This document shows, piece after piece, positions 1 through 64,000 of a stretch of 64,000 bases of DNA. This DNA is from Anaeromyxobacter dehalogenans 2CP-C. Lineage in GTDB: Bacteria; Myxococcota; Myxococcia; Myxococcales; Anaeromyxobacteraceae. Under the pieces are notes generated by a model. That model saw only the letters and a list, made by a program, of their open reading frames with translations. It was not told where the DNA came from and did no database searches. The first letter of the stretch is position 1. Each line of letters begins with the position of its first letter. Where the stretch lies: NCBI RefSeq assembly GCF_000013385.1, contig NC_007760.1, positions 4,500,001 to 4,564,000 of the forward strand, in the 5' to 3' direction. The position numbers and the translations under genes are program-made.

Positions 1-1758
1 GGCCTCCTCGGCCACGCGCAGCGCGAGCAGGTGCGCGGGGTCCACCGCCGCGCGGGCGGCGGGCGGGATGCGCCAGCGCGCGTCCGCCTGCGCGGGCGCG
101 TCGGTGAAGCCGCCGAGCCGCGTGTAGCTGCGCTCGAGCCGCGCGGCGTCCGGGTGGCAGTAGGTCGATGCGTCCCAGCGGCTGGCGGGGACCTCGCGGA
201 TCGACGACCGGCCGTCCTGCAGCGCGCGCCAGAACGCCGGGACGTCCTCGGCGCCGGGGAGCGTCGCGCCCAGGCCGATCACCGCCAGCGGCACGGCCTC
301 GGCCGGCGCGCGCCACGCCGCGACGGAGGCGGGGGCGGAGGCCGACGCGGGCGACGGGGCGGCGAGCACCGCGTGGTAGGCGAGCCCGCCGAGCGACACC
401 GCGCTCACCGCGGCGCGCGCGGCGTCGCAGCCCGCGCGCGGGCGGAGCGGCGCGGGCGCGCGCGGCACCTCGAACGCGGTCTCCTCGAGGCGGAGGTCCG
501 GGTGCGGGCGGGAGAACCCGGCCTGCGGCGGGACCACGCCGTGCTCGAGCGCCAGCACCGTGCGCAGCATGCCCACCGCGGCGCTCGCGCCGCGCAGGTG
601 GCCCACGTGCGCCTTGGCCGAGCCGATGGCCACCGGGCCGGGGACGCCGCGGTACCCCTGCGCCAGCGCGGCGAGCTCGGTGGCGTCGCCGCGCGGGGTG
701 CCGGTGGCGTGGCACTCCACGAAGCCGACGGAGGCGGGATCGACCGCGCCCTCCTCGTGCGCCCGGCGGATGGCGAGCGCGAGGCCGTCCGGGTGCGGCG
801 CGAGCGGCGACGCGGCGGCGCCGTCGCAGGCGCCGGCCACGCCGAGCACCACGGCCAGGACGCGATCGCCGTCGCGGAGCGCGTCGTCGAGCCGCTTCGC
901 GGCGAACATCACCGCGCCCTCGCCCGGCAGCGTCCCGTCGGCGGCGGCGTCGAACGGGCGCGGCCGGTGGGCCGACAGCACGCCCATGCGCGAGAGCGCC
1001 ACCAGCTCGGCCGGCGAGAGCAGCTCGCTCGCGGCGCCGAACAGCGCGCAGTCCACCGTCCCGTCCCGGAGCGCGCGCGCCGCCACGTCCAGCGCGGCGA
1101 GCCCGGAGGCGAAGCCGGCGTCCACCGCCGCGTGCGGGCCGCGCAGGTCGAGCAGCATGCCCACGCGCCCGGCCGCGATGCTGGCCGCCGAGTTCACCAC
1201 CGGCTCCTCGCTGGCCGGCCGCAGGCGCGCCTCCAGCGAGGCGCGCGCCGACGCGAGCGCCGCCTCGGCCGCGGCCGCGGGCACGCCCGCCTCGCCGGCG
1301 CCCTCGCGCACCGCCGCGGCGAGCGCGTCGAGCCGGACGCGGAGCCCGGTGTCCGGCCGCCAGCCGAGGCCGGTCGCGCCGAGCCACACGCCGGTGCGCT
1401 CGCGCGGCAGCGCCTTCACGGCGGCCAGCGCCTGGCGCCCGGCCTCCAGGACCTGGAGCTGCGCGGGGTTCATCGCGTCCGCGTCCGCCGGCGGCATCCG
1501 GAAGGCGCGCCAGTCGGGGCGGAACCCCGTCACCTGCGCCGCGGCCGGGAGCCGGCCGAGCCCGAGCCGCTCCCACTCCCACGCCCCGCCCGCGAGCGGC
1601 TCGAACGCGTCGCGGCCCGACTGCATGGCGTCCCAGAACGCCTCGACGCTGCCTGCGCCCGGAAGCACACATCCGACGCCGATGAGGGCGATCGGGACCC
1701 TGGGTGTTCCCCGCTGCTCCGAAGTGGTCACGTCGGAGAGGGTGGCGGACAACGTCAC
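1..1758 (-). CDS. Tandem-ketosynthase polyketide/PUFA-type synthase (3' end beyond window)
   Basis: Ketosynthases catalyse decarboxylative Claisen condensation in polyketide and fatty-acid assembly. Reading leftwards, residues ~20-440 form one KS domain: VECHATGTPRGD holds the first catalytic His (~350) and GSAKAHVGH holds Lys ~382 and His ~387. The nucleophile motif, normally VDTACSSS-like, reads VDAGFASG, so the Cys is Phe (~216). A short Ala/Pro/Ser linker (~465-485) leads into a second KS N-terminus (AVIGLGATLPGAEDV, ~491) that runs off the window. Loss of Cys with retained His/His/Lys is typical of decarboxylating or chain-length-factor KS domains. The KS-KS order recalls PfaC-type PUFA synthases, where the inactive domain usually comes second. 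GTG at 1758 is used; GTG at 1731 is also possible, and neither has a strong RBS. Confidence 0.88.
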   Translation of the reverse strand, partial: MTLSATLSDVTTSEQRGTPRVPIALIGVGCVLPGAGSVEAFWDAMQSGRDAFEPLAGGAWEWERLGLGRLPAAAQVTGFRPDWRAFRMPPADADAMNPAQLQVLEAGRQALAAVKALPRERTGVWLGATGLGWRPDTGLRVRLDALAAAVREGAGEAGVPAAAAEAALASARASLEARLRPASEEPVVNSAASIAAGRVGMLLDLRGPHAAVDAGFASGLAALDVAARALRDGTVDCALFGAASELLSPAELVALSRMGVLSAHRPRPFDAAADGTLPGEGAVMFAAKRLDDALRDGDRVLAVVLGVAGACDGAAASPLAPHPDGLALAIRRAHEEGAVDPASVGFVECHATGTPRGDATELAALAQGYRGVPGPVAIGSAKAHVGHLRGASAAVGMLRTVLALEHGVVPPQAGFSRPHPDLRLEETAFEVPRAPAPLRPRAGCDAARAAVSAVSLGGLAYHAVLAAPSPASASAPASVAAWRAPAEAVPLAVIGLGATLPGAEDVPAFWRALQDGRSSIREVPASRWDASTYCHPDAARLERSYTRLGGFTDAPAQADARWRIPPAARAAVDPAHLLALRVAEEA

Positions 1759-2075
1759 TTTTCGTCAATAGGGGTGGTGCAATTATCCACGAATTGCGCC
1801 ATGCGCAAACGAATAGGTGAATATTTTGCGCGCGCGGCTGCCCGGAAGGCGCGCACGCGCGCACCCGGGTTGCGCCGGCTCCACGCGGTTCGCCGGGTTT
1901 GACAGAGTGTGATACGACCCTGGGTCCGAGCAGACTCCGGGTGCGTTCGCGTTGTAGCCGCCCCATGTTTTCCGCGATGACCCCGTTGACTACGAGACTG
2001 GGTTCGCGGGTGGTGCGGGCGCCGTCCACCGCGCCGGGCTGGCCGGGGCGGTGGACGGCCGGCCGAGGACCGGCC
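1759..2075. other. Intergenic region, no gene seen
   Basis: About 317 bases between the ketosynthase start and the end of the VOC gene. It contains an A+T-rich block (about 1761-1835) that probably holds the ketosynthase promoter. A TTGACA-like hexamer at 1899-1904 (plus) has no matching -10. No convincing ORF, RNA gene or terminator is visible. Confidence 0.5.
1782..1809 (-). promoter_or_regulatory. Weak sigma70-like promoter for the ketosynthase gene
   Basis: On the minus strand TTTGCG (1804-1809) and GATAAT (1782-1787) are separated by 16 bases, and the GTG at 1758 lies about 24 bases downstream. This is the only clearly A+T-rich patch near the gene. The -35 match is poor, so the call rests mainly on the -10 and on location. 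Confidence 0.3.
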
Positions 2076-2474
2076 TCACGCGGCCTCGGACCCGGCGGAC
2101 GTCGCTGCCCTGGGCTCGTGCAGGCCGACGCGGTTCCCCTCGCTGTCAACGAGGATCGCGAAGCGGCCGTTCGGGCCGATGTCGGTGACCGGCACGACCA
2201 CCTTCCCGCCCGCGGCCTCGACCCGGCGAAGGCAACGCTCGATGGAGCCGCGCGTGTCGAGGTACACGATCGCGCCGTCCACGCCGGGGCGGGCGTGCTC
2301 GCTCTTCACGATGGCGCCGCCGGTGCCCTTCCCCGCGGCGTACGGGAAGAACGCCATCGGCATCCGGCCGCTGGTGTCCACCCTCAGCTCCGTCCCCAGC
2401 ACGGCCTCGTAGAAGCAGCGCGCGCGGTCGAAGTCGGCGGCGGGCAGCTCGAACCAGTTGATCGCGGTGCTCAT
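2076..2474 (-). CDS. VOC (glyoxalase/bleomycin-resistance fold) family protein
   Basis: 132-residue single-domain protein. It opens MSTAINWFELPAADFDRAR, the usual first beta strand and helix of a VOC module, followed by FYEAVLG and an AGGKVVVPVTDIGPNG stretch; it ends with VGLHEPR, the common last strand. Cytosolic; members include metal-dependent lyases, isomerases and binding proteins, and the substrate cannot be told from sequence. ATG at 2474 follows a purine-rich GAGGGAGAG RBS and replaces a longer in-frame extension. It is divergent from the WYL regulator 134 bp away, which makes it a likely target of that regulator. Confidence 0.85.
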   Translation of the reverse strand: MSTAINWFELPAADFDRARCFYEAVLGTELRVDTSGRMPMAFFPYAAGKGTGGAIVKSEHARPGVDGAIVYLDTRGSIERCLRRVEAAGGKVVVPVTDIGPNGRFAILVDSEGNRVGLHEPRAATSAGSEAA

Positions 2475-2540
2475 GTCTCTCTCCCTCGTCGGTGCCGGCG
2501 GGGGATTCCGCCGGACGGACGGGAAGATGCTTGCGGGCTG

Positions 2541-2557
2541 TGTCAGCGTTATGTCAG
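2541..2557. promoter_or_regulatory. Direct repeat TGTCAG, 11-bp period, in a divergent promoter region
   Basis: TGTCAG occurs at 2541-2546 and 2552-2557, one helical turn apart, between the divergent VOC gene and the WYL-type regulator. The spacing suits a dimeric regulator binding one DNA face, so this is a candidate operator. Read on the minus strand, CTGACA could also serve as a -35 element for the VOC gene. No experimental support. Confidence 0.3.
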
Positions 2558-2608
2558 GTTTCCGGCTTCGACGACGCTCGACCCGGCTCCCCACCGGGGA
2601 CCGCCACC

Positions 2609-3274
2609 ATGGACCGCCAGGCCCGCCTGTTCGCCATCGCCGAGTACCTGCGCGGCCGCCGCACCGGCGTCACCGCCGCGCAGATCGCGGAGCGCTTCGG
2701 CGTGACGCTCCGCACCGTCTACCGGGACCTCGACGCGCTCCGCTCGGCCGACCTGCCGCTCCACGCCGAGCAGGGCCGCGGCGGCGGCTACGCGCTCGAC
2801 CGGCACTACGCGCTGCCGCCCATCAACCTGAGCGCGCGCGAGGCGGCGGTGCTCGTCGCGCTCGGCGCCTACGCGGCGCGCATGCGCCTGCTCCCCTTCG
2901 CCGAGACGCTGGAGGCGGCGCTCGACAAGGTGCGCGGCGCGCTGTCCGCCTCCGCGCAGCGCGAGCTCCTGAAGGTGCTCGACGGGCTGCAGTTCGTGGG
3001 CGTGCCCGCCATGCCGGCCGCGGCGGCGGTGCGGCGCGCGGTGGAGGAGGCGTGGTTCGGCGGGACCGCGCTGCGGGTGCGGTACCGCCGGTCCGACGAG
3101 AGCACCAGCGAGCGCACCGTGAAGGTGGCCGGCGTGATCATGGAGCGGCACGCCACGCTGGTGCACTGCGTGGACGTGGACACCGGCGAGGCCCGCCACT
3201 ACCGGCTCGACCGCATCGACGTGGCGACGCCGGTCGCGGCCGCGCCCGCAGGTCCCGGCGGCGGCCGGGGTTGA
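2609..3274 (+). CDS. HTH-WYL family transcriptional regulator
   Basis: 221 residues. Residues ~1-58 form a winged HTH of the HTH_11/DeoR kind (VTAAQIAERFGVTLRTVYRDL), followed by GRGGGYALD, typical of YafY-like regulators. The C-terminal half (from ~145) has WYL-like strands ending GEARHYRLDRIDVA, a ligand-sensing fold. It is shorter than usual (~300) and the WYL part looks minimal. ATG at 2609 is chosen because the HTH starts directly there. Divergent from the VOC gene, with a candidate operator between them. Its stop lies 2 bp from that of the convergent PsiE-like gene. Confidence 0.85.
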   Translation: MDRQARLFAIAEYLRGRRTGVTAAQIAERFGVTLRTVYRDLDALRSADLPLHAEQGRGGGYALDRHYALPPINLSAREAAVLVALGAYAARMRLLPFAETLEAALDKVRGALSASAQRELLKVLDGLQFVGVPAMPAAAAVRRAVEEAWFGGTALRVRYRRSDESTSERTVKVAGVIMERHATLVHCVDVDTGEARHYRLDRIDVATPVAAAPAGPGGGRG

Positions 3275-3276
3275 GC

Positions 3277-3741
3277 TCAGCGCGGCGCCTCGGCCGAGTC
3301 GCGGCGGCGGAGGATGACCACCGAGCCGACCAGCACCAGGATCAGCACCGTGAGCAGGCCCAGCTCGCTCATGACGTGCCGGAACTGCTCGTCGCCGCTG
3401 GGCGCCTGCGCGCCGAACTCCGCGGTGATGACGAGGATGCGCCGGATGGCGGCGATGAGCGCGACCAGCAGGAACGGCTCGGGCACGAGCAGGTGGTCGC
3501 GGAACGACACCTTCACCGTGTAGAGCAGCTCGACGATCATCATCGCGAGCAGGATCCGGTCGAGGAGCTGCACGATCACCTGCAGGTCGAGATCGCGGCC
3601 CAGCGCGCCGACCAGGTTGACGCCGCCGTGCAGGAGCAGCACCGCGCACGCCAGCGTCAGCAGGATCCCGAGCGCGACGTAGATGACGTCCTGGACCCAG
3701 GTGATCCCGACCGAGACCCATTCCCGCGCGCGCTTGTTCAC
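3277..3741 (-). CDS. PsiE-like integral membrane protein
   Basis: 154 residues with about four hydrophobic segments (VQDVIYVALGILLTLACAVL, the LDRILLAMMIVELLY region, LLVALIAAIRRILV, LLTVLILVLVGSVVIL). The order and the central ILLAMMIVELLYTVK/FRDHLLVPEPFL pattern match the phosphate-starvation-inducible PsiE family, inner-membrane proteins of unknown function. GTG at 3741 is preferred because AAAGGGGC sits just upstream. No PhoB box is evident, so phosphate regulation is not supported here. Confidence 0.75.
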   Translation of the reverse strand: MNKRAREWVSVGITWVQDVIYVALGILLTLACAVLLLHGGVNLVGALGRDLDLQVIVQLLDRILLAMMIVELLYTVKVSFRDHLLVPEPFLLVALIAAIRRILVITAEFGAQAPSGDEQFRHVMSELGLLTVLILVLVGSVVILRRRDSAEAPR

Positions 3742-3818
3742 GCTGCCCCTTTCGCCCGGACGGCACGCCCGACGGCCCCGCCCCGCTCGCAACCCGGGCG
3801 TTCAGGCGTGCGGTGCAC

Positions 3819-3827
3819 TATATTAAT
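3819..3827. promoter_or_regulatory. A+T-rich -10-like element TATATTAAT
   Basis: An isolated A+T-rich run in a very G+C-rich spacer between the divergent PsiE-like gene and the KOW/Tudor-like gene. It resembles a -10 element in either direction, but no well-placed -35 is visible. Confidence 0.3.
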
Positions 3828-3976
3828 GAGCGCGCAGCCCGGCGCCTCGCGCCGAGAACCGTGCCTCCGCCGATCGGCGGCGGCCCACCGCGCCACCCTC
3901 CGCACCCGGAACCCGCGCGCGTTCGCGCGGAGGCGGTCTCCGTGCGGTCGCGTGCGCGCCGACGAAGGAGCAATCG

Positions 3977-4942
3977 ATGGACCTCGAAAAGGGGATGCTG
4001 GTGCAGCACGTGTCGCTGGGCGTCGGGAAGGTCGTCGCGGTGGAGCGCGACGCGGTGCACGTGTACTTCGCGAGCGGCGACGGACGCGTGGCCGCGAAGC
4101 TGAAGCTGCCGACCGCGCTCCCGTTCCTCACCGCCGCCGCCGGCGCCAACGCGTGGCTCGCCGCGCTCCCCGCCTTCCGGCTCGCCCCGGAGACCGGCCG
4201 CTACGAGGTCGCCGACGGCCGCATCACGCAGGCCGAGGCGCTGGAGCGCTACCGCGCGGTCTCGCCCGAGGCGGCCGCCGGCGAGGCCGGCGCGGAGCCC
4301 CCGAAGGTGCGGCGCGACCGCGCCTGGAAGTGGCGCCGCGCGCACGAGGCGTGGGAGCAGGAGCTCGGCGGCGGCGAGGGCGAGCGGCTCCTCGCGGCCG
4401 GCGACGTCGGCGCGCTCGTCGCCCGCGCGGTGAAGGTGGAGCACCACGTGCGCCCGCTGCTGCCGCCCGCGGAGCGTCCCGCCTTCGCGGCCGCGCTCTC
4501 GGATCCCGAGTCCGCGCGCGAGCTGTTCGCCGCGCTGTTCGCCCTGCTGGCGGCGCCGAAGCCGGAGCAGGAAGCGTTCGAGCGCCTCGCGGCGGCCGTC
4601 GCGGCCCTGCCCGCGCCGCCGGCGCTCGAGTCGCGCTGGCAGGTGCTCACGCTGCTGCCCTTCGTGGCCCGGCCCGACGTCCACATGCTCGTCGAGCCGC
4701 GCACCACCTGCGCCGCCGCGCTCCGGCTCGGGATCGACCTCGCGTACACCCCCGAGCCGAGCTGGGCCACCTACACCGCGCTGCTCGCCGCCACCGGTCG
4801 CCTGCTGGCGCAGCTCGAGCCGCTCGGCGCGCGCGACCACGTGGACGTGGACACGTTCCTCCACGCGAACGTCAAGGCGCCGCCGCGCACCCCGCGCACG
4901 CCCCCGGCCCGGCGCACCCCGCGCGTGTCCACCGCGGCCTGA
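3977..4942 (+). CDS. Protein with N-terminal KOW/Tudor-like (DUF3553-type) domain, function unknown
   Basis: 321 residues. The first ~40 (GMLVQHVSLGVGKVVAVERD, then VHVYFASGDGR) resemble the small beta-barrel domains of CarD/UvrD C-termini and DUF3553, which bind RNA polymerase or nucleic acid. The rest is helical and Ala/Leu-rich, with a charged segment around 105-125 (PPKVRRDRAWKWRR). The last ~25 residues are Pro/Arg-rich and probably disordered. No signal peptide or membrane segment. An AAGGAG RBS lies 9 bases before ATG 3977. The beta-barrel assignment is by pattern only; I do not recognise the rest. Confidence 0.75.
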   Translation: MDLEKGMLVQHVSLGVGKVVAVERDAVHVYFASGDGRVAAKLKLPTALPFLTAAAGANAWLAALPAFRLAPETGRYEVADGRITQAEALERYRAVSPEAAAGEAGAEPPKVRRDRAWKWRRAHEAWEQELGGGEGERLLAAGDVGALVARAVKVEHHVRPLLPPAERPAFAAALSDPESARELFAALFALLAAPKPEQEAFERLAAAVAALPAPPALESRWQVLTLLPFVARPDVHMLVEPRTTCAAALRLGIDLAYTPEPSWATYTALLAATGRLLAQLEPLGARDHVDVDTFLHANVKAPPRTPRTPPARRTPRVSTAA

Positions 4943-5061
4943 GTCTCCCGGTCGCAGCCCTCTCAGGTGCATGCCGCGCCGCGCGCGCGGGACCACCTAA
5001 GCTGGACGCCCGCCGCGCGGCCCGTGCCGCCGGCGCGCGTACAGCCACCCGGAGGGCCTCC

Positions 5062-7365
5062 ATGATCCGCGCGGACATCCTCGAGCAGTTCCCCGAGCTG
5101 TTCGGCCGCAAGCGCGTCAACGGCCGCGAGCTCGACGTGGACGCGACCATCGAGACGCTCACCCGCGAGCTCGAGCCGGAGATCGAGGCGGCGCTGACCG
5201 CGCGCGGCGCGCTGCTCCGCTCGCCCGAGCCGGTGGCCACGAAGTACGCGTGGCCGCACTGGAACGAGGCGTTCGAGGACCCGGTCGGAGGGAGCGCCTG
5301 GACGTTCCGGCAGATCGTCCAGGGGATGATCGACAACTTCCTCGGCAAGGAGAGCCCGCTGCGCTGGCGGCTCAACGACGAGGTGGCGATCCCCGAGCAC
5401 GTGCACCCGTCGCGCAACCCGGGCCTGGAGCTGACCGGGCCCTGGCACCCGCTCGACATGGCGTTCAACGCGCTCAACAGTCCCGCGCCGATGAACATGC
5501 CGGACTTCGAGGACGCCTCGCCGCCGCACTTCCGCCCCGACGGCGCGCCGGCGCGCGAGCCGGTGGGCGTGTTCGCGGCGCTCAAGAACGCGAAGGAGAT
5601 CTTCGAGGGGCGCTGGTCGGACCGCGCCTACGAGGTCGAGAAGAAGGGGAAGAAGCGCAGCTACCGGATCACGACGCCGCAGGCGAAGTGGCCCACGCGC
5701 CTCGCCCGCCCGCCCAGCCTGCACATCCGCTACGACCACGTCACGGTGGACGGCCGGCCCGCGCCGGGCCTGGTGGTGGTCGCGACGCTCTGGGCGCTGA
5801 ACGGCTACGACGCGCTCACCCGCGCCGGGAGCGGCGCGTACTTCTACATCCCCAAGCTGCAGACGCCGCGCGAGGCGCTCATCGTGGAGCGGCTGCTCTC
5901 GCGGCTCGAGGGGATGATGGGCGTGCCCGCCGGCACGCTCAAGGCGAAGATGCTCTACGAGGAGGGGAACGCCGGCCGCCAGCTCCCCGCCATCGTCTGG
6001 ACGCTGCGGCGCCGGCTGCTCGGCACGAACGTCGGCCGCTGGGACTACCTCGGCAGCCTCATCGAGATGTGGAAGGACGATCCGCAGGGCGTGTTCCCCG
6101 ACCCGCAGACGATCGGCATGGCGACGCCCGGCATGCTCGCGTACCAGCGCTACAACGCGCTGCTCATGCTGATGGCGGGCATGAAGGACGGCGAGCTGAC
6201 CCACGCCGCGCCCATCGGCGGCATGGCGGCGGTGATGATCTACCAGGCCGGCGATCCCTACGGCCGCGCCCGCTACAACCCGCTCGCGCTCCGCGCCATG
6301 GTGATCGACAAGCTGCGCGAGCGGCTGCTGGGCCTGTTCTTCGTGCCCGACGCGCCGCTGCGGCCCGGCGAGCAGCCCACCCTCGACGCCGTCCTCGGCG
6401 GCAAGGTCCGCGGCGCGCTCCACGACGCGTACCGCCAGAGCTGGGTGGCGAGCCCGGAGCCGGAGTACGTCGGCGCCGGCAACGGCCCGCTCCGCGCGCG
6501 CGTCGGCGCGCTCCAGGAGCTGCTCGACGCGCCGGTGGAGACCGTGGACGCGGGCGGGAAGCAGGTGCCCACGGTGGCGAGCGGGCTCTCCGACGACGAG
6601 CGGGCGCTGTTCCGCTCGCGCGGGCTCGTGGACGCGAACGGGCGCATCACGCCGTTCGTGCTGGCGCGCGAGCAGGTGGACGCGCCGGAGAAGCTGCTCG
6701 ACCTGGCGCGCTGGGAGGCGATCTACCGGGTGCCGGAAGGCGACGTCACCATCGAGCACGTGCAGCACGCGTTCTACATGGCGGCGAACTACGGCTTCCA
6801 GATCCTGAACGGCAACTTCGCCGCCGCCATCGACGACTACGAGCTGAAGCTCCGCTTCATGAACGACCTCGCCACCTACCGCATCAACGTGTCGTGGCTG
6901 TGGGCGCTCCTGCGCCACCAGGCGCCCGTCACGAAGGACGGCCACCTGCTCCGCGCCACGCTCACCGGCGACGGCGTGGTGCTCGGCAAGCCCGCCGAGC
7001 CGGTGAAGGCCGGGACGCGCCTCGACCGCGCGCTGTTCGAGAAGGTGTACACGTTCCACGGTGAGTGGACGGACGCGTTCTTCGCCGAGCAGGACCGCCG
7101 CGGCGAGCCCGCGCGCTTCGACCGCTCCAAGGCGCCCGTCATCATGGAGCTGCTGCACCGCCAGCTCCTCTCCAAGCGCTACATCCAGCACAGCGCCCGC
7201 GCGCTGTTCGTGATCGGCGCCGCCCGCCCCGAGGACCGCGCCGGCCTGCTCGACGCCATGTTCGACCTCGAGCGCGCCGAGGTGGCCGCGCGGGTGGAGA
7301 AGGGCGCGCTCCCGAACGGCGCGCTGGAGGCGCACGACTACGTGAACGACGTGTTCGGGGGGTAG
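5062..7365 (+). CDS. Malate synthase-like enzyme, long form
   Basis: Malate synthase condenses glyoxylate with acetyl-CoA in the glyoxylate shunt. This 767-residue protein carries the family hallmarks in order: NPGLELTGP and MPDFEDASPP (~119-153), a LQTPREA Arg (~270), YEEGN (Glu ~301), GTNVGRWDYL (Asp ~328), HAAPIGGMAA (~381-390) and MNDLATYRI (~600-608), whose Asp aligns with the catalytic base of the usual MEDxAT motif. It is longer than isoform A (~530), with extra sequence between ~400 and 590. GGAGGG lies 6 bases before ATG. No isocitrate lyase is in the window. Very long antisense frames across it are G+C artefacts. Confidence 0.82.
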   Translation: MIRADILEQFPELFGRKRVNGRELDVDATIETLTRELEPEIEAALTARGALLRSPEPVATKYAWPHWNEAFEDPVGGSAWTFRQIVQGMIDNFLGKESPLRWRLNDEVAIPEHVHPSRNPGLELTGPWHPLDMAFNALNSPAPMNMPDFEDASPPHFRPDGAPAREPVGVFAALKNAKEIFEGRWSDRAYEVEKKGKKRSYRITTPQAKWPTRLARPPSLHIRYDHVTVDGRPAPGLVVVATLWALNGYDALTRAGSGAYFYIPKLQTPREALIVERLLSRLEGMMGVPAGTLKAKMLYEEGNAGRQLPAIVWTLRRRLLGTNVGRWDYLGSLIEMWKDDPQGVFPDPQTIGMATPGMLAYQRYNALLMLMAGMKDGELTHAAPIGGMAAVMIYQAGDPYGRARYNPLALRAMVIDKLRERLLGLFFVPDAPLRPGEQPTLDAVLGGKVRGALHDAYRQSWVASPEPEYVGAGNGPLRARVGALQELLDAPVETVDAGGKQVPTVASGLSDDERALFRSRGLVDANGRITPFVLAREQVDAPEKLLDLARWEAIYRVPEGDVTIEHVQHAFYMAANYGFQILNGNFAAAIDDYELKLRFMNDLATYRINVSWLWALLRHQAPVTKDGHLLRATLTGDGVVLGKPAEPVKAGTRLDRALFEKVYTFHGEWTDAFFAEQDRRGEPARFDRSKAPVIMELLHRQLLSKRYIQHSARALFVIGAARPEDRAGLLDAMFDLERAEVAARVEKGALPNGALEAHDYVNDVFGG

Positions 7366-7370
7366 GACGC

Positions 7371-7401
7371 GGGGGCGCCGGGCTTGATTCCCGGCGCCTC
7401 C
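7371..7401 (+). terminator. 12-bp hairpin after the malate synthase-like gene
   Basis: GGCGCCGGG (7374-7382) and CCCGGCGCC (7390-7398) pair perfectly around a 7-base loop; three more pairs (one G-U) extend the stem to 7371 and 7401. It begins 5 bases after the stop codon. No U-run follows, so intrinsic termination would be inefficient. The right arm plus TCCA also resembles a tRNA 3' end, discussed as a possible attachment-site relic. Confidence 0.55.
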
Positions 7402-7410
7402 ATTCCCTAA

Positions 7411-7745
7411 CTATGCGGAAGGATTCGACTTCAGCTCCGGCCGGAGGCTCGTCTCCAAGCCGTCTCCAAGGCTTTCCGCTCGCCCTGAGCGTAGCCCCGC
7501 CGAAGGCGGGGCGGAGTCGAAGGGCGCTCCGACCTCATCCTCGACAGGTCTGCGGTCCAGCAGCCGGATCGCCGCGTTCTTGTGCGCCGGCGACAGGTGC
7601 ATGTACCGCTGCGTCGTCGTGAGGTCCTGGTAGCCGGCGAGTTCCTGAATCGCCTTCGCCGTGGTGCCTCCATGGCGAGGTGCGAGCAGAACATGTGGCG
7701 GAAGATGTGGTAGCTGCCGTTCGCCGGCAGCGCTGTGCGCGCTCC
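7411..7745 (-). pseudogene. Tyrosine recombinase (phage-type integrase), C-terminal remnant with frameshift
   Basis: On the minus strand one frame gives LPANGSYHIFRHMFCSHLAM (the HxxR catalytic box), and a second frame, shifted near 7668-7674, continues TAKAIQELAGYQDLTTTQRY (nucleophile Tyr) and MHLSPAHKNAAIRLLD. Together they are the last ~80 residues of a site-specific tyrosine recombinase broken by a single-base indel. Nothing upstream matches the N-terminal or core-binding domains. The final residues are encoded by an interspersed palindromic repeat, so the native C-terminus is also lost. Marks a decayed integrated element. Confidence 0.8.
7477..7529. repeat. Interspersed palindromic repeat (CCCTGAGCG...GGAGTCGAAGGG type)
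   Basis: The inner stem CCCCGCC-GAA-GGCGGGG is flanked by CGCTCGCCCTGAGCG and GGAGTCGAAGGGCGCTC. The same flank pattern recurs at 17438-17534 and, shortened, at 61191-61240. It lies inside the degraded integrase 3' end. This type of extragenic palindrome is widespread in high-GC bacteria; function unknown. Confidence 0.7.
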
Positions 7746-8033
7746 ATCCAGATCCGGCTGATCACCGAACCCATCCGAGGCTCGAAGCGAGCAAGGGTCG
7801 GCGGCTCGATCCGGCGCGCGAAGGCCACACATGACGAGACCCTCCGGAAGCTCTCGAGGTAGGAGCGCGCAGCACGCCGCCTCGGGCGTTCATCGCTGGT
7901 TCGCCTTCATCGTTGTGGCGCGATCACCGCCTCCCGCGCCCCCAAACGTGCGGTATAGACGGCCGGGGAGACGTGCTTGGCGACCGTTGATTTCGCATCC
8001 GCAGCTACGAGACATCTTGAAGTTCGATTGAGA
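7746..8033. other. Intergenic region, no gene recognised
   Basis: About 290 bases between the integrase remnant and the small lipoprotein gene. Composition is less G+C-biased than the neighbours. Short frames exist on both strands but none has an RBS, recognisable motif or consistent codon bias. Probably decayed accessory DNA. Confidence 0.4.
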
Positions 8034-8423
8034 ATGGCGACGCGAGCGATGGCTGCTGCCTCGGTGCTGGCCCTTGCGGGTTGCTCGGACTTCCTGAACA
8101 TGTGCAGGAACGACGTGCTCGCCGACGTGCACTCACCATCGGGCGAACGTCACGCCGTCGTGTTCCAGCGGGACTGCGGCGCGACGACGGGATTCGGCGT
8201 TCAGGTTTCAATTCTTCGGCGTGGCAAGGCCTTGCCGAACGAGGCGGGCAACACCTTCACCGCTGACGCAAACCACGACGCGGGCGTCTCGCTCGACGTT
8301 CAGCCGATATGGGAATCGGACCGCGTGCTGCGCCTGACGCACGACGATCGCCTGCGAACGTTCACGCGCGAACGCTCGGTCGCTGGCGTCGAGATCGTGT
8401 ACCAGCCCTCACCCGCGCGGTAG
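8034..8423 (+). CDS. Small predicted lipoprotein, function unknown
   Basis: 129 residues. The N-terminus MATRAMAAASVLALAGCSD is a lipoprotein signal with an LAGC lipobox, so the mature protein would be lipid-anchored from Cys ~17. The mature part has VHSPSGERHAVVFQRDCGAT and QVSILRRGKALPNEAGN, a pattern I associate with a small family of conserved hypothetical proteins. Codon use is weaker in G+C than the neighbours, fitting an accessory region. ATG 8034 is favoured over an upstream TTG because it places the signal peptide correctly; the RBS is poor. Confidence 0.65.
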   Translation: MATRAMAAASVLALAGCSDFLNMCRNDVLADVHSPSGERHAVVFQRDCGATTGFGVQVSILRRGKALPNEAGNTFTADANHDAGVSLDVQPIWESDRVLRLTHDDRLRTFTRERSVAGVEIVYQPSPAR

Positions 8424-8518
8424 GCGGCGTGCTGTGCCCGGAACGTGCCCGCGCCCACGGGGCCTCGCGGGCAGGCGGGGGAACGACGGGGCGGCGCATC
8501 CGCTCGACGCCCCGGCAC

Positions 8519-9265
8519 TCACCGCGACATCAGTGCAAACACGCCCCAGCCCAGGTATTCGCGGGTGAACGTGGCGTAGCGCTCGGGCGCGACGGTCAGC
8601 TCGGCTCGGACCTCCTTCGCGAAGTCATCGTCCGGGTTCGCCTCGAGCCATCGACGCATCGTGAGCCACTTCGCTGCCTCGTACCTGTCCCAGCTGTCGG
8701 GGTCGGCCAGCACCATCTCGACGACGTCGTAGCGGAGCTTGTCGAAGGACGCGAGGAGGTCCCGGAGCAGGAGGAAGTCCGAGCTGGAGGCGGCGTGGCA
8801 TCCCCTGGCGACCTCCTCGGTCGGCGGCAGCTTCAGCCAGTACGGCTCGCCGACGAGGACGATCCCTCCCTGGCGGAGGCTCCTGGCCAGGAGCTCGATG
8901 GTGCCGGCGACGCCCCCGCCGATCCAGGTGGCGCCGAGACAGGCTGCCACACCGACCTTGTCGCGGGCGACGTACCCGGCCGCGTCGCCGTGGATGAACT
9001 CGACCCGGTCGGCGACGCCCAGCTCGGCGGCGCGGCGCCTCGCCTGCTCGGTGAACAGCTGGCTCATGTCCACGCCGGTGCCGCGGATCCCGTGATCGCG
9101 CGCCCACGTGCACAGCATCTCGCCCGAGCCGCTGCCGAGGTCGAGCACCCGCGTCCCCGGCTCCAGCCGGAGCGCCGCGCCGAGCGTGGCGAGCTTCTCC
9201 GGCGTGAACGGGTTGTGGATGCGGTGCGCGCTCTCGCTGACGTTGAAGATCCGTGGGATGTCCAC
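8519..9265 (-). CDS. Class I SAM-dependent methyltransferase
   Basis: 248 residues, cytosolic. The SAM motif I VLDLGSGSGEM is at ~40-50; GTGVDMSQLF (~62-71) is the acidic ribose-binding strand; VEFIHGDAAGY (~88-98) and IVLVGEPYW (~134-142) are motifs II/III. This is a Rossmann methyltransferase of the small-molecule type. The acceptor is unknown; the large C-terminal part (DSWDRYEAAKW onward) may form the acceptor lid. Divergent from the peroxiredoxin-like gene with ~77 bp between them. Confidence 0.85.
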   Translation of the reverse strand: MDIPRIFNVSESAHRIHNPFTPEKLATLGAALRLEPGTRVLDLGSGSGEMLCTWARDHGIRGTGVDMSQLFTEQARRRAAELGVADRVEFIHGDAAGYVARDKVGVAACLGATWIGGGVAGTIELLARSLRQGGIVLVGEPYWLKLPPTEEVARGCHAASSSDFLLLRDLLASFDKLRYDVVEMVLADPDSWDRYEAAKWLTMRRWLEANPDDDFAKEVRAELTVAPERYATFTREYLGWGVFALMSR

Positions 9266-9342
9266 TGTTGAGCTCCTTCGCGCTTCGGATGCGCTAGCCT
9301 CGGCGTGAGGGTGGTCCGGGGTTGCATCCAGAGGTACCCCGC

Positions 9343-9939
9343 ATGATGCCGCAGCCTGAACCGATCCAGGGACCCGGGATGAGGCTACGTGTCGGCGATC
9401 GCGCGCCCGCTGCCGCGCTGGACGACGTCGATGGACGCCGGCTCGAGTGCAGCAGGCCTGGGACGCCGGCGGTGGTGCTGTTCACGCGCTACGTGGGCTG
9501 CCCGGTGTGCCAGCTCCACGTCGCGCGGATCGCAGCCGCGATGCCCGAGTTCCGCGCGCGCTCGTGCGGAGTCTGGATGGTGTTCCAGTCCAGCGCGGAG
9601 CACCTCCGGGCGGCGATGGCGGAGTGGAGGCCGGGGTTCTCCGCGGTCGCGGATCCGACCGCGCGCCTGTACGACGCGTTCGCGGTCGAGGCGAGCGTCG
9701 CGGGTTACCTCGCTCCCCGCTCGCTGCTCGCGCTGGTGCACGCGACGATGGCCGGCAAGCGCCACGGCCGGTTCGAGGGCCGCGAGACGCAGCTGCCGGC
9801 GGCGTTCGTGCTCGCTCCGGCCGGGCGGATCGCCTTCGCCCATTTCGGCCGCAGCATCGGGGACGACGCGCCCATCCCTGCGCTGCTCGGCGCCGTGGAC
9901 TCGACGAACCGCGACGCAAGCGCGCGCACGCCCCCGTGA
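9343..9939 (+). CDS. Peroxiredoxin-like (AhpC/TSA) family protein
   Basis: 198 residues with a thioredoxin fold: VGDRAPAAALDDVDG (~19-31) and VVLFTRYVGCPVCQLHV (~44-60), with Cys53 and Cys56 as the CxxC redox pair, then VFQSS and ADPTARLYDAF, typical of AhpC/TSA-like proteins. Likely a cytosolic thiol peroxidase or disulfide reductase; the partner is unknown. ATG 9343 has a weak AGAGG upstream. ATG 9379, just before the conserved domain (MRLRVGDRAP), is an equally reasonable start. Confidence 0.8.
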   Translation: MMPQPEPIQGPGMRLRVGDRAPAAALDDVDGRRLECSRPGTPAVVLFTRYVGCPVCQLHVARIAAAMPEFRARSCGVWMVFQSSAEHLRAAMAEWRPGFSAVADPTARLYDAFAVEASVAGYLAPRSLLALVHATMAGKRHGRFEGRETQLPAAFVLAPAGRIAFAHFGRSIGDDAPIPALLGAVDSTNRDASARTPP

Positions 9940-10007
9940 GTACGATTCTTCACGTCGCGACCCCGCCGCAGCGGCGCCGCATGCCGCAACACATTCCGGA
10001 GGCCCGC

Positions 10008-10409
10008 ATGCCCCACCTCGTCTTCGACCTGAACGTCTCCCCGCCCGACGACGCCCGCGCCCGGTTCGGCGAGGAGATCGCCCGCCGGTTCGGCGAGATC
10101 ATGGACACCGGCACCGACCACGTCGCGGTGCTCGTCCGCGCGCACTCGCGGGGCAGCCTCACGCTGGGCCTCGCGAAGGATACGGCGCGGGGCGTCGCGC
10201 TCGCGAGCGCCGACCTCCGCCTCGGCCGGACCAAGGACCAGGAGCGCCGGCTCTGCCTCGCGTTCATGGATGAGCTCGAGCGCTGGTTCGGCGTCCCGAA
10301 GGATCAGGTCTACGTCGTCCTGACCCGCCACGACGGGCCCGAATTCCAGCTCGTCGACCGGGTCCTGCCGTCCTGGTCGGCCGGGGAGGATCCCCTGGCG
10401 CCCCGGTAG
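10008..10409 (+). CDS. Tautomerase/MIF superfamily protein
   Basis: 133 residues. The start MPHLVFDLNVSPPDDAR places Pro directly after Met, where 4-oxalocrotonate tautomerase and MIF-like enzymes carry their catalytic N-terminal proline. DTGTDHVAVLVR and KDQVYVVLTRHDGPEFQL give the expected strands. Usually a small trimeric cytosolic enzyme. CCGGAGG lies 6 bases before ATG 10008 and decides this start over an in-frame ATG at 9981 that also encodes Met-Pro. Substrate not deducible. Confidence 0.75.
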   Translation: MPHLVFDLNVSPPDDARARFGEEIARRFGEIMDTGTDHVAVLVRAHSRGSLTLGLAKDTARGVALASADLRLGRTKDQERRLCLAFMDELERWFGVPKDQVYVVLTRHDGPEFQLVDRVLPSWSAGEDPLAPR

Positions 10410-10410
10410 C

Positions 10411-10430
10411 CGCATCCTTTCGGTGATGCG
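10411..10430. terminator. Short hairpin between convergent genes
   Basis: CGCATC (10411-10416) pairs with GATGCG (10425-10430) over an 8-base loop right after the tautomerase stop, facing the convergent acetate kinase gene. No T-run follows; termination is plausible but weak. Confidence 0.4.
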
Positions 10431-10522
10431 CCGGCGCGCAGCCCCGCCGTCCCGCCGGCCTGCGGCGGCGGCGTGCGGGTCTCGCACCTGGACGACCTGG
10501 GCCGGATCGATCCGGCGACGCC

Positions 10523-11758
10523 CTACCGCACCGCGCGCAGCGGCCCCGCCTCGCCCCAGCGCTCGGCGAGCGACGCGTCCCGCGCGACGATCTCGGCGGT
10601 GTCCCGGGCGATCATGAACTCCTCGTTCGTCGGGATGACGGCCGCCATGGGGCTCGTGCTGCGCGTGATCCGGCCGCCCTGCCCGCGCCCGTGGGCCTCG
10701 TTCGCCTTCGGATCCAGCGCGAAGCCCGCGAACGCGAGCAGCCCGATGATCTGCGCGCGCACCTTCGCCTGGTTCTCGCCGATGCCGCCCGTGAACACGA
10801 GCGCGTCCACGCGGCCGAGCGACACGAACATGCCGGCCGCCGCCTTCGAGACGGAGTAGCAGAACTTGTCGATGGCGAGTCGGGCGCGCTCGTGGCCCGC
10901 CTCGGCGGCCCGCTCCAGCGTCAGCATGTCGTCGGAGAGGCCGGAGATGCCGAGCAGGCCCGAGCCCGCGTTCAGCTTCTCCATCACCTCCTCCATGCTG
11001 CAGCTCAGCTGCTTCTTCATGTGCGCGACGATCGACGGATCGATGTTGCCGCTGCGCCTGTCCATGACCACGCCCTCGAGCGGCGTGAGGCCCATGGTCG
11101 TGTCCATGCTCTGCCCGTTCCGCACCGCCGCGAGCGAGCACCCCTTGCCGAGGTGCGCGGTCACGATGGCGTGATCCTCGGGGTCGAGCCCGAGCTGCTT
11201 CACGGCCAGCTCGGAGACGTAGCGGTGGCTGGTGCCGTGGAACCCGTAGCGCCGGACCTCGTGCTCGACGAACCACGCGTACGGGACCGCGTAGAGGTAC
11301 GACCGCGGCGGCATGGTCTGGTGGAAGGCGGTGTCGAACACGGCCACCTGGGGCAACTCGGGGAAGAGCTGCTGCGCCACCTCGATCCCGCGGACGTTGG
11401 ACGGGTTGTGCAGCGGGCCGAGCGGGATGCACTCCTTGATCTTCGCGATCACCTCCGGGGTGATCAGGATCGACCCGGAGAACTTCGCGCCGCCGTGGAC
11501 GACGCGGTGGCCGATGCCGAGCAGCCCCTCTGCGAGCCCCAGCTCGCGCAGCAGCGTGTGGGCCGTGCGCAGCGCGGCGTCGATCCCCTCGCCCGGCACG
11601 GTGCGCCGCTCCGCGCGGCCCTCGTGCTCGAGCTCGAGCGCCGACTGCCCGCTCCCGAGCGGCTCCACCCTCCCGGAGACGTGGACGTGACCGTTCGACG
11701 CGTGGACGACGGCGAACTTGGTCGTGGCGCTGCCACAGTTCAGGACGAGGACGTTCAT
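10523..11758 (-). CDS. ackA: Acetate kinase
   Basis: Catalyses acetyl phosphate + ADP = acetate + ATP (EC 2.7.2.1) in the cytosol. Full length at 411 residues. Family features in order: LVLNCGSATTKF at the N-terminus (phosphate loop), IGHRVVHGG, VFDTAFHQTMP (catalytic Asp), RYGFHGTSHRYVS, VTAHLGKGCSLAA, MGLTPLEGVVMDRRSG, ALVFTGGIGENQ (adenosine box) and IPTNEEFMIA (Glu). The N-terminal loop has ATT where SSL is usual. AAGGA precedes the ATG. Monocistronic; the usual partner phosphotransacetylase is not adjacent, and the only PTA-like sequence in the window is the MaeB C-terminal domain at about 36.8-37.8 kb. Confidence 0.95.
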   Translation of the reverse strand: MNVLVLNCGSATTKFAVVHASNGHVHVSGRVEPLGSGQSALELEHEGRAERRTVPGEGIDAALRTAHTLLRELGLAEGLLGIGHRVVHGGAKFSGSILITPEVIAKIKECIPLGPLHNPSNVRGIEVAQQLFPELPQVAVFDTAFHQTMPPRSYLYAVPYAWFVEHEVRRYGFHGTSHRYVSELAVKQLGLDPEDHAIVTAHLGKGCSLAAVRNGQSMDTTMGLTPLEGVVMDRRSGNIDPSIVAHMKKQLSCSMEEVMEKLNAGSGLLGISGLSDDMLTLERAAEAGHERARLAIDKFCYSVSKAAAGMFVSLGRVDALVFTGGIGENQAKVRAQIIGLLAFAGFALDPKANEAHGRGQGGRITRSTSPMAAVIPTNEEFMIARDTAEIVARDASLAERWGEAGPLRAVR

Positions 11759-11793
11759 GGAGGCGGATCCTTCCGGCGGCCGGTCGGGCTGCC

Positions 11794-11800
11794 GTTATAC
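11794..11800 (-). promoter_or_regulatory. -10 element upstream of ackA
   Basis: GTTATAC here reads GTATAAC on the minus strand, giving TATAAC about 35 bases before the ackA ATG. It is the only A+T-rich motif in the leader. No good -35 at 16-18 bases. The same GTTATA sequence recurs before several other starts in this window. Confidence 0.4.
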
Positions 11801-11834
11801 AGGATCCGCCCCGGCGGGGTACCACGCCCGGCGA

Positions 11835-12227
11835 CTACTCCTCCGACCGGCTCGTGCCGTCGCGATTGCGCTCGTAGCGCCGGGTCTGCGGGAACGGCGG
11901 CAGCCAGGCCTCGCGGCGGATGGTCCAGAGCTCGTACGTCGGCTTCAGCTGGTCGGGCGCGTCCAGGGATCCGAGGTTCAACCCGATCTCGTCCTCGCTG
12001 AGCCCGAAGACGGGCGAGCCGCAGCGGGGGCAGAAGGACCTGCCGGCGAACGTGCGCGACTCGCCCTCGATCTTCACCGCGTCCGCCGGGAAGATCGCGG
12101 ACGCGTGGAACAGCGCTCCGTGGTTCTTGCGGCAGTCGAGGCAGTGGCAGATGCCGACGCGGTACGGGCGTCCGGTCGCCACGAATCGAAGGTCGCCGCA
12201 CAGGCAGCCGCCGGTGAATCGTTCCAT
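11835..12227 (-). CDS. GFA/CENP-V domain zinc-binding protein
   Basis: 130 residues. GGCLCGDLRF near the N-terminus, CHCLDCRKNHGALF (~27-40) and FCPRCGSPVFGL (~68-79) supply the Cys pairs of the GFA fold (glutathione-dependent formaldehyde-activating enzyme family, Mss4-like). Members bind zinc; only a few are proven Gfa enzymes, so formaldehyde activity should not be assumed. ATG 12227 follows a strong GAGGAGG RBS. Divergent from the reductase-like gene at 12439. Confidence 0.87.
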   Translation of the reverse strand: MERFTGGCLCGDLRFVATGRPYRVGICHCLDCRKNHGALFHASAIFPADAVKIEGESRTFAGRSFCPRCGSPVFGLSEDEIGLNLGSLDAPDQLKPTYELWTIRREAWLPPFPQTRRYERNRDGTSRSEE

Positions 12228-12438
12228 CTGCGCCTCCTCTGGAGCTCGTTCTCGTAACCGCGGCCGGCCGGCGTCGGAAGGGCGACCTCCCGGCCGTCGT
12301 CCGGCCAACGCCTTTCTACCGGCCGCCCGCTTGCGCGTGGCCCTTGCCCTCGCATCTCGCTTGGGGCGCGATCGATGGTCCGTGCCCGCCGGCCGGGTCC
12401 ACGGCATGTGGTTGGCCTCGCTGGTGGAGGACGCGCGT

Positions 12439-13053
12439 ATGCCCAAGATCGTCGTGAACGCATTCCTGACCCTGGATGGCGTGATGCAGGCTCCCGGCGC
12501 GCCGGACGAGGACCGCGAGGGCGGCTTCGTGCACGGTGGGTGGATGGCGCCGTACTCCGACGACGTCCTGGAGCGGGTCGTCGCCGACGGGTTCGCCGAC
12601 GCCGACGGCTTCCTGCTCGGGCGCAAGACCTACGACATCTTCGCGAGCTACTGGCCGAAGATCACCGACCCCGCCAACCCGATCGCGAGCGCGCTCAACG
12701 CGCGGCCGAAGCACGTGGTCTCGCGCAGCCTCGAGCGCGTGGAGTGGAACAACTCCCACCTCATCGAGGGCGACGTGGTCGGCGAGGTGCGGAAGCTCCG
12801 GCAGCAGCCGGGCCGGACCGTGCAGACGTGGGGCAGCACCGAGCTGCTCCAGACGCTGCTCGAGCACGACCTCGTGGACGAGTACCGCCTGTTCGTGTTC
12901 CCGGTGCTGCTCGGCTCGGGCAAGCGGCTGTTCGCGGGCGGCACGGCGCCGGCGGCGCTCCGGCGGGTGGAGTCGGTCAGCGGCGAGAAGGGCGGGACGT
13001 ACCTCCGGCTCGAGCGCGCCGGCAAGCCGGAGTACGGGCGGATGGGCGGCTGA
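12439..13053 (+). CDS. RibD C-terminal/dihydrofolate reductase-like protein
   Basis: 204 residues. MPKIVVNAFLTLDGVMQAPG is the standard opening of the YwjB/YyaP group of the RibD_C (bacterial bifunctional deaminase-reductase C-terminal) family. GFLLGRKTYDIFASYW, TVQTWGSTELLQTLL and LVDEYRLFVFPVLLGSGKRLF follow in the expected order. NADPH-dependent reductase fold; substrate unknown and not evidence of true DHFR. GGAGG lies 10 bases before ATG. A second family member lies at 14685-15350. Confidence 0.87.
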   Translation: MPKIVVNAFLTLDGVMQAPGAPDEDREGGFVHGGWMAPYSDDVLERVVADGFADADGFLLGRKTYDIFASYWPKITDPANPIASALNARPKHVVSRSLERVEWNNSHLIEGDVVGEVRKLRQQPGRTVQTWGSTELLQTLLEHDLVDEYRLFVFPVLLGSGKRLFAGGTAPAALRRVESVSGEKGGTYLRLERAGKPEYGRMGG

Positions 13054-13071
13054 TCCCGGCCGCTCCGTTGG

Positions 13072-14520
13072 CTACGGGGCCGCCTTGCCTGGCGAGAACT
13101 TGATCAGGCGGTCGTAGAGCACCTCCTGCATGGCTGCCCCGCTCTTCGTCGCGGGCTCGAGGTACATGCGGTAGAGCAGTCCCAGCACCGTGTCGGGGCC
13201 CACGTCGAGTCGCCTGCACTTCTTGACGAGGTCCTCGGAGGGCACCTGCAGGCAGTTCGCCTCGCCTCCGCAGCTCCTCGAGATCTTGTAGGCGTACATC
13301 AGGCCCGCCGCGGGATCGCCGGGGGGCAGGAACCGTGCTGCGGTGCCGGAGAGCTTGCGATCGTCCACCGTGCCGATGGACAGCTTCCCGTCCTTCGCCT
13401 CGCCCGTGTAGACGTTGATGCTCATGTACGAGGTCTTGCCAGTCGCGGCGTGGTTGGCGCCGAAGGCCATCAGGAACTCGCCGTCACCGAGCGTGATCTG
13501 GTCGTCCCAGGAGAGGAACTCGGGCAGGTACCCGGCCTGGAGGCAGAACGCGTCGCGCGCGTCGCCTCCCACCGGTACGGCGCGCTGCAGGTCGTCCATG
13601 CCCTCGTAGCCGACGGGCACGGTGACCGGAACGTCCTTCGCGTCCATCCCGGGGTTCGCGTCGAGGATGCGCTGCCGGAGCACGCCCAGCGTGTTCCAGA
13701 GGTACACCTCCGACTGCCCGGTCCCGCGGATGCGCAGCCCGGGCAGCGGAAAGGGGTCGAGGTCCCCTTCGTCCACCGGGACGCGCGGCGTCACCCGGAA
13801 CATCCGGAGCGGCGCGTTGCGGATGTACGCCTCGCCGGCGTTCTCGTAGCCGTCCTCCCACATCGCGTTCCGCATCTGGATCCGGAAGTCGTCGGCGGCA
13901 TCGCCGTCCCCGAGGTTCAGCATCGAGGCCGGGAACACGACCTGGTTGACGGCGTCCGTCGAGTAGCCGACGTCCCCGAGCGCCTGGAGGACGCTTCGAT
14001 ACGTGCCCCGGTCCGGCGTGAAGACGAGCGCGACCCGCTTGCCGAAGGGATCGCCGGGCGGGCCCTCGGTCTTGATGGACAGGTGGTTGACCGGATCCGT
14101 CGGGGCGACCATGAGCCCCGGCAGCCGCTGGCCGTCGGGGTACACCTTGCTCGCGATCCACGCGTAGAACGCGAAGTAGCGCTCCGGCGGCGGCGTCGTC
14201 CCGACCAGCACGATGGCCTCGTCAGGCCGGAGCTTGAAGTCCTGCACCAGCTCGGCAGAGCCTGCCGCCCTCGGGACCTTCAGCACGAGATAGGGAGCGT
14301 TGTTGTTGTACCAGGCGTGATCGATGTCTGGCGCGTACCTGCACCAGGCCTCTCCCCGGTTCCACACCTCGACGCCCCCGGGCGTCACGTGGAATCCACG
14401 CCGCTCGAGCTCCGCCGTGAGCCTGGTCGGGCCCGGCTCCGCGGCACCGCCCACGAGCGGCAGCCAGACGAGCGCGCCGAGCACGGCGGCGCGAATTCCC
14501 CATCGCCCTCTGTTCCTCAT
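13072..14520 (-). CDS. Exported protein of unknown function
   Basis: 482 residues. The N-terminus has two Arg pairs then AAVLGALVWLPLVGGAAEP, a Sec signal peptide with likely cleavage near AEP. The mature part is rich in aromatic and acidic residues (WCRYAPDIDHAWYNNN; ERYFAFYAWIASKVYPDGQ; DDQITLGDGEFLMAFGANH) and has few Cys: one near the N-terminus, one in AFCLQAG, and a cluster SCGGEANC/KKCRR late that could form disulfides. I do not recognise a family. A GAGGGAGG RBS supports ATG 14520. Probably periplasmic or secreted; it is alone, convergent with the reductase gene. Confidence 0.7.
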   Translation of the reverse strand: MRNRGRWGIRAAVLGALVWLPLVGGAAEPGPTRLTAELERRGFHVTPGGVEVWNRGEAWCRYAPDIDHAWYNNNAPYLVLKVPRAAGSAELVQDFKLRPDEAIVLVGTTPPPERYFAFYAWIASKVYPDGQRLPGLMVAPTDPVNHLSIKTEGPPGDPFGKRVALVFTPDRGTYRSVLQALGDVGYSTDAVNQVVFPASMLNLGDGDAADDFRIQMRNAMWEDGYENAGEAYIRNAPLRMFRVTPRVPVDEGDLDPFPLPGLRIRGTGQSEVYLWNTLGVLRQRILDANPGMDAKDVPVTVPVGYEGMDDLQRAVPVGGDARDAFCLQAGYLPEFLSWDDQITLGDGEFLMAFGANHAATGKTSYMSINVYTGEAKDGKLSIGTVDDRKLSGTAARFLPPGDPAAGLMYAYKISRSCGGEANCLQVPSEDLVKKCRRLDVGPDTVLGLLYRMYLEPATKSGAAMQEVLYDRLIKFSPGKAAP

Positions 14521-14684
14521 GGCCGACCTCCCTCGCCGGCCGCGGCTGGGGGCAGCCGGCCACGCGCGCGCGCGCTCGACCGGATCAGATGCCGTCGGGC
14601 GATGCTCCACAACCGGGCGCGCGGGTCGCGCCGCGCATGGCAGGTCGTCGGGGTGTGCTTCGGCGCCGCGATCGCGCCGGCGGC

Positions 14685-15350
14685 TCACCCGCCCTGCTTC
14701 CTCAGGATGACGTGCAGCGCGCGCTCCGTCGCGACGTGCTCGACGCAGCGGTAGCCGAGGGCGGTCGTGTCGAGGCCGGCGAGGAGGTGCTCGCCGCGGC
14801 CGAGGAGCACCGGCGAGATCGCGAGGTGCAGCTCGTCCACGAGCCCGGCGGCGAGGTACTCGCGGACGGTCGCGACGCCGCCGCCGAGGCGGACGTCCTT
14901 CCCGCGCGCCGCCTCCTTCGCGCGGTCGAGCGCCGCGTGGATGCCCTCGGTCACGAAGTGGAACGTGGTCCCGCCCTGCATCTCGAGCGGCGGCCGCGCG
15001 TGGTGCGTGAGCACGAAGACGGGCACGTGATAGACGGGGTTCTCGCCCCACCACCCCTTCCAGCCGTCGTCCGTCCACGGCCCGCGCGACGGCGCGAACA
15101 TGTTGCGTCCGAGGATCCAGGCGCCGACGTTCTCGAAGCTGCGCGCGGCGAGGTCGTCGTCCACGCCCCGCCGGCCCTCGTCCGCGCCGGCGGCGCCGCC
15201 GGCGTGCATCCTCCTGAACGTCCGCGTGTCGAGGACCCACTCGTGCAGCGACATGCCCCCGACGCCGAGCGGGTGCTCCAGGGACTGGTCCGGGCCGGCG
15301 CCGTAACCGTCGATCGAGATCGAGAAGGCGTTCACGCGAAGCTTCGACAT
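14685..15350 (-). CDS. RibD C-terminal/dihydrofolate reductase-like protein (second copy)
   Basis: 221 residues. MSKLRVNAFSISIDGYGAGP, then WILGRNMFAP, KDVRLGGGVATVREYLAAGL and VDELHLAISPVLLGRGEHLL mark the RibD_C/DHFR-like family (EEHxxH-free, larger subgroup). It differs clearly from the copy at 12439 and carries an extra loop (HAGGAAGADEGRRGVDDD). ATG 15350 has AGAGGA 9 bases upstream. Divergent from the ABC exporter operon at 15638. Substrate unknown. Confidence 0.85.
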   Translation of the reverse strand: MSKLRVNAFSISIDGYGAGPDQSLEHPLGVGGMSLHEWVLDTRTFRRMHAGGAAGADEGRRGVDDDLAARSFENVGAWILGRNMFAPSRGPWTDDGWKGWWGENPVYHVPVFVLTHHARPPLEMQGGTTFHFVTEGIHAALDRAKEAARGKDVRLGGGVATVREYLAAGLVDELHLAISPVLLGRGEHLLAGLDTTALGYRCVEHVATERALHVILRKQGG

Positions 15351-15591
15351 GGTTGGATTCCTCTCGCGCGGGCAGCGCCCGCGGCAGCTGGGACCCCCGT
15401 CCTCGGATCGAGCGACGCACGAGGCGGGCCGGAGGATACGTGGCGACGTGGGGTGCACCTCGATTACGCCGGGCACCGCCGGGGAGCACCTTCCGGATGG
15501 GGTGAACGCGCCTCGCCCGGCCGCAGGTCACGTCGCCTCCTCCCCCTCCTCTGGATCGGTCCCGGGGACGTGTCGCCCCGAGGACGAGGGC

Positions 15592-15598
15592 GTTATAC
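15592..15598 (+). promoter_or_regulatory. GTTATAC -10-like element before the ABC exporter
   Basis: GTTATAC sits about 40 bases before the GTG of the ABC ATPase gene in an otherwise G+C-rich 287-bp divergent spacer. It could act as a -10 in either direction (TTATAC plus, TATAAC minus). The -35 is not recognisable. Confidence 0.3.
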
Positions 15599-15637
15599 CC
15601 ACCAGCGCGCACGGGCGGCGGCGAGGCGGCGGAGCGA

Positions 15638-16621
15638 GTGACGAACGCGATCGAGACGACGGGACTGGTGAAGCACTTCGGCGCGACGCACGCGCTGAAC
15701 GGCGTGGACCTCGCCATCCGGCGGGGCTCGGTCTACGGCCTGCTGGGGCCGAACGGCGCCGGCAAGACCACGACCATCCGCATCCTCGCCACCCTGCTCC
15801 GGCCGACCGGCGGCCGCGCGATGGTGCTCGGCCACGACGTGGGCCGAGAGCCGGCGGCGGTGCGGAGCAAGGTGAGCCTGACCGGACAGTTCGCGTCGGT
15901 GGACGAGGACCTCTCCGGCCAGGAGAACCTGGTGCTGGTGGGCCGGCTGCTCGGCCTCTCCTGGCGCGACGCCCGGGGCCGCGCCGCGGAGCTGCTGGAC
16001 GCGTTCGGGCTCGCCGAGCTGGCCGGCCGGCAGGTGATGACGTACTCGGGCGGCGAGCGGCGCCGCATCGACATCGCGGCGAGCCTGGTGACGGTGCCGG
16101 AGATCCTGTTCCTCGACGAGCCCACCACCGGGCTCGATCCGCGCAGCCGCACGCAGGTCTGGGACCTGGTGCGCCGCATCGCCGCGGGCGGCACCACGGT
16201 GCTCCTCACCACCCAGTACCTCGACGAGGCGGACCGGCTGGCGGAGCGCATGGCGGTCATCGACCACGGCCGCGTCATCGCCGAGGGGACGAGCCGCGAG
16301 CTGAAGGCGTCGGTCGGCTCGAACGCGCTCCGGCTGCGGCTCGCGGACGCCGGCCAGCGCGCGGCGGCGCAGCAGGTGATCACCCGCGTGCTGGGCGACG
16401 GGGTCATGCCGGGCGCGGAGCCGGCCGAGGTCGCGGCGCGCCTCGAGAAGGCGGCGCAGGCGGGCGCGGTCCTGTCGGCGCTCTCCGAGGGCGGGATCGA
16501 GATCGCGGAGGTGACGGTGGGCAACCCGAGCCTGGACGAGGTGTTCCTGGCGCTCACCGGGCGCACGGCGGAGCGAGGCGACGGGGCGGAGCCGGGCGGC
16601 GAGGCGGAGGCGAGCCGATGA
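15638..16621 (+). CDS. ABC exporter ATP-binding protein, DrrA-like
   Basis: 327 residues. Walker [13 protein letters not shown] (~34-45), Q-loop in [11 protein letters not shown], signature [12 protein letters not shown], Walker [14 protein letters not shown] and the H-loop region [17 protein letters not shown]. The C-terminal extension (~220-310) ending [15 protein letters not shown] is typical of DrrA-type drug/antibiotic exporter ATPases. Cytosolic, pairs with the membrane protein encoded next, with a 4-bp ATGA overlap. Starts at GTG with a purine-rich GGCGGAGCGA upstream. Cargo unknown. Confidence 0.93.
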
Positions 16622-17421
16622 ACGCGACCCACGAGGCGCTCGCGATCCGGGCGCGGCCGCGGCCGGCCTCGGCGCCGTCGGCCGTGCTGACGCTGGCGTG
16701 GCGGGCGATGCTGAAGATCAAGCACGTCCCGTTCCAGCTCTTCGACGTCACCGTCACGCCGATCATGTTCACGCTGCTGTTCACGTTCATCTTCGGCGGC
16801 GCGCTGGCCGGCTCGCCGCGGCAGTACGTGCAGTACCTCGTGCCCGGCGTGCTCGTGCAGACGGTCCTGTTCATCACCGTCTACACCGGCGTGGGGCTGA
16901 ACTCCGACATCCGCAAGGGCCTGTACGACCGGTTCCGCTCGCTGCCCATGTGGCAGCCGGCGCCGCTGCTGGGCGCGCTCGCCGGCGACGTGTTCCGCTA
17001 CTCGGTGGCGGGCGGGGTGATCCTGGTGGTGGGGTTCATCCTCGGCTTCCGGCCGCAGGGCGGGGCGCCGGGCGTGCTCGCGGCGATGGCGCTGGTGCTG
17101 GTGTTCAGCTTCGCGCTCTCGTGGCTGTGGATCGTGGTGGGCATGCTGGTGCGCACGCCCGAGTCGGTCATGACCACGAGCTTCGTGTTCCTGATGCCGC
17201 TCACGTTCGCGAGCGACATCTTCGTGGGCCTCGGGACGATGCCGGGCTGGCTCCAGGGCGTCGTCCGCCACAACCCGGTGACGCACCTCGCGAACGCGTC
17301 CCGCGACCTGATGCACGGGCGGCCGGCCGGCGCGGACGTCTCCTGGACGCTGCTGGCGTCGCTCGTGATCGTCGCCGCGGTCGCGCCGCTCGCGATGCGG
17401 CTCTACCGCAAGGAGCGGTAA
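16618..17421 (+). CDS. ABC-2 type exporter permease, DrrB-like
   Basis: 267 residues, six hydrophobic segments: [91 protein letters not shown] and [23 protein letters not shown]-like [17 protein letters not shown] near the end is the usual DrrB/ABC-2 motif. Forms the transmembrane half of the exporter with the preceding ATPase (translationally coupled by ATGA). Its 3' end faces the palindromic repeat at 17438. Confidence 0.92.
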
Positions 17422-17437
17422 CTGGCGCTCATCCCGA

Positions 17438-17534
17438 CCCTTCGACTCCGGCGGGCCTTTCGGCCCGCTCGCTCATCCCGAGCGTAGCGCGGCCCGCGGG
17501 CCGCGCGGAGTCGAGGGACGCTCAGGGTGAGCGG
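17438..17534. repeat. Interspersed palindromic repeat, long version
   Basis: Two nested palindromes: GCGGGCC-TTT-CGGCCCGC (~17451-17468) and GCGGCCCGCGGGCCGC (~17489-17504), within flanks CTTCGACTCC, CATCCCGAGCGTAGC and GGAGTCGAGGGACGCTCAGGG. The flanks match the repeat at 7477-7529. It fills the gap between the convergent ABC permease and ettA genes and could double as a bidirectional terminator. Confidence 0.75.
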
Positions 17535-17552
17535 ATGGTGCGGGAGCCGCGC

Positions 17553-19217
<1,665 letters not shown>

Positions 19218-19329
19218 TTCGCGCGTTCTCTCGGGATGGGGGAAGGCGCGGGAATCTACCCGAAAACCGGCCGGCGCGCCGCGGGATGCGCTGCGCGGGC
19301 CCGGGGGCACGGTGGGCCCGAGACGGCGA

Positions 19330-19367
19330 GAGGGCCGGCGGAGCGAACTCGCCCCTGCCCGGCCCTC
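19330..19367 (-). terminator. 9-bp perfect inverted repeat downstream of the VOC gene
   Basis: GAGGGCCGG (19330-19338) and CCGGCCCTC (19359-19367) pair around a 20-base loop. It lies 20-57 bases beyond the stop of the leftward VOC gene and before ettA, as expected for a terminator. No clear U-run. Confidence 0.45.
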
Positions 19368-19386
19368 CGCACCCCCGGCGTCCCGG

Positions 19387-19878
19387 TCACATCCCCTGGT
19401 GCTGCTGCTCCCACTGGCGCGCGAACTCGGCGCCCGCGCGCTGCATCTCCTCGTCGGTCATGTCCTTCACGTGCGTGGCGAAGGACCAGGCGTAGCCGAA
19501 CGGGTCGGTGATGCCGGCGCAGCGGTCGCCCCAGAACATGTCGGCCGGCTCCATCGTGGACCGCGCGCCGGCCTGGGTGGCGCGCCGGTGGGCGGCGTCG
19601 CAGTCGTCGGCCTGGATCCAGAAGGTGGTGGGCGCGGGATGCTCCGGGCTGGGCGCCGCCGCGCCCATCCCCGGCATCTCGTCGTTCAGGTAGAAGACCG
19701 AGTCGCCGATCCGGAGCTCGGCGTGCCAGATCTGCTTCCCGTCGGGCGAGGGCATGCGCCGCAGCTCCTGGGCGCCGAGCGCCTTCTTGTAGAACTCGAT
19801 CGCCTTCGCGCAGTCCCGCAGCACCAGGCTCGGCGTGAGCGTGCGCGGTCCCTGGGGCATGGGCTTCGTGGTCGCCAT
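19387..19878 (-). CDS. PhnB-like VOC family protein
   Basis: 163 residues. RTLTPSLVLRDCAKAIEFYKKALGA, then HAELRIGDSVFYLNDE, PTTFWIQADDCDAAHRRATQ and MFWGDRCAGITDPFGYAWSF follow the PhnB/YaeR-like VOC pattern, with GD..G.I.DPFG being the signature end strand. Cytosolic, probably dimeric; substrate unknown. The tail MTDEEMQRAGAEFARQWEQQ is a common helical extension. The ATG follows GAGAGGAGGAA. Unrelated in detail to the VOC protein at 2076. Confidence 0.87.
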   Translation of the reverse strand: MATTKPMPQGPRTLTPSLVLRDCAKAIEFYKKALGAQELRRMPSPDGKQIWHAELRIGDSVFYLNDEMPGMGAAAPSPEHPAPTTFWIQADDCDAAHRRATQAGARSTMEPADMFWGDRCAGITDPFGYAWSFATHVKDMTDEEMQRAGAEFARQWEQQHQGM

Positions 19879-20090
19879 GGCGTTCCTCCTCTCGAGCACT
19901 TCGGGTTCCCGTGCCGTGTAGGCGGCGCCGGCGCGGCGATCGAGCCCGACATGGGCCCCACCGCGTGACGAGGCGCTGACGGGCCGTAAGCGCCGGTTCG
20001 GGCACGCGGCGTTCCGCGCGCCCGCCGGGTCGCCCCCTCCGGGCGCGCCGGCGCGCGCCACCGTGCCGCGCGTCCGATTGGCGCACCGGA

Positions 20091-20133
20091 TTGCACGCAG
20101 CGTTTACTCCGGATCAATTCCCCCGACCGGAGT
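20091..20133 (+). promoter_or_regulatory. Candidate promoter/operator of the DUF1302-MFS operon
   Basis: TTGCAC (20091-20096) and TCAATT (20114-20119) are 17 bases apart, a weak sigma70-like pair. A perfect inverted repeat ACTCCGG (20106-20112) / CCGGAGT (20127-20133) overlaps the presumed -10 and start site, a good position for repressor binding. GATTGGCGCAC/GATTGCACGC is an imperfect direct repeat just upstream. No regulator gene is adjacent. Confidence 0.35.
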
Positions 20134-20167
20134 GAGGGCTACGGTGCTCGCCCAGGGGGAGATCACC

Positions 20168-21952
20168 ATGGCTCGTCGGCCCGTCGCCCTGCGCGCCGTC
20201 CGTTCGCCGTCCTGGAGCCTCGTCGTCGCGGCCCTCGCGCTGCTCGGCCCGCCCGCGCCGGCGACCGCGACCGACCTCGACCTCGGCGTCCCCGACCTCG
20301 AGCTCCGCCTCGACACCACGCTCCGCTACAACCTCGGCCTGCGCACCGACGGCGTGAGCCGCCGGCTCGGCGACAACCCGGCCTTCACCGCGGGCGAGAA
20401 CAGCGTCTCCCGGGGCGACCTCACCACCAACCGGCTCGACGTGCTCGCCGAGCTCGACGCCTCCTGGCGGCGCCGCGTCGGCTTCCGCGCCAGCGCGGCC
20501 GGCTGGTACGACCAGGGCTACGTGCACGACCGCGCGACGCGCAGCCCGCGGGTGGTGGCGCAGGGGATCCCCGGCTCCTATCTGGACGACGACTTCACCG
20601 AGGTGGTGCGCCGCCGCTACCACGGCCCGTGGGGCGAGCTGCTCGACGCGTTCGCGTTCGCGCAGCTCCGGGCCGGCGGCGTCCCGGTGTCGGTGAAGGC
20701 GGGCCGGCACACCGTGTACTGGGGCGAGTCGCTCATGCAGGCGGGGCTCACGCACTCGGTGGCCTACGCGCAGATGCCGCTCGACCTGCAGAAGGCGTTC
20801 GCGAACCCCGGGGCCGAGCCGAAGGAGCTGTTCCGGCCGCTCGCCAGCGTCTCCGCGCAGGCCCAGCTCACCCCCACCCTCTCCCTCGCCGCCCAGGTGT
20901 TCCTCGAGTGGCAGCCGTTCCTGTACCCGGAGGGCGGCACGTTCCTGGGCGCCTCCGACGCGACCTACGACGGACCGGACGGCCTGTACCGCAACGGCGC
21001 GTACATGGTGAACGGCGGCGTGAACTGGCCGCGGCAGGCGGGCGACGCCGGGGTGGCGCTGCGCTGGGCGCCGTCCTGGCTCGACGGCACGCTCGGGCTC
21101 TACTACCGGCGCTTCACCGACAAGTTCGCCGCGGTGCTGCTCACCCGGAACCCCGGCGCGCAGGGGCCGCTCAGCCCGGAGCTCCCCTCGCCGTTCCGCT
21201 ACCAGCAGTACTACGGCGCCGACGTGGGCCTCGTCGGCGCGAGCCTCGCGAAGCAGGTGCTCGGGGTGAGCGTGGGCGCCGAGGTCTCGTGGCGGCACGG
21301 CATGCCGCTCGTGGCGCAGTCGCCCGCGTTCGCGGTCGCCCCGGCGCCGCCGCTCGAGGCCGCGATGTTCCCGCACGGCCTGCCGCGCAAGATCGGCAGC
21401 TCGTACCAGGCGCGCGGGGACACCCTGCACGGCCTCGTCAACCTGCTGGGCGTCGTGCCCGGCGGCCGCGCCTTCTCGAGCGCCGCCTGGGCGCTCGAGC
21501 TCACCTTCAGCCGAAGGCTGGCCGTGACCGACAACGAGGACCTGTTCTACGGCGAGGGCTACGGCGTGTGCCGGCCGGATCCGGTGCTGGTGCAGAACGG
21601 CCTCGCCCGCACCCGCGACGACGGCTGCGCCACGCGTGGCCACCTGGGCCTGGGCGCGAGCCTCACGCCCACCTGGTTCCGCGTCGCCTCGGGCGCCGAC
21701 CTGTACGTGCCGGTGACGGTCTCGTGGACGGTCCGCGGGAACTCGCCGGTGGGCCAGGGCGGGAACCAGGCCTCCGGGAGCTGGACCGCCGGCGCCGGCC
21801 TCGACCTGCGGAGCCGCTACCGCGTGGAGCTGCGCTACGCGGACTGGTTCGGGAAGACGAACGGCGGCGCCACCATCACCACGGCGAACGGGCTGCCCGC
21901 GCTCCTGAAGAGCCGCGGGAACGTGACGCTCACCGCGAAGACCACGTTCTAG
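20168..21952 (+). CDS. DUF1302 family outer-membrane beta-barrel protein
   Basis: 594 residues. Signal peptide SLVVAALALLGPPAPATATD. The mature protein is full of alternating strands with DUF1302 landmarks: LRLDTTLRYNLGLRTD, DLTTNRLDVLAELDASW, VKAGRHTVYWGESLMQAG, LTHSVAYAQMPLDLQKAFANPG and a terminal strand LLKSRGNVTLTAKTTF ending in Phe, the usual BAM signal. The family is predicted to form outer-membrane channels or to bind hydrophobic compounds. An AGGGGGAG RBS supports the ATG. First gene of a five-gene operon; it would provide the outer-membrane end of the pathway. Confidence 0.9.
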   Translation: MARRPVALRAVRSPSWSLVVAALALLGPPAPATATDLDLGVPDLELRLDTTLRYNLGLRTDGVSRRLGDNPAFTAGENSVSRGDLTTNRLDVLAELDASWRRRVGFRASAAGWYDQGYVHDRATRSPRVVAQGIPGSYLDDDFTEVVRRRYHGPWGELLDAFAFAQLRAGGVPVSVKAGRHTVYWGESLMQAGLTHSVAYAQMPLDLQKAFANPGAEPKELFRPLASVSAQAQLTPTLSLAAQVFLEWQPFLYPEGGTFLGASDATYDGPDGLYRNGAYMVNGGVNWPRQAGDAGVALRWAPSWLDGTLGLYYRRFTDKFAAVLLTRNPGAQGPLSPELPSPFRYQQYYGADVGLVGASLAKQVLGVSVGAEVSWRHGMPLVAQSPAFAVAPAPPLEAAMFPHGLPRKIGSSYQARGDTLHGLVNLLGVVPGGRAFSSAAWALELTFSRRLAVTDNEDLFYGEGYGVCRPDPVLVQNGLARTRDDGCATRGHLGLGASLTPTWFRVASGADLYVPVTVSWTVRGNSPVGQGGNQASGSWTAGAGLDLRSRYRVELRYADWFGKTNGGATITTANGLPALLKSRGNVTLTAKTTF

Positions 21953-21970
21953 GACGTCCAGGAGGATGCC

Positions 21971-23317
21971 ATGACGGTGCGTGAACGGGTGTGCGCGGCG
22001 CTGCTGGCGGCGGTGCTCCCCGCGGCCGCCCCGGCGCTCTCGCCGGAGGAGGCGCGGCAGCTCGGGACGACGCTCACCGCGCTCGGCGCGGAGCGGGCCG
22101 GCAGCGCGGACGGCGCCATCCCGCCGTACACGGGCGGCCTCACGACGCCGCCGCCCGGCTTCGTCGCGGGCAGCGGCAGCCGCCCCGACCCGTTCGCGGC
22201 GGAGCGCCCGCTCTTCTCCATCGACGCCGCCAGCGCCGCCCGCCACGCCGACCGGCTCTCCGAGGGCGCGAAGGCGCTCCTCGCGCGCTACCCCGGCTTC
22301 CGGATGGACGTCTACCCCACCCACCGCACGGCCGCGTTCCCGCCGTTCGTGACCGAGCAGACCGTGCGGGCCGCGACGTCGGCCCACACCACCCACGGCG
22401 GCCTCTCGGTCGCCGGCGTCCGCGCGGCGTACCCGTTCCCCATCCCGAAGACCGGCAACGAGGCGATGTGGAACCACCTCGTGCGCTTCAACGGGCTGTG
22501 CCTCCACAAGCGGATCTCCGCCTACCGCATGGAGGCGTCGGGCCGGCTGACCCACGCCAGCACCGCGCGCGTGATCGAGGACTACCCGTACTGGACCGAG
22601 AAGACCCAGTCACCCAACGTGTACTTCCGCTTCCGCATCCAGTACGAGGCGCCCGCGCGCCGCGCCGGCGAGGGCTTCATCCTGGTGGACCCGATCGACT
22701 ACCTGGAGCGCGGCCGCCGCTCCTGGCAGTACCTGCCCGGCCAGCGGCGCGTGCGCCTCGCGCCCGACCTCGCCTACGACACCCCGAACGCCGCCACCTC
22801 CGGCGCGCAGACCTTCGACGACGCGCTGCTGTTCAACGGCGCCATGGACCGCTTCGACTTCACGCTGGTGGGGAAGAAGGAGATCTACGTCCCGTACAAC
22901 GTCTACCGCGCCGCCTACCAGGCGCGGCCGGAGGAGCTCTTCCGCAAGCACTTCGCGAACCCCGACCTGTTCCGCTGGGAGCTGCACCGGGTGTGGGTGG
23001 TGGACGCGCGGCTGAAGCCCGGCAAGCGCCACGTGTACGCGCGGCGGGTGTTCTACCTCGACGAGGACAGCTGGGCGATCCTGACCAGCGATCAGTACGA
23101 CGCCCGCGGGCAGCTCTGGCGCGTGGGGATCGCGTTCATGGCGCCGAGCTACGACGTGCCGGCCATGTGGGCCGACGCGTTCCTGCACTACGACCTCGCC
23201 ACCGGCGGCTACGGCATCAACAGCTGGCCCGGCAAGGACGGCTGGATCCGCACCGGCGCCTGCCCGGGCGACGCCGAGTGGTCGCCGGACGCGCTCGCGG
23301 GATCGGGCCTGCGCTGA
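21971..23317 (+). CDS. DUF1329 family exported protein
   Basis: 448 residues. Sec signal RVCAALLAAVLPAAAPALS, then IPPYTGGLTTPPPGF and DPFAAERPLFSIDA, which open DUF1329 proteins. WQYLPGQRRVRLAPDLAYD, FNGAMDRFDFTLVGKKEIYVPYN and RRVFYLDEDSWAILTSDQYD are conserved blocks. The domain resembles the LolA/LolB lipid-carrier fold (family knowledge), so a periplasmic or outer-membrane-associated carrier of a hydrophobic molecule is plausible. AGGAGG lies directly before ATG, 18 bases after the DUF1302 stop. Overlaps the next gene (TGATG). Confidence 0.9.
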   Translation: MTVRERVCAALLAAVLPAAAPALSPEEARQLGTTLTALGAERAGSADGAIPPYTGGLTTPPPGFVAGSGSRPDPFAAERPLFSIDAASAARHADRLSEGAKALLARYPGFRMDVYPTHRTAAFPPFVTEQTVRAATSAHTTHGGLSVAGVRAAYPFPIPKTGNEAMWNHLVRFNGLCLHKRISAYRMEASGRLTHASTARVIEDYPYWTEKTQSPNVYFRFRIQYEAPARRAGEGFILVDPIDYLERGRRSWQYLPGQRRVRLAPDLAYDTPNAATSGAQTFDDALLFNGAMDRFDFTLVGKKEIYVPYNVYRAAYQARPEELFRKHFANPDLFRWELHRVWVVDARLKPGKRHVYARRVFYLDEDSWAILTSDQYDARGQLWRVGIAFMAPSYDVPAMWADAFLHYDLATGGYGINSWPGKDGWIRTGACPGDAEWSPDALAGSGLR

Positions 23318-24387
23318 TGCGCGGCCGGGCCCACGTCGCGGCGCTGGGCCTGCTCCTCGCGGCGTCCCCCGCCGCCGCGGCGGGGTTCGTGGATCCGCTC
23401 GACCAGCCCGCCGGCCCGAGCGCGCTCGCGGCGCGGCGGCCGCTGCTCTCGGTGGCCCGCGCGGGCGAGCGCCTGGTGGCGGTCGGCGAGCGCGGGCTGG
23501 CGGTCTTCTCCGACGACGGCGGCGCGCGCTGGACGCAGGCGGCGGTGCCGGTGAGCGAGGACCTCACCGCGGTGCGCTTCGCGTCGCCGCGGCTCGGCTG
23601 GGCGGTGGGCCACGGCGGCGTGGTGCTCGCGACCGAGGACGGCGGCGCGCGCTGGGAGCGGCGGCTCGACGGCCGCGGGCTGGCGCGGCTGCTGGACGCA
23701 TGGGCGCGGGACGGCGCCGGGCGGATCGCGCCGGCGGCGCTCGCCCAGGCGCGCGACCTCGCCGCGCGCGGCCCCGACCAGCCGCTCCTCGACGTGTGGA
23801 TGGACCAGGCCGGCCGCGAGGGCTTCGCGGTGGGGGCGTTCGGCCTCGCGCTCGCCACCGGCGACGGCGGGCGGAGCTGGACGCCCTGCCTCGACCGGAT
23901 CGAGAACCCGCGCGCGCTCCACCTGCACGCGCTCCTCGAGGCGCGCGGGACGCTGTACCTCGCCGGCGAGCAGGGCCTGCTCCTGCGGCTCGACCGCGCC
24001 GCCGGGCGCTTCCGCGCGGTGGCGATCCCGTACGGCGGCAGCCTGTTCGGCCTGGCGAGCGTCGGCCGCGCGCTGCTCGCGTTCGGGCTGCGGGGGACCG
24101 TGCTCCGCAGCGTGGACGGCGGGCCCTGGCAGGCGGTCGAGGCGGGCGTCGAGGCGACGCTCGCCGGCGGCACGGCGCTGCCCGACGGGCGCCTCGCGCT
24201 CGCGGCCGTCTCCGGGGAGCTGCTCGTGTCGGCGGACGGCGGCGCCACGTTCGAGCGCGTCTCGGCGCGCGGCGCGGTGCTCGCGCCCGCGTTCGCGGTC
24301 GCGCCGGCGGGCGACGGCGCGCTGGCCGTGGCCGGCGCGGAGGGCGTGCGGGTGGTGGCGCTGCCGCGCCCGCGCGAGGCGCCATGA
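23317..24387 (+). CDS. YCF48/BNR-type beta-propeller exported protein
   Basis: 356 residues. Signal peptide VAALGLLLAASPAAAAGF. Repeated propeller blades of the YCF48 (photosystem II assembly factor-like) type: LAVFSDDGGARWTQ, GVVLATEDGGARWER, LALATGDGGRSWT, TVLRSVDGGPWQ and LLVSADGGATFE. Such propellers act as protein-interaction scaffolds in the periplasm. Here it lies between the carrier-like DUF1329 gene and an RND pump, so it may couple them. Start overlaps the DUF1329 stop and its stop overlaps the next ATG (ATGA), implying coupled translation. Confidence 0.88.
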   Translation: MRGRAHVAALGLLLAASPAAAAGFVDPLDQPAGPSALAARRPLLSVARAGERLVAVGERGLAVFSDDGGARWTQAAVPVSEDLTAVRFASPRLGWAVGHGGVVLATEDGGARWERRLDGRGLARLLDAWARDGAGRIAPAALAQARDLAARGPDQPLLDVWMDQAGREGFAVGAFGLALATGDGGRSWTPCLDRIENPRALHLHALLEARGTLYLAGEQGLLLRLDRAAGRFRAVAIPYGGSLFGLASVGRALLAFGLRGTVLRSVDGGPWQAVEAGVEATLAGGTALPDGRLALAAVSGELLVSADGGATFERVSARGAVLAPAFAVAPAGDGALAVAGAEGVRVVALPRPREAP

Positions 24388-26813
24388 GGCGGGCGAGCGC
24401 GCGCGAGCCGGGGCGCGAACGCCCGGACGCGGCCGTGGACGCGCTTTCGCGCGGCGCGCCCGAGCCGTTCGACCCCGCCGAGGGGAGCTGGCTCGAGCGG
24501 CTGGTGTTCGACCACCGCGCCGCGCTGGTGGTCGCCGCGGCGCTCGTCACGCTCGCGCTCGGGACCGCGGCCGCGACGCGCCACGTGGTGAGCGCCGACC
24601 TGGACCGGATCACGCCCGCCTCCCACCCGTTCGTGCAGGCCTCCCGCGCCCGCGCCGACCGGCTGCGCGGCCTGGGCAACAACCTCGTCGTGGTGGTGGA
24701 GAACGTCCGCGGCGACGTCTGGGACCCGGCGTACCTCGAGGCGCTCCGCGACGTGAGCGACACGCTCTTCCTCATGCCGGGCGTGGATCGACCGTGGGTG
24801 AAGTCGCTCTGGACGCCGTCGGTCCGGTGGACCGAGGTGACCGAGGAGGGCTTCCGGGGCGGCCCGGTGATGCCGGACCCGGCCGACGGCTCGCCCGAGG
24901 CGATCGCGGCGCTGCGGCGGAACGTGCGCCGGGCCGGGCTGGCCGGGACGCTGGTCGCGCTCGACGAGCGGTCCAGCGCGGTGCAGGTGCCGCTGCTCGA
25001 CCGCGACCCGGTCACCGGCGCCGGGCTCGACTACCGCGCGCTGTCGGCGGAGCTGGAGGCGCTGCGGCTGCGCCTCGAGGGGCCGAGGGGCGACGGGCCG
25101 GTGCGCGTGCGCATCGTCGGGTTCGCGAAGCGGGTGGGCGCGATCCTCGACGGCACCGTGGCGGTCGGCGCCTGGTTCGGCGTGGCCGCCGCCATCGCGG
25201 CCGCCATCCTGTGGCTCTCCTCGCGCTGCGTCCGGAGCACGGCGCTCGTGCTGGCCTGCTCGGGCGTGGCGCTGGTCTGGCAGCTCGGCATCGTCTCCCT
25301 GCTGGGCGTGCCGCTCGACCCGTTCTCGGTGCTGGTGCCGTTCCTGATCTTCGCGATGGGCGTGTCGCACGGCACACAGAAGATGAACGGCGTGCTGCAG
25401 GACGTGGGGCGCGGCGCCGACCGGCGGCTCGCGGCCCGCCGGACGTTCCGCCGGCTGTTCCTGGCCGGCTTGACCGCGCTCCTCACCGACGCGGTCGGGT
25501 TCTCGGTGCTGGCGCTGGTGGACGTCCCGGCCATCCGGCAGCTCGCGCTCACCGCCACGGTGGGCGTGGGCGTCCTCATCGTCACGAACCTCGTGCTCCT
25601 GCCGGTGCTGCTCTCGTACACCGGCGTGAGCGGCGCCGCGGCGCTGCGCAGCCTCCGCGGCGAGGCGGGCGGCGCGGGGCCCGGGGGCGCGTGGCGCCTG
25701 GTGGACCGCTTCACCGAGCCGCGCTGGGCGGCGGGGATCCTGACCGTGGCCGCGGCGCTGGTGGCGGTGGGGCTCGCCGCCGGACGCGACGTGCCGATCG
25801 GCTCGACGCAGCCCGGCGCGCCGGAGCTGCGCGCCGACGCCCGGTACAACCAGGACGACGCCTACCTCGCGGCCCACTACGGCGCGTCGAGCGACGTGTT
25901 CGCGGTGATGGTCGAGACGCCGCCCGAGGGCTGCACCTCCTGGGAGACGCTCGTCGAGGCCGACCGGCTGGGCTGGGCGCTGCGGCAGGTCCCGGGCGTG
26001 CAGGCCACCGCCTCGCTCGCCGACGCGGTCCGGCAGATCACGGCGGGCTCGTTCGAGGGGAGCCCGAAGTGGCTGACGCTCTCGCGCGATCCGCGGATCC
26101 TGGGCGGCGCGGCCGAGGCGGCGGGGACGCGCAACCCCGACCTGTTCGACCCCGAGTGCACGGTCATGCCGGTGCTGGCGTACCTGTCCGACCACCGCGC
26201 CGACACGCTCGACCGCGTGGTGGCCGCCGCGGACGGGTTCGCGCGCGACCACGCCGCGCCGGGCCGCGCCTTCCTGCTCGCGGCCGGGAACGCCGGCGTG
26301 GAGGCCGCCACCAACCTCGCCGTCCGCGCGGCGCAGCCGCGCATGACCGCGTGCGTGTTCGCGGCGGTGGTGGCGCTCTGCCTGCTCGTGTTCCGGAGCT
26401 GGCGGGCGGTGGTCGTGACCGTGGTGCCGCTCGCCACCACCGCGGTGCTGTGCCAGGCGGTGATGGCGTGGCTGGGCATCGGCATGACCATCGCCACGCT
26501 CCCGGTCATCGCGCTCGGCGTGGGCATCCCCGACTTCGCGCTCTACCTGCTCTCGGTCCAGCTCGCGCACCAGCGCGCCGGCGCGCCGCTCGGCGAGGCG
26601 CACCGGCGCGCGCTCCGCTTCACCGGGCGGCCGGTGGTGCTCGTGGCGGTGACGCTCGCGGCGGGCGTCGTCACCTGGGCGTTCTCGCCGCTCCGGCTCC
26701 AGGCCGACATGGGCATCCTGCTCACGTTCATGTTCCTCGGGAACATGGTCGCCGCGGTGGCGCTCGTGCCGGCGCTCTCCCGGCTCCTCCTCCGAGAGGT
26801 CCCCGCCCGATGA
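24384..26813 (+). CDS. MMPL/RND superfamily transporter
   Basis: 809 residues with the HAE3/MMPL layout: one TM segment (~49-65), a periplasmic domain (~70-250), five TMs (~255-415) with DPFSVLVPFLIFAMGVSHG, a second TM at ~450, a second periplasmic domain, and five final TMs including ATLPVIALGVGIPDFALYLL. Acidic residues in these helices would carry the proton relay. MMPL proteins move lipids or hydrophobic metabolites using the proton gradient. Translationally coupled to the YCF48 gene and the MFS gene by ATGA overlaps. Direction and cargo unknown. Confidence 0.92.
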   Translation: MRRASAREPGRERPDAAVDALSRGAPEPFDPAEGSWLERLVFDHRAALVVAAALVTLALGTAAATRHVVSADLDRITPASHPFVQASRARADRLRGLGNNLVVVVENVRGDVWDPAYLEALRDVSDTLFLMPGVDRPWVKSLWTPSVRWTEVTEEGFRGGPVMPDPADGSPEAIAALRRNVRRAGLAGTLVALDERSSAVQVPLLDRDPVTGAGLDYRALSAELEALRLRLEGPRGDGPVRVRIVGFAKRVGAILDGTVAVGAWFGVAAAIAAAILWLSSRCVRSTALVLACSGVALVWQLGIVSLLGVPLDPFSVLVPFLIFAMGVSHGTQKMNGVLQDVGRGADRRLAARRTFRRLFLAGLTALLTDAVGFSVLALVDVPAIRQLALTATVGVGVLIVTNLVLLPVLLSYTGVSGAAALRSLRGEAGGAGPGGAWRLVDRFTEPRWAAGILTVAAALVAVGLAAGRDVPIGSTQPGAPELRADARYNQDDAYLAAHYGASSDVFAVMVETPPEGCTSWETLVEADRLGWALRQVPGVQATASLADAVRQITAGSFEGSPKWLTLSRDPRILGGAAEAAGTRNPDLFDPECTVMPVLAYLSDHRADTLDRVVAAADGFARDHAAPGRAFLLAAGNAGVEAATNLAVRAAQPRMTACVFAAVVALCLLVFRSWRAVVVTVVPLATTAVLCQAVMAWLGIGMTIATLPVIALGVGIPDFALYLLSVQLAHQRAGAPLGEAHRRALRFTGRPVVLVAVTLAAGVVTWAFSPLRLQADMGILLTFMFLGNMVAAVALVPALSRLLLREVPAR

Positions 26814-28198
26814 CCGCCCTGCCGGACGGCGCCACGGGTTCCCGGAGCGTGAACGTCACGGACCTCGTGGACGCGGGGCGGCTCGGGCGCTTCCACCTGG
26901 GCGCGTTCGCGGTGCTGGGTGGATGCCTGGTGATGGACGGGTTCGACCTGCAGGCCATGGGCTACGCCGCGCCGGCGCTGGCGCGCGACTGGGGGCTGCC
27001 CATCGCCCGGCTCGGGCCGGTGTTCGGCGCCGGCCTGCTGGGGCTGTTCCTCGGCTCGATCCTGGCCGGCATGGCGGCCGACCGGATCGGCCGCCGCCCG
27101 GTGCTGATCGGCGCGACCGCGGCGTTCGGGGTCTTCACGCTCGCCACCGCCGCCGCCGGCTCCATGCCCGCGCTGCTCGCGGCCCGGTTCCTGGCCGGCC
27201 TCGGCCTCGGCGCCATCATGCCGAACGCAACCGCGCTGGTGGGCGAGTACGCGCCGCGCCGGAACCGCGTCGCGACCATGATGATCGTGACGAACGGCTT
27301 CATGGTGGGCGCGGTCGCGGCAGGCGCGCTGTCGGCGTGGCTCGTCCCCGCGTACGGCTGGCGCGCGCCGTTCTGGATCGGCGGCGCCATCCCGCTCGTC
27401 CTGCTCCCGCCCATGGCGCGCTGGCTGCCGGAGTCGCTGCAGCTCCTGGCGGTCTCCGGGCGCCGGCCGGCGGAGCTGGCGCGCTGGCTGCGGCGCGCCG
27501 CGCCGGGCGCGCCGGAGGGCCCGGGCGTCCGCTACACCGTTCGCGAGGCCCCGCGCCGCGGGTTCGTGCTCCTCGAGCTGCTCCGCGGCGGGCGCGCCAC
27601 CGCCACGGTCCTGCTGTGGCTCGCGAACTTCGCGAACATGATCGTCATCTACGCGGTGGCGAGCTGGCTGCCGACGCTCGTGCGCGAGGCGGGCCTCTCC
27701 ACCGCGACCGCGGTCTGGGCCGGCACCGCGGTGCAGCTCGGCGGGCTCGTCGGCACGGTGGTGCTGGGCCTCGTGCTCCAGCGGCTCGGCTTCGTACCGG
27801 TGCTGGCGAGCTGCTTCGCGACGGCCGCGGCGTGCCTGCTCGTGCTCGGCCGCCCCGGCCTCCCGCTCGCGGCGCTCCTCGCCGTCGCGTTCGCCGTGGG
27901 CTGGGCGGTGCAGGGCGGCCAGCCCGGCCTCAACGCGCTCGCCGCGACGTTCTACCCGACCGACCTCCGCTCCACCGGCATCGGCGCCGGGCTCGGCGTG
28001 GGCCGGCTGGGCGGCTTCCTCGGCCCGCTGGTGGCGGGCGCGATCCTGGCGGGCGGCGGCGGCGCGCAGGCGGTGTTCCAGGCCGCCGCGGTGCCGGCCG
28101 TGGTCTCCGCGCTCGTCATGCTCGCGCTTCGCCGGGCGGCGCCGGGCGTGGGCGCGGCGCCTCCGCCGCGCGGCGGCGATGTCCGCCGCGGGTGCTAG
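26810..28198 (+). CDS. MFS transporter, aromatic acid:H+ symporter type
   Basis: 462 residues, 12 TM segments. CLVMDGFDLQAMGYAAP in TM1 is the DGFD motif of the AAHS family (PcaK/BenK-like); GSILAGMAADRIGRRPVL after TM2 is MFS motif A; RFLAGLGLGAIMPNATALVGEYAP follows in TM4. Members import aromatic acids with protons. Its place as the last gene of the DUF1302-MMPL operon, coupled by ATGA, suggests that the cargo is an aromatic or aromatic-derived hydrophobic compound. The last ~20 residues are poorly conserved. Confidence 0.9.
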   Translation: MTALPDGATGSRSVNVTDLVDAGRLGRFHLGAFAVLGGCLVMDGFDLQAMGYAAPALARDWGLPIARLGPVFGAGLLGLFLGSILAGMAADRIGRRPVLIGATAAFGVFTLATAAAGSMPALLAARFLAGLGLGAIMPNATALVGEYAPRRNRVATMMIVTNGFMVGAVAAGALSAWLVPAYGWRAPFWIGGAIPLVLLPPMARWLPESLQLLAVSGRRPAELARWLRRAAPGAPEGPGVRYTVREAPRRGFVLLELLRGGRATATVLLWLANFANMIVIYAVASWLPTLVREAGLSTATAVWAGTAVQLGGLVGTVVLGLVLQRLGFVPVLASCFATAAACLLVLGRPGLPLAALLAVAFAVGWAVQGGQPGLNALAATFYPTDLRSTGIGAGLGVGRLGGFLGPLVAGAILAGGGGAQAVFQAAAVPAVVSALVMLALRRAAPGVGAAPPPRGGDVRRGC

Positions 28199-28242
28199 CC
28201 TCGGGGCGTTCGGGCGCGATCGGTGCGCCCGGGGGAGCCCCG

Positions 28243-29523
28243 ATGAACGCCCTCGTCCCGATCCTCGTCGCCGCGCTCGCGGTCGCCGCCGCGGTGGCGG
28301 CGCTGGTCGCGCTGGTGCCGCCGCGCGTGGCCGCGGCGGTGCGCGCGCTGCTCGCCGACCGGCTCGACGCGGTCGAGCGCGGGCAGGAGCGCCTGGAGCG
28401 GACGCTGCGCGAGGAGCTGGGGCGCGGGCGCGCCGAGGCGGCGCAGGGGACGCAGCGGCTCCGCGAGGAGGTCCGCGCCTCGCTGGGCGAGTCGCTGGGC
28501 CGGATGGGCGAGGCCACCGAGCGGCGGCTGGACGCGCTGCGCGCCACGGTGGAGCAGCGGCTGAAGGTGCTGCAGGAGGACAACGGCGCGCGCCTCGAGC
28601 AGATGCGCGCCACCGTGGACGAGAAGCTGCAGGGGACGCTGGAGAAGCGCCTGGGCGAGTCGTTCCGGCTGGTGAGCGAACGCCTCGAGGCGGTGCAGCG
28701 CGGCCTGGGCGAGATGCAGACGCTCGCGAACGGGGTGGGCGACCTGAAGCGCGTGCTCGCGAACGTGAAGGTGCGCGGCACGTTCGGCGAGGTGCAGCTC
28801 GAGGCGCTTCTCGAGCAGCTCCTCGCCCCGGAGCAGCTCGCGAAGAACGTCGCCACGCGCCCCGGCTCGGGGGAGCGGGTCGAGTTCGCGATCCGGCTCC
28901 CCGGCCACGACGGCGCGCGCACCGAGGTGCTGCTGCCCATCGACGCGAAGTTCCCCATCGAGGACTACCAGCGCCTGGTGGACGCGTCGGAGCGCGGCGA
29001 CGCCGCCCGCGTCGAGGAGGCGAGCCGGGCGCTCGAGGTGCGCATCCGCGGCTGCGCCCGCGACATCCACGACAAGTACATCGCGCCGCCCGCCACCACC
29101 GACTTCGCGCTGCTGTACCTGCCGACCGAGGGGCTCTACGCCGAGGTGGTCCGCCGGCCCGGGCTCACGGAGGCGCTGCAGCGCGACCTCAAGGTGGTGG
29201 TGGCCGGCCCGACCACGCTGGCGGCGCTGCTCAACAGCCTGCAGATGGGCTTCCGCACGCTCGCCATCCAGAAGCGCTCGAGCGAGGTGTGGCAGGTGCT
29301 CAGCGCGGTGAAGACCGAGTTCGGCAAGTTCGGGCAGGTGATCGAGAAGGTGGACAAGAAGCTCCAGGAGGCCTCCACCACGCTCGGCACGGTGGCCACC
29401 CGCAGCCGGGCCATCCAGCGGCAGCTCCGCGACGTGGAGGCGCTCCCCGCCGCCGAGGCCGCGGTGCACCTTCCCGCGCTCGACGCCGCGGTCGAGCCGG
29501 TGGAGGACGACGTGCCGGCGTAG
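28243..29523 (+). CDS. rmuC: DNA recombination protein RmuC
   Basis: 426 residues. N-terminal membrane anchor (VPILVAALAVAAAVAALVALV), a long coiled coil (~40-165) with heptad Leu/Arg repeats, then the RmuC nuclease-like domain: VKVRGTFGEVQLEALLEQLL, LPIDAKFPIEDYQRLVDA, IHDKYIAPPATTDFALLYLP and ALLNSLQMGFRTLAIQKRS. In E. coli RmuC limits inversions at short repeats. Located 44 bp after the MFS stop with GGGGGAG upstream. It is followed by a PafB/PafC-like pair, a DNA-repair context. Confidence 0.93.
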   Translation: MNALVPILVAALAVAAAVAALVALVPPRVAAAVRALLADRLDAVERGQERLERTLREELGRGRAEAAQGTQRLREEVRASLGESLGRMGEATERRLDALRATVEQRLKVLQEDNGARLEQMRATVDEKLQGTLEKRLGESFRLVSERLEAVQRGLGEMQTLANGVGDLKRVLANVKVRGTFGEVQLEALLEQLLAPEQLAKNVATRPGSGERVEFAIRLPGHDGARTEVLLPIDAKFPIEDYQRLVDASERGDAARVEEASRALEVRIRGCARDIHDKYIAPPATTDFALLYLPTEGLYAEVVRRPGLTEALQRDLKVVVAGPTTLAALLNSLQMGFRTLAIQKRSSEVWQVLSAVKTEFGKFGQVIEKVDKKLQEASTTLGTVATRSRAIQRQLRDVEALPAAEAAVHLPALDAAVEPVEDDVPA

Positions 29524-29580
29524 CCCGCGCCACCGCCGCCCGCGCGACCCGGCGCCGCCCAGGCGGTAGACTGCGGGTCC

Positions 29581-30618
29581 ATGCCGACCGCCCGAACCCG
29601 GCCGCCCGCGAACCGCGGCTCCAGCGCGCAGGCGCGGCTGCTCGGCCTCGCCACGTTCATCCTCTCCGAGCCCGGCCCGGTGTCGCGCCGGCGCATCTAC
29701 GAGGCGTTCCCGGACGACTACGCCGGGAGCCCGGCCGCGAAGGAGAAGAAGTTCTCGCGCGACAAGCGCGATCTCGAGCGGCTCGGGTTCGTGCTCGACC
29801 GCGAGGACGTGCCGGCGGCGGACGACCAGGTCGCGTACCTCATCGACGCGCGCGCCTCGGCGCTGCCGCCGCTGGAGCTCGCGCCGGACGAGGCCGCGGT
29901 GGTGTGGACCGCGGGCGTGTCGGCGCTGCGCGCCTCGGATCACCCGCTGCGCGACGAGCTGGAGAGCGCGCTCCGCAAGCTCCTGGTCGGCGCGAAGGGG
30001 CTCCCGCCGCGCGCCGCGGCCACGGAGGAGCTGGCCGCCGAGGGCGCGCCGGCCTCCGGGGCGCTGCTCGACAAGCTGGTGGACGCGTGGGAGCGCCGCC
30101 GCACCGTGACGCTCGACTACCTGCGCATCGCGACCGGCGAGGTGGTGCGCCGCGACGTGGACGTGTACGGCTGGGGCCGCCGGCGGGGCGAGTGGATCTT
30201 CGCCGGCCACTGCCACCTGCGCGACGCGGAGCGCGTGTTCTACCTGTCGCGCGTGTGCGCGCTGAAGGTGGACGCGCGCCGCCGGGACCCGTACCGCGTC
30301 CCCGCCGGCTTCGACGTCCGGCGCTGGACCCGCCAGCAGATCTGGGACTACGACGTCCACCCGCCGCGCGAGGCGGCGGTCCGCTTCCGCGGCTCGCTGG
30401 CGCGCGTGGCCGGCCAGCTCCTGCCCGCGGCGCGGCTGAGCCCGGACGCGGACGGCGGGCGGGTCGCGCGGCTCGAGGTGCGCAACCTGCGCGGGCTGGT
30501 GCGGCAGGCGCTGGCGTGGGGCCCCGAGGCCGAGCTGCTCGAGCCGGCCGAGGGCCGGGCCATGGCGCGCGAGATGCTCGCCACGCTCGCCGCCGCGCTG
30601 GACGGGAGGGCGCCGTGA
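29581..30618 (+). CDS. WYL-domain transcriptional regulator, PafB-like
   Basis: 345 residues. Residues ~18-80 form an HTH (RLLGLATFILSEPGPVSRRR, then FSRDKRDLERLGFVLDRE) as in PafB. The middle region TLDYLRIATGEVVRRDVDVYG and WIFAGHCHLRDAERVFYLSR belong to a WYL domain, and the C-terminus forms the WCX extension (EVRNLRGLVRQALAWGPEAE). PafB and PafC work together as a DNA-damage-responsive activator in actinobacteria (family knowledge); that role here is inference. Overlaps the next gene by GTGA. Confidence 0.88.
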   Translation: MPTARTRPPANRGSSAQARLLGLATFILSEPGPVSRRRIYEAFPDDYAGSPAAKEKKFSRDKRDLERLGFVLDREDVPAADDQVAYLIDARASALPPLELAPDEAAVVWTAGVSALRASDHPLRDELESALRKLLVGAKGLPPRAAATEELAAEGAPASGALLDKLVDAWERRRTVTLDYLRIATGEVVRRDVDVYGWGRRRGEWIFAGHCHLRDAERVFYLSRVCALKVDARRRDPYRVPAGFDVRRWTRQQIWDYDVHPPREAAVRFRGSLARVAGQLLPAARLSPDADGGRVARLEVRNLRGLVRQALAWGPEAELLEPAEGRAMAREMLATLAAALDGRAP

Positions 30619-31586
30619 GCGATCCCTACCTGAAGTCGCTCCGCCGGCTGCTGCTCCTCGTCCCGGTGGCGGCGCGCGCCGCGCGCCAGGGGCGCGGCGT
30701 GCCGCTCGATCGCGCCGTCGCGGTGACCGGCGCGCGCAGCGTGGCCGAGCTGCTCGCCGACGTCGAGAGCATCCGCTCGCTCTGGGTGGACCCGGAGCGC
30801 GCCGAGGACCTGGTCTCGCTGGACGTCGCGGACGGCGAGGTCCACCTGATGTACGCGCACGAGCTGGGCCGGCCCGTGGCGCTGTCGCTCGCCGAGGGCG
30901 CGGTGCTGCTCGCCGCGCTCGCGCCGTTCGAGGAGACCGCCGGCAAGCCGGTGCGCGAGGCCGTCCGCAAGCTGCGCAAGGCCATCCCCGAGCCGCTCCG
31001 CCCCGAGGCCGAGCAGCTCGTGCGCGGGCTCGACGTGGTGCTCGCGCCCACCGGGCCGTGGGCTTCCGCGCTCCGCGAGGCCATCGCCGCGCGGCTGGAG
31101 GTGGTGCTGGAGTACCGCGCCGTGGGCGACGGGGCGGTGGCGCGTCGCACGGTGGAGCCCCGCGCGCTGTTCCACCGCGACGGCCAGTGGTACCTGGCCG
31201 CGTGGAACGTGGAGAAGGCGCACGAGCACCTGTACCGGCTCGACCGGATCGCCTCGGTGACCAGCGGGACGCGCGTCTTCGGCCCGCACCGGGCGTCGCT
31301 CGCGCGCTACGCGGGGCGGCTCTACTTCGAGTCCGGCGCGGAGCGCGACGTGACGCTCCGGCTCACCGGCGTCGCCGCGCGCGTGGCGCGCTCGAACCCG
31401 GCGCTGCGCGTCCGCGAGCACGGCGACGGCTCGGTGTCGGTGGTGCAGCGGGTCACGCCCGGCAACTACCTCGCGGGCGCGGTGCTGGGCTGGGGCGGCG
31501 CGGCGACGGTGGAGTCGCCGCCGGACGTGCGCGAGGCGCTCCGGGCGCGCGTCGCCGAGCTCGCCGCGACGTACGCCGAGGGGTAG
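30615..31586 (+). CDS. WYL-domain transcriptional regulator, PafC-like
   Basis: 323 residues. The N-terminal ~60 residues are a divergent HTH (SLRRLLLLVPVAARAARQGRGV). AALRE..LEVVLEYRAVGDGAVARR and HRDGQWYLAAWNVEKAHEHLYRLDRI form the WYL domain, and a WCX domain ends the protein (TPGNYLAGAVLGWGGAATVE). Starts at GTG 30615, overlapping the PafB-like stop by 4 bp, so the two are expected in equal amounts and probably form a heterodimer. Convergent with plsC; the stops are 6 bp apart. Confidence 0.88.
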   Translation: MSDPYLKSLRRLLLLVPVAARAARQGRGVPLDRAVAVTGARSVAELLADVESIRSLWVDPERAEDLVSLDVADGEVHLMYAHELGRPVALSLAEGAVLLAALAPFEETAGKPVREAVRKLRKAIPEPLRPEAEQLVRGLDVVLAPTGPWASALREAIAARLEVVLEYRAVGDGAVARRTVEPRALFHRDGQWYLAAWNVEKAHEHLYRLDRIASVTSGTRVFGPHRASLARYAGRLYFESGAERDVTLRLTGVAARVARSNPALRVREHGDGSVSVVQRVTPGNYLAGAVLGWGGAATVESPPDVREALRARVAELAATYAEG

Positions 31587-31592
31587 CCGCGG

Positions 31593-32369
31593 CTAGGCGG
31601 GCGGCAGCGTCGCCAGCGCCTCCTCGATCCGCGCGCGCACCACGTCGCGGAGCTTGGGCGCGTCCTCCGGCTTCATCCCCTCGACGCTCACCGGCGCGAG
31701 GATCCGCGCGGTGCCGCGGCAGGGGCGCACCCACGGCCCGCCCTTCGGCATCCCGTGCGCGGTGCCGGACACCGCCACCGGCAGCACCGGCACGCCCGCC
31801 TCGATGGCCAGGCGGAACGCGCCGGACTTGAACGGGAGCATGCGCCCCTTGGCGCTGCGCGTGCCCTCCGGGAACATCATCACGTTCATGCCGCGCGCGA
31901 GGTAGCCCTTCGCCTTCCCGAGCGCCTCGCCGCCGCTCTCCGGGTCGCCGCGGCGCACCGGGATGTCGCCGGTCATGCGCAGCATGGTGCCGACCCAGGG
32001 GATCTTGAACAGCTCCTCCTTGGCGACCCACTTCATCTCCCGAGGCATCCGCGAGAGCAGCAGGATGTCGAGCATCGACTGGTGGTTCGCGACCACCACG
32101 TACGGCCCGGCGCCCGGCCAGCGCCCCTCGAGCTTGAGCCGCCAGGGCGGGAACGTCTTCGTGATGGCGACGCCCACGAAGCGCAGGAAGCGGCCGGCCA
32201 CCACGCGGTTCCGGTCGAAGGCGAGGGTGAGCGCGAGGAGCACCGCCTGGATCGGCAGCGCCAGGACGAGGATCAGGATGACGAAGACGTAGCCGACCGC
32301 GGCGATCGGCACGTACACGGAGCGGGAGAGCCGGGGCACGGGGATCGCATCCTGCCGGGCGGACGTCAT
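31593..32369 (-). CDS. plsC: 1-acyl-sn-glycerol-3-phosphate acyltransferase
   Basis: 258 residues. Transfers an acyl group to lysophosphatidate at the inner face of the inner membrane in phospholipid synthesis. N-terminal membrane segment IAAVGYVFVILILVLALPIQ (~22-41). Catalytic HX4D box NHQSMLD (~95), substrate motif FPEGTRSAKG (~170-179), and PVLPVAVSGT. Translationally coupled to the upstream amidase gene (ATGA overlap). Other PlsC paralogues are likely elsewhere in the genome, so it may not be the housekeeping copy. Confidence 0.9.
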   Translation of the reverse strand: MTSARQDAIPVPRLSRSVYVPIAAVGYVFVILILVLALPIQAVLLALTLAFDRNRVVAGRFLRFVGVAITKTFPPWRLKLEGRWPGAGPYVVVANHQSMLDILLLSRMPREMKWVAKEELFKIPWVGTMLRMTGDIPVRRGDPESGGEALGKAKGYLARGMNVMMFPEGTRSAKGRMLPFKSGAFRLAIEAGVPVLPVAVSGTAHGMPKGGPWVRPCRGTARILAPVSVEGMKPEDAPKLRDVVRARIEEALATLPPA

Positions 32370-33841
32370 CGGATCGTCACCGCGTGGGAGGGGCGCCCGC
32401 CCTCGCGGGCCGAGGGCGGCGACGGGCGGGCCAGCTTCGGCCGGGCCAGGTGGTGGTCGGTGCGCGACTGGAACAGCGCCGCCGCGGCGAGCACCCGCGC
32501 CTCCTCGAGCGGCGCGCCCACGAGCTGCATGGACACCGGGAGCCCGTCCACGAAGCCCATGGGCAGCGCCACCGCCGGCAGGCCGGCCAGGTTGCCGGCG
32601 GCGCCGAGGAGGTCCGGGAACGCGAACATCGCGTCGAAGTTCTCGGTGACGCGCGGCGGTGGGTACGGGAGGTTCGGCGCGAGCACGAGGTCGTGGCGGG
32701 CGAAGAACCCGGCCAGCGCGCGCTGCACCTCGCCGCGCACGCGCATGGCGCGGACGTAGTCGGACGGGTTGCCCTTGGGCAGGTAGTCGTCGGGCTTGCG
32801 GGTCGCGTGGGAGCGGTCGGCCAGCTCGCGGGTGCGGCCGGAGCGGATCAGCTCCTCGAACGCGGTCGCCGCCTCCGCCTCGATGAAGAGCGACGCGAGC
32901 GGCTCGTAGGGCAGGTCGGGCAGCGCCGCCGGGGTGAGGATCGCGCCCCCGTCGCGCAGCACCGCCTGCGCCGCCTCGTACGCGGCGCGCACGCCGGGCG
33001 CGACCGCGGGCTTCTCCGGGAAGCCGAGCACCGCCACCCGCAGGCCCCGCGGGATCCCGCCGCGCACCTTGCCGTTGCCGAGCCCCGGCGGCGGCGCGAT
33101 CGAGGTCGGGTCGCGGGGGTCGGCGCCGGAGAGCACGCCGAGCACGAGCGCGCAGTCCTCTGCGGTCCGCGCCATCGGGCCGAGCTTGTCGAGCGTGTAC
33201 GAGAGCGCCATGGCGCCGGCGCGGGAGAGCACGCCGTAGGTGGGGCGGAGGCCGGTCACGCCGCAGAACGCGGCGGGGCAGGTGATGGAGCCCCAGGTCT
33301 CCGAGCCGATCGCGAACGGCACGAGCCCCGCGGCCACGGCCGAGCCGGCGCCCGACGACGAGCCGCCCGCCCAGCGCGTCGGGTCCCAGGGCGTGCGGCA
33401 GGGCCCGTTCAGCGCCGCCTCGCCGGTGTGGTAGCCGAGCCCGCCGGCCAGCTCGATCATCGAGAGCTTCCCGAGCAGCACGCCGCCCGCCTCGGCGAGC
33501 CGCCGGGCCACGGTCGCGTCGTGCTCGGGCACGCGGTCCGCGTACGGGCGCGCGCCGAAGGTCGTCCGGATGCCGGCGGTGTCCACCAGGTCCTTCAGGC
33601 CGTAGGGCACGCCGTGGAGCGGCCCGCGCCAGCGCCCGGCGGCGAGGTCCGCCTCGGCGGCCCGAGCGTCGGCGAGCGCGCGCTCGCGGGTCACGGTGAC
33701 GAAGCAGCCGAGCGCGGGGCCGAGCGCGTCGATGCGGGCGAGGTACGCCTCGGCCAGCTCCACCGGGGAGAGCTCGCGCGCCTGGATGCGGCGCGAGAGC
33801 GCCGCCACGCCGGAGAAGAGGACGTCGTCGTCGAGGGCCAT
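32366..33841 (-). CDS. Amidase signature family protein
   Basis: 491 residues. The Ser-cisSer-Lys triad is visible: Lys in GVPYGLKDLVDT (~80), AGGSSSGAGSAVAAG (~159-173) and the nucleophile Ser within GSETWGSITCPAAFCG (~178-193). Family-typical GLRPTYGVLSRAG and LDKLGPMART follow. Hydrolyses amides; could be a GatA-like or a free amidase. No gatB/gatC is adjacent, so Glu-tRNA amidotransferase is unlikely. Operon: Tat-type lipoprotein, amidase, PlsC. The last ~20 residues are low-complexity. Confidence 0.9.
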   Translation of the reverse strand: MALDDDVLFSGVAALSRRIQARELSPVELAEAYLARIDALGPALGCFVTVTRERALADARAAEADLAAGRWRGPLHGVPYGLKDLVDTAGIRTTFGARPYADRVPEHDATVARRLAEAGGVLLGKLSMIELAGGLGYHTGEAALNGPCRTPWDPTRWAGGSSSGAGSAVAAGLVPFAIGSETWGSITCPAAFCGVTGLRPTYGVLSRAGAMALSYTLDKLGPMARTAEDCALVLGVLSGADPRDPTSIAPPPGLGNGKVRGGIPRGLRVAVLGFPEKPAVAPGVRAAYEAAQAVLRDGGAILTPAALPDLPYEPLASLFIEAEAATAFEELIRSGRTRELADRSHATRKPDDYLPKGNPSDYVRAMRVRGEVQRALAGFFARHDLVLAPNLPYPPPRVTENFDAMFAFPDLLGAAGNLAGLPAVALPMGFVDGLPVSMQLVGAPLEEARVLAAAALFQSRTDHHLARPKLARPSPPSAREGGRPSHAVTIR

Positions 33842-33844
33842 GGG

Positions 33845-34105
33845 CTACTCGCGCGGGCGCGCCGGGGCGGCGCGGAAGACGAAGGCCGGCTCGGCCGCGG
33901 CCGGCAGCGGGAAGGCGCGGATGGCGGCGGTGGCCTCGTCGGGCGCGGGGGCCGGCGCGGGCGGGGCGGCCGCGGGCGCGGCGGCGGCGGGGGGCGCGCC
34001 GGAGCGCGCGGTGGCGCACCCGGCCGCGACGGCGGCGGGCGCGAGCGCGAGGACGCGCAGGAAGTCGCGGCGGGCGGTGCCCTGCGGGTGCTTGGAGCTG
34101 GGCAT
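33845..34105 (-). CDS. Small Tat-type lipoprotein, low complexity
   Basis: 86 residues. The N-terminus TARRDFLRVLALAPAAVAAG followed by Cys is a twin-arginine signal (RRDFLR) ending in a lipobox (AAGC). The mature ~50 residues are Ala/Pro-rich (a spacer) with one less biased patch, IRAFPLPAAAEPAFVFRAAP. It may tether something at the membrane or extend into the periplasm. The stop is 3 bases before the amidase ATG, so they are cotranscribed. The RBS is weak, and the short biased sequence keeps confidence moderate. Confidence 0.6.
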   Translation of the reverse strand: MPSSKHPQGTARRDFLRVLALAPAAVAAGCATARSGAPPAAAAPAAAPPAPAPAPDEATAAIRAFPLPAAAEPAFVFRAAPARPRE

Positions 34106-34213
34106 GCGGCTGTCTCTAGCAGATTTCGGGGGCGCGGCGGGGCGGCGGTGCCCGGTCGGGCGGGGGGCGGAGACGGCCTGGCCGCCGGGCCGGCGCCGAG
34201 GCAGGATCCTGCG

Positions 34214-35176
34214 GTGCCGGAGCTCCCGGACATCGAGGTCTACGTCGAGGCGCTCGCCGCGCGGGTGCTGGGTCAGCCGCTGGAGCGCATCCGGCTGGGG
34301 AACCCCTTCCTGCTCCGCTCCGCCGACCCGCCGCTCGCCGAGGCGGAGGGGCGGCGCGTCGCCGCGGTGCGGCGGCAGGGGAAGCGCGTGGTGCTGGCGC
34401 TCGACGGCGACCTGTTCCTGGCGCTGCACCTCATGATCGCCGGACGCCTCCACTGGAAGGACCCCGGCGCGCGGCTCCCGGGGAAGGCGGGGCTGGCGGC
34501 GTTCGACTTCCCGAACGGCACGCTCGTCCTCACCGAGGCCGGCACGAAGCGCCGCGCCGCGCTGCACCTGGTGCGCGGCGCCGCGGCGCTCGCCGCGCTC
34601 GACCGCGGCGGCCTCGAGCCGCTCGGGGCGGACCTCGCCGCGTTCGCCGCCGCGCTCCGGCGCGAGAACCACACGCTCAAGCGCGCGCTCACCGATCCCT
34701 CGCTCTTCTCCGGCATCGGCAACGCGTACTCGGACGAGATCCTGCACCGCGCGCGGCTCTCGCCGGTCGCGCTGACCTCGCGGCTCGGCGACGCCGAGGT
34801 GGCGCGCCTGCTCGAGGCCACGCGCGAGGTGCTCGCCGGCTGGACGGCGCGGCTGCGCGAGGCGGCGGGGAGCGGCTTCCCGGAGGGCGTCACCGCCTTC
34901 CGCGAGGGCATGGCCGTGCACGGGCGCCACCGGCAGCCGTGCCCGGTGTGCGGCACCGCGGTGCAGCGGATCGTCCGCGCCGAGAACGAGGTGAACTACT
35001 GCCCGCGCTGCCAGACCGGCGGGCAGATCCTCTCCGACCGGTCCCTCGCCCGCCTGCTGAAGCAGGACTGGCCGCGGACCGTGGACGAGCTGGAGCGCAA
35101 CCCGGCGCTCGGCCTCCGGCCCGCGCCGGAGCCCGCCGCCTCAGCGCCGAAGGCGCCGCGCCGCCGGACGCGCTGA
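34214..35176 (+). CDS. Formamidopyrimidine-DNA glycosylase/Nei family enzyme
   Basis: 320 residues. After GTG the protein reads PELPDIEVY: Pro2 is the catalytic Schiff-base nucleophile and Glu3 the acid. GKRVVLALDGD contains the beta-hairpin Lys; FSGIGNAYSDEIL is the helix-two-turn-helix (usual GIGNIYAxE). The zinc finger CPVCGTAVQRIVRAENEVNYCPRC (C-x2-C-x16-C-x2-C) binds DNA. Removes oxidised bases and nicks the strand in base excision repair. The loop normally reading 8-oxoG cannot be judged, so Fpg versus Nei is left open. Confidence 0.9.
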   Translation: MPELPDIEVYVEALAARVLGQPLERIRLGNPFLLRSADPPLAEAEGRRVAAVRRQGKRVVLALDGDLFLALHLMIAGRLHWKDPGARLPGKAGLAAFDFPNGTLVLTEAGTKRRAALHLVRGAAALAALDRGGLEPLGADLAAFAAALRRENHTLKRALTDPSLFSGIGNAYSDEILHRARLSPVALTSRLGDAEVARLLEATREVLAGWTARLREAAGSGFPEGVTAFREGMAVHGRHRQPCPVCGTAVQRIVRAENEVNYCPRCQTGGQILSDRSLARLLKQDWPRTVDELERNPALGLRPAPEPAASAPKAPRRRTR

Positions 35177-35364
35177 AGCCCGCGCCTGCGTCGAGTCCCA
35201 CGCGCACGGTGCCACGCGCGCGACGCACCCGCGGGCCGGGAGCCGAGCGGCCGACCGCGCGGAAGTGCCTGCAATCAGGTGGGGGCGGCTGCGTCCGAGA
35301 CGCACTGCGGCAATGCGTCGGCGCACCTCGGGCGATGCGGGTCGCGACAGATTGCAAAAGATGC

Positions 35365-35426
35365 ACCAATTGATCTGCGTCTCATTGACAGCGGATTTAT
35401 TTTGGGATTTCCTCGTCGGCCCCAAA
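35365..35426 (+). promoter_or_regulatory. A+T-rich promoter/leader region of maeB
   Basis: This is the most A+T-rich non-coding stretch in the window. It contains TTGACA (35385-35390) and, in the probable leader, the inverted repeat TTTGGG (35401-35406) / CCCAAA (35421-35426). No convincing -10 lies 16-18 bases after TTGACA. The region upstream to 35177 shows no gene. Confidence 0.35.
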
Positions 35427-35464
35427 TCAAGCTCGTCGACTCCTACCGCCGCACCGAGGAGATC

Positions 35465-37780
<2,316 letters not shown>

Positions 37781-37793
37781 GCAAAGGCGGAAT

Positions 37794-37830
37794 TTGACAG
37801 GCGGGGGAGGCCGGACCACCCTCCCCCGCC
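37794..37830 (+). promoter_or_regulatory. Hairpin abutting the hom start codon, with upstream TTGACA
   Basis: GGCGGGGGAGG (37800-37810) pairs perfectly with CCTCCCCCGCC (37820-37830) around a 9-base loop; the ATG follows at 37831. The 5' arm carries the only purine-rich SD-like sequence, so it is sequestered when the stem forms. TTGACA lies at 37794-37799. It may act as a terminator for maeB, as an attenuator, or as a translational switch for the downstream gene. Confidence 0.5.
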
Positions 37831-38883
37831 ATGTCCCGCGCCGCCCCCCGCCCGCTCCGCCTCGCGCTCGCCGGCTTCGGCAACGTCGGTCGCACCTTCG
37901 CCGAGCTGCTCCCCGGCCCGTACGGCCGCGCGCTCCGCGCCGAGGGCGCCGCGCCGCTCGTCACGGCCATCTTCACGAACCGTCACGGGGCCGCGATCGA
38001 CGCGCGCGGGCTGCCGCTCCGGCGCGCGCTGCGGCTGGTGCGCGGCGGCGGCTCCCTGGACGCGCTCCACCGCGGGCCGCCGGTCGCCTCGGCGCTCGAC
38101 CTCGTCCGCCGCGCGCCCGCCGACGTGCTGGTGGAGCTGACCCCGCTCGCGCCCGCCACCGGCGAGCCGGCCACCTCGCTGGCCCGCGCCGCGCTGGGGC
38201 GCGGGCTGCACGTCGTCACGGCGAACAAGGGACCGGTGGCGCACGCCCGCGCGCGGCTGGTGCGCCTCGCGGCCCGGAACGGCGTGCGCTTCCTGCACGA
38301 GGGCGCGGTGCTCGACGGGACGCCGGTGTTCAACCTGGTGGAGCGCTGCCTGCCCGGCGCACGGATCCTCGGGTTCCGCGGCCTGCTCAACAGCACCACC
38401 ACCCGCGTGCTCGCCGGCATGGAGGCGGGGGCGAGCTTCGAGGCGGCGCTCGCGGAGGCGCAGCGCGCCGGGGTGGCCGAGGCCGACCCGCGCCACGACC
38501 TCGAGGGCTGGGACGCGGCGGTGAAGGCCTGCGCGCTCGCGAACGCGCTCATGGGCGCGGACGTGCGGCCCGCCGCGGTCGAGCGGCGAGGCATCACGGG
38601 CCTGGGGCCCGGGGACGTCCGCGCCGCCCGCGGGCGCGGGGCGGTGCTCCGGCTCATCGCGCGGGCGCGTCGCGACGGCCGCGCGGTGCGGGTGAGCGTG
38701 GGGCCGGAGGAGGTCGCGGACGGCGACGTGCTCGTCTCGCGGGGCGCGGACGGCGTGCTCGTCCTCGAGACCGACCTCATGCGCGAGATCGGGATCTGGG
38801 AGGGGACCGGCGGGGTGGACCAGACCGCCTACGCGATCCTGTCCGACCTGGTGGCGATCGCCCGCGGACGCCGGCGCCGCTGA
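37831..38883 (+). CDS. hom: Homoserine dehydrogenase (ACT-less, short form)
   Basis: 350 residues. Reduces aspartate-semialdehyde to homoserine in the Met/Thr branch. N-terminal Rossmann motif LALAGFGNVGRTFAELL (~12-28), VTANKGPVA (~133-141), FLHEGAVLDGTPVFNLVERCL and LLNSTTTRVLAGM (catalytic region), DPRHDLEGWDAAVKACALAN with the conserved Asp and catalytic Lys. Ends after TDLMREIGIWEG/VDQTAYAILSDL; no ACT domain, so feedback by threonine is not expected through this chain. The leader hairpin suggests control at translation. Confidence 0.9.
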   Translation: MSRAAPRPLRLALAGFGNVGRTFAELLPGPYGRALRAEGAAPLVTAIFTNRHGAAIDARGLPLRRALRLVRGGGSLDALHRGPPVASALDLVRRAPADVLVELTPLAPATGEPATSLARAALGRGLHVVTANKGPVAHARARLVRLAARNGVRFLHEGAVLDGTPVFNLVERCLPGARILGFRGLLNSTTTRVLAGMEAGASFEAALAEAQRAGVAEADPRHDLEGWDAAVKACALANALMGADVRPAAVERRGITGLGPGDVRAARGRGAVLRLIARARRDGRAVRVSVGPEEVADGDVLVSRGADGVLVLETDLMREIGIWEGTGGVDQTAYAILSDLVAIARGRRRR

Positions 38884-38955
38884 TCGCTCAGCAGCGCGGC
38901 GCGGGCGGGTCCTCGCCGTCCTTCGCGGCGTCGTTCGCGTCGTGGTCCTGCGTGC

Positions 38956-38974
38956 CGGCCCCGGACCGGGGCCG
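38956..38974. terminator. Bidirectional terminator-like palindrome
   Basis: CGGCCCCGG-A-CCGGGGCCG is a perfect palindrome with a single central base, forming a 7-bp stem with a 5-base loop. It lies between the convergent hom gene and the 29-residue peptide gene, where a two-way terminator is expected. Confidence 0.55.
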
Positions 38975-38986
38975 CTGGGGCACCGC

Positions 38987-39076
38987 TCAGGTGGGAACGC
39001 CCATGCGCGGCAGGATCACGAACTGCATCAGGAACCAGAGCCCGGCGACGGCGGCGAAGGCGAGGAGATCGTTCAT
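38987..39076 (-). CDS. 29-residue single-span membrane peptide
   Basis: Encodes LLAFAAVAGLWFLMQFVILP, a single hydrophobic span, ending RMGVPT. I recognise similar very short proteins with a Trp-containing span and a PxxGVxT end in deltaproteobacteria, often near DUF302 or sulfur-related redox genes; this is memory of a pattern, not a search. It follows the DUF302 gene by ~59 bp in the same direction, so they are probably cotranscribed. No good RBS, but coding is plausible because the hydrophobic pattern and stop are precise. Confidence 0.5.
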   Translation of the reverse strand: MNDLLAFAAVAGLWFLMQFVILPRMGVPT

Positions 39077-39135
39077 GTCGTCGGCCGTGTGAGCCGGGGG
39101 CCCGCGAAAGGGTTCGGGCCCCCCGGGTGTCCGGC

Positions 39136-39525
39136 CTAGGCGACGTGCTCGAGCACGCGCGCCAGCCGCGCGCGCACCTCGCTCGCGATCGGCGCCAGCT
39201 CCGGGCGCGCGGCGGCGATGGTCTGCATGGGATCCACCGCGGTCACCACCGCCTTGCCGTCGTCGCCCTCGTACACGATCACGTTGCAGGGGAGCATGAC
39301 CCCGAGGTCCACCACCGTCGAGAGCGCCTGGTGCGCGAGCGCCGGGTTGCAGGCGCCGAGGATCTTGTACTTGCGGAAGTCCAGGCCGAGCTTCGCCTTC
39401 AGCGTCTCCTTCACGTCGATCTGCGTGAGGATCCCGAAGCCCTCCGCCTTGAGCAGCTCCGGCAGCCTCTCCAGCGCCTGCTCGTAGGTCCAGGACGTCG
39501 GCTTCTTCATTCCGAGCTGGGACAT
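39136..39525 (-). CDS. DUF302 family protein
   Basis: 129 residues. EQALERLPELLKAEGFGILTQIDVKETL, FRKYKILGACNPALAHQAL and VMLPCNVIVYEGDDGKAVV are the defining DUF302 blocks, including the two conserved Cys (in ACNP and LPCN). Forms a small alpha/beta dimer; function is not established, though members often neighbour sulfur or thioredoxin-like genes. AAAGGAG precedes ATG 39525. Divergent from the flavoprotein gene 130 bp away and upstream of the membrane peptide, so the three form a probable unit. Confidence 0.9.
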   Translation of the reverse strand: MSQLGMKKPTSWTYEQALERLPELLKAEGFGILTQIDVKETLKAKLGLDFRKYKILGACNPALAHQALSTVVDLGVMLPCNVIVYEGDDGKAVVTAVDPMQTIAAARPELAPIASEVRARLARVLEHVA

Positions 39526-39655
39526 CGTCTCGATTCTCCTTTTCCGATGCGAGCCTCCCACCCCGGGGCCGGTTCGTCCGCGCCCCCGAAGGAATCCCGC
39601 CACCGCGGCGTGGCTCAGACGTGCGAGAGGCCGGTCGCCGGCCCGGAGGACGCCC

Positions 39656-40822
39656 ATGGGGAAGCGAGCACTGGTGCTGGGCGGCGGCTTCGCCGGCCTG
39701 GAGAGCGCGATCCGGCTGCGCGCGCGCGGGTTCGAGGTCACGCTGGTCTCGGACCGGCCGTACCTGTTCATCCACCCGACCTCGATCTGGATCCCGACCG
39801 GCGAGCTGCCGTTCGAGGAGGCCTGCCTCGATCTCGCCGGCGTCGCGGCGCGCCGCGGGTTCGAGCTGCGGGTCGGGAAGGTCGAGGAGCTCGAGGGCGC
39901 CTCCCGCCGGGCGAAGGTGGACGGGCGCCGGCTGGCGGCCGACCACCTGGTGGTCGCGCTGGGCGCCTCGCGGCTGCGGCCGCAGGGCGTCGAGCACACG
40001 GTGACGCTGGGCGGGGACCCCGCCGCCGCGACCTCGTTCCGCGTGGCGCTCGAGGCGCTGCTCGCGCGCGGCCGCGGCCGCATCGCGGTCGGCTTCGGCG
40101 GCAACCCCCGGGCGCCCTCGGCGGTGCGCGGCGGCCCGGCCTTCGAGGTGGCGTTCAACCTCGACGCGCTCCTGCGCCGCCGCGGGCTGCGCGACCGCTT
40201 CGAGCTGACGTTCTTCGCGCCCATGGCGCGCCCCGGCGAGCGCATGGGCGCGAAGGCGGTGGAGGCCGTGGGCCGGATGCTCGCGCGCCAGGGCATCGCG
40301 GCGCGCACCGGCCGGAAGATCGCCTCGTTCGACGCGGGCGGGGTGGCGCTGGAGGGCGGCGAGCGCATCGACGCCGACCTGGTCGCGTTCCTCCCCGCCG
40401 GCGACGGCCACCCGGTCGTGAAGGCCTCCGACCTGCCCCGGGACGAGGCCGGCTTCGTGCGCGTGGACGCGGGCTGCGCCGTCCCCGGCATGCCCGGCGT
40501 GTGGGCGGTGGGGGACGTCGCCGCGCTGGAAGGCCCGGCCTGGAGCGCGAAGCAGGGGCACCTGGCGCAGGCGATGGCGCGCGTCGCCGCCGACAACGCC
40601 GCGTCCTGCGAGGCGGGCGGCGCGCCCTGCGCGAGCTACCTCGCGCACCTCGCGATCGTGTGCCTGATGGACACCGGCACCGGCGGGGCGCTGGTGTACC
40701 GCGACGATCGCACCGAGCGGCTCGTGCCGCTGCCGGTCGTCGGCCACTGGATGAAGAAGGCGTGGGGCCGGTACTTCAAGGCGGAGCGGCGCGGGGTGGT
40801 GCCGCGGGTTCCGGGGATGTAG
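39656..40822 (+). CDS. NAD(P)/FAD-dependent oxidoreductase, sulfide:quinone oxidoreductase-like
   Basis: 388 residues. FAD-binding LVLGGGFAGLESAIRLRA (~7-24), VVALGASRLRP (~99-109), second dinucleotide region and GVWAVGDVAALEGPAWSAKQG (~281-301). YLFIHPTSIWIPTGE and the membrane-proximal C-terminus GHWMKKAWGRYFKAE recall the SQR/NDH-2 group, which reduces quinone at the membrane. The SQR catalytic Cys near 160 is absent (sequence GGNPRAPSAVRGG), so sulfide oxidation by the standard mechanism is doubtful. CCGGAGGA precedes the ATG. Confidence 0.85.
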   Translation: MGKRALVLGGGFAGLESAIRLRARGFEVTLVSDRPYLFIHPTSIWIPTGELPFEEACLDLAGVAARRGFELRVGKVEELEGASRRAKVDGRRLAADHLVVALGASRLRPQGVEHTVTLGGDPAAATSFRVALEALLARGRGRIAVGFGGNPRAPSAVRGGPAFEVAFNLDALLRRRGLRDRFELTFFAPMARPGERMGAKAVEAVGRMLARQGIAARTGRKIASFDAGGVALEGGERIDADLVAFLPAGDGHPVVKASDLPRDEAGFVRVDAGCAVPGMPGVWAVGDVAALEGPAWSAKQGHLAQAMARVAADNAASCEAGGAPCASYLAHLAIVCLMDTGTGGALVYRDDRTERLVPLPVVGHWMKKAWGRYFKAERRGVVPRVPGM

Positions 40823-40828
40823 GGGGGC

Positions 40829-40980
40829 TGAAGCCCGCGCGTGGTGAGTTGGCGTCCGCTGGTGGGGAGTGGGTGCCCGCTCGTGGTGAGCTTGTCGAAC
40901 CAGGGGCGGGGATGCGGTTCTGAAGCCGCTCGTGGTGAGTTGGTGTCCGCTCGTGGTGAGCTTGTCGAACCACGAGCGGG
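40829..40980 (+). repeat. Two tandem copies of a palindromic intergenic repeat
   Basis: Copies start at 40829 (CTGAAGCC..) and 40920 (TGAAGCCGCTCGTGG..). Each ends with a GCTCGTGGTGAGCTTGTCG core followed by AACCA. In the second copy CCGCTCGTGG (40947-40956) pairs with CCACGAGCGG (40970-40979) over a 13-base loop. This sequence type is dispersed in many high-GC genomes. It lies just after the flavoprotein gene and may terminate transcription. Confidence 0.7.
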
Positions 40981-41342
40981 GGGCTTTGAGGGTGCGGGGG
41001 CGGTCGGGGGCGGGGCTGCTTGGCCGGAACCGGGGCCGCGGGGATCGGCTTGCGAGAAGCCTTTGGGTGGGGCGCGGGGCGCGGGGCGGGCGCGGATCGT
41101 CACCGTTAGTGAATGGCTGTTTGCGGCCCAACGGGAACGTTCTGCGGGCTTGACGAGGGTGGAGCGGAGAGCGGCGGTCGCGAGCGGAATGGCTGCGGCG
41201 CAGGGCTCTGGAGCGTTGGCAGGGCGCGGCTGAGGCGCTGGAGGACGACGCGAGGGGTCCCGGGACCCTGGGTGCGTTCGCGCGCATGGGACGATCCTCG
41301 TGCGTTTTACGGAGGGCGAAACTCGCGTGCGATGCTTCGAGC
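40981..41342. other. Intergenic region upstream of the HNH gene
   Basis: No gene seen. Contains a 14-bp perfect palindrome GGGTCCCGGGACCC at 41255-41268, about 75 bases before the HNH start, a possible operator, and a T-rich patch GCGTTTTACGGAGG shortly before the ATG that may be part of the promoter and RBS region. Confidence 0.4.
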
Positions 41343-42548
41343 ATGGACAACGCAACCGAGTTCACGAAGCGTCTCGTCGAGCTGCTCCGGTCGGAGCGGC
41401 ACGCCATGGCGGAGTTCCTGGTCGCGCTCGCGGAGTTCGACCGGCGGGGGCTTTGGCGGCAACGCGGGCACACGTCGCTCTTCTCGTTCCTGCATCGAGA
41501 GCTGAAGCTCTCGGCCGGTTCCGCCCAGCTACGGAAGACAGCCGCCGAGCTCATCCAGCGCTATCCCGCCGTGGAGGGCGCGCTTCGCGAGGGCAAGCTG
41601 TGCCTGTCCTCCGTGTGCGAGCTGGCGAAGGTGGTGACCACCGACAACTGCTCGGAGATCCTGCCCCGGTTCTTCGGGCTGTCGAGCCGGGATGCGGCGG
41701 CGGTGGCAGTCTCGATCCGTCCCGTCGAGAATCCGCCGCGGCGGGAGATCGTAGTTCCCGTGCGGTCCGCGGCACCGGTGGTGGCATCGCGCGACGCGGC
41801 GCAAGCGGCACCCGCGCAGGTCATTTCATTTCATGCGCATGAAGTTGCGCCGGAGTCCTGCCGTTCCGAGCCGGTCCCTGCGCTCCTTCAGCCCCCCTTC
41901 GACCCCGCCCCTGCCCCGAAGTCCAGCTCCGTGGACTGGCTCGACGGCGACCAGGCACGGATGCACCTCACCGTCTCCAAGGCGTTCCTGAAGAAGCTCG
42001 AGGCGGCGCGTGACGCGCTCTCGCACTCCATGCCCGGTGCCAGCCGCGAAACCATCCTCGAGGCGGCGCTGGACGAGCTCCTCGCCGAGCGCGACCGACG
42101 GAAGGGCCTCACGGCTCGGCCGCAGATGAAGCCTCGCCCCTCCACGCGGCCGGGCCGCCACATCCCTGCCCACGTTCGCCGCGAGGTGTGGGCCCGCGAC
42201 GGCGGGCGGTGCACCTTCGTCCTCGCGTCGGGAGAGTGCTGCGGGTCCACGCACCGGCTCGAGCTCGATCACATCGTGCCGCGCGCGTGCGGCGGGGTGT
42301 CCACGGTCGACAACCTTCGCATCCGCTGCAAGGGCCACAACCTCGAGGAAGCGCGGCGGGTCTTCGGCGACGCGCTCGTGGACGCGTACGCGGGGACGGG
42401 CGGCGGCCGCGGCGCGCCGCTACTCGGCGCGGCGGAGGCTCACAGGCTCACGCGCAGCGCCACGCCGGCGTCCAGCACGGGCGCCTTGCCGAGGCGCGGG
42501 TCGGGCGGTCCGCCGAGGAACGCGGCGGCGGCGGCGGGGACCTCGTAG
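41343..42548 (+). CDS. HNH endonuclease domain protein
   Basis: 401 residues. N-terminal helical region (~1-110) resembling the DUF222-like part of HNH proteins, a Pro/Ala linker (~130-200), a helical segment (~205-260) and the HNH domain at ~285-350: HVRREVWARDGGRC, LELDHIVPRACGG (His of the metal site), TVDNLRIRCKGHN (Asn and His). Cys pairs at ~299 and ~308-309 may bind zinc. Probably a DNA nuclease; some family members are mobile or selfish. The last ~35 residues are read from the antisense of the barrel gene, with which it overlaps by 109 bp. Confidence 0.82.
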   Translation: MDNATEFTKRLVELLRSERHAMAEFLVALAEFDRRGLWRQRGHTSLFSFLHRELKLSAGSAQLRKTAAELIQRYPAVEGALREGKLCLSSVCELAKVVTTDNCSEILPRFFGLSSRDAAAVAVSIRPVENPPRREIVVPVRSAAPVVASRDAAQAAPAQVISFHAHEVAPESCRSEPVPALLQPPFDPAPAPKSSSVDWLDGDQARMHLTVSKAFLKKLEAARDALSHSMPGASRETILEAALDELLAERDRRKGLTARPQMKPRPSTRPGRHIPAHVRREVWARDGGRCTFVLASGECCGSTHRLELDHIVPRACGGVSTVDNLRIRCKGHNLEEARRVFGDALVDAYAGTGGGRGAPLLGAAEAHRLTRSATPASSTGALPRRGSGGPPRNAAAAAGTS

Positions 42549-43984
42549 GCGAAGCGGAGCTCGCCGCCCTTGCGGCCCACGTGGCCGGCCACGAACGTCT
42601 CGACGCGCAGGTACGTGAGCGCCAGCACGGAGTGGTCGAGGCGCACCACGAACGTGCGATCCGACAGGTTCCCGAGCGCGGAGAGCGTGAAGATCGTGTT
42701 GTTCCAGCTCCCGGGCCTGGGCAGGGTCGCGAACGCGCCGGCGTAGTGGCGGCCGAGGTAGAACGGGCGGAACGCGCCGGGGTCCTGCTGCACCACCGCG
42801 GGCGCGGCGGGGTTCGAGAGATCGAGCCGCGGGGCGCCGGCGGCGAGGAACGGGTACACGTCGGCGTCGGAGTAGCCGGAGTCGTCGAAGAAGTACTCGG
42901 CGCCGAGGGTGACGGCGTCCTCGTCGGAGTACTTGGCGGACCAGCTCCCGCCGAGCACGACCTGCGGGGTGAACCCGCTCGGCTCGTACGCGACGTAGCC
43001 GAACGGATCGGTCAGCGTGGGCGCGGTCTTCCGCCAGCGGGTCCCGTCGGCGCCGGTGCGCAGCGCGGCCTCGGCGTAGAGGTCGAAGTCGCCCACGCCG
43101 CCGGACAGGTCCACGCCGAACCGCGGCCGGTGACCGTCCTGCACCATGGCGTCGAGCCCGAGCTCGGCGGTGCCGGCCACCAGCTCGGCCCGCCCGCCGG
43201 CGCCGACCCGGCCGACGCGGTCGGTGGCGCGCGTCTCGCCGGCCAGGTCCTCGAAGGCGAGCACGCCGTAGAAGTTCCAGCCGCGCGCCTCCCAGGGCAC
43301 GTGCACCTTCACCATGCTCGTGCCGCTGCGCGCGTCGTAGACGGCGAGCGGATCGCGCTTCACGGGGTGCAGGAAGTCCGTCGGGTTCCAGAACTTCCCG
43401 ACGCCCCACTTCACGTGCTGCTTGCCGGCGGTGACGAACGCGCGGCGGCCGAGGTCGAAGTTCACCCACAGCTGATCGAGCGTGCCGCGCGGGTTCGAGG
43501 CGGCGGTGGCGGCGGACTCGGTCACCCCGGCGCTGGGCTGGCTGAGCGCGACGCTGGCGCGCGAGAGCGTCGGGTCGTAGCTCATGCGCCCGAGCACGAA
43601 CGCGCGGACCCGGTCGTTGGGCCGGGCGTCGAGGTACGTGTCGAGCAGGTTCGGCGAGGCGAGGTACCAGTCCGCGGGGTCCACGCCCTCCTGCCAGGTG
43701 CCGACGGCGCGCAGGTAGAGCTGCCCGCCGATGCGGAGCGGGTCCTCGCGCTCGCGCGAGATGATCCCCTCGGGCGGCGGGGACACCGCGTTGGGCGAGC
43801 CGCTGCTCCCGAACAGCTCCGCCTCGACGTCGCCCCGATCATGCGGAGCGGGGGCGGCGGGCGGCGCGGCGGGCGCGCCGAACAGCTGGTCCTCGGTGGG
43901 CCGGTCCTGCGCGACGGCGGGCGCGGCGGGGAGCGTGCACAGGGCGGCCGCGGCGAGCAGCGCGGCGGTGCGGGGCGAGGGCAT
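42440..43984 (-). CDS. Outer-membrane beta-barrel protein of the DUF1302/porin-like type
   Basis: 514 residues. Signal peptide TAALLAAAALCTLPAAPAVA. An acidic/Pro-rich N-terminal region (~25-75) precedes a barrel: GGQLYLRAVGTWQEG, VTAGKQHVKWGVGKFWNPTD (a motif also seen in the DUF1302 protein at 20168 as GRHTVYWGE), then many amphipathic strands and a final LDAGVALRVSL strand. Last gene of a leftward five-gene operon; 9 bp after the LolA-like gene. Would be the outer-membrane partner of the ABC system. Overlaps the HNH gene 3' end. Confidence 0.85.
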   Translation of the reverse strand: MPSPRTAALLAAAALCTLPAAPAVAQDRPTEDQLFGAPAAPPAAPAPHDRGDVEAELFGSSGSPNAVSPPPEGIISREREDPLRIGGQLYLRAVGTWQEGVDPADWYLASPNLLDTYLDARPNDRVRAFVLGRMSYDPTLSRASVALSQPSAGVTESAATAASNPRGTLDQLWVNFDLGRRAFVTAGKQHVKWGVGKFWNPTDFLHPVKRDPLAVYDARSGTSMVKVHVPWEARGWNFYGVLAFEDLAGETRATDRVGRVGAGGRAELVAGTAELGLDAMVQDGHRPRFGVDLSGGVGDFDLYAEAALRTGADGTRWRKTAPTLTDPFGYVAYEPSGFTPQVVLGGSWSAKYSDEDAVTLGAEYFFDDSGYSDADVYPFLAAGAPRLDLSNPAAPAVVQQDPGAFRPFYLGRHYAGAFATLPRPGSWNNTIFTLSALGNLSDRTFVVRLDHSVLALTYLRVETFVAGHVGRKGGELRFAYEVPAAAAAFLGGPPDPRLGKAPVLDAGVALRVSL

Positions 43985-43993
43985 GGCGCGCTC

Positions 43994-44779
43994 CTACCGG
44001 CTCTTCGACTCGAGCCAGGCCTTGGTGAACAGGTTGGCCTCGAGCGATCGGAGGTCGATCTCGCGGATCAGGATGAGGGTGGAGTTCCCCTTCTCGATCT
44101 CGTCGTAGATGCGGATCTCCTCGGGGTACCAGACCTCGCCCTTCTTCGACTCGGAGTAGATCTTCCGCCAGCGCGGCGTGTAGGTGGTGCGCATGAGCCG
44201 GCCGGACAGCGCCACGTCCTGCCGCTTCAGGATGTTGAGCGTCGCCTTGTCCACCCACAGCCGCCGCACCGGGTAGGAGACGTCCACGCCGGGCTTCACG
44301 GTGAGCACGAGCTCGTGCACCTCGAACACGCCCAGCTTCGAGTCGCCCTTCCACTCGGCGGTGTAGTCCTCGGAGAGGCGCGGCTCGGAGAGGTCGTCGC
44401 GGCGCGTGTCGGTGCCGCCGATGCGCTCGCGCTCGGTGCGCCGCTCCCACCGGCCGGTGGACGGCTCGTAGCTCCACAGGTTCTTGTCGATGCGCAGGTA
44501 GCCCTTGCCGGCCTCGGCCTTGGGCTTGGTGAACAGGAAGAGCTGCTTGTCATCCTCGTCGCGCCGGTAGACCAGCAGCTCGTAGACGACGTCGGTCTTC
44601 CCCTTCTCCTTCGCCTCCATGTAGCAGAGCGCCTTCCAGTCGCCGGAGTTGCGCTGGCGGTCGTCCAGCGTGGCGACGACGCGCTTCAGCTCGTCGGGGC
44701 CGAGCGCGGCGGCGGGCGGGGCCGCGAGCGCCAGGGCGGCGGCGGCGAGGGAGAGGACGGCGGCGAGGCGTGCGTGCAT
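43994..44779 (-). CDS. LolA-like outer-membrane lipoprotein-sorting family protein
   Basis: 261 residues. Signal peptide LAAVLSLAAAALALAAPPAA. Mature region: LLVYRRDEDDKQLFLFTKP, GYLRIDKNLWSYEPSTGRWE, then LSEDYTAEWKG, RRLWVDKATLNILKRQDVALSGR and WYPEEIRIYDEI. This is the LolA_like fold typically encoded with MacB/FtsX-type ABC genes, predicted to carry lipid or lipoprotein across the periplasm. No lipobox, so soluble. Located 17 bp after the second permease. Confidence 0.88.
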   Translation of the reverse strand: MHARLAAVLSLAAAALALAAPPAAALGPDELKRVVATLDDRQRNSGDWKALCYMEAKEKGKTDVVYELLVYRRDEDDKQLFLFTKPKAEAGKGYLRIDKNLWSYEPSTGRWERRTERERIGGTDTRRDDLSEPRLSEDYTAEWKGDSKLGVFEVHELVLTVKPGVDVSYPVRRLWVDKATLNILKRQDVALSGRLMRTTYTPRWRKIYSESKKGEVWYPEEIRIYDEIEKGNSTLILIREIDLRSLEANLFTKAWLESKSR

Positions 44780-44796
44780 GGTGCGGGTCCCGGGGT

Positions 44797-46104
44797 TCAG
44801 CCGACGTGGTGCATGGCGGTGACCGGCCGCAGGCGCGCCGCCCGGCGGGCGGGGAGCAGCGCGGCCACCACGGTCACGGCGGCGAGGAACAGCACGTCGC
44901 CGAGGATGGCGCCGGGCTGGAGCAGGAACGAGAGCCTCTCCTGCATCAGGAAGAGCTGCATGCCCTCGGGCACGCCGATGCCGGCGAGGTTGAGCGCGAG
45001 GGCGATCGCGGCCGCGATCGCCGCGCCGGCGGCGGCGCCGCCGAGGCCGAGCAGCGCCGTCTCCAGCACGAACAGCCACAGCACCTTGCGGCGCTGCATG
45101 CCGATGGCGCGCAGCGTGCCGATCTCGCGGGTCCGCTCGCGGATGGCGATGGCGAGCGTGTTGAGGATCCCGATGACCACCACCACCATGAGCACGAACA
45201 CGAGCAGCGCCGTGAGCGCGCGCAGGCCGAGGATGAACTGCTTGAACTGGCCCATCTCGTCTTCCCACGTGGTCACGTCGAGCTTCTGCCCGGTCCAGTC
45301 CTCGCTCGGCACCTTCTGCATGAGCTTGATCCAGTACGGCTGCGACTCGGGCTCCATCACCCGCCAGCCCGCCTCGGCGAGCGCGGCGCGCAGCCGGCTC
45401 GCCACCGCGGGCGCGTCGGCGGGGTCCTTCAGGTACAGGTGCAGCGCGCCGGTAGCGGTGGGCGCGAGGCCGTAGAGCCGGCGCAGCGTGTCCGCCTGGA
45501 TGAAGGCGCTGAACGCGGAGAGCAGGCCGACGTTCCGGGCGATGACCGCCACCCGGACGTCGGCGGTGTTGTTCACGCCGCGCGTGGTCGGCGCGGAGAG
45601 CGTCACCACGTCGCCCACCTTCACCTTGAGCCGGTCGGCCTGCCCCTGGAACAGCAGCACCGTGTCCGGCTGCGCCAGGTCCTCCAGCCGGCCCTCCACC
45701 GGCCGGATCACCTTCGCGAACCCGCGCTCCTGCGCCACCTCCACGCCGCCGAGCACCAGGTCCATCGACGAGCTCTCGGAGACGGCCTTGGCCCAGCCGC
45801 GCCCGCGCACCGCCACGTAGTCGATCTCCGGGACCAGCGCCCGGACCGTGTCGAGCGCGCGCGGGTACTCGGACACGATCGGCGCGGCGCTGCCCGAGGT
45901 GATCTTGAAGAACCCGCCCACGTTCACGTGGCCGGTGAGCAGGGTGGTGGCCGACACCATCATGGCCCGCTCCACCCCGCCGGTCAGGCTGGAGAGCAGC
46001 ACCAGCAGCGCCGTCACCGCCGCGAGCGCGCCGCCCAGGAACAGGTTGCGCCGGGTGTGCCGGGTGAGGTTGCGGGCGGCGATCTGGAGGTCCACGCCGA
46101 TCAC
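44797..46104 (-). CDS. ABC transporter permease, FtsX/LolE-like (second)
   Basis: 435 residues with the LolC/E topology: TM1 LFLGGALAAVTALLVLLSSL (~20-39), a large periplasmic domain, then three TMs (~295-430) including FVLMVVVVIGILNTLAIAIRE followed by RTREIGTLRAIGMQRRKVLW, the cytosolic coupling motif of FtsX permeases. LLPARRAARLRPVTAMHH is the typical C-terminus. GTG 46104 follows GGAGG, two bases after the upstream permease stop. Pairs with the larger permease to form the membrane part. Confidence 0.9.
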   Translation of the reverse strand: MIGVDLQIAARNLTRHTRRNLFLGGALAAVTALLVLLSSLTGGVERAMMVSATTLLTGHVNVGGFFKITSGSAAPIVSEYPRALDTVRALVPEIDYVAVRGRGWAKAVSESSSMDLVLGGVEVAQERGFAKVIRPVEGRLEDLAQPDTVLLFQGQADRLKVKVGDVVTLSAPTTRGVNNTADVRVAVIARNVGLLSAFSAFIQADTLRRLYGLAPTATGALHLYLKDPADAPAVASRLRAALAEAGWRVMEPESQPYWIKLMQKVPSEDWTGQKLDVTTWEDEMGQFKQFILGLRALTALLVFVLMVVVVIGILNTLAIAIRERTREIGTLRAIGMQRRKVLWLFVLETALLGLGGAAAGAAIAAAIALALNLAGIGVPEGMQLFLMQERLSFLLQPGAILGDVLFLAAVTVVAALLPARRAARLRPVTAMHHVG

Positions 46105-46106
46105 GA

Positions 46107-48248
46107 TCAGTCCTCCGTCGCCATCGCCTCGACCGGCGTGACGCGCATGGCGAGCAGCGCCGGGTAGAAGCCGGAGAGCACGCTCACCACCACCACCACC
46201 ACGATCGAGACGGCCACGCTGCCGCCGCCCAGGGTGGGCATGAGCGCCGGCCCCGAGAACAGGAAGTTGAGGAGGTCGGAGGTGGCGGGGATGCCGCCCG
46301 CCGCGCGCACCGCCCACACGCCCAGCCCGCCGAGGCCCGCGCCGGCCAGCCCGAACGCCAGGCCCACCGAGGCGATCTCCACCAGCATCATCGCGAGCAC
46401 GAACCGGCGCTGCGCGCCGATCGCGCGCAGCGTGCCGATCTCCTTCACCCGCTGCAGCGTGGCCATCACCATGGCGTTGTTGATGATCACGAGGGCGATG
46501 GCGAAGAAGATCACCACCGCGCTGTAGAGGATCACCCGCAGCAGCGTCACGAACTGGCCCACCAGGCCCGAGGCCTGCTGCCAGTCGATCACCTTCAGGT
46601 GCAGCCCGGCCCGGTCCGAGGCCGCCTGCACGTCGCGCAGGGTGTCGCGCAGCCGCGAGGGGTCGCGCAGGATCAGCGCGGCGTTCAGCGCCACGCCGCG
46701 GTCGATCTCCTCCTGCGAGTAGACGCGCGCCGAGAGATCCTCGGCGGGCCGGTCCCCCCGGCGCTCGGCGAGCAGCCGCCCCTCGTCGATGCGCGCGGCG
46801 CGCGACTCGCCCTCCAGCGCGCCGCCGCCGCCGCCGAACAGCGCCGCCTCGGCGTCCTCGCGCGCCAGGTCGGTGGCGCCCACCGAGCGCTTGATGGCGT
46901 CGATCTCGGCCGCGCGCTCGCGGGTCATGTAGCCGTACAGGTCGCGGAAGGACTGCAGGTCCATCACGCTCATCATCCCGGCGATGCCGGACTTCTCGAT
47001 CTGCCGGAACTGGATGAACCCGTAGACCTTCACGTTCACCGAGTTGAAGTACCCGCTCTTCGCCGGCGCCTTGATGGTGATGGTGTCGCCCACGTTGATG
47101 ACGTAGAGGCGCAGCAGCGGGGCGAGCTGGTCGTAGAAGATCCGGTACCGCGCGTCGAAGCTCGCGTCGTCGGTGTCGAACAGCCGGGCGAGCAGCGCGG
47201 GCAGCTGCTCCCCCGCGGCCGCCGGGCCGAGCGCGCCGCGCAGCCGGGTGGCGGCCTCCTCCGCCTGGATCGGGTCGAGCTGCAGGAGGATGTCCTTCAG
47301 CCCGGCGCGGTTCTCGCGCACCCAGCGCTGCAGCTCCTCGTCGTCGGCGATGCGGCGGCCGCGCCGGTCGCGCGCCTCCTTGATCTGGTCGAGGCGGCGG
47401 GCGTTCCGGAGCTTCAGCCACTCCTCGGCGTACTGCTTGCCCACCAGGATCCCGCGCCGGCCGCGCGGGATCATCTCGCCCTCCGCCACCTGCGCGAGCT
47501 GGAACGCGCGGAAGAACGCGTCCACGTCGGTGCCCACGTAGCGGATGAACGTGAAGCCGCCGTCCATCGACAGCTTCGCGATCCGGTTCTCCAGGAACTC
47601 GAGGTTGCCGTAGCGATCGCGGTCGAACCCGGCCCAGAACCCGTCGTCCGCGGCGCGGGTCAGGTCGGCCCACTCCCGCCGCCGCTCCTCCGCGTCCCGG
47701 CCCTCCAGGTCGGCGATGCTCCGCGCCTGGCCCAGCTCGTCGCGGAGCAGCCCCACCATGCGGCGCACGTGCGCCTTGCGCGCCTCGTAGCCGCGCAGCG
47801 CCTCCGCCGAGCCGTCGCCGCCCTCCACGCGCCGCACGTCGGCGCGGAGCCGCTCCAGCGCCACGTCGAACACGTTGCCCGTGGCGACCATGGCCTGGTC
47901 GATGCCCATGGGCACCACCGTCTCCACGTTCGGGACGGCGGAGAGCACCTGCTTCACCTTCGCGAAGTCCTCGATGGGCTCGAGCAGCGACTCGCCGCGC
48001 AGCCCGCCGTACAGCTCGAGCGAGTCCTCCGAGCGGGCGTCGTACACCTGCAGCTGGCCGCCCAGGCTGCCCTGGATCGACGTGCGCATGCCCTTGTCGA
48101 TCGAGTCGAGCAGCGAGAGCCCCAGCACCACCAGGAACGCGCCGCCGAGCACGATGGCGCCGATGATGGAGGTGCGGACCTTGCTCGCGGCCAGGTTGCG
48201 GAACGCGATCCGCAGCAGCACGAGCAGCGCGTCGCGCCGGCCGGTCAC
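46107..48248 (-). CDS. ABC transporter permease, FtsX-like, with unusually large periplasmic domain (first)
   Basis: 713 residues. TM1 TSIIGAIVLGGAFLVVLGLS (~24-43), then ~520 residues of periplasmic region, then three TMs from VILYSAVVIFFAIALVIINN. The coupling motif RVKEIGTLRAIGAQRRFVLA and the LAMRVTPVEAMATED end are FtsX/MacB-like. Most relatives have 200-250 periplasmic residues; here there is an extra charged helical insert (~130-330, for example REWADLTRAADDGFWAGFDR) and an Asp/Arg-rich segment near 470-530. It may recognise the cargo or contact the LolA-like protein. GTGA overlap with the ATPase gene. Confidence 0.88.
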   Translation of the reverse strand: MTGRRDALLVLLRIAFRNLAASKVRTSIIGAIVLGGAFLVVLGLSLLDSIDKGMRTSIQGSLGGQLQVYDARSEDSLELYGGLRGESLLEPIEDFAKVKQVLSAVPNVETVVPMGIDQAMVATGNVFDVALERLRADVRRVEGGDGSAEALRGYEARKAHVRRMVGLLRDELGQARSIADLEGRDAEERRREWADLTRAADDGFWAGFDRDRYGNLEFLENRIAKLSMDGGFTFIRYVGTDVDAFFRAFQLAQVAEGEMIPRGRRGILVGKQYAEEWLKLRNARRLDQIKEARDRRGRRIADDEELQRWVRENRAGLKDILLQLDPIQAEEAATRLRGALGPAAAGEQLPALLARLFDTDDASFDARYRIFYDQLAPLLRLYVINVGDTITIKAPAKSGYFNSVNVKVYGFIQFRQIEKSGIAGMMSVMDLQSFRDLYGYMTRERAAEIDAIKRSVGATDLAREDAEAALFGGGGGALEGESRAARIDEGRLLAERRGDRPAEDLSARVYSQEEIDRGVALNAALILRDPSRLRDTLRDVQAASDRAGLHLKVIDWQQASGLVGQFVTLLRVILYSAVVIFFAIALVIINNAMVMATLQRVKEIGTLRAIGAQRRFVLAMMLVEIASVGLAFGLAGAGLGGLGVWAVRAAGGIPATSDLLNFLFSGPALMPTLGGGSVAVSIVVVVVVSVLSGFYPALLAMRVTPVEAMATED

Positions 48249-48955
48249 CGGGCCGCCTCCGCCGCCCCGTGACCCGCCTCGCGGCCCACGATCCGCCCGT
48301 CGGCGATGCGGATCACCGCGCTCGCGTGCGCCATCACCTTGGGGTCGTGGGTGGAGAACACGAACGTCGTGCCGTCGCGCGCGTTCATCTCCTTCATGAG
48401 GTCGATGATGTTCTCGCCGGTGGCCGAGTCGAGGTTCGCGGTCGGCTCGTCCGCGAGCACGAGCGACGGCGCGGTCACGAGCGCGCGGGCCACCGCGACG
48501 CGCTGGCGCTGGCCGCCGGAGAGCTCGCTGGGACGGTGGCGGGCGTGGCTGGCGATGCCCACCGCCTCGAGCAGCCCCATCACCCGCCCCTCGCGGTCCC
48601 GCCGCGAGAGCCCGCCCTGGAGGAGCAGCGGGAACTCCACGTTCTGGAACACCGAGAGCACCTGGACCAGGTTGAAGCTCTGGAAGATGAAGCCGATGGT
48701 GCGCAGGCGCAGGTCGGTGAGCTGCCGCTCGCTGAGGCGCGAGGTGTCCTTGCCGTCCACCTGCACGACGCCGGTGGTGGGCGTGTCCACGCAGCCGATG
48801 AGGTTGAGCAGGGTGGTCTTCCCGCTGCCCGACGGCCCCGCGATGGAGAGGAACTCGCCCCGCCCGATCTCCAGCGTCACGTCCCGAAGCGCCGGCACCA
48901 CCGTCTTGCCGAGCATGTAGTCCTTCGAGACGCCCTGCACCGCGACGATCGACAT
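48245..48955 (-). CDS. ABC transporter ATP-binding protein, LolD/MacB-like
   Basis: 236 residues. Walker A IAGPSGSGKTTLLNLIGCVD (~38-57), the Q-loop IGFIFQSFNLVQVLSVFQNV with LolD-typical VFQNVEFPL, signature LSGGQRQRVAVARAL, Walker B LVLADEPTANLDSATGE and H-loop FVFSTHDPKVM. These are the hallmarks of the LolD/MacB/FtsE clade, which work as mechanotransmission motors with FtsX-type permeases. First gene of a five-gene leftward operon ending in an outer-membrane barrel. ATG 48955. Confidence 0.92.
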   Translation of the reverse strand: MSIVAVQGVSKDYMLGKTVVPALRDVTLEIGRGEFLSIAGPSGSGKTTLLNLIGCVDTPTTGVVQVDGKDTSRLSERQLTDLRLRTIGFIFQSFNLVQVLSVFQNVEFPLLLQGGLSRRDREGRVMGLLEAVGIASHARHRPSELSGGQRQRVAVARALVTAPSLVLADEPTANLDSATGENIIDLMKEMNARDGTTFVFSTHDPKVMAHASAVIRIADGRIVGREAGHGAAEAAR

Positions 48956-49038
48956 GCCGACGCTCCCCCGCGGCCCAGGGGCCGCGCGCCGCCGCTTCTA
49001 CCCCAGGTGACACCAACGGGCTAGCGACATCGTGCTGC

Positions 49039-49221
49039 CTAGTCGTCCTGGCGCCCCACCGCGACCGCGAACCCGCCGGGCTCCTCCTCGACCGCGTGCA
49101 CGGTCCAGGGCCGGCAGCATACCGGGCAGTCCTCGACGTACGTCTGCGACGCCCCGCCGCCGGGATCGACGAAGATCGTCACCAGCTCGCCGCAGTACGG
49201 GCACTCGATCTCGATGTCCAA
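49039..49221 (-). CDS. CPXCG motif cysteine-rich small protein
   Basis: 60 residues. IECPYCGELVTIFVDPGGG then TYVEDCPVCCRPW; two Cys-x2-Cys motifs define the small CPXCG family of unknown function (probable zinc ribbon). I use TTG 49221 because GGGGGG precedes it and the protein family starts immediately before this region. Divergent from the Smr gene with only 24 bases between the start codons; an upstream promoter would lie inside the Smr coding region, or the transcript is nearly leaderless. Confidence 0.75.
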   Translation of the reverse strand: MDIEIECPYCGELVTIFVDPGGGASQTYVEDCPVCCRPWTVHAVEEEPGGFAVAVGRQDD

Positions 49222-49233
49222 GGTGCCCCCCGT

Positions 49234-49239
49234 TATAGT
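49234..49239 (+). promoter_or_regulatory. -10 element TATAGT directly before the Smr start
   Basis: TATAGT ends six bases before the GTG at 49246, so a transcript starting ~7 bases after the -10 would begin at or next to the initiation codon and be leaderless. The -35 region is inside the divergent CPXCG gene and has no clear TTGACA. Confidence 0.45.
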
Positions 49240-49245
49240 CGCGGC

Positions 49246-49908
49246 GTGGCGAAGCGGCCGTTCAACGAGGGTTTGCAGAAGCTGAAGGCGCTCTCTCCTC
49301 CCCGTGAGGAGCGGCCCCAGAAGCCCGTACGCCCTCCCCCGCCGCCCCCCGCGCCGCCCGCGGAGCCGAGCGAGTCCGAGCTCTGGGCGCAGGCGACGCG
49401 CGGCGCGCGCCCGGTCGAGCGCGGGCCCGACACCGTGGCGCCGCCCGCGCCCCGCGGCGCCCCCGGCGCCCACTGGCACCCGGACCTCGAGGCCATCGAC
49501 GCGCTCCGCGCGCTGGTCTCGGGCGACGCGCCCTTCGACCTCTCCGACACCGACGAGTACATCGAGGGCCGGGTGGCGGGGCTCGATCAGGCGGTGGTCC
49601 GCAAGCTCCGCCGCGGCGAGTTCGCGGTGCAGGGTCACGTGGACCTGCACGGCCTCACGCGCGCCGAGGCGAAGCAGGCGGTGGACGCCTACCTGCGCGG
49701 CGCGAGGCAGGCGGGCAAGCGCTGCGTGCTGGTGGTCCACGGCCGCGGGCTGCACTCCAAGGACCAGCTCCCGGTGCTGAAGGACGCGCTGAAGGGCTGG
49801 CTCGCGTCGGCGCGCTTCGCGCGGCACGTGCTGGCGTTCGCGACGGCCCGCCCGGTGGACGGCGGGGCGGGCGCGCTCTACGTGCTGCTGCGCCGGCCCG
49901 GGCGATAG
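49246..49908 (+). CDS. Smr domain protein
   Basis: 220 residues. A Pro-rich and charged N-terminal region (~1-70) leads to the C-terminal Smr domain (~125-220): FAVQGHVDLHGLTRAEAKQAV (DLHG motif), KRCVLVVHGRGLHSKDQ (HGRG motif) and LPVLKDALKGWLAS. Smr domains of the YdaL/SmrA kind are DNA or RNA endonucleases in MutS2-like or ribosome-rescue contexts. No RBS is apparent; GTG 49246 is supported by the closely placed -10 element (leaderless). No MutS2 is adjacent. Confidence 0.85.
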   Translation: MAKRPFNEGLQKLKALSPPREERPQKPVRPPPPPPAPPAEPSESELWAQATRGARPVERGPDTVAPPAPRGAPGAHWHPDLEAIDALRALVSGDAPFDLSDTDEYIEGRVAGLDQAVVRKLRRGEFAVQGHVDLHGLTRAEAKQAVDAYLRGARQAGKRCVLVVHGRGLHSKDQLPVLKDALKGWLASARFARHVLAFATARPVDGGAGALYVLLRRPGR

Positions 49909-50019
49909 CGGCGGCGGCGCGCCCCCGGGCGTTGGAGCCCGGCGCGGGCGCAACGGTTCGCCTCAGCCTCCCCGGGACGTTGCGGAAACCTTTGGGTGGC
50001 GCGTTGGCTCTGAGCCACC

Positions 50020-51360
50020 GTGACCACGCACATCCTGTCCAAGGCCTCCCGCCTCGCGACGCTCGCCGCAGCCGCGGCGCTCGCCGCGCCCGCCGCGGTC
50101 CTCGCCGCGCCGCTCACCGTCGAGGACGCGATCCGCGCCGCCTGGGCGAGGAACCCGGCCCTGCAGGCGTCGGCCGCCCAGGCCGAGGCCGCGCGGGCCG
50201 ACGCCGACCGGGCCCGCGACGCGCGCCTCCCGACGCTCTCCTTCACCGCCCGCGCGTTCCGCACCGACGAGCCGATGATGGCCTTCGGCACCCGGCTCGA
50301 CCAGGGGCGGATCACCATGGCCGACTTCGACCCGGCCCGCCTGAACGACCCGCCGGGCATCGGCGGCGTGGGCGCCGGCGCCAGCATCCAGCTGCCGCTG
50401 TTCATGGGCGGCCGGCTGCTCGCCGGGCAGAGCGCGGCCAGCGCGATGGCGGGCGCGGAGGGCGCCTCGCACGCGCAGCGGCAGCGGGAGATGGCCGCGG
50501 GCGTGGTCCAGGCCTACTTCGGCGCGCAGGCCGCGGAGGAGGGCGTCCGCTACGCGGAGGACCTGCTCGCGCAGGCGCAGGAGACCGAGCGGTTCGTGCG
50601 GCAGCGCGCCGCCCAGCAGCTCGCGCTCGAGGCGGACGTGGCCCGCGCGGTGGCGTTCCGCGCCCAGGCCGAGGCCGAGCGCGCCGCCGCGCTGCAGCGC
50701 CGCGCCACCGCCCGCTCGGCGCTCGTCATGCTGGCCGGCGACGAGGTCGCCGACGCCGAGCTGACCACGCCCATCGACGCCCTGCCCGCGCTGCCCGCGG
50801 GCGCGGCCCCGCCGCCCGAGCGCCCCGACCTGCTCGCCGCGCGCCTGCAGCGCGACGCGGCCGAGGCCGGCGTGCGCGCCGCCCGCGGCAGCCTGCTGCC
50901 GGCGCTGTTCGCGCAGGCGAGCGCCGAGACCTTGCGCACCCCCAGCCTCTCCGACGGCACCGCCTGGACCATGGTGGGCGTGATGGCGAAGTGGGACCTG
51001 TCGCTCGGCGACGCCCGCGCGCTGCGCGCCGCCCAGGCCCGCGCCACCGCCGCCGGGGACGCGCTGGTCTGGCGCGAGCGCGAGGCCGCTCGCGAGGGCG
51101 GCGAGGCGCGCCGCGCCGTGGACACCGCGGACGCGCGCGTGCGCTCCGCGCAGGAGGCGGTGGCCGCCTCGGAGGAGGCGCGCCGCATGCGCGCCGCCCG
51201 CCATCGCCAGGGGCTGCTGCCCCTCACCGACCTGCTCGACGCCGAGACCGGCCTCGCCGGCGCCCGGGCCCTGCTCGTCGCGAGCCGGCTGGAGGCGCGC
51301 GTCGCGCGCGCCCGGCTCGCCCTCGCCCTCAACGCTCCCATCGAAGGACTCACGCCATGA
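50020..51360 (+). CDS. TolC-like outer-membrane efflux protein
   Basis: 446 residues. Signal peptide LATLAAAAALAAPAAVLAAP. PLTVEDAIRAAWARNPAL is the classic TolC/OEP opening; two OEP repeats follow with long Ala/Gln/Glu-rich coiled coil segments, and GASIQLPLFMGGRLLAG is the typical RND OMF beta strand. A trimeric channel for the adaptor and RND pump encoded next. GTG 50020 has no SD; a GGTGGC/GCCACC inverted repeat (49995-50019) abuts it. ATGA overlap with the adaptor gene. Confidence 0.9.
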   Translation: MTTHILSKASRLATLAAAAALAAPAAVLAAPLTVEDAIRAAWARNPALQASAAQAEAARADADRARDARLPTLSFTARAFRTDEPMMAFGTRLDQGRITMADFDPARLNDPPGIGGVGAGASIQLPLFMGGRLLAGQSAASAMAGAEGASHAQRQREMAAGVVQAYFGAQAAEEGVRYAEDLLAQAQETERFVRQRAAQQLALEADVARAVAFRAQAEAERAAALQRRATARSALVMLAGDEVADAELTTPIDALPALPAGAAPPPERPDLLAARLQRDAAEAGVRAARGSLLPALFAQASAETLRTPSLSDGTAWTMVGVMAKWDLSLGDARALRAAQARATAAGDALVWREREAAREGGEARRAVDTADARVRSAQEAVAASEEARRMRAARHRQGLLPLTDLLDAETGLAGARALLVASRLEARVARARLALALNAPIEGLTP

Positions 51361-52384
51361 ACCACCGCACCCTGCTGCTCGCCCTCGCGCTCGCCGCCCC
51401 CGCGCTCCCCGTCCCCTCCCTCGCCGCCGAGGCCGCGGCCGCCCCCGCGGCGCCGGCCCGCGTCCGCGCCGCCCGCGTGGACGGCGGCGGCGCCGGCCGC
51501 ACCGTGGCCGCGAACGTGGTCGCGGTGCGCCGCGCCACCATCTCGACGCGGCTCGCCGCGAACGTCACCCAGGTGCACGTGGAGGAGGGCCAGCGCGTCG
51601 CCGCCGGCCAGCTCCTCGTGTCGCTCGCCGACAACGACGTGAAGGGCGGCCTGGACGCCGCCGAGGCCGCGCTCGCCGCCGCCGCCGCGCACGAGAAGCG
51701 CATCGAGGCGCTGCTCGCGGAGCGCGCCGCCACCACCTCCGAGCTGGAGGGCGCCCGGGCCCAGCGCGCCCAGGCCGCCGCGGCGGTGGCCGGCGCCCGC
51801 GCCAACGTCGGCTACTCGCTGCTCCGCGCCCCGTTCGCCGGCACGGTGCAGTCCCGCCGCGTGAACGCCGGCGACCTGGTCGGCCCCGGCCAGCCGCTGC
51901 TCCAGCTCGAGGGCGACGCGCTCGAGCTGACCGCCAGCCTCTCCGACGACGAGGCGCGCGGCCTCGCGGTGGGGAAGACGCTCGCGTTCCTCGCCGGCAC
52001 CACCCGCGGCACCGTCGAGATCACCGCGCTCACCCCGGGCGGCGATCCCCTCTCCCACCGGCGCGGGCTCCGCGCCCGCGTCCAGAAGGCCGAGGGCGAG
52101 CTGCGCTCCGGCTCGTTCGCGCGCCTGGTGCTGCCCGCCGCGGCCGGCGAGGCCAGGGCGCCCGCCGCCCAGGCGGCGGTGTGGGTGCCGAGGAGCGCGC
52201 TCGTGCAGCGCGGCGACCTCACCGGCGTGTTCGTGGCCGACGGCGGCAAGGCCCGCCTGCGCTGGATCTCGCCCGGCGAGCCCGCCGGCGACGCGGTGCT
52301 GGTGCGGGCCGGGCTGCGCGCCGGCGAGACCGTGATCGACGCCCCCGGCGCGCTCCGCGACGGGCAGGCGGTGGAGGTGGCGCC

Positions 52385-52388
<4 letters not shown>
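51357..52388 (+). CDS. RND efflux periplasmic adaptor (MFP)
   Basis: 343 residues. Signal peptide TLLLALALAAPALPVPSLAA. ANVTQVHVEEGQRVAAGQLL (~62-81) is the lipoyl-like half-motif; the hairpin LDAAEAALAAAAAHEKRIEA follows; LLRAPFAGTVQSRRVNAGDL is the second half. The C-terminal beta-barrel VWVPRSALVQRGDLTGVFVA and VIDAPGALRDGQAVEVAP close the protein. It bridges the TolC-like channel and the RND pump. Coupled to both by 4-bp overlaps. Confidence 0.92.
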
Positions 52389-55741
<3,353 letters not shown>

Positions 55742-57032
55742 ATGACGAGCCCGGTCACGTCCACCAGCGTGGCCACGAACGGCGCGGAGGCGCTGGCGGG
55801 GTCGAGCTTCAGGCTGCGCAGCACGAACGGCAGCAGCGAGCCCGCCAGCGTCCCGAACAGCACCACGCCGATCAGGCTGCAGAAGACGGTGGCGGCGACC
55901 AGCAGGTAGTGCTCGCCGTAGGTGGGCCGCACCGCCTGCCACACGACGATGCGCAGGAACCCGATGGTGCCGAGCACGGCGCCGAGCGCGAGCCCGGCGC
56001 CGAGCTCGCGCCGCATCACCCGCCACCAGTCGCGCAGCCGGACCTCGCCGAGCGCCATGGCGCGGATGACGAGCGTGGTGGCCTGCGAGCCGGAGTTGCC
56101 GCCCGACGAGATGATGAGCGGCACGAACAGCGCCAGCACCACCGCCCGGGCGATCTCGTCCTCGTAGCGCGCCATGGCGGTGGCGGTCAGCATCTCGCCC
56201 AGGAACAGCGCGGCGAGCCAGCCGGCCCGCTTCTTCACCATGGCGGTGAAGCCCACCTCGAGGTACGGCGCGCCCAGGGCCTCCATGCCGCCGATCTTCT
56301 GGATGTCCTCGGTGGCCTCCTCCTCGACCACGTCCACGATGTCGTCCACCGTGACGATGCCCTTGAGGTGCCCCTCGGCGTCCACCACCGGCAGCGCCAT
56401 GAAGTCGGTGTCGCGGAACACGCGGCTCACCGCCTCCTGGTCCTGGTCGTCGCGGACGGTGACCGGGTCGGCGCGCATGATGTCGCGCACCCGGCGCCCG
56501 GGCTGCGCCGCGAACAGCTCGCGGAAGCTCACCACCCCGAGCAGCCGCTGCGCGTCGTCGAGCACGTAGACGTAGTAGATGGTCTCGAGCCGCTCCTGGG
56601 CCTGGCGGCGCAGGTAGATGATGGCCTCGTCCACCGTCATGTCCGGCCGGAGCCGCGCGTAGCGCGGGCTCATCAGGCCGCCGGCGTCGTCCTCGGCGTA
56701 GGCGAGCAGCGCGCGCACGTCGCGGCGGGTCTGCTCGTCGAGCAGCCCGAGCAGCCGCTCCCGCTCCTCCGGCTCGGCCGCCTGCACCAGGTCGGCCGCG
56801 TCGTCCGGCGCGAGCAGGCGCGCCCAGGAGCGCTGCTCCTCGTGCGGCACGGCGCGGAGCAGATCGGCCTGGTCGCGCGCCGAGCGCGTCAGGAACAGGT
56901 CCTCCGCCTCCGCCCGCGGCAGCAGGTGGAAGCCCTCGACCCGGTCCTCGGGGGAGAGCACCGGCCACAGGTCCGCCAGCTCCTCGGCGGTGACCTCCTC
57001 GCGCGCCTCGGTGTCCGCCATGCGTCGCCCCG

Positions 57033-57716
57033 CTAGAGCTCGCCGGCGATGGCGCGGGCCGCGGCGGCCGGGTCCGGCGCGTCGCGGAGCGGCCGCCCCA
57101 CCACGATGACGTCGGCGCCGGCGCGCACCGCCTCGGCGGGCGTCGCCACCCGGGCCTGGTCGCCCTTCGCCGCGCCCGCCGGGCGGACCCCCGGCACCAC
57201 CAGCAGCGGGCCGGGCCCCACCGCCGCGCGCACCGCCGCCACCTCGTGCGGCGAGCAGACGATCCCGCCGGCGCCGGCGTCCACCGCGAGGCGCGCCAGC
57301 CGCACCACCGCCGCCTCGGGCGGGCCGGCGAGGCCGATGGCCTCGAGCGCCGCGGCGTCCAGGCTGGTGAGCACCGTCACCGCCAGCACCCGCACGCCGG
57401 GGCCGGCGCCGCGCACGGCCGCCCTCACCATCTCGGCCCCGCCGGCCGCGTGCACGGTGAGCAGCGCCGCGCCGCTCGCGGCCGCGCTTCGCGCCGCGCC
57501 CTCCACGGTGTTGGGGATGTCGTGCAGCTTCAGGTCGAGGAACACCGGCCGGCCCAGCCGCGCCGCGGCGCGCACCGCGGCGGGCCCCTCGGCCGCGAAC
57601 AGCTCGAGGCCGACCTTGAGGATCCCGACCTCCGGCGCGACCGCGCGCGCGAACGGCTCGGCCGCGGCGAAGGTGGGGAAGTCGAGCGCGGCGCAGATCC
57701 GTTCCGACGGCTTCAT
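57033..57716 (-). CDS. pyrF: Orotidine 5'-phosphate decarboxylase
   Basis: 227 residues. Decarboxylates OMP to UMP, last step of de novo pyrimidine synthesis. [20 protein letters not shown] at the N-terminus (Asp), [14 protein letters not shown] (substrate Lys), [16 protein letters not shown] (the catalytic D-x-K-x2-D-I-P-N motif), and VVPGVRPAG plus [16 protein letters not shown] for phosphate binding. Cytosolic. ATG 57716 lies two bases after the DUF4388 stop, so translational coupling is likely. Confidence 0.95.
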
Positions 57717-57718
57717 GG

Positions 57719-59035
57719 CTAGGCCTTTCCGACCTGCATGCGCCCGACCTCGCGCAGCAGCGCGTCGGCCTCGGGGCGGGGCAGGCAGTTCTTCACCTCG
57801 AACAGCGCGAACGCGAGCAGGTCCTCGAGCGCCTCGAGCGCCCGGGCCCGCGCCGCGGCGCCGGTCCAGGCCCCGGCCGCGAGCACGTTCGCGAGCACCA
57901 GCATGACGTCCACCGACCCGTCCCCTGCCAGGTGGACGCCCTCGAACAGCGCGCGCTGCTTCGGGGGCAGGCGCTCGAAGTAGCTGTTGAGCCGCGCCGA
58001 GGCGTCGGGCTGCGCGGCGGCGAGCGCCTGGTGCACGCGCACGAAGATGCGGCGGTAGATCTCGAACGGCCCGGAGGTGCGCACGCCCGGCGGCGGGGTG
58101 GGGCGCGGCGCCTCCACCACCGGCTCGGCCGGCGCCGGCGCCGCGGGCAGGGCCGGGACCGACAGCACGCCGCGGCGCACCAGCGCGACCGCGGCGGCGA
58201 GCGCCTCGCGCACGGTGAGGCTGGCGGCCCGCGCCGTCTCCGGGAGCGTGCGCGCGCCGTCCACCGCCTCGACCAGCCGCGCCTCCACCGGCAGGAGCCC
58301 GCCCGCGCCGCCCGCGCCACGGCGCAGCACCACCTCGCGCCCGCCCAGCTCGCGGCCGAGCTGCTCCGCCTCCTCCACCCGCCGCATGCCCTCCAGCAGC
58401 AGCTCGCGGGTGCGCTGCGGCAGCTTCACCGCGTTCTGCTCGTCGGTCCGCCCCTCCAGGAAGGCGAACGTGCCCGCGGGCTCCAGGAAGGAGCCCATCA
58501 GGATCTCGGTCACCTGGAGCGTCATCCCCTCGTAGAGCTGGCCGGGCGAGAGCAGCCCCTGGTCCACCAGCACCTGCCCGAGCGGATGGCCGGCGGAGAC
58601 GAGGTGCCGGCAGCGCTCCAGGTCCTCGTCCCGGACCAGGCCGGACCGCACCAGCATCGGGCCGAGCCGCTCGGCGGGCTCCGACGACGAGGCGAACACC
58701 ACCTGCCCGTCGCGGAAGAAGATGCTGCGCCGCCGCAGCTGCTCGGGCCGGTCCGGCGCGGCGGCGTGCTCGCCGTCGGCGCCGAACGCGAGCAGCAGCA
58801 CGCCGGTCTTGAGCGAGGTGAACACGAACTGGATCACCTCGGGCACCGAGAGCGCCGAGAGCGAGCCGGCGAACCAGGAGCGCGGCGTCTCGCCGCGCGC
58901 CGGCGCGATGAGCGCGAACGCGCCGCGCGCCGACACGAGCTCGGCGTCGCCCCCGCCGGCGAGCCCCAGCGCCTCCGCCTCGCGCGGCGGCAACGTGACC
59001 TGGCCCTCGGCCCCCACCGACAGCTTCGCGCGCAT
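57719..59035 (-). CDS. DUF4388 (PATAN) domain protein
   Basis: 438 residues. N-terminal ~45 residues look like an AbrB/SpoVT swapped-hairpin ([20 protein letters not shown]). [30 protein letters not shown] and [20 protein letters not shown] form a DUF4388/PATAN domain, common in myxobacteria and often linked to response regulators and motility. A further ~250-residue helical C-terminus ([36 protein letters not shown]) is unassigned. Cotranscribed with proS (53 bp) and pyrF. Probably a cytosolic regulatory protein; no receiver domain here. Confidence 0.82.
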
Positions 59036-59087
59036 CCACCCCTCCGCTGCCCGGCGCGGCGGGATGCGCCCGCCCGGGCCGGACCGA

Positions 59088-60815
59088 CTAGGTCGTCGCC
59101 GCCCGCACGGCCTCGGCCGCCTTGCGCGCGACCTCGCCCAGCGGGACGAGCTCCACCGCGCCGCCCCTGCGCAGCTTCCACTCCACGTTGCCGGCGGCGA
59201 GCCCCTTCTTCCCCACCGCGACGCGGATGGGGATGCCGAGCAGGTCGGCGTCCTTGAACTTCACCCCGGCGCGCTCGTCGCGGTCGTCGAACAGCACCTC
59301 GACGCCCTCCTTCCCGAGCGCGGCCACCACCTCCTCGGCCGCCTTGCGCAGCTCGGGCTCCGGCCCGAGCGTGAGCACGGTGGCGTGGAACGGCGCGATG
59401 GCCATGGGGAACACGATGCCGTTGTCGTCGTGGTGCAGCTCGATGGCGGCCGCGAGGATGCGCTCCACGCCGATGCCGTAGCTGCCCATGACGATGGGCA
59501 CCTGCTTGCCCCCGGCGTCGAGCACGGTCGCCTTCATGGACTCGGAGTACTTGGTGCCGAGCTTGAAGATGTGGCCGACCTCGAGCGCCTTGAACACCTC
59601 GAGCGCGCCGTCGCAGCGCGGGCAGCCCTCGCCGGCCTTCACCGTGCGCAGCTCGGCCAGCGTGGCGCCGTGCGCGAGGAGGTCGCGCCGGACGTCCACG
59701 CCGCGGAGGTGGAAGCCGTCCTCGTTCGCGCCGGTGACCATGTCCTTGCGGTCGGCGAGCGACGGGTCCACCACCACGCGCGCCCTCGTGAACCGCACCG
59801 CGCCGAGCGAGCCGGCGTGCGCGCCCATGAGCGGCGGGATCTCCTCCGCGTGCGCCGGGCGGACCACCTGCGCGCCGGTGGCGGTCTGGAGCTTCGCCTC
59901 GTTCAGCTCCTGGTCGCCGCGCACCACCGCGATCACCGGCCGCTCGTCGGCCATGTAGACGAGCGTCTTCAGCTGCCGCCGCGCCGGCACCGAGTGCGGG
60001 GCCTGCTCCAGCGCCTCGATGGTCACGACGCCGGGGGTGGGGAACTTCTCGGGCGCGGCGAGCCCCGGGCCGTCGGCCTCGGCGGCGACGCGCGAGGTGG
60101 CGGTCTCGGTGTTCGCGGCGTACCGGCACCTCGGGCACGCGGCCACCAGGTCCTCGCCGGCGTCGGTGCGCACCATGAACTCGGACGACTCGCTGCCGCC
60201 CATCGAGCCGGAGTGCGCCTGCACCGCCACGAAGTCGAGGCCGCAGCGGGTGAAGATCTTCTCGTAGGCCTGGCGCTGGTCCTCGTAGCTCTTGTCGAGC
60301 CCGGCCCGGTCCACGTCGAAGGAGTACGCGTCCTTCATGGTGAACTGGCGCACGCGCAGCAGGCCGGACTTGGGCCGCGGCTCGTCGCGGAACTTCGTCT
60401 GGATCTGGTACCAGACCTGCGGGAGCTGCCGGTAGCTGCGCAGCTCGTCGCGGGCGATGGCGGTGAAGATCTCCTCGTGCGTCATGCCGAGGCCGTAGTC
60501 GCCGCCCTTGCGGTCCTTCAGCCGGAACATGTTGTCGCCCATCACCTCCCAGCGGCCGGACTCCTTCCAGATCTCCGCGGGGTGGAGCGCGGGCAGGAAG
60601 AACTCCTGGCCGCCGATGGCGTTCATCTCCTCGCGGACGATCGCCTCGATCTTGGTGAGCGAGCGCTTCGCGAGCGGCAGGTAGTCGTAGATGCCGGCGC
60701 CGAGCTGGCGGATGAAGCCGGCGCGGACGAGCAGCTTGTGGCTCGCGACCTGCGCGTCGGCGGGCGCTTCCTTGAGCGTGGGGATGAAGGCCTGGGTGTA
60801 GCGGACGGCGTGCAT
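59088..60815 (-). CDS. proS: Prolyl-tRNA synthetase, bacterial type with editing domain
   Basis: 575 residues, normal length for ProS type I. Class II motifs: [40 protein letters not shown] (motif 2 region), [20 protein letters not shown], and motif 3 [16 protein letters not shown]. The INS editing domain sits at ~235-385 ([20 protein letters not shown]). The anticodon-binding domain ends the protein ([20 protein letters not shown]). Charges tRNA-Pro in the cytosol. Starts at ATG 60815, 26 bases from the divergent cytochrome gene, with a TATAAC -10 close to the start. Confidence 0.96.
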
Positions 60816-60823
60816 GGGGGTGG

Positions 60824-60832
60824 GTTATACAA
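60824..60832. promoter_or_regulatory. Shared -10 region GTTATACAA between divergent proS and cytochrome c
   Basis: On the minus strand TATAAC ends 8 bases from the proS ATG; on the plus strand TATACA ends 10 bases before the cytochrome ATG. With only 26 bases between the start codons, both transcripts would be leaderless or nearly so. No clear -35 is visible within either gene. Confidence 0.45.
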
Positions 60833-60841
60833 TGGAACCCC

Positions 60842-61192
60842 ATGCCAGCGCGCACCCGCCATGCGCTCCTCGCCGCGGTGGTCCTGGGGCTGGGGGCGGC
60901 CCTCCTGTCGCAGCTCCCGGCCGGCACCTTCGGCCGGCGCGCGCCCCCGCCGGTGGAGACCCCGGAGCTCGCCGCCCAGGGCAAGCGCGTGCTCACCCAG
61001 CAGTGCTGGCACTGCCACCGGGAGATCCCGCTCGCCCCGCGGGTCGCGGGCTGGGACGCACCGCGCGCGTACGAGGCGCTGGGGCGCCTGCCGCAGCTGA
61101 ACCCGGCCATGCCGCCGTTCCGCGGCACCGACGCCGACCGCCGCGCGCTCGCGGCCTACCTGGCCGCGCTCGCCGCCGGCCGCGCGCCGTGA
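60842..61192 (+). CDS. Small c-type cytochrome
   Basis: 116 residues. N-terminal membrane anchor or signal (LLAAVVLGLGAALLSQLPAG). VLTQQCWHCHREIPL carries one CxxCH haem site (Cys55, Cys58, His59) and LNPAMPPFRG supplies a Met ligand (~89). Single-haem, class I-like, facing the periplasm. Function in electron transfer is expected; partner unknown. Convergent with ispG across a hairpin-rich spacer. No strong RBS: it probably relies on a very short leader. Confidence 0.85.
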   Translation: MPARTRHALLAAVVLGLGAALLSQLPAGTFGRRAPPPVETPELAAQGKRVLTQQCWHCHREIPLAPRVAGWDAPRAYEALGRLPQLNPAMPPFRGTDADRRALAAYLAALAAGRAP

Positions 61193-61240
61193 GCGGATTG
61201 CGTCCGCTCGTCCCGAGCCCGTCGAGGGACGCTCGCCGGC
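61191..61240. terminator. Double hairpin/repeat between convergent genes
   Basis: GAGCGGA (61191-61197) pairs with TCCGCTC (61203-61209) over 5 bases, beginning inside the cytochrome stop codon; GTCCC...GGGAC follows at about 61210-61230. The flanks (CGCTCGTCCCGAG and GTCGAGGGACGCTC) match a shortened form of the repeat at 17438. Probably a two-way terminator. Confidence 0.55.
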
Positions 61241-61241
61241 G

Positions 61242-62351
61242 CTACTTCGGCGCGCGCTGGCCGGAGATCTGGATGGCCTCGGCCACCAGCGCCTCCTCCA
61301 GCTCCTCGGCCTTCATGCGCTTCACGATCTTGCCGTCGCGGAACAGCAGCCCCACGCCGTTGTGGCCGTAGGCGATCCCGACGTCGGCGGCGGCCGCCTC
61401 GCCGGGTCCGTTCACCTCGCAGCCCATCACCGCCACCTGCACCTCGCCCTTGAGCGTGGCGAGGCGGCGCTCGACGCGCTCGGCCACCGGGATCATGTCC
61501 ACCGAGCACCGGCCGCAGGTCGGGCAGGAGGTGAGCGTGGCCCCGCCGAACTTCAGGCCGAGGGAGGTGAGCAGCATGCGCGCCACCCGCACCTCCTCGA
61601 CCGGATCGGCGGTGAGGGAGATGCGGATGGTGTCGCCGATCCCCTCGCCGAGCAGGATGCCCAGGCCCGCGGCGCTCTTGACGGTGCCGGCGAGCAGCGT
61701 GCCGGCCTCGGTGACGCCGAGGTGGAGCGGGTAGTCGAACTGGCGGGAGAAGAGCCGGTTCGCCTGCACGGTCATGGCGACGTCGTGCGCCTTCAGCGAC
61801 ACCTTGATCTCGCGGTAGCCCTCGTCCTCGAGGAAGCGGATGTGGCGCTCGGCGCTCTCCACCATGCCGGCGGCGGTGGGCCAGCCGTGCTTCTCGACGA
61901 TGTCCTTCTCGAGCGAGCCGGCGTTCACGCCGATGCGCACCGGCACCATGCGCTCGCGGGCGGCCTTCACCACCTCGCGGACCCGCTCGCGCGCGCCGAT
62001 GTTGCCGGGGTTGAGGCGGATGCCGTGCATCCCCGCCTTCAGCGCGGCGAGCGCCAGCCGGTAGTCGAAGTGGATGTCGGCCACCAGCGGCACCGGGGTG
62101 GCCTTCACGATCTCCGGCAGCGCGGCGGCGGCGTCCTGGTCGGGCACGGCCAGGCGCACCACGTCGGCCCCGGCCTCGGCCAGCGCGCGGATCTGCGCCA
62201 GCGTGGCCGCGGCGTCGGCGGTCTGGGTCGTGGTCATCGACTGCACGGCGATGGGGGCGTCGCCGCCGATCGGCACGTTGCCGACCCGGATCTGCCGGGT
62301 CTTCCGGCGCTCGCCCAGCGCCGCGCCCTCACCCTTCCCGTATGCGCCCAC
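61242..62351 (-). CDS. ispG: 4-hydroxy-3-methylbut-2-enyl diphosphate synthase (IspG/GcpE)
   Basis: 369 residues. Converts MEcPP to HMBPP in the MEP isoprenoid pathway; [4Fe-4S] enzyme. TIM barrel features PIAVQSMTTTQTADAAAT, ADIHFDYRLALAAL, GIRLNPGNIG and RIGVNAGSLEKDI. LTSCPTCGRCSVDMI and VMGCEVNGPGE give the cluster Cys residues and the Glu. Start: GTG 62351 is preferred over the further upstream GTG because GGAGGT sits 5 bases before it. Single-domain two-part bacterial form. Confidence 0.95.
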   Translation of the reverse strand: MGAYGKGEGAALGERRKTRQIRVGNVPIGGDAPIAVQSMTTTQTADAAATLAQIRALAEAGADVVRLAVPDQDAAAALPEIVKATPVPLVADIHFDYRLALAALKAGMHGIRLNPGNIGARERVREVVKAARERMVPVRIGVNAGSLEKDIVEKHGWPTAAGMVESAERHIRFLEDEGYREIKVSLKAHDVAMTVQANRLFSRQFDYPLHLGVTEAGTLLAGTVKSAAGLGILLGEGIGDTIRISLTADPVEEVRVARMLLTSLGLKFGGATLTSCPTCGRCSVDMIPVAERVERRLATLKGEVQVAVMGCEVNGPGEAAAADVGIAYGHNGVGLLFRDGKIVKRMKAEELEEALVAEAIQISGQRAPK

Positions 62352-62430
62352 TCGACACCTCCGAAACGGCACGGCGGCCGCGTCCGGATCTAGGACGGGG
62401 CCGCCGGCTTCGCCAGCCTGAGGTCGGGGC

Positions 62431-63480
62431 CTACAGCTTGCCCGCCGCCTTCAGCTCCTGGTCGATGACGGCCTTGAAGGCCTCCAGCGGCTGCGCGCCC
62501 GAGATGAGCCGGCCGTTGATGAAGAACGCCGGGGTCCCGCTCACGCCGGCCGCCTCGCCGGCCTTGTGGTGCTCCTGCACCACCGGGGCCTTCTCGCCGG
62601 ACTCGAGGCAGCGGTCGAACTTCGCGCCGTCCACGCCGACCTCGCGGGCGTAGCCCTTCAGGTCGTCCACGGCGAGCTTCCCGTTCGCCGCGAACAGCCG
62701 GTCGTGCATCTCCCAGTACTTGCCCTGGTCGCCGGCGCAGTGCGCCGCCTCGGCCGCCTTGGGCGCCAGGTCGTGCGAGGGCAGCGGGAAGTCGCGGTAG
62801 ACCACCCGGACCTTGCCCGGGTACGCGGCCATCACGTCCTTCATGGTCGGCTCGGCGCGCACGCAGAACGGGCACTGGTAGTCGGAGAACTCGACGATGG
62901 TGATGGGCGCGTCGGCCGGGCCCTTCGACGGGCCAGTCGCCGCGACCTCGACCTTGGGCGGCATGTACGCGGGCAGCAGCACCTCGACGTTCATGTCCTT
63001 CTTCAGCTTCTCGTAGTACGCCGTCAGCTCGGCCTGGGCCTTCTGGTTCTTGATGAACCGGGCGATGTCCGGCTTCACCTGGTCGATGGGCGGGAGCTGC
63101 TGGCCGCCGGCCTTGGCCCGCTCGTACAGGGCGCGGACCTCGTCGTCGGCGGGCTCGGGGATCTTCGCGACCACGTCGCGGTTCACCAGCTCGTCCGGCG
63201 TGATGCCCTCGGCCTTGGCCTTCGCCTCGAACACGCGGCGGCGGATCATCGACTCGAGGCCCTGCCGCTTCAGCTGGTACTTCTGCTCCTCGTACTGCTG
63301 CTCGAGCTGCTTCAGGTCGCTCTTCACGAGCTCGTCCAGCTCGCCCGCGGTGATGGCCTGGCCGCCGACCTTCGCGACCGGCGCCGACGGGTTCTCCTTC
63401 TGCTGCGCCGGCTGGGCCGGGCGGGGGGACTGGCAGGCGGCCGCGAGGACGGCGAGCGCGCCGAGGACGACGTTGCGCAT
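62431..63480 (-). CDS. Lipoprotein with SurA/peptidyl-prolyl-type N-domain fused to DsbA-like thioredoxin domain
   Basis: 349 residues. Lipobox VLAAAC (Cys16). Residues ~35-165 are a SurA_N-like helical chaperone region ([40 protein letters not shown]). Residues ~170-349 are a DsbA/thioredoxin_4 domain: [20 protein letters not shown] with CPFC (Cys203/206), [32 protein letters not shown] (cis-Pro). Expected to fold and oxidise substrates in the periplasm. Divergent from trxB 212 bp away. ATG 63480 matches the lipoprotein signal. Confidence 0.9.
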
Positions 63481-63633
63481 GGGGATGTTGGCTCCGCGGG
63501 GAAGTGTGTCGGGCCGACGGCCCGGAGGAGGCGAACCTTCCGCCAAAACGGCCGGTCCGTCAACGGTTTCGACCGCGCACGGCGGGGCGCCGGGCGCCTC
63601 CTCGCCCGGGCGATGCGCGGGCGAACCTTCGCC

Positions 63634-63662
63634 GTGACACGCTGGCTCCAAGCGGCTATTCA
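63634..63662 (+). promoter_or_regulatory. Sigma70-like promoter of trxB
   Basis: GTGACA (63634-63639) and TATTCA (63657-63662) are separated by 17 bases; the ATG of trxB is 31 bases beyond the -10 and has GGGAGG upstream. Matches 5/6 and 4/6 of the consensus hexamers. Confidence 0.5.
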
Positions 63663-63692
63663 GAGGTCCCCTCGCACCAGGGAGGTCACGCC

Positions 63693-64000
63693 ATGTCCAA
63701 GCACGAGCGGCTCGTCATCGTCGGCAGCGGCCCCGCGGGCTACACCGCCGCGCTCTACGCCGCGCGCGCCAACCTCCGGCCGCTGCTGTTCGAGGGCATG
63801 CAGCCGGGCGGGCAGCTGACCATCACCAGCGAGGTGGAGAACTTCCCCGGCTTCCCCGAGGGCATCCTCGGGCCGGAGCTGATGGAGAAGATGAAGAAGC
63901 AGGCCGAGCGCTTCGGCACGCGCTTCGAGGCGAGCGAGATCACCCGGGTGGACTTCTCGCAGCGCCCGTTCAAGCTCTGGCAGGACGACACGCTCTACAC
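63693..64000 (+). CDS. trxB: Thioredoxin reductase (5' part; continues beyond window)
   Basis: First ~102 residues. [19 protein letters not shown] is the FAD-binding GxGxxA/G box; [20 protein letters not shown] is the classic TrxB motif next to [23 protein letters not shown] follows. NADPH:thioredoxin reductase in the cytosol. The redox CxxC lies downstream of the window and cannot be checked, so an NADH-dependent relative is not fully excluded. ATG 63693 has GGGAGG 8 bases before it. Confidence 0.92.

Follow-up and report, generated by a model that had tools for sequence, protein, structure and literature searches.

A putative Sec-only membrane selenoprotein encoded beside a DUF302 gene in Anaeromyxobacter dehalogenans

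The window analysed here is a stretch of 64,000 nucleotides from the genome of Anaeromyxobacter dehalogenans 2CP-C (contig NC_007760.1, positions 4,500,001 to 4,564,000), in which a preliminary description had placed a 29-residue membrane peptide next to a DUF302 protein and a flavoprotein. Judging from sequence, we put at about 95% the probability that this peptide is the front half of a small selenoprotein, predicted to cross the membrane once. The protein appears to represent a new family of Sec-only selenoproteins and may serve as a selenol/thiol relay tethered to the membrane. The preliminary description missed the selenoprotein, and its recognition changes the meaning of the locus. What had been taken for the end of the peptide is an in-frame TGA; conserved coding sequence and a hairpin lie beyond it, and the frame stays open to position 38891, so that the interval first delimited (38987-40822) cut the gene (Table 1).

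Table 1. Coordinates of the selenoprotein gene and neighbouring features in the window
Feature	Positions	Strand	Remarks
Small selenoprotein gene	38888..39076	-	62 codons including one in-frame TGA (U30), then terminal stop
Conserved readthrough frame of the selenoprotein gene	38891-39076	-	62 codons
Terminal stop TGA of the selenoprotein gene	38888-38890	-	
29-residue peptide ORF as first called	38987-39076	-	N-terminal half of the selenoprotein gene
In-frame TGA at the Sec site	38987-38989	-	earlier read as stop
Predicted bacterial SECIS hairpin	38956..38974	-	8 bp stem, GTC loop
DUF302 protein	39136-39525	-	129 aa with Cys59 and Cys80; immediately upstream of the selenoprotein gene
Divergent spacer between DUF302 and flavoprotein genes	39526-39655		130 bp; presumed promoter region; basis: sequence and ORF coordinates
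Flavoprotein, SQR/NDH-2 fold, FAD-type	39656-40822	+	388 aa; without two of the three SQR cysteines

Conservation across the in-frame TGA

With the 29 residues as query, a first search of 60 relatives gave 25 with a match at E<=1, of which 20 were accepted as real. In these homologues the sequence past the apparent stop is also alike (LPRxGVPT-TGA-xxPxRPRDGA...), and the codon at the site is TGA in all 20. Applied to 195 genomes of Myxococcota, the phylum of the window, a profile of the readthrough form gave 35 clear matches (E<=4.3e-7), rows with E>=0.003 being treated as noise; each clear match contains exactly one internal TGA, and in all 35 it stands at the Sec site. When named contigs were scanned, at least 13 loci were returned, labelled Deltaproteobacteria, Desulfobacterales, Desulfococcaceae, Proteobacteria, Planctomycetota, Ca. 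Eisenbacteria and Chloroflexi, with TGA in 13 of 13 among the matches listed. Two of these 13 repeat loci of the Myxococcota profile, and two (L102 and L103) come from one MAG.

Two further phylum-wide samples were drawn around loci of the scan. The second sample, 'Desulfobacterota-type', comprises 395 genomes from the phylum of Desulfococcaceae bacterium HSG9, the genome of locus L105; the gene was matched in 165 of them (profile, E<=0.001), including seven carriers with E weaker than 5e-5 that may be chance. TGA is present in 150 of 150 rows among the matches listed (in some, the tail has another stop as well), and it occupies the site in all 40 loci inspected individually (40 of the 165 carriers, mostly the strongest matches). 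The third sample, 251 genomes of Chloroflexi type from the phylum of locus L109's genome, has one clear carrier; two more rows (E 1e-4 and 6e-4) look like chance. As a separate observation, the genome of L105 carries a tandem pair of selenoprotein genes, both with the TGA (G195:C62:29008-29148 and 29239-29379).

Across 86 loci (46 in a first set and 40 in a second, with the duplicates L097 and L098, which are the same loci as L091 and L095, left out of the counts), no change is seen at P-7, G-4 or U, and 85 loci keep T-1. A Cys stands at U+5 in 57 of the 86 (19/46 in the first set, 38/40 in the second), and four tails, those of L035, L036, L046 and L109, are without any Cys. In the window copy there is no Cys at U+5, the tail Cys being the C-terminal Cys62.

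A Cys form of the protein should have scored well, since the profile carries Cys at the Sec site, and none was seen: none occurs among the clear matches of the Myxococcota and second-phylum profile searches, nor, among the matches listed, in the 13 confirmed relatives of the named-contig scan, for which patterns including RLGVPTCM were used. A true 29-residue peptide is rejected on the conservation of both frame and sequence past the TGA. Sequencing error or a pseudogene is likewise rejected, since the same TGA recurs across the samples of two phyla and again in named loci from others. It seems rather likely that we are dealing with widespread Sec-only membrane microproteins, present (judging from record titles and the make-up of the samples) in at least four bacterial phyla, with a short helix, Sec at the cytoplasmic face and no Cys version, the last of these being a pointer to a reaction in which sulfur cannot replace selenium.

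Hairpin downstream of the TGA and Sec machinery

The hairpin predicted in the window has its loop 20 nt after the TGA and an energy of -16.0 kcal/mol, and it fits the constraints of the bSECIS model as set out in a 2026 review: a loop of 3-9 nt with G in the first two places, a stem of 4-16 bp, a spacing of 16-37 nt and MFE <= -7.5 (PMC13188914). In most loci the stem starts 8-17 nt past the TGA. Hairpins were evaluated by a position-specific test in which the observed sequence is compared with synonymous recodings that preserve the protein, one identical segment per set having been dropped (leaving 45 of 46 and 39 of 40). Downstream of the TGA, p<=0.05 was reached in 27/45 loci of the first set and 24/39 of the second, with combined values of 6.7e-23 and 4.3e-22 that overstate independence because the loci are related; a first run with other bounds had given 29/45 for the first set. 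The control on codons before the TGA, from which further identical segments were dropped in the first set (n=44) and none further in the second (n=39), reached p<=0.05 in 5/44 (combined 0.27) and 1/39 (combined 0.99). When a stem of at least 6 bp is required, the bSECIS model is matched by 36/45 and 20/39 loci, compared with 13% and 4% of the recodings, leaving 9/45 and 19/39 loci with no model-fitting hairpin of that size. Whole-segment folding energy gives a weaker signal, with p<=0.05 in 12/45 loci and a mean z of -1.26.

The genome of A. dehalogenans 2CP-C contains both SelB and tRNA-Sec. Across the samples tRNA-Sec was called at E<1e-10 (Myxococcota) or E<=1e-11 (second phylum), and Sec+ and Sec- genomes were tallied by hand. 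In the second phylum, where tRNA-Sec is found in 339 of 395 genomes, the gene is carried by 165 of the 376 genomes in which tRNA-Sec or SelB was found, and by 0 of the 19 lacking both (p 2.5e-5). Of its carriers there, 148 of 165 have tRNA-Sec and the remaining 17 all have SelB over the cut-off; among the 39 non-carriers without tRNA-Sec, SelB is over the cut-off in 20 and not in 19. For Myxococcota, SelB is over the cut-off in 29 of 35 carriers and in 137 of the 195 genomes overall, and 32 of the 35 carriers have SelB or a strong tRNA-Sec match. The three carriers with neither (G008, G015 and G016) are genomes that are 66, 80 and 92% complete. The association in this phylum is weak (gene in 32 of 149 Sec+ genomes versus 3 of 46 lacking both; p 0.013, hand tally), and the two markers separate carriers poorly because most genomes have both.

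Neighbours of the gene and its possible function

As the preliminary description had it, the DUF302 gene, the membrane peptide and the flavoprotein gene lie together around the divergent spacer. The neighbourhood comparison that it proposed found the peptide conserved, hence more than a chance ORF, and the neighbours varied, with the same few kinds recurring in unrelated genomes. DUF302 is the commonest neighbour in Myxococcota and also adjoins the gene in one Chloroflexi genome. It is near the gene in 17 of the 46 first-set loci, upstream on the same strand in 15 of them, the Chloroflexi locus included, and in seven of these 15 its stop overlaps the selenoprotein start (with start codons as chosen in our analysis). 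The window protein has a full-length PF03625 domain (E 2.8e-27, 94.8 bits against a gathering cut-off of 23), and the two conserved Cys attributed to it, Cys59 and Cys80, are invariant in all 17 DUF302 proteins near a selenoprotein gene. No DUF302 was detected in the 40 second-phylum regions of about 10 kb each. From the DUF302 literature, as far as the sources were accessible, we obtained a sox-cluster context and mention of a metal cluster; a function was not found there.

The flavoprotein has a two-dinucleotide-binding fold with a predicted FAD site (PF07992, E 1.8e-22). Its top PDB sequence matches are 3h8i, titled SQR, and other SQRs, and its model (mean pLDDT 79.8) is closest to SQR and then to NDH-2, the first fold match being 3hyv (TM 0.83 by query length). 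It had been described as SQR-like without the SQR cysteine, and the alignment to 3hyv bears this out: G120 and R158 occupy two of the three SQR cysteine positions, C336 being the third. These three residues and C274 are invariant in 13 of 13 aligned flavoproteins (13 of 17 sequences, with L192, L194, L198 and the partial L203 left out). A second, distant SQR-like protein (33% identity) is encoded elsewhere in the genome of the window, at G000:C1:3254902-3256035. In the intergenic region between the flavoprotein gene and the next ORF, a repeat at 40830-40985 comprises, by eye, several near-identical GCTCGTGGTGAGCTTGTCGAACCA-like copies. The ORF at 41286-42548, again read by eye, has an HNH-endonuclease-like stretch, RLELDHIVPRACGG; no Pfam family was found for this ORF at E<=0.001.

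Could DUF302, the membrane protein and the flavoprotein form one dedicated redox complex acting on sulfur or quinone, as had been proposed? All three genes stand together in the window, G001, G004 and G005, in G006 (without DUF302) the selenoprotein gene follows closely on the end of the flavoprotein gene, the SQR fold is kept, and DUF302 genes are reported from sox clusters of sulfur oxidisers (PMC5037610), a context that fits sulfur chemistry but proves nothing. Against this, the flavoprotein is found at E<=1e-30 in only 17 of 60 relatives, all within the window's own family, and 12 of these 17 do not carry it near the selenoprotein gene. Of the 86 loci, 5 have it no more than 2 kb from the gene, and these belong to a single genus; in the 40 second-phylum loci no flavoprotein was detected nearby. 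G002, G007, G009 and G016 have the gene with DUF302 and no flavoprotein at E<=1e-30. DUF302 and flavoprotein genes adjoin each other in G000, G001, G004, G005 and G020, and in G020 (L191), where they diverge as in the window, no selenoprotein gene was recognised after DUF302. The earlier proposal of a redox complex with an easily missed membrane peptide therefore survives in part: conservation of the peptide and the regular presence of DUF302 beside it fit the idea, but the evidence does not support the three genes as a general unit. The flavoprotein is a lineage-limited neighbour; as an obligate partner it is rejected, since it was not found beside the gene in most carriers, and we regard a dedicated three-protein complex as unlikely.

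Neighbours other than DUF302 and the flavoprotein were assigned with phmmer using one representative of each kind, and their adjacency counts are raw. Pfam confirmed the representatives for thioredoxin, sigma-70, the anti-sigma-like zinc finger, the zinc ribbon, MobB, the DsbD-like membrane protein and redoxin, and the thioredoxin-reductase-like representative as Pyr_redox_2 only; 'FmdB' and 'ECF' are labels chosen in this analysis. Six of the 86 loci have thioredoxin directly upstream (five second-phylum loci and L093; two Pfam-checked), and thioredoxin, the reductase-like gene or both are found further off in the first-set loci L036, L045, L087 and L090. Fifteen of the 86 loci (L042, L099, L104, L106, L107, L149, L150, L151, L154, L155, L161, L170, L172, L176 and L184), ten of them in the second phylum, have an FmdB-like zinc-ribbon gene no more than 500 nt away. 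Among the 40 second-phylum loci there are also a MobB-type gene upstream in five, a DsbD-like and redoxin pair on the opposite strand in three, a sigma gene downstream in three and a thioredoxin-reductase-like gene nearby in two. Many loci have none of these neighbours, and since neighbours differ between clades there is no universal partner.

Such surroundings could also be read as regulatory. The protein would then be a sensor of selenium status, its tail made when selenium is available and the bare 29-residue helix when it is not, thereby switching a membrane partner or an ECF sigma/anti-sigma pair. This would suit the finding that 8 of the 86 loci, from two phyla, have a sigma-70-family gene no more than 1.7 kb away (L035, L046, L051, L101, L105, L152, L160 and L169), six of them with a zinc-finger anti-sigma-like gene, as well as the zinc ribbons (one of each kind was Pfam-scanned), and the fact that no Cys form was found, so that selenium itself may matter. 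However, no such sigma gene is seen in 78 of 86 loci, and the Cys at U+5 together with thioredoxin and DUF302 neighbours points to redox chemistry; we therefore consider a sensor improbable. That the TGA is a real stop, with a second small ORF restarting just after it by termination-reinitiation to give two peptides, is very improbable: a Met codon does directly follow in 50 of 86 loci (19/46 and 31/40), so that TGA-ATG is common in part of the family, but all nine loci of the window's genus have Ala or Gly there instead of a start codon, every clear case keeps the frame and a TGA, never TAA or TAG, with Cys at U+5 in 57 of 86, the hairpin excess is confined to the 3' side, and the 19 second-phylum genomes without Sec machinery all lack the gene.

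For the selenoprotein itself, the predicted model has a single helix at residues 2-25 and an unstructured tail (mean pLDDT 72.8, pTM 0.41). By the positive-inside rule for membrane helices, Sec should be on the cytoplasmic side, since K/R are more numerous after the helix than before it in 84 of 84 cases (the incomplete L096 and L103 being left out of length and charge counts). Some thiol/selenol redox role, partner and substrate aside, appears very likely. More specifically, and tentatively, we picture the protein as a selenol/selenenylsulfide relay tethered to the membrane, with soluble thiol proteins as its partners in electron exchange. The helix would run N-out/C-in and hold Sec30 at the cytoplasmic face of the inner membrane, where a Cys of the tail, placed at U+5 in most second-phylum homologues and C-terminally in the window copy, could act as resolving residue by forming an Se-S bond with Sec. 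The membrane-face selenol might then pass electrons or sulfane sulfur to or from a soluble two-Cys protein: DUF302 in the window, and thioredoxin or a thioredoxin-reductase-like protein in other lineages. In one genus the SQR-like flavoprotein may perhaps be a partner too, through its remaining Cys336. Candidate substrates would be sulfane sulfur or persulfide, or a membrane peroxide.

Relation to known selenoproteins and redox proteins

Known NCBIfam or Pfam families are rejected for the selenoprotein, only weak chance matches having been found: the window protein matches 0 NCBIfam families at E<=10, and 17 diverse members match two unrelated families only at E<=1 (best E 0.093 and 0.0047). 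Table 1 of the 2026 review gives 119 known prokaryotic selenoprotein families and through it covers those of Haft and Tolstoy 2025; no name or motif in that table fits a single-helix GVxT-U protein of 44-86 residues (PMC13188914). In its available portions, a 2006 survey assigns 11 selenoproteins to A. dehalogenans, none of this kind (PMC1794560), and a 2007 stop-codon study, likewise in its available portions, names Adeh only in an alignment legend (PMC1914089). No published report of this selenoprotein was found in the literature searched, and the family is likely absent from print. Annotation would be expected to miss it, because the part before the TGA is only about 30 codons long and a search for Cys/Sec pairs has no Cys partner to find. 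A 2025 method paper states that proteins lacking Cys homologues may be missed (PMC12013277), and according to the 2026 review nearly all selenoproteins have Cys twins (PMC13188914).

If our reading is correct, roughly two in every five genomes sampled from one phylum (165/395) encode a selenoprotein that has been overlooked, and the selenoproteomes of these bacteria are undercounted, gene calling that stops at TGA being able to hide short selenoproteins. A selenoprotein without a Cys twin would also permit a direct test of the advantage of selenium over sulfur, and DUF302, a family named for its unknown function, would gain a concrete candidate redox partner. The DUF302 protein of the window is an ordinary member of PF03625 with nothing unusual in itself; the selenoprotein partner is what is new. 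With SQR the flavoprotein shares the fold, the FAD-binding domain match and the third Cys, but not the full redox-active Cys set. The selenoprotein has in common with known prokaryotic families the in-frame UGA, a SECIS-type hairpin, SelB with tRNA-Sec, and redox neighbours, and it differs from the usual bacterial selenoproteins in that no Cys counterpart was found for it, such a counterpart being a usual and not a required feature. In animals, SELENOK and SELENOS are small single-pass membrane proteins with a disordered tail that contains Sec near the C-terminus. The likeness drawn to them here is one of architecture, and the Sec of the window protein abuts the membrane helix instead.
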